A stretch of 34,670 nucleotides of DNA from Archaeoglobaceae archaeon (GCA_026988525.1 JALSLC010000032.1:1-34670); one strand, 5' to 3'. Positions 1 to 34,670 are shown, counted from the first letter of the stretch. Translations and numbers: made by a program. Notes: generated by a model from the letters alone, not told the origin.

Positions 1-1
1 G

Positions 2-247
2 GACAGTGTTAAAGATGAGCATATAATGATTGGTAGCTCTAAGGCTTTGGATGAGATAAGGATGGAGAGGGGTTGGAGTAGAAGAGAGTTGGAGGAAGAG
101 CTGGAGAGGAGAAGGGTGGTTCTTGAATGGATGATAGAACATGGAGTTAGAGACTACATCGAAGTTGCAAATATAATACATGCTTATCAAAGCAAGCCTG
201 AAAAAATCTTAGAAAAAATGGGTTTACAAGAAATGATCAGTAAATAG
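2..247 (+). CDS. Type IV pilus/type II secretion ATPase, C-terminal end (partial)
   Basis: The reading frame is open from the first bases of the window and stops at 245-247, so this is the 3' end of a gene that begins upstream. The roughly 80 visible residues contain a charged helix (MERGWSRRELEEELERRRVV), then VLEWMIEHGVRDYIEVANII and AYQSKPEKILEKMG. This pattern is typical of the C-terminus of archaeal VirB11/GspE-like secretion ATPases (FlaI/PilB type). The Walker motifs lie outside the window. The protein would be the cytoplasmic motor for assembly of a pilus-like structure. A TadC/FlaJ-type membrane protein follows 11 nt downstream, the usual ATPase-platform operon order, which supports the call. 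An internal ATG at 26-28 is not a likely start because the frame continues upstream of it. Confidence 0.75.
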   Translation, partial: DSVKDEHIMIGSSKALDEIRMERGWSRRELEEELERRRVVLEWMIEHGVRDYIEVANIIHAYQSKPEKILEKMGLQEMISK

Positions 248-258
248 GGGTGTTTAAT

Positions 259-2205
259 ATGTTTAAGGAAGCTAACTATTTTACATATATCGGATACAAA
301 ATTTTTGGAAAAAAAGTGAAAATTGAAAATTACTACGAGCTTGAAAAAAAATTGAGACAAGCCATGATTTCAATGCCTCCAGAAATGTATATAGCCACAG
401 CAAAGATTGTTTCTTTAATTTTTGCATTAGTGGGTTTGATACTGGGACTATTTCTAGCTGTAGTCCTTATATACTTTGTTCACTTACCTAAAACAATTAT
501 ACCAATCGCACTACCTGAAAATATTTACAGAAGTTGGATTGAAATAAGGAAGTTCGTTATTGCAGGAATGCTAATGGTTGTATTAACAGTTTTATTTTAC
601 TTATTTGGAATGTTTCTATTTTCTATTTATCCTTCGACAGTAATTAGCGACAGAAAAAGCAAAATAGATAGAGTGTTGCCCCATGCTATAACATTTATGT
701 ATTCTTTAAGTAAAGGTGGAATGAATATAATAGAAATTTTTAGGTCATTATCCAACTACTATGAAGTTTATGGAGAAATAGCAAGAGAATCAGCAAGACT
801 GATAAGAGATATGGAAGTGTTGGGAAAAGACTTGAGAAGTGTTTTAGCTGAAACTGTGGAGTTATCACCCTCTGAAAACTTTAAAGATTTTATTCATGGA
901 TTAATAACAGTTATAGATAGCGGAGGAGATATAACAAAATACCTTGAAGAGAGAGCTGAGTTTTATTTAGAGAGAGCAAGACAAGAACAAAAGAATTTTC
1001 TTGAATTTCTTGGACTTATGGCTGAAAGTTACATAACTGCTTTTGTGGCAGGCCCACTTTTCCTTATAATAATTCAAACTGTAATGGTTGTAATGGGACA
1101 AGGAAATCAAAACGCTCTTTATGCAATAATATACTTAGTAATTCCAATAGGATCCTTCTTCTTTGCAATGGTAATAAAACTGTTAACACCTACTGAAGAA
1201 GGTGAACCACCAAAATTAAAAGAAAAATACACGCATCTAAGAATTAAATGTCCAGACGAAATAGATGAAAAAGAGAGAAAAATGATCGAAAAACTCAAAA
1301 AAAGAATTAAATCTTGGAAACTCAAAAATACATTGAGACATCCATTAGAGCCTATAAAAAGGAAGCCCATATATGTTTTTATCTTTTCAGTTCCACCGGG
1401 TTTAGCATTTATACTGTATGGATTGAGAATATACCCATTTTACAGAAGCATTGACTGGGTATTTAAAATAGATGACTACGTAATAATAGCAACAATAATA
1501 ATGTTATTGCCCTTCGTAGTATTTCATGAATTAAAAATAAAAAGAGCAAAGAGAGTTATGAGATTGACACCCATTTTTTTGAACAAATTGGCTTCAGCTA
1601 ACGAAAGTGGTATGCCAATATATAGAGCTATATCGATGATAGCCAAAACAGATACTACTCCTTTAAAAAAGGAAATAACTAAAATAAAATCGGATTTGGA
1701 TTGGGGTATTAGCTTAAATGATGCCTTAGTCAGATTTGCAAACAGACTTAAAGTATTTGAATTGACAAGAACTATAACACTTTTAAATGAAGCTTTGAAA
1801 TCAACAGGTAATGTAACGGAAGTCCTAATGATATCGGCAAAAGATGCAAGTAATGCTGAACTTTTAAGGAGAGAGAGGCTATCTAATATGTTTATGTATG
1901 TAATAATAATCTATATATCATTCTTTGTTTTTATAGGTATAGTGTATATTATCACAACAACATTCCTCTCAACGTTAGCCCAAAGTGCTGCAAAAGTTGC
2001 ATCTAGTGGAGCAAATATAAATATGCTAAGAGGTATAAACGTAAGTACATACAAGAATATCTTTATGCATGCAGCAATATTCCAAGGATTTTTCGGAGGT
2101 CTTGTAGCTGGAGTAATGGGAGAAGGTAGCCTTTCATCGGGAGTTAAACATTCCTTAGTGATGCTCACTATAGCATATATACTATTTACTGTATTTATAC
2201 ATTAA
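259..2205 (+). CDS. TadC/FlaJ-type secretion platform membrane protein (two GspF domains)
   Basis: About 648 residues, the double-length archaeal form with two T2SS-F (GspF) domains. Each domain is a cytoplasmic helical bundle flanked by hydrophobic segments. There are TM clusters near residues 45-70 and 95-125, again around 255-300, then 370-425 and at the C-terminus. Motifs such as LPHAITFMYSLSKGGMN in the first half and FLNKLASANESGMPIYRAI in the second are the recognisable F-domain signatures. It forms the inner-membrane platform on which the ATPase encoded just upstream acts to assemble type IV pilin-like filaments. GTG at 250 is in frame, but ATG at 259 has the purine-rich AGGGGTG at 246-252 at good spacing, so I chose 259. 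No pilin gene is adjacent, although a pilin-like fusion lies at 27185. Confidence 0.85.
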   Translation: MFKEANYFTYIGYKIFGKKVKIENYYELEKKLRQAMISMPPEMYIATAKIVSLIFALVGLILGLFLAVVLIYFVHLPKTIIPIALPENIYRSWIEIRKFVIAGMLMVVLTVLFYLFGMFLFSIYPSTVISDRKSKIDRVLPHAITFMYSLSKGGMNIIEIFRSLSNYYEVYGEIARESARLIRDMEVLGKDLRSVLAETVELSPSENFKDFIHGLITVIDSGGDITKYLEERAEFYLERARQEQKNFLEFLGLMAESYITAFVAGPLFLIIIQTVMVVMGQGNQNALYAIIYLVIPIGSFFFAMVIKLLTPTEEGEPPKLKEKYTHLRIKCPDEIDEKERKMIEKLKKRIKSWKLKNTLRHPLEPIKRKPIYVFIFSVPPGLAFILYGLRIYPFYRSIDWVFKIDDYVIIATIIMLLPFVVFHELKIKRAKRVMRLTPIFLNKLASANESGMPIYRAISMIAKTDTTPLKKEITKIKSDLDWGISLNDALVRFANRLKVFELTRTITLLNEALKSTGNVTEVLMISAKDASNAELLRRERLSNMFMYVIIIYISFFVFIGIVYIITTTFLSTLAQSAAKVASSGANINMLRGINVSTYKNIFMHAAIFQGFFGGLVAGVMGEGSLSSGVKHSLVMLTIAYILFTVFIH

Positions 2206-2235
2206 TTCCAATTTTTTAATTTTATTTTTTTTCGA
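2206..2235. terminator. T-rich convergent intergenic end
   Basis: Only 16 nt separate the TadC stop from the stop of the converging transporter gene. Just after the TadC gene the plus strand is a run of T tracts (ttttttaattttattttttttc), which fits archaeal oligo-T termination. It runs into the 3' end of the opposing gene. No stem is needed or seen. Confidence 0.45.
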
Positions 2236-3040
2236 GTATGACAAAAATACTTGTCAGTATTAAAATTCCACCAAGTACTTGTCTTATGGATAAAACTTCT
2301 CCAAAAAATACGTAACCAATTACTGAAACTGTTAGCGGTTCTACAAGTGCTGATAAAGAAGAGTTGCTTGCTCCACATCCTTTTATCCCATGATTAAAGA
2401 TAGTAAAAGCAAAAGCAGTTGGTATTAATCCCAGACCCAGCACCCATATTATTTGGTTTAATTTTATTGGTGAGAGTGCAAATGGAGAAAGAAAAATCGA
2501 AGATATACCTAAATAAGCAAAAGTTATACTCAAACTGTCCATTTCTGATCTTGCTCTTTTCATTACTAAAAAGTAAAAAGCATAAAATATCCCGGACAAT
2601 ACACCAAAAACATCTCCGCTAATTTCGTTTGGAGAGATGATAAACCACAAACCAATTAAACCCATTACTACTGCAAAAAGCTGTTTTAAACTAATTTTTT
2701 CACCAATAATAAAAGAAAAAATAACAACATACACTGGAGCCATGTATAGCAAAAGTGCGGCAGTAGCTACCTTAGTTACTTGTATGGATTTTATATAAAA
2801 CAATATTGTAGCAGTGTTTATTACCGAAATCAAAAATATAAATTTCCAATTTCTTAGCTTGGGTTTTTTACCCAATACAAGGTAAAACACAGATAAATAG
2901 ATAAATCCAGTAAGGAGTCTAAGAGATGTGATTTGAATTGCATTCATTCCTTGTACACTTAATTCTCTTACAAAGATCGGTAGAGTACCCATCATAATTG
3001 CACCTAAGATAACATATATGCAACTTTTCTCAAATCTCAT
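2222..3040 (-). CDS. DMT-superfamily (EamA/RhaT-type) transporter
   Basis: About 272 residues, almost entirely hydrophobic, with roughly ten TM segments arranged as two EamA repeats, the normal size and shape for a drug/metabolite transporter. Features include an early GTLPIFVRELS segment, a central LYMAPVYVVIFSFIIGEKIS and the matching late LSALVEPLTVSVIGYVFFGE. The repeated P-x-x-x-x-x-x-x-x-x-GE pattern is characteristic of EamA domains. The substrate cannot be told from sequence. It is the last gene of a minus-strand run after a GTPase and a ferredoxin. A TTG at 3052 is in frame, but ATG at 3040 is preceded by GAGTGA at 4-nt spacing, which overlaps the ferredoxin stop, so translation is probably coupled and starts at 3040. 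Confidence 0.85.
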   Translation of the reverse strand: MRFEKSCIYVILGAIMMGTLPIFVRELSVQGMNAIQITSLRLLTGFIYLSVFYLVLGKKPKLRNWKFIFLISVINTATILFYIKSIQVTKVATAALLLYMAPVYVVIFSFIIGEKISLKQLFAVVMGLIGLWFIISPNEISGDVFGVLSGIFYAFYFLVMKRARSEMDSLSITFAYLGISSIFLSPFALSPIKLNQIIWVLGLGLIPTAFAFTIFNHGIKGCGASNSSLSALVEPLTVSVIGYVFFGEVLSIRQVLGGILILTSIFVILEKK

Positions 3041-3044
3041 GCTT

Positions 3045-3221
3045 TCACTCAAAGTAAATTAGAGAGTTATTCTTGCAAACTTTAACACATTTCATGCAAA
3101 GATTGCATTTCTCATAATCTATACTCACCACTTTATCTCCTTGAAAAATTATAGCATCTACTTCGCAAACGTCTCTACAAGCTCCACAAGCTTTACAACC
3201 CATTACAGCAATGTATCCCAT
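3045..3221 (-). CDS. Small 2[4Fe-4S] ferredoxin
   Basis: A 58-residue protein with two CxxCxxCxxxC cluster motifs: Cys9/12/15/19 and Cys39/42/45/49. This is the classic small clostridial-type ferredoxin layout for two [4Fe-4S] clusters. The Pro that usually follows the fourth Cys of each motif is absent (CE and CK instead). It would be a soluble cytoplasmic electron carrier or a subunit of a larger oxidoreductase. Start choice: ATG 3239 overlaps the end of the GTPase gene, whereas ATG 3221 has GTGAGGGA six bases upstream, so 3221 is preferred. It is probably translated from the same mRNA as the GTPase and the transporter. The partner enzyme is not evident nearby, though an Fe-S carrier protein (Mrp) lies just beyond, on the other strand. 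Confidence 0.85.
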   Translation of the reverse strand: MGYIAVMGCKACGACRDVCEVDAIIFQGDKVVSIDYEKCNLCMKCVKVCKNNSLIYFE

Positions 3222-3231
3222 AAAAAATCCC

Positions 3232-4311
3232 TCACGCATATATTGTTACAATATCTTCGTCCTCTACAACGTGATCTATACCTACTCTTTGCCCCGGAAA
3301 TCTAACAGATTTTCCCCAAACCTTTGCGTATCTAAACCTCTTTATCATATCCCTATGCAATCTTTCACAAATATCTTTTATAGTTGAACCTTTCCTCAAA
3401 ATCATGGGCTCTTTTTCTGGTTTCTTTCCGGGGGGTTTCAAGAAAACTCTTATAAATTCAAGTTTTTGGTATATTTTTTCCTTCAATTCCTCGATACCAT
3501 ATCCTTTCTCAGCCGAAATAAACACGGAATCTGGATATTTTTTTCTTAAATTTTCTAAGTAATTTTCATCAACTAAATCAATTTTGTTTACAACTTTAAT
3601 CGCAGGTATGTAAACCCTATTTCCCTGAATTGCATCTATAAGCCTATCTATCGTTATATCTTCTCTAACTAAGATGTCTGCATTGTGTATTTTATATTCT
3701 CTTAAAATTTCAACTATAGTTTTTTCATCTATTGCTAAAGGAGTTGTGGTTGTTATGTTTATTCCCCCCCTTGCTTTTTTCTTTATTATTATATTCGGTG
3801 GTTGTTGATTCAATCTTATTCCACCATCATACAATTCTTTTTCCAAAATATCAATTTGATGTATGTTAAACACATCAGAAATTATTAAAATTAGATCAGC
3901 ACTCCTTATTGCAGATATAATCTCTCTACCTCTCCCTCTACCTTTTGATGCTCCCTCAATTATACCGGGAACATCTACTATCTGAATTCTTGCACCTTTA
4001 TAGTTCAACATACCTGGAATAGGTTTTAAAGTTGTGAAGGAATAATCAGCTACATCACTCTTAGCCCCGGTAAGAACATTTAGTAAAGTAGATTTTCCTA
4101 CTGAAGGATAGCCAACAAGAACAGCAGTTGCATCACCTTCTTTCTTTATTGCAAATTGCACACCTTTACCTTTTTTCTGTCTTTTTTCCGCTTCCTCTCT
4201 AAGTTTTGCAAGTTTTGCTTTCAGTTTACCAATATGGTGCTCTGTTGCTTTATTGTATGGTGTTCTCTTAATCTCCTCTTCAAGAGCTCTTATTTGTTCC
4301 TCTATACCCAT
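3232..4311 (-). CDS. DRG-family GTPase with C-terminal TGS domain
   Basis: With the start at 4311 the protein has 359 residues. It begins MGIEEQIRALEEEIKRTP and continues with a helical basic region ending near residue 55, the standard N-terminus of archaeal/eukaryotic developmentally regulated GTP-binding proteins. G-motifs are visible: G1 GYPSVGKST (67-75), switch region SFTTLKPIPG (91-100), G3 DVPG (113-116), G4 NKID (242-245) and G5 SAEKG (266-270). A ThrRS/GTPase/SpoT (TGS) domain occupies about 286-358. The family binds translating ribosomes and is proposed to relieve stalling. An in-frame ATG at 4383 would add 24 unrelated residues and is rejected. The gene leads a minus-strand operon with the ferredoxin and the DMT transporter. 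Confidence 0.93.
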   Translation of the reverse strand: MGIEEQIRALEEEIKRTPYNKATEHHIGKLKAKLAKLREEAEKRQKKGKGVQFAIKKEGDATAVLVGYPSVGKSTLLNVLTGAKSDVADYSFTTLKPIPGMLNYKGARIQIVDVPGIIEGASKGRGRGREIISAIRSADLILIISDVFNIHQIDILEKELYDGGIRLNQQPPNIIIKKKARGGINITTTTPLAIDEKTIVEILREYKIHNADILVREDITIDRLIDAIQGNRVYIPAIKVVNKIDLVDENYLENLRKKYPDSVFISAEKGYGIEELKEKIYQKLEFIRVFLKPPGKKPEKEPMILRKGSTIKDICERLHRDMIKRFRYAKVWGKSVRFPGQRVGIDHVVEDEDIVTIYA

Positions 4312-4407
4312 CCAACTGTACAAACTGAATTCTGTTATTAAAATTGTCGAGTTAGTATTGACCGAAAATAACAAAATTTTCATAAGCAGTCTTGAAAAGC
4401 AAAACTC

Positions 4408-5274
4408 ATGAAAAAGCTTGTAGTAATGAGTGGAAAAGGTGGAGTTGGTAAATCAACTGTTGCCGTAAACCTCGCTTTTGCTTTGAAAAAGAAGGGTTAC
4501 AAAGTGGGATTGCTTGATTGCGATGTTCACGGTCCGTCAGTTCCGAAACTCTTAGGATTAGAGGATATTAGAGGGTTAGAGGCAAAAGAGGGCAAAATTA
4601 AACCATTAGATATTCATGGAGTTAAAGTCTTTTCTATGGGTTTTATGCTACCAAGCAGAGACACACCAGTTGTATGGAGAGGGCCAATAAAGCACAAATT
4701 TATAGAAGAGGCTCTAAATAATGTAGATTGGGGCGAAATTGATTATTTAGTTATAGATTTACCTCCCGGAACTGGAGATGAAGTTATAAGCATAGTTCAA
4801 CTTGCAAAGCCAGATGGGTGTGTAGTAGTAACTACACCACAAAGTGTAGCATTAGAAGATGTTAGAAAAGCTATAAACTTTGCAATACATGCTGGAGTCC
4901 CAGTAGTAGGTGTAATAGAAAATATGAGTGGTCTTATATGCCCACACTGTGGTAAAACAATAGAAGTCTTTGGCTCAGGAGGAGGGAAAAAACTTTCAGC
5001 TGAAATGGCTGTGCCCTTTGCAGGCAAAATACCTCTCGATACAAGCATATTCAAGAGTGGTGAAGACGGAAAACCTTTTGTAGATATGGACTCACCCTCA
5101 GCAAAGATATTTGAAGAGATAGTTGACAATATACTGGAGAATCTCGAAATGATTCAAGAAGAACTGAAAAAACTACAGGAAAAAGCTGAAAAAGCTAAGA
5201 AAGAAGCGGAAAAGAAATTAGAAGAGTTAAGAAAGAAAGTAGGGAAGAAGAGCGAAGACGAAAAACAAAATTAG
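4408..5274 (+). CDS. Mrp/NBP35-family Fe-S cluster carrier ATPase
   Basis: 288 residues. The protein starts directly with the deviant Walker A SGKGGVGKST (8-17) of MinD/Mrp P-loop ATPases. It has the Mrp signature DVHGPSVPKLLG (39-50), a Walker B region DYLVIDLPPGTGDE (112-125) and the cluster-bridging CPHC (178-181). Mrp/NBP35/ApbC proteins assemble and hand over [4Fe-4S] clusters in the cytoplasm as dimers, using the CxxC pair. Residues from about 243 to the end are an unusually long, highly charged Lys/Glu coiled coil not needed for the fold. The 96-nt gap to the divergent GTPase gene presumably carries the promoters. A NifX-like protein gene follows 55 nt after the stop, a common pairing in archaea that suggests a joint metal-cluster role. 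Confidence 0.93.
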   Translation: MKKLVVMSGKGGVGKSTVAVNLAFALKKKGYKVGLLDCDVHGPSVPKLLGLEDIRGLEAKEGKIKPLDIHGVKVFSMGFMLPSRDTPVVWRGPIKHKFIEEALNNVDWGEIDYLVIDLPPGTGDEVISIVQLAKPDGCVVVTTPQSVALEDVRKAINFAIHAGVPVVGVIENMSGLICPHCGKTIEVFGSGGGKKLSAEMAVPFAGKIPLDTSIFKSGEDGKPFVDMDSPSAKIFEEIVDNILENLEMIQEELKKLQEKAEKAKKEAEKKLEELRKKVGKKSEDEKQN

Positions 5275-5329
5275 GTTATCCAAAATTTTATCAATCCAAA
5301 ATAAATTATAATTCAATGAGGTGAACGCT

Positions 5330-5698
5330 ATGAGAATAGCTGTGCCAACTGAGGGGAGAGGAGGTTTGGAAGACTTTGTATCTATGCACTTTGGTAGAGC
5401 TGCTACATTCACAGTTTACGATACAGATACTGGAGAAGTATCAGTAATTCCAAATACATCTGAGCATTTTGGAGGAGTAGGGACGCCACCTGAACTCTTA
5501 GCAAAAGCTGGCGTAGATGTAGTGTTATGTGGTAATATAGGGCCAAAAGCAATAATAATGTTTGAGCAATTTGGAATAAAAGTTTACTCAGGTGCTACAG
5601 GGACTGCAAGAGATGCCATAGAAGCATTCTTAAATGGATTGTTGCAACCAGCAAGCTTAGATAGTGCATGTCCAGACCACAGACATCACATTTTCTAA
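5330..5698 (+). CDS. NifX/NifB-type dinitrogenase iron-molybdenum cofactor-binding protein
   Basis: 122 residues covering a single NifX-like (Nitro_FeMo-Co) domain: MRIAVPTEGRGG at the start, SMHFGRAATFTVYD, then GVDVVLCGNIGPKA and GATGTARDAIEAFLNG. It ends in a His/Cys tail (CPDHRHHIF) that could bind metal. In archaea without nitrogenase, stand-alone members are found beside Mrp-type ATPases, as here, and are thought to carry Fe-S or Fe-Mo type clusters; this is family knowledge. No nif genes are visible here, so nitrogen fixation should not be inferred. GTG 5321 is in frame, but it is part of the strong GAGGTGA ribosome binding site at 5318-5324, and ATG 5330 is the start. Confidence 0.88.
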   Translation: MRIAVPTEGRGGLEDFVSMHFGRAATFTVYDTDTGEVSVIPNTSEHFGGVGTPPELLAKAGVDVVLCGNIGPKAIIMFEQFGIKVYSGATGTARDAIEAFLNGLLQPASLDSACPDHRHHIF

Positions 5699-5849
5699 AT
5701 CTATTTTTTCTAAATTATTTTAACCTAATTTAGCTCTTTATATCTTTCTATGCCGGTAAATATTCATTAAAAACAATTTACTAAGCAATAAAATAATAAT
5801 ATAAATATAAAAATTAATAATTAATAATAAAACAAAAAGAAAACTCCGC
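5699..5849. other. Very AT-rich convergent intergenic region
   Basis: This 151-nt gap lies between two converging genes. It opens with T tracts on the plus strand (a plausible terminator for the NifX-like gene). From about 5761 it becomes an almost pure A/T stretch of short aat/ata repeats, which on the minus strand gives T-rich sequence after alba. It probably holds both transcription ends. I see no reading frame or structured RNA in it. Confidence 0.5.
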
Positions 5850-6122
5850 TTACTCCTTCTTTACAAGTACTATCTCTATTGCGGAGACATTTGCTTCTCC
5901 TTGCTCACTCTCGACCTTTTCGGTCGAGATTTTTATGTCTTTAACATCAACATCTGGCAAAAAGCGCTTTCTGACTATCTCTGCAACATCGACTGCTCTG
6001 CTTATAGCTCTACCTCTTGCCTTAACGGCGACTTCCTTTACACCACTGTTGAATTGGGTCAATACTGCAAGCACATAGTTCATTACAGGCTTGTTACCAA
6101 CAAACACTGCGTTCTCAGCCAT
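5850..6122 (-). CDS. albA: Alba DNA/RNA-binding chromatin protein
   Basis: 90 residues, the usual Alba length, with [18 protein letters not shown] near the N-terminus. This carries the Lys-Pro pair (Lys11) that in characterised Alba proteins contacts DNA and can be acetylated. It is followed by [20 protein letters not shown] and a C-terminal beta strand [10 protein letters not shown]. Alba is an abundant dimeric nucleoid and RNA-binding protein in archaea. The gene has one of the strongest ribosome binding sites in the window (AAGGAGGT about ten bases before the ATG) and a good TATA element near 6181, consistent with high expression. It stands alone, divergent from tRNA-Met. No second Alba paralogue is in the window. 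Confidence 0.97.
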
Positions 6123-6173
6123 TTTCTCTAAACCTCCTTAGCTTTTTTAGAGCATTGCCAAACTACCAAATAC

Positions 6174-6190
6174 AGTATATTAATTTTTCC
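6174..6190 (-). promoter_or_regulatory. alba promoter (BRE/TATA)
   Basis: On the minus strand the sequence reads as a purine-rich BRE-like GGAAAA leading into a TTAATATA TATA element. It is centred about 59 nt before the alba ATG, so transcription should start near 6155 and leave a leader of about 30 nt that carries the ribosome binding site. Inferred from spacing only. Confidence 0.5.
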
Positions 6191-6218
6191 TTAATAAGTG
6201 TTAAATTGAAATGCAGAG

Positions 6219-6230
6219 TAAAATATATTA
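6219..6230 (+). promoter_or_regulatory. tRNA-Met promoter TATA box
   Basis: TAAAATATATTA lies about 30 nt before the mature tRNA 5' end, the expected place for an archaeal TATA box giving a short 5' leader. Nearly the same 13-base string occurs before the ribosomal protein S8e gene at 24217, which suggests both are strong promoters. Confidence 0.6.
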
Positions 6231-6256
6231 ATCAACCGGAAATTCCATAATAATAA

Positions 6257-6330
6257 GCCGAGGTAGCCTAGCTGGTTGGGGCGCCTGACTCATAATCAGG
6301 AGGTCGGGGGTTCGAATCCCCCCCTCGGCA
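6257..6330 (+). tRNA. Elongator tRNA-Met (anticodon CAT)
   Basis: The 74-nt sequence folds as a cloverleaf. The acceptor stem GCCGAGG pairs with CCTCGGC, with discriminator A at 6330. The D arm is GCCTAGCTGGTTGGGGC, and the anticodon stem CCTGA/TCAGG closes the loop CTCATAA with anticodon CAT at 6291-6293. The T arm contains GGGTTCGAATCCC within a seven-G/C-rich stem. The acceptor stem and D-arm sequence match archaeal elongator tRNA-Met rather than initiator tRNA (which carries different acceptor-stem end pairs) or the CAU-isoleucine tRNA. No intron is present in the anticodon loop, and CCA is not encoded, so it must be added enzymatically. Confidence 0.93.
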
Positions 6331-6469
6331 CTCCTTCTTCTGGTTTTACACCATACTATGGTACTCCCAAACAGAATCATCTATAACAACGCTAAACTAC
6401 TAACTATGTTACTATAACTTCATCCATTTCCATCTCCTCTGTTCTTAGTAAAAAAACACTAATCTAAAG

Positions 6470-7033
6470 TTAAATCCAAATTTCTCCACCTTCAAAAACT
6501 TCTTTTTTCCATATAGGTAGTTCTTTTTTAATGCGTTCTACAGCTTCAGCTAAAACTGGAAATACATGTTTTCTACTGTATCCCATAACAGCAACGTAAA
6601 CTATATCCTCTCCTACCTTTACTACGCCTTTTTTATGAAAAATCTCTACCCCCTCTATCCCTTCCCTACTTTCAAGTTCCCTCTTTAATTTACTTAATCT
6701 TTCATAGTATAACTCTTCATTGATTTCGTACTCAAGATACTTAACTTTCCTACCCTCGTTAATCTCTCTCACAAATCCAACAAATATCGCTATTGCTCCA
6801 CACTTCTTTCTATTTTTCCTCTTTTTAATTTTATTAACTATTGAGTTTAGAGTTTCCCATTCAAATTCCGTTTCTTCAATTTTATTTGTACTAACAGTTA
6901 TTTCCCTCCATCCTAAGTCACACATTATGTTTAGCACTTTTTCAAACTCTAAATCCAATTTTCCAATAGGTGTTTCAAAAAAATCACCTCTATCTACAAC
7001 ATCAGCATTAGTATTCGAAATCCTCACTTTCAA
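6470..7033 (-). CDS. moaE: MoaE-like molybdopterin synthase large subunit with N-terminal extension
   Basis: The C-terminal 110 residues are a MoaE domain: CGAIAIFVGFVREINEG, then KYLEYEI, HKKGVVKVGEDIVYVAVMG, SRKHVF and the catalytic-lysine region PIWKKEVFEGGEIWI. MoaE, with MoaD, inserts the dithiolene sulfurs into precursor Z to make molybdopterin (used for tungsten/molybdenum enzymes). About 75 N-terminal residues precede the domain and do not belong to classical MoaE; I do not recognise them. The start is uncertain. GTG 7042 has no site, TTG 7033 sits five bases after GAGGTGA, and GTG 7027 is also possible; I used 7033. The gene overlaps the phosphoesterase end by about 26 nt, so the two are probably translationally coupled. 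No moaD is adjacent. Confidence 0.85.
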   Translation of the reverse strand: MKVRISNTNADVVDRGDFFETPIGKLDLEFEKVLNIMCDLGWREITVSTNKIEETEFEWETLNSIVNKIKKRKNRKKCGAIAIFVGFVREINEGRKVKYLEYEINEELYYERLSKLKRELESREGIEGVEIFHKKGVVKVGEDIVYVAVMGYSRKHVFPVLAEAVERIKKELPIWKKEVFEGGEIWI

Positions 7034-7481
7034 CTTCCTCACCTCTTAAAAAGAACCTTAATTTTTTATCTAAGTATGCAAACTGCCCTAATTTAGCATA
7101 CCCCGGACAAAATATTAGTGGTTTTTTACTTGCAACAATAAACCTATGTAAATGACCAAAAACCATTACTTTAACATCCAATTCTCTTGCAAGATAGTAT
7201 ATATCTGTAAAATCATCCATTAAAGGTTCATGTTTAACTCCAACATTCCAACCACTGACAACTTCAGGTAATGAAAAGTTGTCACAATTCCCTTTTACAG
7301 CAAGCAAGTTTATACCATTTTTATTACAAAATTCAGTTAGTGCATTGTAAACTTCGATTGTTTCAAAATCACCAGCGTGAACTAATAAATCAAATTGAAC
7401 GTAATTATTAACTTCACTAAGAAAATTATTCATTTCCCATTTTTTTCTAAGGTGTGTGTCAGATATTGCCAAGATTTTCAT
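7008..7481 (-). CDS. YfcE/MJ0936-type metallophosphoesterase
   Basis: 157 residues, a compact calcineurin-like phosphodiesterase. Metal-binding motifs are visible in order: SDTH (7-10), HAGDFE (about 35-40), KGNCD (about 63-67) and FGHLHRF. PGYAKLGQFAYLD follows near the end, where family members have a PGS-type strand. The family hydrolyses phosphodiesters with Mn/Ni/Fe; the natural substrate is usually unknown. The usual THGH segment is replaced by VKHEPLMDD, so one His ligand is displaced or altered. The gene overlaps both its upstream neighbour (the asparagine-synthetase-like gene, 23 nt) and the downstream moaE gene, so the three form one tightly packed minus-strand operon. Confidence 0.87.
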   Translation of the reverse strand: MKILAISDTHLRKKWEMNNFLSEVNNYVQFDLLVHAGDFETIEVYNALTEFCNKNGINLLAVKGNCDNFSLPEVVSGWNVGVKHEPLMDDFTDIYYLARELDVKVMVFGHLHRFIVASKKPLIFCPGYAKLGQFAYLDKKLRFFLRGEEVESEDFEY

Positions 7482-8646
7482 AGTATCTCTCTAATAAACC
7501 TTTAATCGTTAACCCCTCTTTTTTCGCGATTTTTTCAAGTATTGAAGCTGTCTTAGTAGAATACTGGACAGCTTTCTTTTGCCTATAAGCAACCTCTCTT
7601 GGCAAATATTTTTCAGCTAACTTTCTTAAAGCAAACTTTCTAATTATTTCTCCACCAACTTTTCTAACCTTATACTCTCCGGGGATTTTCATCACAGTTT
7701 TTATTATGTCCCACTGAAGATACGGAGTTAATAACTCAATTTCTACTTTATATGAAAGTTTTACATCTCTCTCAAGATTGTTGATTCCAAGTAATTCTAC
7801 ATCTTTCCTTAAAACCCAATATACTTCATCCTCCCTACAATCTTCATATTTTTTATATCCACCAAACAATTCATCGGCTCCCTGACCAAACATCATACTG
7901 CTAAATCCAAGTTCTTTTGCCTTTTTTAAAGAAAAGTATATTGGAATACCTATTGAAACATGGAATGGATTTGGTTCTTCAATAGCTTTTACAATCTCAG
8001 GAAGTGCATCTGCTACTTCTTTCTCCCCAAAACGATAAATATACAATTCCCTCCCCAATTCCTTGGCTGTTTGTTTTATATACTCTTCCTCTTTTTCATT
8101 TGCAGTAACGCTTACTAAGGGAACATCGTAAATCGCTGCAAGCAAAGAGCTATCAACACCTCCCGAAAATGATATGCAGTCTCCAGCTTTAAATTTTAAA
8201 AGTTTTTTCTCAATATATTCAAGATAATTTTCTATTTCACCCCAATCTTTTTTAGATGGATCTGGAGGGAAAACTTGATCAAATTCGTATTTTTTTGTTT
8301 CAACATACCCGTCATAGTAAATTTTAATAACTTCTCCCGGGTTTACAGATTTTGCCCCATCAACAAATGATTTGAAAGAAGAGAATTCTGTTTTAGAATA
8401 GTAAAGCGGTTTTCCACCTATAACATCTCTTGAAAGTAATATGTATTTTGGCTTAAATGCTATAACAGAGTAAAACCCCTTAAGTCTTAAAGGCATTTCA
8501 TCTGAAATTTTATCTACGGTTATTTCCTCTTCACTTGAATCATATATATGAGATTCTTTAGATTTGCATGGATATTTGGCTTTAGATACTATTTTTTTCC
8601 TATTTCCTTCAAACATTAATGCTGCATAGAGCATAGTTTTACTCAT
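7459..8646 (-). CDS. Asparagine-synthetase-like ATP-PPi synthetase lacking the glutaminase cysteine
   Basis: 395 residues. An N-terminal Ntn-hydrolase-like domain (about 1-125) keeps the structural signature SRDVIGGKPLYYS but begins MSKTMLYAALMF, with no Cys at position 2 or nearby. Cleavage of glutamine through an N-terminal cysteine is therefore not possible as in AsnB. The synthetase domain has an intact PP-loop SGGVDSS (161-167) and the FGQGADELFGGY segment conserved in AsnB, followed by LTPYLQWDII and YLPREVAYRQKKAVQYS. It should activate a carboxylate (aspartate or another substrate) as an adenylate and use free ammonia or another amine. The protein is shorter than typical AsnB (about 500-550 residues). 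ATG 8646 is the start; ATG 8634 is an alternative. First gene of an operon with a phosphoesterase and moaE. Confidence 0.85.
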   Translation of the reverse strand: MSKTMLYAALMFEGNRKKIVSKAKYPCKSKESHIYDSSEEEITVDKISDEMPLRLKGFYSVIAFKPKYILLSRDVIGGKPLYYSKTEFSSFKSFVDGAKSVNPGEVIKIYYDGYVETKKYEFDQVFPPDPSKKDWGEIENYLEYIEKKLLKFKAGDCISFSGGVDSSLLAAIYDVPLVSVTANEKEEEYIKQTAKELGRELYIYRFGEKEVADALPEIVKAIEEPNPFHVSIGIPIYFSLKKAKELGFSSMMFGQGADELFGGYKKYEDCREDEVYWVLRKDVELLGINNLERDVKLSYKVEIELLTPYLQWDIIKTVMKIPGEYKVRKVGGEIIRKFALRKLAEKYLPREVAYRQKKAVQYSTKTASILEKIAKKEGLTIKGLLERYYENLGNI

Positions 8647-8675
8647 AACTTAAAATAAAAGTAAATTACGGTGCC

Positions 8676-8687
8676 AAAATATTATAA
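8676..8687. promoter_or_regulatory. TATA element between divergent asnB-like and mqn genes
   Basis: AAAATATTATAA lies about 28 nt before ATG 8710 on the plus strand, so the Mqn mRNA is probably leaderless. The reverse complement is also TATA-like and lies about 36 nt before the asnB-like ATG at 8646, so it could serve both directions. It is preceded by GTGCCAAAAT, which recurs before the uspA-like gene. Confidence 0.5.
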
Positions 8688-8709
8688 CCCAGTATATCAT
8701 TCTAAGAAT

Positions 8710-9540
8710 ATGGTCGAAAAAAAAGTGATAAAGGTGGCACATACGCCTGATGCAGATGATGCCTTCATGTTCTACGCTATGACGAATGGAAAAATAGAGC
8801 TACCATTCGAAGTAGAGCATATTGTAAAAGATATAGAGACTCTAAATAAAATGGCTTTCGAAAAAGCAGTAGATGTAACAGCTCTTTCTGTCCACGCATA
8901 CGCTTATTTAAGCGAAGATTATAGAATTCTCTCTGCAGGAGCGAGTGTTGGTGATGGTTACGGACCCATAGTAGTATCTACTGAAAAAGGCGATTTTGGA
9001 AAAATAGCCGTTCCAGGGAAACTTACTACAGCATATTTGCTATTAGTTCTTGCATGCGATGACTTAGGATTTGAATTCGAACCAGTAGAGATGAGATTTG
9101 ATCAAATTATTCCTGCAATAAAAGAGGGTAAAGTTGATTCTGGATTACTAATACATGAGGGGCAGATGACATATTCTGAGCATGGACTTGTAAAGTTATT
9201 AGATTTATGGGAGTGGTGGCATAAAAAAACATCACTACCTTTACCGCTTGGAATAAATGTAATTAGCAGAGATTTAGATGAAAAAGTCCAAAAAGAATTT
9301 CTAAGGGCTATGAAAGAGAGTATAAAATACGCTTTAAACAATGTAGATGAAGCTGTTGAGTTTGCAATGAAGTACTCAAGAGGTTTAAGTAAAGAAAAAA
9401 CAGAAAAATTTGCCAAAATGTATGTAAACGATTACACATACGAAATGTCCGAAGAAGTTGTAAAAGCAATTGAAGTTTTATTTGAAATGGCTGAAAATAA
9501 GGGAGTTTTAAAGAAGCCAAAGTTAGACATACTTTATTAA
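8710..9540 (+). CDS. MqnA/MqnD-family protein (futalosine menaquinone pathway)
   Basis: 276 residues from the chosen start. The protein is a periplasmic-binding-protein-like fold of the MqnA/MqnD family without a signal peptide. It has HTPDADDAFMFYAM near the N-terminus (the ligand-loop position of the family), then TALSVHAYAYLSEDY, VSTEKGDFGKIAVPGKLTTAY, DSGLLIHEGQMTYSEHGL and LPLPLGINVISRDL. It most resembles MqnD (1,4-dihydroxy-6-naphthoate synthase) in layout, but MqnA (chorismate dehydratase) cannot be excluded without a tree. It would act in cytoplasmic menaquinone synthesis, as expected for a sulfate- or iron-reducing archaeon. GTG 8671 is in frame, but it lies upstream of the TATA element at 8676, so ATG 8710 with a leaderless mRNA is the better start. 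Confidence 0.75.
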   Translation: MVEKKVIKVAHTPDADDAFMFYAMTNGKIELPFEVEHIVKDIETLNKMAFEKAVDVTALSVHAYAYLSEDYRILSAGASVGDGYGPIVVSTEKGDFGKIAVPGKLTTAYLLLVLACDDLGFEFEPVEMRFDQIIPAIKEGKVDSGLLIHEGQMTYSEHGLVKLLDLWEWWHKKTSLPLPLGINVISRDLDEKVQKEFLRAMKESIKYALNNVDEAVEFAMKYSRGLSKEKTEKFAKMYVNDYTYEMSEEVVKAIEVLFEMAENKGVLKKPKLDILY

Positions 9541-9793
9541 ATTTTTAAAAGTATTTTTCACTTCACCTTCTTTAATTCAACATATTTTTCATAATTTTAA
9601 CCTCGAAATCCGAAATTTCGATGATGTCCAATATTTACTTTAATAGTTTTTCGCTTCTGTTTATATAGATCGGTATTAGTAAATCTACAAAAAATTTTGT
9701 AAGCCAAAATGCATCAATTCTACTAAACTTTATAAACCAGAGTACAATAACAATACAAAGAAGGTATTTATAATCTCTAAACTACCAAATTTT
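9541..9793 (+). other. Intergenic region with a short hairpin and vapB promoter
   Basis: This 253-nt gap has no convincing reading frame. It contains a perfect 7-bp inverted repeat, TCGAAAT / ATTTCGA at 9603-9621 with a 5-nt loop. It ends with TTTATAATC at 9767-9775, a TATA box about 24 nt before the antitoxin ATG that implies a leaderless transcript. The hairpin could be a terminator or part of a mobile-element scar; its function is unknown. Confidence 0.4.
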
Positions 9794-9823
9794 ATGGTTA
9801 AGATTATTCAAATAGAGGTTCCG
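9766..9823 (+). repeat. Direct repeat copy 1: vapB promoter plus first ten codons
   Basis: This 58-nt segment is repeated at 10348-10405 with about 48 of 58 positions identical, counted by eye. It includes the TATA box, the leaderless start and the first ten antitoxin codons. The two copies mark a duplicated, or twice acquired, toxin-antitoxin unit. Confidence 0.75.
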
Positions 9824-10018
9824 GACTGGGTTGATGTAGAGGAGATAAAAACACTTGTAACCGATTATATTTTGAAGAAATCTAAAAGCCTGACGAAAGA
9901 TGAGTATACGAAACTTATGAATGTAAACTTAGACGAGATCGTTGAATACTCACTAGAAGAGGAGATTAAAATTTTAAGTGAAACGAGGGAGAAAGCCAAG
10001 GAGAGACTCCAATGGTAG
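9794..10018 (+). CDS. VapB-like antitoxin (intact)
   Basis: 74 residues beginning MVKIIQIEVPDWVDVEEIKT, a short beta strand followed by charged helices. This is the usual layout of archaeal antitoxins that precede PIN-domain toxins: a small N-terminal DNA-binding/dimer part and a helical toxin-binding tail rich in Glu and Lys. It overlaps the toxin reading frame by 7 nt (ATG at 10012), as expected for vapBC. The toxin gene itself is interrupted, so this antitoxin is now an orphan unless the toxin is made by readthrough. The promoter is probably the TATA at 9767-9775 with a leaderless message. The family assignment rests on context and the repeat with 10376, not on a strong motif. Confidence 0.7.
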   Translation: MVKIIQIEVPDWVDVEEIKTLVTDYILKKSKSLTKDEYTKLMNVNLDEIVEYSLEEEIKILSETREKAKERLQW

Positions 10019-10341
10019 TTTTGGACACAAACATAGTTATAGAACGAGTTAAAAACGACGAACTAATTCAAGAAAACGTAACAGAAATAACTATACTCGA
10101 ATTTCCACCAATTCTAAAATACCAAAAGTTTTACGGAAAAATATATTATCTAATGAGAAAAGACTTGGAACTGGCTTTGAAAATCTAAATTAAGCTTAGA
10201 AGGATAGGAAAGCAAAAACCGATCCCAGATCTTTTGATAGCTTCTATCTGTATAAACAGAGACGAAGAGTTGATCACGAAAGACAAAGATTTCTTGGATA
10301 TCTCCAAAATCTCAAACCTTAAGGTTAAAATAATCGAGTGA
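10012..10341 (+). pseudogene. VapC-like PIN-domain toxin interrupted by an in-frame TAA
   Basis: ATG 10012 opens a PIN domain: MVVLDTNIVIERVK, TEITILEFPP and YYLMRKDLELALKI. TAA at 10186-10188 then stops it after 58 codons. The same frame continues for 50 more codons (10189-10338) with KLRRIGKQKPIPDLLIAS, CINRDEELITKDKDF and a natural TGA at 10339-10341. All four PIN acidic positions are still present across the break: Asp5, Glu30, the Asp of PDLLIA and the Asp of TKDKDF. The unit therefore reads as a complete VapC of about 109 residues carrying one nonsense change; a CAA (Gln) to TAA change would be enough. The break looks recent, since no other damage is visible. Family members are Mg-dependent RNases that cleave tRNA or rRNA. 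Confidence 0.85.
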
Positions 10342-10347
10342 AAAGAG

Positions 10348-10405
10348 ATTTATAATCTCTCAACTACCAAATTCCGTAGCTAAAGTTATTCAAATTGAAG
10401 TTCCG
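10348..10405 (+). repeat. Direct repeat copy 2: decayed vapB promoter and start
   Basis: Second copy of the 58-nt repeat at 9766-9823. The TATA box is identical, but the start codon position reads GTA (10376-10378) in place of ATG. Confidence 0.75.
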
Positions 10406-10617
10406 AAAGAGATTGAAATTTTGATAAAAACTAATCCATTGATTAAGTTGATGATTGAAAAAATGGTTGAGGATAAGATAAAAAATACCTGCTAACGATG
10501 CTAACGAAGGATAAGCTAACGGAAAATTCGAAGTTAACTGAGGACAACATCTTCGAGCTTGAAAAAGATATAAAGAAATCTATTCGTGAAAGGATTGAAA
10601 ATGAAGTTGGTCGTTGA
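10376..10617 (+). pseudogene. Second VapB-like antitoxin, start lost and frameshifted
   Basis: The frame from 10376 reads VAKVIQIEVPKEIEILIKTN and continues to KMVEDKIKNTC before TAA at 10493. It is homologous to the intact antitoxin start but lacks an ATG. The rest of the antitoxin is found in another frame from 10498 (MLTKDKLTENSKLTEDNIFE to a TGA at 10615-10617), overlapping the toxin ATG at 10601 exactly as a vapB should. Adding one A to the A6 run at 10480-10485 joins the two halves into one frame (DKIKKYLLTMLTKDKL). So there are two lesions, a lost start codon and a one-base deletion. A sequencing error in the homopolymer could explain the second but not the first. A 9-bp tandem duplication, tgctaacga twice, lies at 10490-10507. 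Confidence 0.75.
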
Positions 10618-10945
10618 CACTAATAAGATAATAGCGTGTCTTCTCAAGGATGGAAAAGTTCGATGGCTGTTTTTCTCGGAGTTTTTAGATGTGCACACTC
10701 CCTATTACACGATGGAAGAATTCGACATCGACGATTGGCCCTTTATCGCATTAGCTCTTAAGCTAAATATTCCAATCTGGACGAACGATAAATCGATGAT
10801 AATCTACGGGTCAAAATCTGGAAAGTATTTAGCATTAGATACTCAAGCTGTAGAAGATTTATTAAAAAAGAGCTTGAAAAAATTGTTGGTGCTAACGAAT
10901 TACATAAGAAGTGCGCACTATTGGGTTGTGGAGTTGAGTGATTAA
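10601..10945 (+). pseudogene. PIN-domain toxin with internal deletion
   Basis: ATG 10601 begins MKLVVDTNKIIACLLKDGKV, a clear PIN N-terminus with the first catalytic Asp (6). After YYTMEE (35-40) the sequence jumps to FDIDDWPFIALALKLNIPIW and TNDKS, which normally lie about 50-60 residues further on. The middle helices of the PIN fold are missing, so the 114-residue product is unlikely to be an active nuclease. The C-terminal 25 residues (SLKKLLVLTNYIRSAHYWVV) look out of frame. The +1 frame over the same DNA reads KKELEKIVGANELHKKCALL and also ends in a stop near 10942, so a second lesion is likely. In-frame GTG 10586 lies inside the antitoxin and is not the start. Confidence 0.7.
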
Positions 10946-10960
10946 TTAAAAATATTTAAG
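10945..10960 (+). promoter_or_regulatory. TATA element for phenylacetate-CoA ligase gene
   Basis: TTAAAAATATTTAAG lies about 30 nt before ATG 10983 with no ribosome binding site in between, so the mRNA is probably leaderless. Confidence 0.45.
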
Positions 10961-10982
10961 CAAAAACATCTAAGCTCAAGTT

Positions 10983-12293
10983 ATGCCATACTCTGACAAA
11001 TATTGGTGTAAAGAAGAAGTAATGCCTAAAAAAGAATTGGAGGAACTGCAAATTAAAAGACTAAAATGGGTAATTAGACATGCTTATGAAAAAGTTCCTT
11101 TTTATCATAAAAAAATGAAAGAGGCAAAAGTATATCCTGATGATATAAAGAAAAAAGAGGATATAGTTAAAATACCTTTTACGACAAAAGAGGACTTAAG
11201 AGACAACTATCCATTTGGTCTTTTTGCAGTTCCCAAGGAGAAACTCGTTAGAATACACACTTCAAGCGGGACTTCTGGAAAACCAAAAGTAGTTGGATAT
11301 ACGTCCAAGGATCTTGAAAACTGGATAGACATGGTAGCGAGATGTTTATACATGGTTGGTATGAGAGAAAAAGATGTTTTTCAAAACATGGTTAGCTACA
11401 CTTTTTTCACAGGCGGATTGGGTATGCATTACGGTGCAGAGAGAATTGGTGCTATGGTTGTACCATCAGGTACAGGAAATACTGAAAAACAGATAAAATA
11501 CATGCTTGATTTTGGTACAACTGTTATACATTGCACTCCAAGTTATGCTTTATATATTAAAGAGGTAGCAGAAAAACTGGATGTTTTGGAAAAATTAGAA
11601 TTGAGAATTGGATGTTTTGGAGCTGAACCTTGGAGTGAAAACACAAGAAAAAGATTGGAAGATGCTTTTAACTTAAAAGCTTATGACTCCTATGGACTTA
11701 GTGAAATGAATGGGCCCGGAGTGGCTTTCGAATGCGTAGAACAGGATGGATTACATATATGGTTAGATCACTATTTTGTGGAGATTATAGATCCAAAGAC
11801 AGGGGAGCAAGTTGGTGAAGGTGAAAAAGGAGAACTTGTATTAACCCCTCTAACAAAGGAAGCTATGCCCCTTCTTAGGTATAGAACGGGGGATTTAACT
11901 GTGTTAATGACTGATAAATGTGCTTGTGGGAGGATACATCCAAGAATACATAGGATATTCGGGAGAACAGATGATATGATTGTTGTTAGAGGAATTAACG
12001 TCTTCCCATCTCAAATAGAACACGTGTTAATGCAGATACCGGAGGCAGGAGATCACTTTCAGGTGGTAATAACTAAGAATGGTCCTCTCGACGAAATAAC
12101 AGTTAAAGTTGAAGTAGTTGATGAAGTATTTACTGGAGAGTTATCTGATCTCGAAAAATTAAAAAGAAAAATACAAAATGAACTTAAAAAAGAATTGAAC
12201 TTAAGAACAAACGTAGAACTTGTAGAAAGAGGATCCATTGAAAGGTTTAAGGGTAAAGCTAAAAGGGTTATAGATTTAAGAAATAATCTATGA
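10983..12293 (+). CDS. Phenylacetate-CoA ligase family (adenylate-forming)
   Basis: 436 residues, the normal size of PaaK-type acyl-CoA ligases. Motifs: the N-terminal helix ending HAYEKVPFYHKKM, the ATP-binding loop HTSSGTSGKPKVVGYT (92-107), SYGLSEMNGPGVAFEC (the A5-type motif), LLRYRTGDLT (A7) and the C-terminal FGRTDDMIVVRGINVFPSQIE (A8 hinge), followed by the PaaK C-terminal subdomain. It should activate phenylacetate or another aryl or short carboxylic acid to the CoA thioester through an acyl-adenylate. In archaea such genes are often multiple and serve 2-ketoacid/aryl acid metabolism. No phenylacetate degradation genes are adjacent, so the true substrate is open. A T-rich terminator follows at about 12297. 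Confidence 0.9.
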   Translation: MPYSDKYWCKEEVMPKKELEELQIKRLKWVIRHAYEKVPFYHKKMKEAKVYPDDIKKKEDIVKIPFTTKEDLRDNYPFGLFAVPKEKLVRIHTSSGTSGKPKVVGYTSKDLENWIDMVARCLYMVGMREKDVFQNMVSYTFFTGGLGMHYGAERIGAMVVPSGTGNTEKQIKYMLDFGTTVIHCTPSYALYIKEVAEKLDVLEKLELRIGCFGAEPWSENTRKRLEDAFNLKAYDSYGLSEMNGPGVAFECVEQDGLHIWLDHYFVEIIDPKTGEQVGEGEKGELVLTPLTKEAMPLLRYRTGDLTVLMTDKCACGRIHPRIHRIFGRTDDMIVVRGINVFPSQIEHVLMQIPEAGDHFQVVITKNGPLDEITVKVEVVDEVFTGELSDLEKLKRKIQNELKKELNLRTNVELVERGSIERFKGKAKRVIDLRNNL

Positions 12294-12330
12294 TTCTTTA
12301 ATTTTTATTTATTTTTATTTTTTAGACTCT
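12294..12330 (+). terminator. Oligo-T terminator after the CoA ligase gene
   Basis: Repeated T tracts (tttaatttttatttattttta and following ttttt) occupy the 42-nt gap between converging genes, as expected for archaeal intrinsic termination on the plus strand. Confidence 0.5.
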
Positions 12331-12335
12331 TTTAA

Positions 12336-13475
12336 TTACTTTCTCATCAATCCGAGTAAAGCAGCGAGACCTATGAGATGGTTTTTAGATAACGTACCAT
12401 CTGCCACCTCTTTTAATGCCTTTTTAGCATTGAAAGCTATACCTAAACCAGCATTTTTTATCATTATTTTGTCGTTTGCTCCATCTCCAACAGCAACTAT
12501 ATTTTCTTTTTTTATTCCCTCTTTTTTAGCCAGCTCTTCGATTATTTTTGCTTTCTCTTCTGCATCAATTATTTTACCTTTTATTCTCCCAGTTAATTTG
12601 CCATTTTTTATTTCCAGTTCGTTTCCGTATGCGTAATCAAGTCCAAGCTCTTCTTTAAGTTTGTTTGTAAAATATGTAAAACCTCCACTAACAAGAGCTA
12701 CTTTGTATCCAGACTCTTTTAAACTTTTTATTAACTCTTTCGCTCCCTCAGTTAATTTTATCTCACTGTATATTTTTTCTAACACTTCTACTGGCAAACC
12801 CTCCAATAGTTTTACTCTTTCCTTTAGAGCCTCTTTAAACTCTATTTCACCTCTCATGGCTTTATCTGTTAGCTCTTTCACTTCCTTTTCAACACCCGCA
12901 ACTTTTGCAAGTTCATTTATTACTTCAGCATCAATTAAGGTTGAATCCATATCAAAAACGATCAATCGCTTGTTTTTCTTGAAAATTTCGTAAGGCTGGA
13001 CAACTAAATCTAGTCCTTCATTTTCAATTTCCTCTTTCAACCTCTTTTTCAGTAATTCCTCATTTTCACTCAAATCTATCAAAAATTCTATAGTTATAAG
13101 TTTATCTCTTGCAATTAAACTCATTTTTTCTATATTTATCCCAAGCTGATATAGTATTAAGGTTATAGAATGCACTAATCCAACTCTATCTTCTCCAATA
13201 ACTGTTAAAACGTACAAATTCTTTTCTTTTCTCTTCTTTTCTTCTAAAATTGTATAATCTATTTTTACATCTATTTTTTTCTCTATATCTTTAAGCTCCT
13301 TGAAGACATTACCATTAAAACTTTCCTTTTCGGCAACTAAAAACATTATAAAAAAGTCGTGAACAACGTTTTGCTCTATATCTATGATGTTTAATCCATG
13401 CTTTGCTAAAATTCCGGAGACTTCACATATTATACCGGGTTTGTCTTTTCCATATACTATTACTCCTACTTTCAA
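12336..13475 (-). CDS. serB: Phosphoserine phosphatase with two N-terminal ACT domains
   Basis: 379 residues. Two ACT domains (about 1-75, VIVYGKDKPGIICEVSGILA; and 86-160, VLTVIGEDRVGLVHSITLIL) precede a HAD phosphatase. The phosphatase has the nucleophile motif DMDST (175-179), VSGGF (262-266) and GDGANDKIM (330-338). The SerB-specific cap region contains KAMRGEIEFKEALKERVKLL. The enzyme makes serine from phosphoserine, and the ACT domains probably sense serine or another amino acid. Start TTG 13475 lies six bases after GGTGA and overlaps the TGA of the alpha-mannosidase gene (13472-13474), so translation is coupled. It is the third gene of a minus-strand operon after glycerate 2-kinase and the GH38 enzyme, which ties it to glycerate/phosphoglycerate metabolism. 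Confidence 0.94.
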   Translation of the reverse strand: MKVGVIVYGKDKPGIICEVSGILAKHGLNIIDIEQNVVHDFFIMFLVAEKESFNGNVFKELKDIEKKIDVKIDYTILEEKKRKEKNLYVLTVIGEDRVGLVHSITLILYQLGINIEKMSLIARDKLITIEFLIDLSENEELLKKRLKEEIENEGLDLVVQPYEIFKKNKRLIVFDMDSTLIDAEVINELAKVAGVEKEVKELTDKAMRGEIEFKEALKERVKLLEGLPVEVLEKIYSEIKLTEGAKELIKSLKESGYKVALVSGGFTYFTNKLKEELGLDYAYGNELEIKNGKLTGRIKGKIIDAEEKAKIIEELAKKEGIKKENIVAVGDGANDKIMIKNAGLGIAFNAKKALKEVADGTLSKNHLIGLAALLGLMRK

Positions 13476-16030
13476 CTTTTATCACCTTTCAACTTCAGTT
13501 TAATTGTTACTATCTCAAATCCATTGATGTCAAACTCCACTTTATTTTTTTCAACTTTAAAGTCTCTTCCTTCTATTTCATCTTCTATCAAATTAACTTC
13601 TTTTACACTTTCAATTTCTCTGAAAAATTCTATTTTTGCCTTAGTTTTTTTGCCTTCAGCTTCATAAACTCTGACAATTACTTCTCCATCTTCACTACCA
13701 GCTTTAAATGCAGTCTGTATAACATTGTCTGGTTTTACTTTAACAAAGCTAAAACGCTCTGGTAACTTCTTATCTGTATCAATCTGAATAGAAATCAGCG
13801 GATAGTTGAATTCGTATCCAACTTTATATGCTTTTGCACTTTTCCAGTCTCCATCGTGGGGATAAGCAGAATAATAAAATTCGTACTTTTTGAGTTCCAT
13901 TGCGTCTGGTACTGGTATTACTGGCCCCTCCTTTCCGTGAGATAGCAAATCTACACTTCTAAGTAACGTTATGTATATACAGTTATCTCTAACTTCGTTT
14001 TCTGGATTTCCCCTATTGATTATTGTTAAACCTTTTTTACCATCACTGTAATCAATCCATCTCAAAGATGGGTAAACACCAGATGGTTTTTCAACCCAAT
14101 CTTCCGGATTTAAGTAGTATGTGTTAGTTCTTCTATTTATGGCTCCGAATTGTGTTTCACACGTATAGTAATCTTTTAGTATATTAGTCCTAAATCTTGT
14201 TCTAATCCTTGTTCTCGGATGTCTGTTGTTTATTGTAGTAACGAAATCTATTCTTGGCAGATCTCTATAAATTATGATTTTCTTTTCAATTGTTATGTAA
14301 TTATGCCTCCAAAAAACAGGTTTCCATTTATCAGTCAATCTATATGGCCATATTAATGAATAGTAGCCAGTAGTTACATTAATTATAAATCTGAGTGGTG
14401 TTCTCTTTACACTTATATTTTCCACATCAAACCTACCAAATCTAATTCCTTCCCCATTCTCTGTGTGTACTGGGGTATCTATGTCTTCTATATGGTGGTA
14501 GAGATTTCCAGCTTCACTCTCTATAACTATTTCGTTACCCTCAACGAATATCTCTTCTCCATCTCTAAATACCATTATTAGTCCATTTTCTGGCGAGTAG
14601 TGTACATTGAAGAATTTATTAGTTACAACATTCGACTCAACTTTTAATTTGTCAGTATCTGTGGGCTCATGTTCAATTATTTTGTAAGTAGCAAATCCAA
14701 GAGGTGGTACTTTCGCCACAAAACCAATTTTTGCATACCTAATACTTCCATCATAATATCTGCTCTCTTTTATCACTTCTACTTTTCTTTCTTCTTTCCC
14801 ACATTTTACACCTTTAATTTCTCTAACTTTTCCAACATTGAATGATAAATCCACTTCAACCCAATTTTCTACTTCCCATGATAGAGGATTAAACACTACA
14901 AAATCCCCATTTACGTTTCCTTCAATACATTCAACTATCTCTGAGAGCGTGTCTTTTAGTAAGTGAGGTAACTTTACTTTTAAAAAGTCAATATTGTACT
15001 TAACTTCTGTATATCCATCATCAGCACCAGTTCCGGGTATTACATCGTGAAAAGCATTAAACAAAATCTTTTTCCAACAATTTTCTATCTCTTCCTCATG
15101 CTTGATATTACATAGAAGGTAATTCACAGCATCAAACTTTTCGAGAGTTAGCAATTTGCATTCTAAATCTCTTTGATTTAATTTTATCCAAATTCTGCTT
15201 GAAGCTGTATCTGGAAAAACTGGTGAGTATTTCCCACAGTACATTTCTCCCTTCCTAACTGGCAGTTTTTCAGCATACTTTTCAACTTCTTTGAAAAATT
15301 CGATTGGAGTAGCTATTTTCATTTCTGAATCTTCGTGTGTTTCATTCCACTTCTTTACAGCATCAATAACTTCCTCCTGAGGTGGTGTTGAACCACTACC
15401 AGATGGCATAAGTATATGCTTTCCAAAGGCACACTCTTTCAAAGTTTTGTAACTTTCTTCAAACCTACTTATGTATAAACCAGCTCTGTATCCAAGAGGA
15501 AAACTATGTGCAATTATTCTCGTGCCATCTAATCCTTCCCAAAGAAATTCTGAAGGAGCTTTCTCGTAGTATCCTCTTCTAAACGCCACATATTTATATC
15601 CACTTTTTTTGTATATTTGAGGCAATTGGGCATTTAGACCGAAACCGTCAGCCTGCCACATTACTACAGCTTCAAAACCAAATTTTTCTCTTAAATATCT
15701 CTTTCCGACCAGTATTTCTCTTATTAACGTTTCTTCCTGAGGTAACATTGTATCTGGCATTAAGTATTCTCCATCGGCTATCTCGATTCTACCCTCTTTA
15801 ACATACTTTTTTATTTTCTCGAAAAGTTCAGGGTATCTGTTCTCTATTTCTTCAAGCAAGAATACTTGTTCTATTAAGAACTTGTATTCGTCTCTCCTCT
15901 CCATTATCTCTATAACTTTTTTTAGAATAAAATCTATATTTATATAAAAGTAATCTTCTTTTGTAAAAACCCATACAGCGTCATAGTGTGTATGTGGCAC
16001 TACATAGACTACGTATTTTTCATTCATCAT
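13472..16030 (-). CDS. Glycoside hydrolase family 38 alpha-mannosidase
   Basis: 852 residues, intracellular (no signal peptide). The N-terminal catalytic domain has the zinc motif VPHTHYDAVW (11-20; His15 and Asp17 as ligands), the nucleophile Asp128 in MWQADGFG and the fourth zinc ligand His328 in NAFHDVIPGTG. The middle and C-terminal beta-sandwich domains follow normally (for example RIDFVTTINNRHPRTR). GH38 enzymes are retaining alpha-mannosidases; bacterial MngB of this family hydrolyses (phospho)mannosylglycerate. The gene sits between glycerate 2-kinase (39 nt upstream) and serB (overlapping), so a mannosyl-glycerate substrate is an attractive inference, with protein N-glycans or polysaccharide as alternatives. 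ATG 16030 or 16027, after GGTGA, is the start. Confidence 0.92.
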   Translation of the reverse strand: MMNEKYVVYVVPHTHYDAVWVFTKEDYFYINIDFILKKVIEIMERRDEYKFLIEQVFLLEEIENRYPELFEKIKKYVKEGRIEIADGEYLMPDTMLPQEETLIREILVGKRYLREKFGFEAVVMWQADGFGLNAQLPQIYKKSGYKYVAFRRGYYEKAPSEFLWEGLDGTRIIAHSFPLGYRAGLYISRFEESYKTLKECAFGKHILMPSGSGSTPPQEEVIDAVKKWNETHEDSEMKIATPIEFFKEVEKYAEKLPVRKGEMYCGKYSPVFPDTASSRIWIKLNQRDLECKLLTLEKFDAVNYLLCNIKHEEEIENCWKKILFNAFHDVIPGTGADDGYTEVKYNIDFLKVKLPHLLKDTLSEIVECIEGNVNGDFVVFNPLSWEVENWVEVDLSFNVGKVREIKGVKCGKEERKVEVIKESRYYDGSIRYAKIGFVAKVPPLGFATYKIIEHEPTDTDKLKVESNVVTNKFFNVHYSPENGLIMVFRDGEEIFVEGNEIVIESEAGNLYHHIEDIDTPVHTENGEGIRFGRFDVENISVKRTPLRFIINVTTGYYSLIWPYRLTDKWKPVFWRHNYITIEKKIIIYRDLPRIDFVTTINNRHPRTRIRTRFRTNILKDYYTCETQFGAINRRTNTYYLNPEDWVEKPSGVYPSLRWIDYSDGKKGLTIINRGNPENEVRDNCIYITLLRSVDLLSHGKEGPVIPVPDAMELKKYEFYYSAYPHDGDWKSAKAYKVGYEFNYPLISIQIDTDKKLPERFSFVKVKPDNVIQTAFKAGSEDGEVIVRVYEAEGKKTKAKIEFFREIESVKEVNLIEDEIEGRDFKVEKNKVEFDINGFEIVTIKLKLKGDKS

Positions 16031-16069
16031 TTAAATCACCTTGTTTGTTGCATATAAACATTGAGTCTT

Positions 16070-17437
16070 TTATCTTATTACCAAAATAGTAATCGAATTA
16101 ACGTTAGTTTCAGTTGGTCCAGTGAAAACTAAAGCTTTTGCTGATTTTAAAGCTTTGTATGAGTTGTGTTTTATTAGCTCTTCCATTGGGTTTAGTCCCG
16201 CCTCTCTTATTCTATTCCACGTATCGTAGGATACTAATCCTCCAGCAGCATCAGTTGGGCCATCTGTACCGTCAGTATCTATGGATATTAAACATATGCT
16301 TTTGCAACCATCTAATTTTTTAGCAAATCCAAGTGCTAATTCTTGGTTTGGTCCACCTTTGGAATTTTCTGTATTCATAAGTGTAACAGTCGTTTCTCCT
16401 CCAGCAACTATTACGGCTGGTGGGTTAAAAGGCCTATTTTTATTTTTAACATCAATTGCAATTGACGCTAAAAAAATTCCAACGTCTTTTGATTCTCCTT
16501 CCATCTGTGAAGTTAAAATGTATGTATTGACTCCAAAATCTCTTGCTTTTTCTACTGCAAACTCACATACTTTTGATGAGCCACAAATTAGCTTGTTGAT
16601 AACGTTATTTAAATCCTCTTTTAAAGTCTCCTCTTCTTTTCCATCTCTACCTCTTTCAAGGTATTCTTTAACTGAATTAGGTACTTTATCCCATATTTTA
16701 TAACTCTTTAAAATTGATATAGCATCTTCGAATGTAGTTGAATCTTTTACACTTATTCCCGAAGCTATGGTTTCTAAATCATCTCCAACTACATCCGAAA
16801 TTATTAAAGAGAGGACTCTGCAAGTTGCTTTTTTTACGAATTTACCTCCCTTAATTGCAGATATGTGCTTTCTGACGGTGTTTATTTCCTGAATCCTGGC
16901 ACCACATTCGAGAAGTAACTTGTAAGTTTTTATTTTATCTTCGAGAGTAATACCATCTTCTGGCATAGCAAACAAAGAAGATCCCCCACCAGATATTAGT
17001 AGTATTAATAAATCATCTTTTTTTGCTTTTTCTAATATTTTCAGAGCTTTTTTTACACCAATAACTGAATTTTCATCAGGTACTGGATGTCCAGCTTCAA
17101 TAACTTCCAGATTGCCCAATTTTTTTGATTCAGCATACCCATACTTTGTTACTATAACTCCGGATACATCTGGAATTATTTTTGTTATTGCTTTAGCCAT
17201 AGGATATGCAGCTTTGCCAATTGCTACTACGTATGCTCTATCAAATTCAAGAATTTCTCCTGTTTTCAACTTTGCTTTTCTATTTTTTCCATTTTCAATA
17301 TTTAAAAAATCCAATACAAGTTTTTCTGGATTGGAACGCTTTATTACATGCTCTACTATTTCTATGGCCATTTTTCTAATCTCTCTTTCAGTTCCTTTGT
17401 AGCCATCAAGCAGTTCTTCAACATTTTTAACTATCAT
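16070..17437 (-). CDS. Glycerate 2-kinase, GckA/MOFRL family
   Basis: 455 residues, two-domain MOFRL-type glycerate kinase. Visible motifs: AIGKAAYPMAKAI (72-84), GHPVPDENS (116-124), the glycine-rich phosphate loop LISGGGSSLFAMP (147-159), VRKHISAIKGGK (about 193-204) and, in the MOFRL domain, VAGGETTVTL, KGGPNQELALGFA and DTDGTDGPTDAAGG. Archaeal members phosphorylate D-glycerate with ATP to give 2-phosphoglycerate, feeding it into glycolysis/gluconeogenesis. It is the first gene of the minus-strand operon with the GH38 alpha-mannosidase and serB. The promoter is probably the palindromic TATA at 17458-17471, about 27 nt from the ATG, so the message would be leaderless and share its promoter region with nurA. 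Confidence 0.93.
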   Translation of the reverse strand: MIVKNVEELLDGYKGTEREIRKMAIEIVEHVIKRSNPEKLVLDFLNIENGKNRKAKLKTGEILEFDRAYVVAIGKAAYPMAKAITKIIPDVSGVIVTKYGYAESKKLGNLEVIEAGHPVPDENSVIGVKKALKILEKAKKDDLLILLISGGGSSLFAMPEDGITLEDKIKTYKLLLECGARIQEINTVRKHISAIKGGKFVKKATCRVLSLIISDVVGDDLETIASGISVKDSTTFEDAISILKSYKIWDKVPNSVKEYLERGRDGKEEETLKEDLNNVINKLICGSSKVCEFAVEKARDFGVNTYILTSQMEGESKDVGIFLASIAIDVKNKNRPFNPPAVIVAGGETTVTLMNTENSKGGPNQELALGFAKKLDGCKSICLISIDTDGTDGPTDAAGGLVSYDTWNRIREAGLNPMEELIKHNSYKALKSAKALVFTGPTETNVNSITILVIR

Positions 17438-17457
17438 TAAATTTACTATGCCTAACC

Positions 17458-17471
17458 AAATAAATTTATTT
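17458..17471. promoter_or_regulatory. Palindromic bidirectional TATA element (glycerate kinase / nurA)
   Basis: AAATAAATTTATTT is a perfect 14-bp palindrome placed between the two divergent genes. Its centre is about 27 nt from the glycerate kinase ATG (17437) and about 31 nt from the nurA ATG (17496). One TBP-binding element could therefore drive leaderless transcripts in both directions. Confidence 0.6.
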
Positions 17472-17495
17472 CCAAGTGAATTAGTTTTTTATAAG

Positions 17496-18398
17496 ATGTT
17501 TGAGAGTAAAATTATTTCAGCAGAGGGGCTAAAGAAATTTAAAAACTTTGTTGAGGAATCTTATAGAGGTATAGATAAACAAAAAAAGGAGTTTGAAGAT
17601 GTTGTATCCACTTTAAAATTTGGTAAACTAAATGAAAAAAGTAGAAAGTGGGCTATTAAAGTCCTTAAAGGTTTAAGAGTAGTTGGAGTGGACGGTAGCC
17701 AGATAAAACCACTCAGAGAATTTGGAATACCTATTGGAGCTGTACAAGTAGCCGCATACAGCGTAGATCACGGTTTTGGTAAGTGGAATGTTAATTATTT
17801 GTCTAAGATTCTTAAATTGGAAGAAAACGTAGATGTTGTAAGGTACTCTATGGAAATGTATATGTTAAAGAAAAAAATGGATGGCAAATCTTACTTGTTT
17901 TACGATGGTAGTTTTTCCCCTAGTTTTGCAAAAGAATTGAACCCAAAGATATGTAAAATTTACTTAGAATCTGCAAGAAAAGTTTTAAAAAATAGCGAAG
18001 AAACAAAAACGCCTGTTTTTGGATATACTGATAGAAGTTATGCCAAAGATATTGCCAAATCTTTTGGACTCGATGTTTACGATACTTTTTTACTTGAGGG
18101 TATGGATTTTGCAAGTTATACTGAACCTATGGAAAGTGGGAACTTATGTTACAGCTATGTGAAGTTTTCTCCTTCCTTGCCTTCGAGAATAGAATTTCCT
18201 TGTTGGATGTTAAAAAAATTTAATTCCTTTATTAAAATTGTTTTTGCTGAATGTTTGCTTGGTAGTACATTTGCATATCCTTTTGTACTTGAGAGAGCAC
18301 ATAAGTATGCGGTGATAAGTGAGAAAGAAAGAAGAACTATCGTGGAAATGATCAAAAAAGCAAAAATATCTTTTAAATGGATTAGTAAATTGAGGTGA
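17496..18398 (+). CDS. nurA: NurA 5'-3' nuclease
   Basis: About 300 residues with the NurA-fold landmarks: VVGVDGSQIKPLREFG (catalytic Asp near 66), YLFYDGSF (Asp about 137), GYTDRSYAKDIA (Asp about 179) and a C-terminal helical part with PFVLERAHKYAVISEKER, a conserved region of the family. NurA works with the HerA ATPase in DNA end resection beside Mre11-Rad50. HerA, Mre11 and Rad50 are not in this window. Instead a small HAS-barrel protein gene overlaps the nurA stop, joined by GAGGTGA. An in-frame ATG at 17448 would place the start inside the shared promoter and add 16 non-conserved residues, so I chose ATG 17496. Confidence 0.88.
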   Translation: MFESKIISAEGLKKFKNFVEESYRGIDKQKKEFEDVVSTLKFGKLNEKSRKWAIKVLKGLRVVGVDGSQIKPLREFGIPIGAVQVAAYSVDHGFGKWNVNYLSKILKLEENVDVVRYSMEMYMLKKKMDGKSYLFYDGSFSPSFAKELNPKICKIYLESARKVLKNSEETKTPVFGYTDRSYAKDIAKSFGLDVYDTFLLEGMDFASYTEPMESGNLCYSYVKFSPSLPSRIEFPCWMLKKFNSFIKIVFAECLLGSTFAYPFVLERAHKYAVISEKERRTIVEMIKKAKISFKWISKLR

Positions 18399-18403
18399 AG
18401 CTT

Positions 18404-18874
18404 ATGAGGGTTGTTAAAGTTTTTGATAGGTTTTTTGAAGTTAATGGAAACTTAAAAGTTGGAGAAATAGTTAAGGCTGGAGATTGTTTGGGTGTAGTAG
18501 TTTCTGTAGTTGGAGAAGAGCCAGAATACGCCAAATATATAGGAGAATTAAGCAGAGATGAAATAAAAGCGTACATGCCAGATATTTTGGAGAGAACAGT
18601 GGTTTCAAGATGCTACATACTAAAAGGTATGGGTGAAAATGTAAGTCCGGAAGTTGGAGAAGAAGTTTGTTTAGTTAGTGATGAAGATTTAAAGAAATTT
18701 CACACAAAAGATGGTGAATTTAGAATGCCGTACTTCTATAATCTGCTAAAAACTTGCGATATAGACATAACAAAAAAAATACTTCTTAGACTTAAAAAAG
18801 TATTTGAAAATGAAGAAATAATAGATATATTAATTAAAGAAGTTGAATACATGATGATGCACCACATGAAATAA
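18404..18874 (+). CDS. Stand-alone HAS-barrel (HerA N-terminal-like) protein
   Basis: 156 residues resembling only the N-terminal HAS barrel of the HerA ATPase. A beta-rich segment VGEIVKAGDCLGVVVSVVGE is followed by a variable helical loop, ERTVVSRCYILKGMGENVSP and VGEEVCLVSDEDLKKFH, then FRMPYFYNLL and a helical tail ending in a Met/His cluster (YMMMHHMK). No P-loop or RecA motif is present. In HerA this barrel is the surface that binds NurA, so its position directly after nurA suggests a NurA partner or regulator. That is inference; I know of no experimental role. GTG 18395 is in frame, but GAGGTGA at 18391-18397 places the start at ATG 18404. Confidence 0.65.
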   Translation: MRVVKVFDRFFEVNGNLKVGEIVKAGDCLGVVVSVVGEEPEYAKYIGELSRDEIKAYMPDILERTVVSRCYILKGMGENVSPEVGEEVCLVSDEDLKKFHTKDGEFRMPYFYNLLKTCDIDITKKILLRLKKVFENEEIIDILIKEVEYMMMHHMK

Positions 18875-18879
18875 CTTCG

Positions 18880-18890
18880 ATATACTTATA
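18880..18890 (+). promoter_or_regulatory. pyrBI promoter TATA box
   Basis: ATATACTTATA is centred about 30 nt before ATG 18915, with no ribosome binding site near that ATG, implying a leaderless pyrB message that also carries pyrI. Confidence 0.5.
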
Positions 18891-18914
18891 CGCACGAAAG
18901 CATTCAAGCAGTTG

Positions 18915-19823
18915 ATGAAACTCAAACATCTCATTTCAATAGATGACTTGAAAAAAGATGAAATTATATATTTACTTGAACTTGCTGAAGAGTTTCTTCC
19001 AGTTGCTGAAGGAAAAAAAATTAGAAAAGATTTGGAGGGGAATTTGCTTGCAAATCTTTTTTTTGAACCTTCAACCAGAACAAGGATGAGCTTCGAAGTT
19101 GCTATGAAGAGATTAGGTGGGAATGTAGTAAACATGACTGCTCAAGAAGCTAGTAGCATTGCCAAGGGGGAGACCTTAGCTGATACAATAAAAGTTGTTT
19201 CAAAATACGTTGATGTTATTGTTCTAAGACACCCATTAGAGGGAGCTGCAAGATTTGCAGCTGAACATTCTGATGTGCCAGTAATTAATGCAGGAGATGG
19301 AGCCGGACAACATCCAACACAAACACTTCTCGACCTATATACAATAAAAAAAGAGTCAAAATTAGATAGATTAAAAATAGCTCTTGTCGGAGATTTGAAG
19401 TATTCAAGAACGGTACATTCTTTGATTAAAGCCCTTGCATTATTTAAATCAGAAATATTTCTTGTAAGTCCACAATCTTTAAACTTACCTGAAGAAATCT
19501 TGGAAGAAATTGAAAGAAAAACAAAAATAGAAAAGGCTGAATTAGAAGATATAATTGATTACGTTGATGTTTTGTATGTCACAAGAATACAAAAAGAAAG
19601 ATTTCCGGATGAGGAAGAGTACTTAAAAGTTGCTGGAAGTTACAAGATTGATTTAAACATCTTAAAAAAAGCAAAAAGCAGTACAATTATAATGCATCCA
19701 CTCCCAAGAGTAGATGAAATAGATATTTCTGTGGATAAAACACATTATGCTAAGTATTTTCAACAAGCTTTTTATGGTGTCCCTGTTAGAATGGCAATTC
19801 TTTACGAATTACTTAGGAGGTGA
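18915..19823 (+). CDS. pyrB: Aspartate carbamoyltransferase catalytic chain
   Basis: 302 residues. Carbamoyl-phosphate binding motif EPSTRTRMSFE (51-61), the mobile loop SSIAKGET (80-87), HPTQTLLDL (133-141) and MHPLPRVDEID (260-270) are all present, with the ATCase-type HPLPR distinguishing it from ornithine transcarbamylase. It catalyses the first committed step of pyrimidine synthesis, carbamoyl phosphate plus aspartate to carbamoyl-aspartate. It is followed 6 nt later by the regulatory chain gene, so the holoenzyme is expected to be the class B type, allosterically regulated by nucleotides. TTG 18912 directly precedes the ATG, but ATG 18915 fits better. The 40-nt gap before it holds its own promoter. 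Confidence 0.97.
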   Translation: MKLKHLISIDDLKKDEIIYLLELAEEFLPVAEGKKIRKDLEGNLLANLFFEPSTRTRMSFEVAMKRLGGNVVNMTAQEASSIAKGETLADTIKVVSKYVDVIVLRHPLEGAARFAAEHSDVPVINAGDGAGQHPTQTLLDLYTIKKESKLDRLKIALVGDLKYSRTVHSLIKALALFKSEIFLVSPQSLNLPEEILEEIERKTKIEKAELEDIIDYVDVLYVTRIQKERFPDEEEYLKVAGSYKIDLNILKKAKSSTIIMHPLPRVDEIDISVDKTHYAKYFQQAFYGVPVRMAILYELLRR

Positions 19824-19829
19824 AAAATT

Positions 19830-20288
19830 TTGGAGAGGTTAGCAGTTAGTAAAATAAAATGTGGAACTGTTATAGACCATATAAATGCGGGAAAAGCACT
19901 TTTAGTATTAAAAATTCTTGCAATAAGGCCGGGATGTAGAGATAGAGTTTTAATTGCAATGAACGTTCCCAGCAGAAAAATGGGTAAAAAAGACATAGTA
20001 AAAGTTGAAAATAAGTATATATGCGATGATGAATTAAACAAAATAGCTTTAATTTCCCCTAAGGCCACTATAAATTTAATTGAAAACTATGAAGTTAGTG
20101 AAAAAAAGAGAGTTAAACTTCCAAACGTCGTGGAAGGTATTATAGTATGTCCAAACAAAAATTGCATAACTAACAGCAGAGAGCCTATAAAAAGTAAGTT
20201 TCATGTTGAAAAAAATGGAGATAATGTTAAAGTTGTTTGTCATTACTGCGGAAAAAAAATATACGAATTAGACAAGTACATAGTTTAG
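19830..20288 (+). CDS. pyrI: Aspartate carbamoyltransferase regulatory chain
   Basis: 152 residues with the N-terminal allosteric domain (AVSKIKCGTVIDHINAGKAL, VLIAMNVPSRKMGKKDIVKV) and a C-terminal zinc domain whose four ligands Cys107, Cys112, Cys137 and Cys140 are intact. The chain binds effector nucleotides (CTP/ATP) and links catalytic trimers through the zinc domain. The start is TTG 19830, decided by GGAGGTGA at 19816-19823, which overlaps the pyrB stop. It converges on the KaiC-like gene with no spacer at all: the two stop codons abut at 20288/20289. Confidence 0.96.
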   Translation: MERLAVSKIKCGTVIDHINAGKALLVLKILAIRPGCRDRVLIAMNVPSRKMGKKDIVKVENKYICDDELNKIALISPKATINLIENYEVSEKKRVKLPNVVEGIIVCPNKNCITNSREPIKSKFHVEKNGDNVKVVCHYCGKKIYELDKYIV

Positions 20289-20975
20289 TTAAAAAATTTC
20301 TTCTCTCTCAAAAACAACCATACCAGTATCAGTTATTTCGTAAGGTTTGGGTTTTCTTGAATGTTTTATTCTTCTCATCTTGATTACTTCTAAACCAAGT
20401 TTTACTTCTTCTAACTCGCTACCCCTAATATACCTCAGACTAATAGCACCATCGCATATATACTCCAACAAACCGTACTTTGAGGACATAGGATTGTTTT
20501 TATCAGCCTCGCTTGTTATTATAGCTGTAACTTTGGCATTTTTTAGAATATTTCTTATTGCAGCTAAAGCTTTGTACCTCTCTTCATCCTCAAAAAGTGC
20601 CTCAAAAACACTTATTGTATCGATTAATACTCTGTTAGCACCCATGCCCTTGATAATTTCTGGTAAATCGCTTTTTATTTTTCTTAGAGATTCCTTAACT
20701 TCGGAAGCTTCAAGTCTTGTTATTTCCAAGTTATCTCTGTAACTATCAAAATCCATACCAAAACTTTTTGCATCTTGAATTAGACTTTCTTCATCTTCAT
20801 CAAAACTCAGTATTATACATTTCTCTCCATTCTGTAAGCCTGCATATATAAAATGCAAACCTAATGTAGTTTTACCGGTACCATACTGCCCAACCACTGC
20901 AACTATATGTCCCTTTGGAATGCCGCCACCAAGCATTAAATCTAAGCCATCTATCCCGCTTGACAACAATTCCAT
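20289..20975 (-). CDS. KaiC-like RecA-superfamily ATPase
   Basis: 228 residues forming one KaiC domain. LLSSGIDGLDLMLGGGIPKG leads to the Walker A GQYGTGKTT (29-37), the paired acidic catalytic region SFDEDEES (57-64) and the Walker B RVLIDTIS (115-122), followed by IITSEADKNN and CDGAISLRY. Single-domain archaeal KaiC homologues are ATPases/autokinases that act in signalling, often with pilus or chemotaxis partners; there is no clock function. A Walker-A-degenerate paralogue lies just upstream on the same strand (39-nt gap with A/T-rich sequence), so the two may form a mixed complex. The partner response protein is not evident. Confidence 0.87.
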   Translation of the reverse strand: MELLSSGIDGLDLMLGGGIPKGHIVAVVGQYGTGKTTLGLHFIYAGLQNGEKCIILSFDEDEESLIQDAKSFGMDFDSYRDNLEITRLEASEVKESLRKIKSDLPEIIKGMGANRVLIDTISVFEALFEDEERYKALAAIRNILKNAKVTAIITSEADKNNPMSSKYGLLEYICDGAISLRYIRGSELEEVKLGLEVIKMRRIKHSRKPKPYEITDTGMVVFEREEIF

Positions 20976-21014
20976 AAATATAATTACTTAAACATAAAGA
21001 AATAACTTGCTGTT

Positions 21015-21797
21015 TTACATTATTCTTACCAGTTGAGATATTACAAAACCTTCGTATGGATCTATTTTTATATTGTATTTGGCTATCTTCTTCTTTTCGA
21101 GCAAAGAAAGTATGCCAAGAAGTTTTCTTATATACATCCATCTTGAAATACCCTCTTTGTGAATTTCCCACTCAAAAACTATTGTTCCGTCAGCCTGATC
21201 AATTAATTCTTCTTCTCTACCTTTTTCGAGCATACCTTTGGTTAAAGTTGTTAAAGTGAGTATGTTTCTTTTGATACACATTTTTCTCATGCCTTTTATG
21301 ATGTCTATGAGGTCGTTCCAGCTAATTCTCGTTCTTGTTAATCTGACTAAGTCACTCATGCTATCTAAGAACACTAAGCTACCTTCTGGTATTGTATCGC
21401 ATACATCTACAAGTTCTTTAAGGATGTCGTGTTTTTTTCCTTTTAAATCTTCCAAACTTGGCCTATCTCTGCCAATCCACCAGTATGGGATTATAGAACT
21501 TTCAAAATAATATTCTGCCAAACTAATTATATTTACCTTTTCTTCCAATTCTTTTAGTCTTTCTTTGGCTCCTTGCGGAAAGCACAGCTTTGAATCTCTT
21601 ATAACTTCTTCTTTACTTGAAGACATTGCCAAATAAGTTGCTTTAAAATATTTTTCAGCACCTCTAAATATCATCGAAAGTACAAACTCCTTTCCTCCAG
21701 CTCCAACTTCCTCTAATAGAATTACCAATCCCGGATAGAAGCCGCCAGTTTGTTTATCAAAAGATTCTATACCAGTTATAAATCTTTTTTCGCTCAT
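21015..21797 (-). CDS. KaiC-like protein with degenerate Walker A
   Basis: 260 residues. The N-terminus RFITGIESFDKQTGGFYPGL matches the KaiC/RadA entry, but the P-loop reads LLEEVGAGGKEF, where the first Gly and the final Thr/Ser of GxxxxGK(T/S) are both replaced by Glu. ATP hydrolysis is doubtful. A Walker B-like strand SLVFLDSMSDLVRL and ILTLTTLTKGML remain. The C-terminal third (about 205-260) has ISRWMYIRKLLGI and KYNIKIDPYEGF, which resembles a small winged/beta module. It is translationally coupled to nadE (ATGA overlap at 21794-21797) and precedes the intact KaiC-like ATPase. Likely a regulatory or scaffolding partner; function unknown. Confidence 0.72.
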   Translation of the reverse strand: MSEKRFITGIESFDKQTGGFYPGLVILLEEVGAGGKEFVLSMIFRGAEKYFKATYLAMSSSKEEVIRDSKLCFPQGAKERLKELEEKVNIISLAEYYFESSIIPYWWIGRDRPSLEDLKGKKHDILKELVDVCDTIPEGSLVFLDSMSDLVRLTRTRISWNDLIDIIKGMRKMCIKRNILTLTTLTKGMLEKGREEELIDQADGTIVFEWEIHKEGISRWMYIRKLLGILSLLEKKKIAKYNIKIDPYEGFVISQLVRIM

Positions 21798-22591
21798 ATT
21801 AGATCTCTTAAATTTACAATTGGTGGCATCCTTCTTTTATGAGCATTCTCTTTGACCATTTCAACAACGCTCTTAACTTCTCTTAAACTGGCTCCACTAA
21901 GCTCTACTATCTTCTCTAATTCCTTCTCTCCAACTTCTTTGTCAATTAAGTCGAGCTTTTCCATAGCTATAAGTATTGAGTCCAGAACCTCATAACTTAT
22001 GCCCATCTCACCCTCATCAGTCTGACCTCTCCACAGTCTGGCACTGGGCTTCTTTTTTCTTATGCTCTCTGGTATTTCAAGAAATTCAGCTAATTTGTAA
22101 ACTTCAGTTTTGTACAAATCACCTATTGGTAAAAAGTCAACACCACCGTCTCCATACTTTGTGAAGTATCCTGCTAAGAGTTCGCTTTTGTTTCCAGTTC
22201 CAGCTACGAGCCTGTTCATTAGATTTGCATAGTAATATAAGCAAATCATTCTTATTCTTGGCTTTAGATTTGCTACAGGAATTCCATTCTTACATGAAAG
22301 CAAATTGCATAGAGTATTAACAGCTGGTGAAATTTCAACTATTTTTCTTTCTATCCCCAAATCATCGCACAAGTTTAAAGCATCCTTTACGTCTTCACTC
22401 GGTGTTACACCTTTTTCAGGCATGATTAAGGCTAAAACTCTCTCTTTACCAAGAGCAATACTACACAGTTTGGCAACGCACGCACTATCGATTCCTCCAC
22501 TAACTCCAACTACTACTCCTTCTGCTTTTGCCTCCTTTACATAGTTTGATATAAAATTTGTAATCCTTCTTACAACTTTTTCCCACATCAT
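21794..22591 (-). CDS. nadE: NAD+ synthetase (ammonia-dependent)
   Basis: 265 residues, the single-domain NadE without the glutaminase domain. The PP-loop GVSGGIDSACVA (29-40) is intact, followed by MPEKGVTPSEDVKDA, NLKPRIRMICLYYYAN, GTGNKSELLAGYFTKYGDGG and PSARLWRGQTDEGEMGISYE, all signature segments of the family. It amidates deamido-NAD+ using free ammonia. The start ATG 22591 overlaps the argF stop by one base and has GGAGATGAG upstream, so it is coupled to argF and in turn to the KaiC-like gene. Confidence 0.96.
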   Translation of the reverse strand: MMWEKVVRRITNFISNYVKEAKAEGVVVGVSGGIDSACVAKLCSIALGKERVLALIMPEKGVTPSEDVKDALNLCDDLGIERKIVEISPAVNTLCNLLSCKNGIPVANLKPRIRMICLYYYANLMNRLVAGTGNKSELLAGYFTKYGDGGVDFLPIGDLYKTEVYKLAEFLEIPESIRKKKPSARLWRGQTDEGEMGISYEVLDSILIAMEKLDLIDKEVGEKELEKIVELSGASLREVKSVVEMVKENAHKRRMPPIVNLRDLI

Positions 22592-23520
22592 TAGTTATAC
22601 TCATCTCCTATGAGTTTTAACAGTATCGCCTTCTGTGCATGTAGTCTATTTTCAGCTTGATCAAATATAACTGAATTTGAACCTTCAATTACAGCCTCAG
22701 TTATCTCCTCCCCTCTATGTGCGGGTAAACAGTGCATTACAATAACATCATCTTTCGCATAGTTTACAAGTTTTTCATTTACTTGATAAGGTGTAAAAAC
22801 TTTAATTCTCTCTTCTTTTTCATTCTCTTGTCCCATCGATGTCCATACATCTGTATAAATAACGTCAGCATCTTTTACAGCAGATACTGGATTTTTTTCA
22901 AAAACGATTTTAGCTCCACTCTCTTTTGCAAAGGATTTTGCTTTTTCAACTATTTCTTTGTTTGGTTCATATCCTTTTGGAGTTGATACTATTAAGATCA
23001 TCCCAATTAACGATGCTGCGAGTATTAGGGAATTACATACATTGTTACCATCCCCAACCCATACAACTTTAACGTCTTCTAAACTGCCTTTGTACTCTTT
23101 TATTGTTAACAAGTCTGCTATTATTTGGCAAGGATGTTCTAAGTTGCTGAGTGCATTTATTACAGGTACGCTTGAATATTCTGCAAATTCTAATATAGTT
23201 GAGTGATCTCTCACTCTCATAGTTACTGCGTGAACATAACGGCTCAGAACTCTAGCGGTATCTTTTATTGGCTCACCTCTTCCAAGTTGCAAGTCACTCC
23301 AATTCAAATATAAAGCATGTCCCCCCAAATCGGTCATTGCAACCTCAAAACTTACTCTGGTTCTCGTTGAAGGTAATTCAAATATCATTGCTAAACTTTT
23401 ATTCTTTAAGTAATCTGTTACAACTCCTTTATATCTCTCCAACTTTAACTTCTCTGCTAACTCTATTATTTCGATTAAATCATCACTGCTCAAGTCTGAA
23501 ATTGATATAAGGTGTTGCAT
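22591..23520 (-). CDS. argF: Ornithine carbamoyltransferase
   Basis: 309 residues. Carbamoyl-phosphate motif STRTR (51-55), HPCQIIADL (129-137), DVWTSMG (223-229, the ornithine-side signature) and [10 protein letters not shown] (262-271) identify it as OTC rather than ATCase. The residue before the STRTR loop is LPSTRTR where many OTCs have KPSTRTR; this is a minor variation. It makes citrulline from ornithine and carbamoyl phosphate in arginine synthesis; argH lies at 25695 on the other strand. GAGGTGT five bases before ATG 23520 sets the start. It is the first gene of a coupled minus-strand run with nadE and the KaiC-like gene. Confidence 0.96.
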
Positions 23521-23592
23521 TTTGACACCTCGCTTTTTAGATTAATGAAAAACAAATAACCTTTTTGATTTTTTACTTTTTCCAGAAAACTG

Positions 23593-23602
23593 TTAATAGT
23601 AT
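23593..23602 (+). promoter_or_regulatory. TATA element for the AMMECR1 gene
   Basis: TTAATAGTAT is centred about 24 nt before ATG 23621, with no ribosome binding site between, implying a leaderless transcript. Confidence 0.4.
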
Positions 23603-23620
23603 AACAGGCTATTTAACTCT

Positions 23621-24211
23621 ATGAAACTACTCACTGAAGTTGAAGGAGAAGTGGCAGTAAAATTAGCCAGATCAGCAATAGAGATTTACCTCTCGACAGG
23701 AGAAATCATTCAGGAAAGATATACTGGTGTTTTTGAAGAAAAAAGAGGTGTTTTTACAACACTAACTAAGAGAGGTTTATTGAGGGGTTGTATTGGTTTT
23801 CCCTATCCAATTAAAAGACTTGATGAAGCAATAATAGAATCAGCTATCGCTGCAGCTACACAGGATCCGAGATTCCCGAGAGTTAGGCTTGAAGAAATGG
23901 ATGAAATTTGTGTTGAAGTAACAATTCTTACACCACCTGAAAAGCTAAATGTACCTCCAAAAGATTTGCCCAAGTTTGTTGAAATAGGTAAGCACGGCCT
24001 TATTGTTCAGATGGGGCCCTACTCTGGGTTGCTTTTACCTCAGGTGGCAGTAGAGTTAAATCTTACTCCCGAAGACTTTTTAAGTGAAACTTGTATGAAA
24101 GCGGGGTTATCTCCAGACTGTTGGCTTTCTGGAGCTGAAGTTTACAGATTTGAGGGCCAAATATTTAAGGAAGTTGAACCCAGAGGAAATGTTGTTGAAG
24201 TAAAATTTTAA
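23621..24211 (+). CDS. AMMECR1-domain protein
   Basis: 196 residues covering the whole AMMECR1 domain: [16 protein letters not shown], the invariant [13 protein letters not shown] (53-65), [32 protein letters not shown] and [31 protein letters not shown] follows. The family is universal in archaea and eukaryotes and is structurally known, but its biochemical role is unsettled; in many genomes it neighbours MEMO-type or radical SAM genes, which are not seen here. The next gene is ribosomal protein S8e 51 nt downstream, with its own promoter. Confidence 0.93.
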
Positions 24212-24216
24212 TGGGC

Positions 24217-24227
24217 AAAATATATTA
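24217..24227 (+). promoter_or_regulatory. rps8e promoter TATA box
   Basis: AAAATATATTA is nearly identical to the tRNA-Met promoter element at 6219. It lies about 40 nt before ATG 24263, giving a short leader that carries the GGGGTGA ribosome binding site. Confidence 0.6.
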
Positions 24228-24262
24228 ATTTCAGCTTGCTGGATGTTGTTGGGGTGATGTTC

Positions 24263-24643
24263 ATGCACTGGCATGGAAGGAGTAGAAGGTCATATACTGG
24301 AAAACTGTTAAAACCTTTTAGAAAAAAGAGAAAGTATGAGCTTGGTAGAGATCAGGTGGAAACATTAATTGGTGATAGAAAAATAAAGAAAGTTAGAGTT
24401 AGAGGCGGTAATTTTAAAATAAAAGTGTTTAGAGACAAGTACGCTAACGTTTACATACCAAAAGAAGGAAAAGTCGTAAAAGCTGAGATTTTATCAGTAG
24501 TTGAAAATCCCGCACACGTCCACTATGCCAGAAGAAACGTTATTACTAAGGGAGCTATAATTAAAACAAATGTTGGAGAAGCCAAGGTTACAAGCAGACC
24601 AAATCAGCATGGGGTTATTAATGCAATTTTGATAGAACAATAA
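24263..24643 (+). CDS. rps8e: 30S ribosomal protein S8e
   Basis: 126 residues with the characteristic start MHWHGRSRRSYTGKLLKP followed by KKRKYELGRDQVETLIGDRK, RVRGGNFKIKVFRDKYANVY, ENPAHVHYARRNVITKGAII and the final TSRPNQHGVINAILIEQ, all as in archaeal S8e. It is a small-subunit protein. ORF-initial ATG/TTG codons upstream (for example 24257) are in frame, but GGGGTGA at 24251-24257 and the conserved N-terminus place the start at ATG 24263. Its stop overlaps the start of the exchanger-like gene by one base (TAATG), so the two are coupled. Confidence 0.97.
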   Translation: MHWHGRSRRSYTGKLLKPFRKKRKYELGRDQVETLIGDRKIKKVRVRGGNFKIKVFRDKYANVYIPKEGKVVKAEILSVVENPAHVHYARRNVITKGAIIKTNVGEAKVTSRPNQHGVINAILIEQ

Positions 24644-25632
24644 TGCTGTTTCATTCGCTTTTTGAGTTATTTTTTGGAATGTTGTTAGTTCTTTTTTCAG
24701 CTTTAACTTTTGTAAACGCTGTTGAATTTATTGGTTGTGAATTAAAGCTTGGAAGTTCATTTGTTGGGACAATATTATCCCCTCTTTTTACATCTCTTCC
24801 AGAGCTTATAGTTTTTGTAGTTGCACTGGTTTCCGGTGTAAGGGGAGGGGAAGAAATCAGTATAGGCACTATATTTGGCCAGCCCTTTATGGCCTCAAGT
24901 CTATCTTACAGCCTTGTTGGAATTGCTACTTTGTTGGGTTACTTGAGAGGTAAAAGAGTTAGCCCAAATCTTAAAGTGGATAAAACCTTGTTCTTCCCTT
25001 ATGCTTTTGTAACAATTTTGTTTCCGTTAACACTCATTCCCGGCTTTGAAAAAAGCATGAAACTTTTTTTTGGAGTCTTATTTCTTTTGGGATTTATACT
25101 TTATTCGATATTGATGTATCTAAAAAGAAGTAGTGGTATAATAGAGGAGTCGGAAGAATTATATTTTGGAAAATTTTTACCTGAAAACGTTTATTCTGCT
25201 TTAATACAATTGCTTGTAGCTGTAATTATTTTGTATTATGGATCTGAAAGATTAGTTTCAGCTGTATCAAATCTATCTGCTCTTACTGGAATAAGTCCTC
25301 TTGGAATTTCTTTAATTTTAATTCCAGCAGCTACTGCAATACCTGAGACTGCAAGTGCCATAGTTTGGGGTTATAGAGGTAAAGATACTTTGAGTCTCGG
25401 TTCTCTTGTCGGGGAAAAAATACTTTACTCAACATTTTATCCCGGAATCGCATTAGTTGTAACGAGCTGGAAAATAGATGATCATGCGTTTTTTAGTGTT
25501 TTAACAACAACTATTATCTCATTTTTGATACTGTACTATATAAGGAAGGAAGAAATACCTTGGAGTGTGCTTTTAACTGGTATGTTTTTCTTTTTTGTTT
25601 ACTCTATCCTCATATTTGTTTTCCATTCTTAG
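24643..25632 (+). CDS. Sodium/calcium-exchanger-like (CaCA superfamily) membrane protein
   Basis: 329 residues with about ten TM segments. Two alpha-repeats are recognisable: SSFVGTILSPLFTSLPELIV (about 37-56) and SPLGISLILIPAATAIPETA, each with the central (S/A)xPE motif, in which Glu coordinates the transported cation in CaCA exchangers. Between them is a charged loop (IIEESEELYFG) with a short acidic patch. The pattern supports a cation/proton or cation/sodium exchanger, but the ion cannot be read from sequence and the second repeat's AATAIPE departs from the usual GTSLPE. It is coupled to rps8e by one-base overlap, which is unusual for a transporter. Confidence 0.78.
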   Translation: MLFHSLFELFFGMLLVLFSALTFVNAVEFIGCELKLGSSFVGTILSPLFTSLPELIVFVVALVSGVRGGEEISIGTIFGQPFMASSLSYSLVGIATLLGYLRGKRVSPNLKVDKTLFFPYAFVTILFPLTLIPGFEKSMKLFFGVLFLLGFILYSILMYLKRSSGIIEESEELYFGKFLPENVYSALIQLLVAVIILYYGSERLVSAVSNLSALTGISPLGISLILIPAATAIPETASAIVWGYRGKDTLSLGSLVGEKILYSTFYPGIALVVTSWKIDDHAFFSVLTTTIISFLILYYIRKEEIPWSVLLTGMFFFFVYSILIFVFHS

Positions 25633-25662
25633 ATTTTGTTATGTAGGAATTTTCAATTAAAA

Positions 25663-25673
25663 GTTTTAAAAAC
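25663..25673 (+). promoter_or_regulatory. argH promoter TATA element
   Basis: GTTTTAAAAAC is centred about 27 nt before ATG 25695, with no ribosome binding site near the ATG, implying a leaderless message. Confidence 0.45.
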
Positions 25674-25694
25674 TCCAACTTTAATGTAAAGTTT

Positions 25695-27140
25695 ATGGTA
25701 GTTAGAAGTAGAATGGAAAAGGAGATGGACAAGCTGGCTCTTGAATTGACTTCTTCCCTTAAACATGATGTAAATATATGGGCTTACGATATACTTGTTG
25801 ATATTGCACATGTTATTGGTTTATTAGAGCAAGGTCATTTGGAGGAGAAAGATGCGGCAAAAATTGTTGCAGCTTTAATGCAGATAGCAGATGAAATTGG
25901 TAAAGAGGGGATACCTAACAAGGGAGAAGATGTGCATGAAGCAATTGAAGCGAGGGTAATAGAATTGGTTGGAGAAGCTGGAATGAAAATGCACACTGCA
26001 AGAAGTAGAAACGATGAAGTAGCAACATGTCTAAGAATGTTTGCAAGAGAGGGTGTACTATCTCTTGCTATGACTATATTAGAACTTAGAAAAGCTTTGA
26101 TAGAAAAGGCAGAAGAGAACCTAAACGTTTTAATGCCGGGTTTTACCCATTTACAATACGCTCAACCCACTAAGCTATCTCACCATCTTATAGCCTTACA
26201 TGACATGTTGGAGAGAAGTTTTGAAAGGTGCATTCAAGCTTTTGATAGGATAAACCTCTGCCCTCTCGGTTCAGCCGCTTTTGCATCAACTTCCTTTAGA
26301 CTTAACAGAAAGTACGTGTCTGACTTACTTGGATTTGATGGAATAGTTGAGAATAGTGAAGATGCTGTTTCTTCAAGAGATTTTCTAATAGAAGCAATTT
26401 TTGTTGCATCTGAAAGCTGTCTAACTCTTAGCAGGTTGGCTGAAGAATTAATACTTTGGTCATCTGAGTTTGATTTTGTGGAAATACCTGATGAATACGC
26501 TTCTTCATCATCCATAATGCCACAAAAAAAGAATCCAGATGTAGCAGAAATAATTAGGGCCAAATCCGGCAAACTATTGGGTGAGCTAACTTCTGCAATG
26601 TCTATATACAAAGCAATGCCTTTAGCATACAATAGAGATTTTCAAGAAATGAACCCTCTACTCTACAGCAGTTTAAAAGATTCTTGTTTAAGTTTTAAAG
26701 TTTTTGCAGAAATGTTCCGTAAAATACGTTTCAAAACAGAGGTCATGGAAGAAAAAGCGGGAAAGGGTTTTGCTTCAGCAACTCATATAGCAGAGGAGTT
26801 GACAAAAAGAGGAGTTCCATTCAGGAAAGCACATCAAATAGTGGGAAAGCTAAGCAAATGTAAACCGAGTTACGAAAAGCTAATAGAAATTATGAATGAG
26901 TTTGGTTGTGAGCAAAAGATAGAAAGGGAGGAATTCGAAAAGTGGTTAGACGTTAAAAACGTTGTTGAAAGTAGAGATGTTTTGGGAGGGACTTCTGAAA
27001 AAGCTGTAAAAGAAATGTTAGAAAAGAGAAAGAAAAAAATCGAAGAAGATGAGAAAAAAGTTAAAGAGAGAGAAGAAAGAATAGTTAAAGCGATAGAAAG
27101 GCTAAGGAGCTTAGCTGTGGAGCTTGTTGAAAAGCTTTGA
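25695..27140 (+). CDS. argH: Argininosuccinate lyase
   Basis: 481 residues of the fumarase/ASL superfamily. Motifs: KLALELTSSLKHDVNIWAYD near the start, MKMHTARSRNDEVATCLRMF (the TARSRND region), MPGFTHLQYAQPT, and the catalytic-loop signature SSSIMPQKKNPDVAEIIRAK (GSSxMPxKxN type, with Ser for the first Gly). It cleaves argininosuccinate to arginine and fumarate. The C-terminal 50 residues are a long Lys/Glu coiled coil (KEMLEKRKKKIEEDEKKVKE), longer than in most ASLs. ATG 25695 is close to a TATA element and no closer alternative fits. It completes, with argF at 22591, two of the late arginine steps; argG is outside the window. Confidence 0.95.
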   Translation: MVVRSRMEKEMDKLALELTSSLKHDVNIWAYDILVDIAHVIGLLEQGHLEEKDAAKIVAALMQIADEIGKEGIPNKGEDVHEAIEARVIELVGEAGMKMHTARSRNDEVATCLRMFAREGVLSLAMTILELRKALIEKAEENLNVLMPGFTHLQYAQPTKLSHHLIALHDMLERSFERCIQAFDRINLCPLGSAAFASTSFRLNRKYVSDLLGFDGIVENSEDAVSSRDFLIEAIFVASESCLTLSRLAEELILWSSEFDFVEIPDEYASSSSIMPQKKNPDVAEIIRAKSGKLLGELTSAMSIYKAMPLAYNRDFQEMNPLLYSSLKDSCLSFKVFAEMFRKIRFKTEVMEEKAGKGFASATHIAEELTKRGVPFRKAHQIVGKLSKCKPSYEKLIEIMNEFGCEQKIEREEFEKWLDVKNVVESRDVLGGTSEKAVKEMLEKRKKKIEEDEKKVKEREERIVKAIERLRSLAVELVEKL

Positions 27141-27151
27141 AGAAGTAAAAG

Positions 27152-27160
27152 TTTATTAAT
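27152..27160 (+). promoter_or_regulatory. TATA element for the pilin-LamG gene
   Basis: TTTATTAAT is centred about 29 nt before ATG 27185, followed by a second A/T-rich patch TTTAAATA at 27163. Spacing suggests a leaderless or nearly leaderless mRNA. Confidence 0.35.
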
Positions 27161-27184
27161 TTTTTAAATAATTTTGAAAGCAAG

Positions 27185-28297
27185 ATGAAGCTTACGAGAG
27201 ATGAAAAGTCAGTCTCACCTTTAATCGGTACGGTAATTATGCTATTGATTACTGTAGTCTTAGCTGCTGCAATTTTAAAGTATTCAAACGTGTTTATTCA
27301 ATCACCTCCAAGTGTAGCTCTTGACGTCGAGCTTTACACTGTAAACAAAGCAAATGCCACAAAAGTAGTGATAAAGGACTTAGGTGGCAATCTTTACTTC
27401 AAAAACAGACACGTTTGGATTTTCTTAAACGGTCGAAAATTCGATTTTAGACCTTTTACTGAAAGGGGTTATCTCTCAGCAGGAGACGTAGGAATATTAG
27501 TCGTTCCTTACGGCACTAAGGTAAACAAGGTGGTTACAGTTAAGCTTGCTATCGGTGGAACTATCATTTTTTCGGACGAATATTCAGAGATATTTTACTC
27601 TAAAAGAGTTATAGTCCAAAAAGCCAAACAAATCGAAAATGGATTGTTAGCGGAATGGCATTTCGAAGAAGGAGTAAATCAACTCAAAAACGATCCAGAT
27701 GGCGATGGATATACAATTTACGACCTATCTGGAAGAAATATTAACGGAGGCTTCACTTATGGAGTTTGGTCGAACGACAACTACGTAAATGGAATAAATG
27801 GAAAAGCTATACACTTTGACGGAGTTAATGACTACGTTTGGATAGACTACTCTTTAAAGGATAAGATAAGCCCAACGAAACAGGTAACGTACGAAGCTTG
27901 GATATATCCGGAAGATACGAGCAAGTTGCAAGACATAATTTTAAACGGAGCGTGGTACAGAAGAGTCATTGTTGGTTACGGAAAAATTGGATTTGAATTA
28001 ATGATTAACAATAAGACCAAGCTACTATGGTCTAACACTAATATCCAACCAAACAAATGGTACTACGTAGTAGCGACTTACGACGGTTCTAAGATGAAGC
28101 TGTATATAAACGGTAAACTCGATAGCGAATTGCCTGCATCCGGTTCAATTGGTAGCCCTTACACCAGCACGTACATAGGTGCACAACCACCAAAAGAGTG
28201 CTTCAAAGGTATAATAGATGAAGTTTATATATGGGATAGAGCGTTAACGCCAAAAGAGATTAAAGAAAGATATGAAATGTACGCGAACTCTATATAA
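27185..28297 (+). CDS. Archaeal type IV pilin-like protein fused to a LamG (concanavalin A-like) domain
   Basis: 370 residues. Residues 1-35 are a type III signal/pilin N-terminus: a charged start MKLTRDEKSVSPLIGTVIML, then a hydrophobic LITVVLAAAIL, as in archaeal pilins processed by a prepilin peptidase near Lys8/Ser9. Residues 40-150 are a beta-rich pilin-like region. From about 153 (NGLLAEWHFEEG) to 365 there is a LamG/jelly-roll fold: GINGKAIHFDGVNDYVWIDY, YEAWIYPED, NKWYYVVATYDGSKMKLYIN and FKGIIDEVYIWDRALTPKE. DPDGDG (170-175) is a likely Ca2+ loop. A pilin carrying a carbohydrate-binding-type module would be a surface adhesin. The next gene, a GH114-like enzyme, overlaps its end. CpG-rich codon use sets it apart from flanking genes. 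Confidence 0.85.
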   Translation: MKLTRDEKSVSPLIGTVIMLLITVVLAAAILKYSNVFIQSPPSVALDVELYTVNKANATKVVIKDLGGNLYFKNRHVWIFLNGRKFDFRPFTERGYLSAGDVGILVVPYGTKVNKVVTVKLAIGGTIIFSDEYSEIFYSKRVIVQKAKQIENGLLAEWHFEEGVNQLKNDPDGDGYTIYDLSGRNINGGFTYGVWSNDNYVNGINGKAIHFDGVNDYVWIDYSLKDKISPTKQVTYEAWIYPEDTSKLQDIILNGAWYRRVIVGYGKIGFELMINNKTKLLWSNTNIQPNKWYYVVATYDGSKMKLYINGKLDSELPASGSIGSPYTSTYIGAQPPKECFKGIIDEVYIWDRALTPKEIKERYEMYANSI

Positions 28298-29126
28298 GAT
28301 TTTAATCGTTATAGTACTTTTAACGTTCATAGTCTTAACGTTGTCAAAATTCGTGTGTGAACGTAAGCAAAACGAAAGTATGCTAAGCACTTTAAATTCC
28401 GTTGAAAGTATAAAAAACTATGCAGTTTACTATGGAAAAGATAGAATCGATAGACTTTCTAACTTCGACTTAGTTATAGTACAGCCGGAAGAGTATTCTA
28501 AAAAAGAAATAGAAACTCTGAAAAAACACAAAACGATAGTTTTAGCATATCTAAGCTTGGGAGAAGTAAGTGAACGATACCTTAAGTACGCAAAAGGATG
28601 CATCGTAGGAAAAAACAAAAATTGGAATACATACTACGTAAACGTGTCTTGCAAAAAGTGGCAGAATTTTATACTAAACAAAGCAATCCCAAGCATTTTG
28701 AACAAGGGTTTTAACGGGTTATTCTTAGATTGCGTTGATGTGGATAAGATGACAACTAAAAAAGGAATGGTAAATTTAATAAAAAAGATACGGCAAAAAT
28801 ATCCATACATTATTTTAATCCAAAATAGAGGATTTAGTATTATAAACGAAACTGCACCTTACGTAAACGGCGTTTTGTTCGAGTGCTTTACCACCCACTA
28901 CAACTGGTCTTCTAAAAAATACGAGTTGTGGAAAGGAGAAGATTTAAAATGGATCGAGATAAAAGCAAAAGAATTGCTAAGACTAAAAAAGAAGTACGGT
29001 TTGGTAGTACTAACACTTGACTACGCTGAAAACAAAACGCTAAAAAAAGTTTGTTTAAAACACGCTGAAAAATATAGGTTTATACCGTATGTTTCAAATA
29101 TTTACTTAAATAAAATATTAAATTAG
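28272..29126 (+). CDS. Membrane-anchored GH114/TM1410-like (endo-alpha-1,4-polygalactosaminidase-type) protein
   Basis: 284 residues. A single hydrophobic segment (about 10-26) serves as an uncleaved or lipid-like anchor; Cys29 follows it. The remainder resembles the TM1410/GH114 TIM-barrel family: VYYGKDRIDRLSNFDLVIVQ, TIVLAYLSLGEVSE, KGFNGLFLDCVDVD (Asp153/Asp156) and YVNGVLFECFTTHYNW (Glu204), the segments carrying the proposed acidic catalytic residues. GH114 enzymes cleave alpha-1,4-galactosamine polymers; many archaeal members are uncharacterised. It starts within the 3' end of the pilin-LamG gene (26-nt overlap), so the two are probably made together and both are exported. Same CpG-rich codon use as that gene. 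Confidence 0.78.
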   Translation: MKCTRTLYKILIVIVLLTFIVLTLSKFVCERKQNESMLSTLNSVESIKNYAVYYGKDRIDRLSNFDLVIVQPEEYSKKEIETLKKHKTIVLAYLSLGEVSERYLKYAKGCIVGKNKNWNTYYVNVSCKKWQNFILNKAIPSILNKGFNGLFLDCVDVDKMTTKKGMVNLIKKIRQKYPYIILIQNRGFSIINETAPYVNGVLFECFTTHYNWSSKKYELWKGEDLKWIEIKAKELLRLKKKYGLVVLTLDYAENKTLKKVCLKHAEKYRFIPYVSNIYLNKILN

Positions 29127-29148
29127 GATAAAAACTATGTAACGGCAA

Positions 29149-29158
29149 GTTTTTTTAG
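29149..29158 (+). terminator. T tract after the GH114-like gene
   Basis: AGTTTTTTTA in the 55-nt gap between the GH114-like gene and the HAD gene could terminate the upstream transcript. It may also be the TATA-like element for the GTG-started HAD gene about 28 nt downstream. A 6-bp inverted repeat ACGGCA/TGCCGT (29142-29147 and 29183-29188) flanks it. Confidence 0.35.
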
Positions 29159-29181
29159 AGACGAAACGAGAAATAAAAAAC

Positions 29182-29949
29182 GTGCCGTACATACTGGACA
29201 TTGACGGGGTTATTTGTAGAGGTAGTAAGCCAATAGTAGAAGGCATAAAGGCTGTAAAGCTCCTAATTGATAGAGGTGAAAAGTTCGTTTTCGTATCGAA
29301 TAATTCTACAAGGAGCAGAAGGATGCTTTTAGAGAGATTTAGAAGTTTTGGTCTTGACGTAAGTGAAGATAAAATAGTAGTCGCTACTTATGCAACATCT
29401 ATATATTTAAAAAAGAGATATGGGAAATTGAAAATATTTACTACTGGTGAAAAAGGATTGATAGACGAGTTGAAACTGGCTGGACATGAAATAGTTGATT
29501 ATGATGATGCTGAATGTTTGGTTGTAGCATCTAATAGAAATCTCGATTACAATTTAATGACTAAAGCGTTAAGGTGTTGCATGAAAGCAGATATATATGT
29601 GGCTACAAATCCTGATAAAATATTTCCCGGGTGGGATGGCCCAATTCCCGGTACTGGGATGATAATTGGTGCATTATATTGGATGACTTCAAGAATGCCT
29701 GATGCAATAGTTGGTAAGCCCTCTGAAATAATAATGAATGAAGCTTTGAGTAAACTTAAGTGTAAAAATGCAGTAGTTGTAGGCGATCAGATAGATGTGG
29801 ATGTAGTAGCAGGGAAAAAAATTGGTTGTAAAACTGCATTAGTTTTAACGGGGGTAACTACTCGCGATAATTTGAAGAAAATGATAGAAAAGTACGGAAA
29901 ACCAGACTACATTGCAGATAATTTATTTCAATTGGTTAAAAATCTTTAA
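29182..29949 (+). CDS. HAD-superfamily phosphatase, NagD/class IIA type
   Basis: 255 residues. The N-terminus MPYILDIDGVICRGSKPIVE has the HAD nucleophile DxD (Asp6/Asp8), followed by motif II FVFVSNNSTRSR, the class IIA cap DYDDAECLVVASNRNLDYN, AIVGKPSEIIMNEAL and the motif IV-type VVVGDQIDVDVVAGKKIGCK. These enzymes dephosphorylate small metabolites such as phosphoglycolate, nucleotides or p-nitrophenyl phosphate; the in vivo substrate here is unknown. The start is GTG 29182; no ATG lies in frame upstream. Its stop overlaps the converging Lrp-type regulator by 14 nt. Confidence 0.9.
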   Translation: MPYILDIDGVICRGSKPIVEGIKAVKLLIDRGEKFVFVSNNSTRSRRMLLERFRSFGLDVSEDKIVVATYATSIYLKKRYGKLKIFTTGEKGLIDELKLAGHEIVDYDDAECLVVASNRNLDYNLMTKALRCCMKADIYVATNPDKIFPGWDGPIPGTGMIIGALYWMTSRMPDAIVGKPSEIIMNEALSKLKCKNAVVVGDQIDVDVVAGKKIGCKTALVLTGVTTRDNLKKMIEKYGKPDYIADNLFQLVKNL

Positions 29950-30409
29950 TTAATTCTTCTAAGTCAATACAGTGCGTTTCTTTTACCACATTTAAAACGA
30001 GCATAGTGTATGTTTTCTGAACATGCTCCAATCCAGCAATTCTTTTTACGAACTCATTCAAAGACTCTCTATCTTTGAACTTCGCTACAGTTATAACGTC
30101 GAATTGACCCGTTACATCGTAAACTGCTGTAACATTCGGCTCATTAGCAAGCAATTCTTCAACTTCCAGTAGATATCCACCTTCGGCAGTTATTCCAATA
30201 ACAGCTATCAAATCAAATCCGAGTTTTGAGTAATCTATTACCGGGATAAACTTTTTTATTATGCCAAGTTTTTTTAATTTGTTTATTCTATTGTAAACAG
30301 TTCCCTCTACAACTCCAAGTTTTTCGGCTATCTCTCTCAAACTTTTTCTTGCATCTTCTTGTAGTTCTACAAGTATTTTTATATCTAATGAATCTATTTT
30401 GTCTGGCAT
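29936..30409 (-). CDS. Lrp/AsnC-family transcriptional regulator
   Basis: 157 residues. A winged helix-turn-helix occupies about 4-55: DSLDIKILVELQEDARKSLR, EIAEKLGVVEGTVYNRINKL. An AsnC/RAM effector domain (LIAVIGITAEGG, NVTAVYDVTGQFDVITVAKF, VQKTYTMLVLNVVKE) fills the rest. Family members form dimers/octamers that bind amino acids and repress or activate transport and amino-acid metabolism genes. The start is ATG 30409 next to an A/T-rich upstream sequence. The promoter and targets cannot be assigned, though it lies near the arginine, pyrimidine and serine genes of this window. Confidence 0.94.
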   Translation of the reverse strand: MPDKIDSLDIKILVELQEDARKSLREIAEKLGVVEGTVYNRINKLKKLGIIKKFIPVIDYSKLGFDLIAVIGITAEGGYLLEVEELLANEPNVTAVYDVTGQFDVITVAKFKDRESLNEFVKRIAGLEHVQKTYTMLVLNVVKETHCIDLEELIKDF

Positions 30410-30469
30410 AATTTTAAATTAAAAAATTTAAAGTATTTTAATTTTTCTTTATCAATCTTTAAAGGTTTT

Positions 30470-30808
30470 CTAAGGTTTGTCAGTCCAACTGTCAATAACT
30501 TCTATGTTTTCTGGTTTTACAAAGAGGCAGGAAAAATTCTTTTTTGCTTTCCATTTAAACTGAACTTTAACTCTTTCTCCAGATGAAATTTTTATTTTTT
30601 CTCTGTATATTTCATATTCTGGTTTTGTGTATTTTTCCATCTGCTCCTTCGACAAAATTATTTCTGGAGCCCAGTAAAATACAGCATCGAACTCGCATGG
30701 ATCTCCAAGATTTCTTATTACAGCCTCTATTGTTATTTCTTCTCCCTCTTTTGGTGTTGGATTGGAAAACTTCAAGTTATCGAGATTTAAATTCACGTTT
30801 CTTTCCAA
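30470..30808 (-). CDS. Small CARDB-like beta-sandwich protein
   Basis: 112 residues without a signal peptide. The middle, FSNPTPKEGEEITIEAVIRN followed by FDAVFYWAPE and KIKISSGERVKVQFKWKA, matches the strand pattern of CARDB/Ig-like cell-adhesion modules (PxEGExVxxxVxxxN...G). I find no enzyme motif and no transmembrane segment, so its location and role are unclear. The start is TTG 30808, set by GGAGGG seven bases upstream. It is divergent from the XPB helicase gene and shares the TATA element at 30842-30851. Confidence 0.65.
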   Translation of the reverse strand: MERNVNLNLDNLKFSNPTPKEGEEITIEAVIRNLGDPCEFDAVFYWAPEIILSKEQMEKYTKPEYEIYREKIKISSGERVKVQFKWKAKKNFSCLFVKPENIEVIDSWTDKP

Positions 30809-30841
30809 AGTTTAACCCTCCCGACACTTGTTTTGAGCTAC

Positions 30842-30851
30842 GTATATATAC
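30842..30851. promoter_or_regulatory. Palindromic TATA element (CARDB-like / XPB)
   Basis: GTATATATAC is a perfect palindrome between the divergent CARDB-like and XPB genes, about 30 nt before ATG 30876 on one side and about 38 nt before TTG 30808 on the other. Both genes could use it. An AGAGGT at 30869-30874 precedes the XPB start. Confidence 0.55.
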
Positions 30852-30875
30852 AATTTCTTACTTATTTTTAGAGGT

Positions 30876-32249
30876 ATGTTTGCTGAAATCAGATACTACA
30901 GAGGAACTATATTGGTTAAGGGAGATGTACATATACCCTCATTTTTTGGAGTTTACGATCCAAAAGAAAAATGTTACAGGTTGATGGGTTTTAAATATAG
31001 AGATCTTATTGAATACTTTGAAAGATCAAACATCGATTATAGGGATGAAGTTTTAGATCTAATTCCTTGCCCTGAATTTAACTTAGAAATTGAGTTAAGA
31101 GATTATCAGCAAAGGGCTCTGGATTCTTGGATTTCTGATAAGAGGGGATGTATAGTTATGCCAACAGGTAGTGGCAAAACATACGTTGCAATTTCTGCCA
31201 TAAATGAAATATCAAAAGCTACTCTTGTAGTCGTACCTACACTGGATTTACTTGATCAGTGGATTGAGAAGCTAAAAATATTTGGGGAAGAGAATATAGG
31301 TGAATTTTCAGGAAGGAAAAAAGAGCTCAAACCAATAACGGTAACTACTTACGATTCAGCATATATAAACATTGAAAAGCTTGGAAACAAATTTGAAATG
31401 CTTGTTTTTGATGAAGTACATCATCTACCTTCTGAATCTTATTCTTTAATAGCTGAAATGAGTGCTGCACCTTTTAGAATGGGTTTAACGGCAACTTATG
31501 AGAGACCTGATGGACTTCACGTTAAATTGAATGAACTTGTTGGAGGCAAAGTTTTTGAGGTGTGCTTAAATGATTTATTGGGCAAGCACTTAGCTAACTA
31601 CACTATAAAGAGAATATACCTTCCTCTAAGCAAGAAAGAAAGTGAAAAATATAAAAAAAATATGAATATAGTCAAAAATTATTTAAAATCAAGAAACTTA
31701 AAAATAAGGAGCATGGAGGACTTCCAAAAAATAGTAATGGCAACTGGTATAGATAAAGAGGCTTACAAAACTCTTAAAGCGTGGGAAGAAGCAAGAAAAA
31801 TTGCTTACAATTCATTGACTAAATTAAAAAAGTTGAAGGAAATTTTAGAAAAACATAGAAACGATAAAATAATTATTTTTACAAAATACAATGATCTCGT
31901 TTATACTGTATCTAAACTGTTTTTAATTCCAGCAATAACTTATAAGACCTCAAAGGTCGAAAGAAAACTAATTCTCGACTATTTTAGAATGGGTAAGTTT
32001 AGAGCTATAGTTAGCAGTCAAGTTCTTGATGAAGGAATAGATGTACCAGATGCAAATGTAGCAGTTATTTTGAGTGGTAGTTCAAGTACTAGGGAATATA
32101 TTCAGAGATTAGGTAGGATACTTAGACCTAAGGACAAAGCAATTCTTTATGAGTTAATTTCAAAAGATACAAGTGAAGTTAGAACTTCAAGAAGGAGAAG
32201 AAATAAATTGGCAGGAGTAAGAAAAAATGCTACCAAAGGAACTAATTGA
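30876..32249 (+). CDS. XPB-type DNA helicase
   Basis: 457 residues, the archaeal XPB size. A damage-recognition-like N-terminal domain (1-65) is followed by the first helicase domain with RDYQQRAL (75-82), Walker A PTGSGKT (96-102), DEVH (179-182) and GLTAT (203-207). The second helicase domain carries [29 protein letters not shown] and [12 protein letters not shown], and the thumb-like helical insertion is about 235-315. In AfXPB the RED motif follows GLTATF; here the equivalent is R-P-D (210-212). XPB is a 3'-5' helicase/translocase that opens DNA in repair and works with the Bax1 nuclease, whose gene overlaps its 3' end by 23 nt. ATG 30876 is the start. Confidence 0.95.
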
Positions 32250-33585
32250 CGTTAGAAAAGTAAAAGGAAAGATATATCCTAAGTTTGCAGATGAAAAAGA
32301 CATAGAACTTGCAGAAAAAGTTCTTCAAATATTTAAAAGTAATATTGGTAAGAAGTATGGAACGATTCAAAAAACACTAAAAAAAATAGAAACAGCAGAT
32401 AACTTTAAAAAGGTTAGAGGTTTTGCAAAGATACTTGAGAGGTTTTGTGTCGAAAAATCTTGCTCTTTGAATACAGATTTGGATCCTTTGAAAGTAAGAT
32501 TTTTCCTTTTTGAGAGAGGTTTTGTTGTTAGTAAGGAGGAGAGAAGTAAAGTAATTGAATATGCTGCTAAGTACTTTAACACAAATCCGGAGGAAATAGA
32601 AAATGCCATGTATGCAGATAGAGAAGAGGAAATGATAGTTACAAACGTTAGTAGTATAACCCCCATAGAACTTATAAAAAATTACAACCTCTCCCTTCTT
32701 CAAACATCTCTCTTTGATACTATTTCTGTAATTTTTGAATTTGAAGGAAACTATAGCAGAATATTTAGAGCAATAAAGTTCTATGGATTAATGTATGAAA
32801 TAATTTCTTATGGAAAAAAGGCAAGTGTTGAATTAATAGGACCAGCTACTCTTATAAAGATGACGAAAAAGTACGGTACTTCCATAGCAAAAGTAATTCC
32901 TGAGGTAATAAAGGCTAAAAAGTGGAAAATAATAGCAAAAATTTTAGATAAAGATAGAATTTATACTTTAGAAATAGATGATAGCTTAAAATCATTACTT
33001 CCCAAAGCTAAATTTGATGAAAAATTTGACTCTTCATTAGAAGAAGAATTTTTTAGAAAACTCAGAAATCTTGGATACAATGTTAATAGAGAAATGGCTA
33101 TAATCAAATCTGGTAATAGAGCATTCATTCCAGATTTTGTTGTTTGGAAAAAAGGCTGGAAAAATAAAGTTTACGTAGAGATAGCTGGTTTTTGGACTGT
33201 TGAATACATAAAGAGAAAGATCGAAAAAATTAGAGAATCAAAAGTACCGATGGTAGTTATAGCGAGGGAAGAATTTGGAGATGTTAAAGCTAAAAATGTT
33301 GGTTTTGAAAATGTTGAGTTTGTAATTTTTTCAAACAAACTTGACTATGGCAAAATAATAAAGGCAATAAATAAACTGGGAAAAACTGAAGAAAACTTTA
33401 AAGAAGAAACGATTTTAGAAGTAAATTTAGAAGAATTAAGAGAAAAATGTAAACACGTAAAAAATTTAGAAGACTTAGAAAATTTGTTAAAAAAATATGG
33501 ATTGAAATTGAGCGATGAAATTTTAAAGGCACTTAACATAGAGGTGAGATGGAAAGGACTTAAAAGTGAATTAATTTTCAAATAG
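32227..33585 (+). CDS. Bax1-type XPB-binding nuclease (DUF790)
   Basis: 452 residues. Bax1 (DUF790) proteins are structure-specific nucleases that bind XPB and cut DNA bubbles 3' of the opening in archaeal nucleotide excision. Landmarks here are the N-terminal [20 protein letters not shown], the central [20 protein letters not shown] (about 153-172) and a PD-(D/E)xK-like core [27 protein letters not shown] (Asp303) and [20 protein letters not shown] (Glu318). It overlaps the XPB gene by 23 nt, so the pair is co-translated. The C-terminal tail (about 395-452) is charged and helical, and may contact XPB. ATG 32227 is the start. Confidence 0.93.
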
Positions 33586-33616
33586 TATATTTTTTATCGT
33601 TTATATCGTGCCAAAA

Positions 33617-33630
33617 TTTTATATTATATT
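33617..33630 (+). promoter_or_regulatory. uspA-like promoter TATA element
   Basis: TTTTATATTATATT lies about 35 nt before the GTG start at 33658, preceded by GTGCCAAAAT (33608-33617), the same ten bases that precede the Mqn TATA element. GGGTGAT at 33648 is the ribosome binding site. Confidence 0.5.
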
Positions 33631-33657
33631 GCTGCATAATTAGTATTGGGTGATATT

Positions 33658-34452
33658 GTGAAAGTTGTGTGCGCTATTGATTTTTCGGAAGACTCAATTA
33701 AAGCACTAAATACAATTAGGGCTTACAGAGAGCTATTTAATGAGATTGTTCTTGTAAGAGTTATAAACTTGACTAGGTTTTATGGATTGCATGGTATAAG
33801 TATGGATGAATTTATAGAAAACGAAAGAAAAATCTCCGAGGAAAAGCTAAAGAAAATTTTAAAGGAAAATGAAACTTATCGCATTGAAGTAGGAGACCCA
33901 GCAGAAAAGATAATAGAGGCAGCTGTATCAGAAAAAGCTGATCTTATAGTTATGGGTTCACGTGGTAGAAATATTATAAAGCTTGTTTTATTTGGAAGTG
34001 TTGCTGAAAGCGTTGTCAAAAAATCACCTATATCTGTGTTGATTGTTAAAAATGAGAACGTTTTGGATAGAATTTTGTATGTCCACTATCCTCTTGAAAT
34101 TGACGATAGTGCAATTGAGTTTCTTAAGACCTTAAGTAAATATTCGAAAGAAATTGGAATTATGCATGTAATTGAGCCGATGTATCCCGTAGAATCGACG
34201 AGAGAAACAATGAACAAAAAAGTTCTTGTAGCTGAATCTACAATAAATAAAGTTGAAAAGAAACTGGATGATAGGAATGTTAAAAAGATACTTAAGATAG
34301 GTTACCCATTAAGGGAAATATTAAGGGAAATTCACAAAGGAGGTTATTCCTTAGTTTTTCTAAGAGCATATAGAAAGGATATAAGTAAAACTTCTGATGC
34401 AATTTTAAGGCACTCAAAATCTTCAGTTTTAGTGTTTAAGAAAAAACAGTAG
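33658..34452 (+). CDS. Tandem universal stress protein (UspA family)
   Basis: 264 residues holding two Usp domains. The first begins MKVVCAIDFSEDSIKALNTI and has the ATP-binding loop VMGSRGRNIIKLVLFGSVAE followed by SPISVLIVK. The second (about 130-264) ends ILRHSKSSVLVFKKK and lacks the intact G-2x-G-9x-G(S/T) loop. Such fusions are common stress-response ATP-binding proteins with unclear partners. TTG 33646 is in frame, but GGGTGAT at 33648 and the conserved start favour GTG 33658. No partner gene is adjacent; the end of the window follows. Confidence 0.9.
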   Translation: MKVVCAIDFSEDSIKALNTIRAYRELFNEIVLVRVINLTRFYGLHGISMDEFIENERKISEEKLKKILKENETYRIEVGDPAEKIIEAAVSEKADLIVMGSRGRNIIKLVLFGSVAESVVKKSPISVLIVKNENVLDRILYVHYPLEIDDSAIEFLKTLSKYSKEIGIMHVIEPMYPVESTRETMNKKVLVAESTINKVEKKLDDRNVKKILKIGYPLREILREIHKGGYSLVFLRAYRKDISKTSDAILRHSKSSVLVFKKKQ

Positions 34453-34670
34453 TATTTTTTAATTTGATTACTTTATTTTCTCTTCACTCTTCTATTATCT
34501 ATCTTTATTAGGGTATCTCCGAACTCACCACTCAGCCAGCCTTTGCAAAATCTTTTTTCCCTGAATCCAAGTCGAATGAGGATTGCTATGAGAAGTACGT
34601 TAGCATAAACGAACTTAACGACAGATCTTTGTCCATAAAGAATTCATGCTTCTCCAATTTAAAGACGTCT
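34453..34670 (-). other. 3' end of window, no supported gene
   Basis: The 218 nt after the Usp gene begin with T tracts (a likely terminator). From about 34500 the sequence becomes richer in CpG. On the minus strand a frame from 34643 down to a stop at 34473-34475 has 56 codons without a start codon (for example VKFVYANVLLIAILIRLGFR), and two other frames hold short pieces. It could be the broken end of a mobile-element or foreign gene, but I cannot name a family. Confidence 0.3.

Follow-up and report, generated by a model that had tools for sequence, protein, structure and literature searches.

A GH38-family enzyme encoded by an Archaeoglobaceae archaeon (GCA_026988525.1) probably provides the degradative step of a mannosylglycerate (MG) cycle, with the neighboring glycerate kinase recovering the glycerate. 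Its gene lies in a window of 34,670 nucleotides, by which we mean the whole stretch of DNA that was analysed; it corresponds to contig C32, and the genome, at 1.43 Mb, is 99.8% complete. MG cleavage is very likely the role of this enzyme because its family co-occurs with the synthesis gene mpgS and is linked to it in operons across phyla. What we observe is gene order, co-occurrence, fold, a conserved −1 subsite and an absent acid/base residue; substrate, direction, products and regulation are what we infer.

Three genes are packed together on the minus strand of the window. The first encodes a glycerate 2-kinase of the DUF4147/MOFRL type (GlyK, 16070–17437, 455 aa), and a 39-nt intergenic gap (16031–16069), which carries a GGTGAT ribosome-binding motif, separates it from the gene for the cytoplasmic, putatively MG-cleaving GH38 enzyme (13472–16030, 852 aa). 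The third encodes SerB, a phosphoserine phosphatase with two N-terminal ACT domains (12336–13475, 379 aa), whose ORF shares 4 nt with the end of the GH38 gene. An identical Shine–Dalgarno-like GGTGAT precedes both GH38 and SerB, which supports a TTG start for SerB. These ORFs, the gap and the overlap bear out the tight cluster described in the initial annotation. At the other end, the start codons of GlyK and the divergent NurA are just 10 bp apart (17437–17448), and the two genes may have overlapping promoters, or one NurA start may lie further in.

The initial annotation had reasoned that an absence of MG synthesis genes from all genomes carrying the GlyK–GH38 pair would refute MG recycling. 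We found MpgS in the window's own genome (G000:C33:50598-51716; TIGR02460, 525 bits against a cut-off of 351), directly followed by the gene for an MPGP-family phosphatase that exceeds the TIGR01486 subfamily cut-off (220 versus 165 bits) and scores below that of the TIGR02461 equivalog (208 versus 244 bits). GH38 orthologues, 60–82% identical over their full length, occur in 14 of 57 Archaeoglobales genomes; MpgS is present in all 14 and in 2 of the 43 genomes without GH38 (Fisher p 1.6e-11). Among 393 genomes of the phylum, MpgS accompanies GH38 in 43 of 44 cases, and 4 further genomes have MpgS without GH38, with all such genome counts being phylogenetically clustered rather than independent events. 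At the genus level, the 4 Archaeoglobales genera with GH38 all fall among the 5 of 15 that have MpgS (hypergeometric about 0.004). One genome with MpgS and no GH38 (G042) likely reflects an assembly gap, because its contig is cut inside mpgP, where that of G044 continues towards SerB–GH38–GlyK, and because GlyK, GH38 and SerB are all missing together. It is the presence of MpgS that points to MG accumulation in the organisms with GH38.

Gene order within Archaeoglobales ties the two sets of genes together. In five genomes of one genus (g12), the order is mpgS–mpgP–GH38–glycerate kinase, with gaps of 0–15 nt or small overlaps. A second genus (g4) has an mpgS–mpgP–GH38 operon (three genomes), and a third (g5) has mpgS–mpgP–GH38–manC (two genomes), where manC encodes a mannose-1-phosphate guanylyltransferase/isomerase. 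The window's genus has a split arrangement, with GlyK–GH38–SerB apart from mpgS–mpgP; in G044, both groups lie on one contig, about 8 kb apart. Separately, the complete genome G020 holds two mpgS genes that are 73% identical (C1:853827-854945 and 1167783-1168901), only one of them in an mpgS–mpgP–GH38–manC operon.

When we used the GH38 alignment to scan 84,980 species genomes, we retrieved 79 loci from ANME-1/Methanophagales, Aenigmatarchaeota, Nanohaloarchaeota, Woesearchaeota, Nitrososphaerales, Nitrosopumilus, Dehalococcoidia, WOR-3 and CPR bacteria. MpgS or MpgP is encoded within 200 nt of GH38 in 34 of the 79 and somewhere in the fetched stretch in 43; neither was found, with at least 3 kb available upstream, in 24. 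The linkage of mpg genes to GH38 recurs in ANME-1, DPANN archaea, Dehalococcoidia, WOR-3, CPR bacteria and Nitrososphaerales, some of the short-contig MAG assignments being possibly misbinned. In Dehalococcoidia, two loci (L117 and L118) have a bifunctional MpgS/MpgP gene (1001 versus 762 bits) convergent with GH38, and in two others (L126, on a complete chromosome, and L129) a glycerate kinase adjoins GH38; because the arrangement differs, we take this linkage to be independent. An ANME-1 locus (L108) has GH38–GlyK. Among 33 genomes with loci mostly outside Archaeoglobales and ANME-1, 15 have MpgS, 12 have only an adjacent mpgP and 6 have neither. The recycling module proposed as archaeal is not specifically archaeal; GH38–mpg linkage is also found in bacteria.

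The glycerate branch of the earlier model also stands. GlyK matches PF13660 (DUF4147, 265 bits) and PF05161 (MOFRL, 119 bits) above cut-off; its closest solved structure is P. horikoshii PH0495 (PDB 1x3l, 444 bits), followed by a putative glycerate kinase (PDB 2b8n, 314 bits), and it scores below the cut-offs of two NCBIfam glycerate 2-kinase equivalogs, NF041176 (293/550 bits) and NF040791 (206/670 bits), which are lineage-specific models. Across the 57 Archaeoglobales genomes, GlyK is present in 11 of 14 with GH38 and in 4 of 43 without (Fisher p 2e-6); counting against the model, a glycerate kinase of the window's type was not found in the GH38 genomes G016 and G018 (both incomplete) or G020. 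GlyK sits in mpgS operons, and in Archaeoglobales, Dehalococcoidia and ANME-1 it is a direct neighbor of GH38.

SerB, although clearly assigned (TIGR00338, 292 bits against a cut-off of 144), behaves differently. It is present in 50 of 57 Archaeoglobales genomes, irrespective of GH38 (12 of 14 with, 38 of 43 without; Fisher p = 1.0), and adjoins GH38 in two genomes of the window's genus only. We therefore rejected SerB as a pathway member; it is probably a housekeeping passenger, co-transcribed as a neighbor. The link to serine synthesis that the initial annotation drew is accordingly a part of its recycling model that did not hold, whereas recycling by GH38 and glycerate kinase is strongly supported by MpgS co-occurrence, shared operons and recurrence across phyla. 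One could still read the flanking of GH38 by GlyK and SerB in the window as a serine and glycerate operon in which GH38 is a bystander, but that is exceedingly improbable given mpgS operons in which GlyK comes after GH38 and SerB is missing, as well as the independence of SerB from GH38.

The enzyme itself is a GH38 protein by sequence and fold. It matches PF01074 (Glyco_hydro_38N, 198 bits), PF09261, PF07748 and PF17677 above cut-off, covering N, middle and C domains, and its AF2 model (pLDDT 88.7, pTM 0.91) resembles SpGH38 and EfGH38 in Foldseek comparisons (TM 0.84–0.85). The modelled catalytic barrel starts at residue 6, leaving no room for a signal peptide, in agreement with the initial annotation, which had noted none. 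Also confirmed is the full set of zinc ligands with the nucleophile: all 79 family sequences have, without exception, H15, D17, D128 (which doubles as the nucleophile) and H328. The same holds in these 79 for W20, F130, R152, Y181 and D329 of the −1 subsite, assigned from SpGH38 and Ams1 (PMC2815779 and PMC7609781). R151 is invariant and unique to the window's family, and R182 is invariant in the family, whereas MngB has Ala and the paralogues have Lys at that position. The only NCBIfam match is the MG hydrolase model NF007331, over the full length at 309 bits (equivalog cut-off 1138), with relatives at 247–331 bits. In a tree of 85 GH38 sequences, MngB and long paralogues fall outside the family, and mpg-linked members sit on branches throughout it.

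The closest solved folds, those of S. pyogenes SpGH38 and fungal Ams1, share this −1 subsite and belong to enzymes that trim glycans, which raises the question of a general α-mannosidase for turnover of N-glycans, polysaccharides or dolichol-linked oligosaccharides. This is quite unlikely: in our alignment, the window enzyme does not keep D763/W764 of the SpGH38 +1 subsite, relatives own a separate GH38 paralogue with a normal GDGG loop, and the linkage and co-occurrence with mpgS extend across phyla. On the mpg linkage, we rejected an N-glycan turnover role. The paralogue, of about 1,010–1,020 aa and 28–30% identity, is found in four loci of the window's genus (L016, L018, L019 and L020); it has the normal acid/base loop and is absent from the window's genome.

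A feature that the initial annotation did not mention is the loss of the GH38 acid/base Asp (D232 in SpGH38, D493 in Ams1, D341 in GMII). In the window enzyme, the positions of SpGH38 D232 and Ams1 D493 are taken by G213 and S212 in a loop, S210-G211-S212-G213, whose codons lie at 15392–15403 on the minus strand. G211, S212 and G213 are invariant in all 79 members, where the loop reads SGSG or, rarely, CGSG or AGSG, whereas the control loops of MngB, SpGH38, EfGH38, Ams1 and other GH38s, including the paralogues, read NGHD, NGCD, NGVD, NGYE or GDGG; seven other GH38 types retain a carboxylate (Asp or Glu). Among the loop residues of the 79 sequences, we found no replacement carboxylate common to all members. 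E220 was considered and rejected because some members, namely L117/L118, L085 and L108, have R, N or K in its place. Two invariant glutamates unique to the family, E54 and E83, lie near barrel strand ends in the AF2 model; if the acid has been relocated, these are the likeliest residues to provide it. Because the acid/base carboxylate is missing family-wide, the hydrolysis that the initial annotation assumed may instead be phosphorolysis, or may depend on a relocated acid.

One interpretation of this loss is that GH38 no longer catalyzes and instead binds MG as a sensor or regulator. We consider this very unlikely, as the zinc ligands, nucleophile and −1 subsite are strictly conserved over several phyla and a glycerate kinase is linked to the gene. 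Another is that the enzyme acts on mannosyl-3-phosphoglycerate, or on some other phosphorylated MG, with the substrate's own phosphate as proton donor; the enzyme would then control the biosynthetic intermediate rather than the solute. MngB acts on phosphorylated MG, and the position of GH38 directly after mpgS–mpgP would fit as well; yet the product, 3-phosphoglycerate, would leave the recurrent glycerate kinase link without purpose, and mpgP is present in the same operons, so we regard this reading as improbable.

A more serious, if tentative, alternative keeps MG cleavage and differs in the acceptor. The enzyme may be an MG phosphorylase that converts MG and phosphate to α-mannose-1-phosphate and D-glycerate by retaining double displacement, with phosphate replacing the acid/base carboxylate. 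According to a review (PMC8950772), a missing carboxylate acid/base is the mark of retaining GH3 phosphorylases; the review also describes a GH84 hydrolase that became a phosphorylase through a single mutation of this kind, and the phosphorolysis of glucosylglycerate by E. coli YcjM. The criterion used for retaining glycoside phosphorylases, no carboxylate at the acid/base position, describes the window's family, with GSG there in 79 of 79 members against a carboxylate in the other GH38 types. R151 and R182 are candidate phosphate-binding residues, and some operons continue after GH38 with manC or a gene for a PMI-type cupin. Among nine ANME-1 genomes, eight lack a ROK kinase and none has an ADP-glucokinase; ROK kinases are mostly absent in ANME-1 and present in most Archaeoglobales tested, which is not decisive on mannokinase. 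Against phosphorolysis, E54 and E83 could serve as relocated acids, the window's own genome encodes a ROK-family protein, and the phosphate site is putative. Moreover, we know of no GH38 phosphorylase. We rate phosphorolysis slightly below hydrolysis with a relocated proton donor, a part that E54 or E83 could play.

In the MG cycle that we favor, MG would be made from GDP-mannose and 3-phosphoglycerate by MpgS and the MPGP-family phosphatase, whose genes lie in another part of the genome, and the cytoplasmic GH38 enzyme would split it once the solute is no longer needed. Zinc would hold the mannose while D128 attacks C1; with water as acceptor, the mannosyl unit would be released as mannose, and with phosphate, as α-mannose-1-phosphate. 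The released D-glycerate would be converted by the adjacent glycerate 2-kinase to 2-phosphoglycerate and so enter central metabolism.

One close comparison is E. coli MngB, the GH38 MG hydrolase of mngRAB, which shares the fold, a full-length alignment, the zinc ligands, the nucleophile and an MG-related role. The two are, however, only 24% identical over the full length, the acid/base position is Asp in MngB and Gly in the window's family, and MngB sits with a PTS importer whereas the window's family sits with MG synthesis genes. Judged by sequence, the window enzyme can at most resemble MngB in its action, and the two are not orthologues. SpGH38 and Ams1 likewise differ in having their own acid/base Asp (D232 and D493) and acting on glycans. 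Pyrococcus has the same two-step MpgS/MpgP synthesis, besides PH0495, and to our knowledge no GH38 degradation gene. The GH63 enzymes MgH (Thermus, Rubrobacter and Selaginella) and mycobacterial GgH also remove MG or glucosylglycerate inside the cell, but are inverting and have an unrelated (α/α)6 fold (PMC6608630). If phosphorolysis were the case, YcjM, a GH13_18 glucosylglycerate phosphorylase that is likewise retaining and releases sugar-1-phosphate and D-glycerate, would be the functional analogue, from another fold family and acting on glucose instead of mannose (PMC8950772).

MG is a major thermo- and osmoprotectant whose archaeal synthesis is well studied; MG synthesis genes have been reported in ANME-1 and Nitrosocosmicus, and in the open-access literature searched we found no described archaeal route for removing MG and no earlier description of this GH38 degradation gene. 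A single enzyme family now points to MG removal in Archaeoglobales, ANME-1 methanotrophs, ammonia-oxidising archaea, DPANN archaea, Dehalococcoidia and others, and Archaeoglobus profundus, with its GH38 gene (G015:C1:502615-505185) in an mpgS–mpgP–GH38 operon, offers a cultured test case. The missing acid/base yields a clear mechanistic prediction, namely a relocated-acid hydrolase or a new type of phosphorylase. A phosphorylase would be the first in GH38 and would let archaea as well as unrelated bacteria recycle this protectant and keep the energy of the glycosidic bond, with mannose-1-phosphate going straight to GDP-mannose, no mannokinase needed, and glycerate going to 2-phosphoglycerate via the linked kinase.

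Several of the loci outside Archaeoglobales have features of their own. Twelve, which speak against the MG cycle, have mpgP–GH38 in genomes where we found no MpgS (L075, L076, L077, L081, L082, L086, L090, L103, L122, L128, L132 and L135), their hosts being DPANN archaea, CPR bacteria and one Nitrososphaeraceae MAG; in L081, L090 and L103, a PMI-type cupin gene comes after mpgP–GH38. The small symbionts among these hosts may scavenge host mannosylglycerate or use another synthase. In a WOR-3 MAG (L078), mpgS–mpgP–GH38 is followed by a sugar-type ABC importer (12559–16521) of a binding protein, two permeases and a MalK-like ATPase, possibly a system for MG uptake. The ANME-1 locus L084 has two full GH38 copies on one contig (9980–12598 and 20185–22593), as does G144, and in these double-copy genomes just one copy adjoins mpgS–mpgP.

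Genes with possible amide chemistry also occur near the MG genes. In Dehalococcoidia and Nitrososphaerales, a carbon–nitrogen hydrolase of the nitrilase superfamily is convergent with and adjoins GH38 (L125:6233-6940 and L134:3750-4454 by Pfam; L135:4240-4962 and L136:10928-11650 by sequence likeness), a possible mannosylglyceramide amidase. Rhodothermus accumulates mannosylglyceramide (PMC1224877). In two genera, mpgS has a full asparagine-synthase-like gene as its divergent neighbor (L057:7864-10928 and L058:8962-12036), and an amidating step on mannosylglycerate is conceivable. The window itself encodes an asparagine-synthase-like protein of 395 aa with the N-terminus MSKTML (7459–8646, minus strand); it is without the N-terminal part of the glutaminase domain, including the catalytic Cys, and a similar short form occurs in G041.
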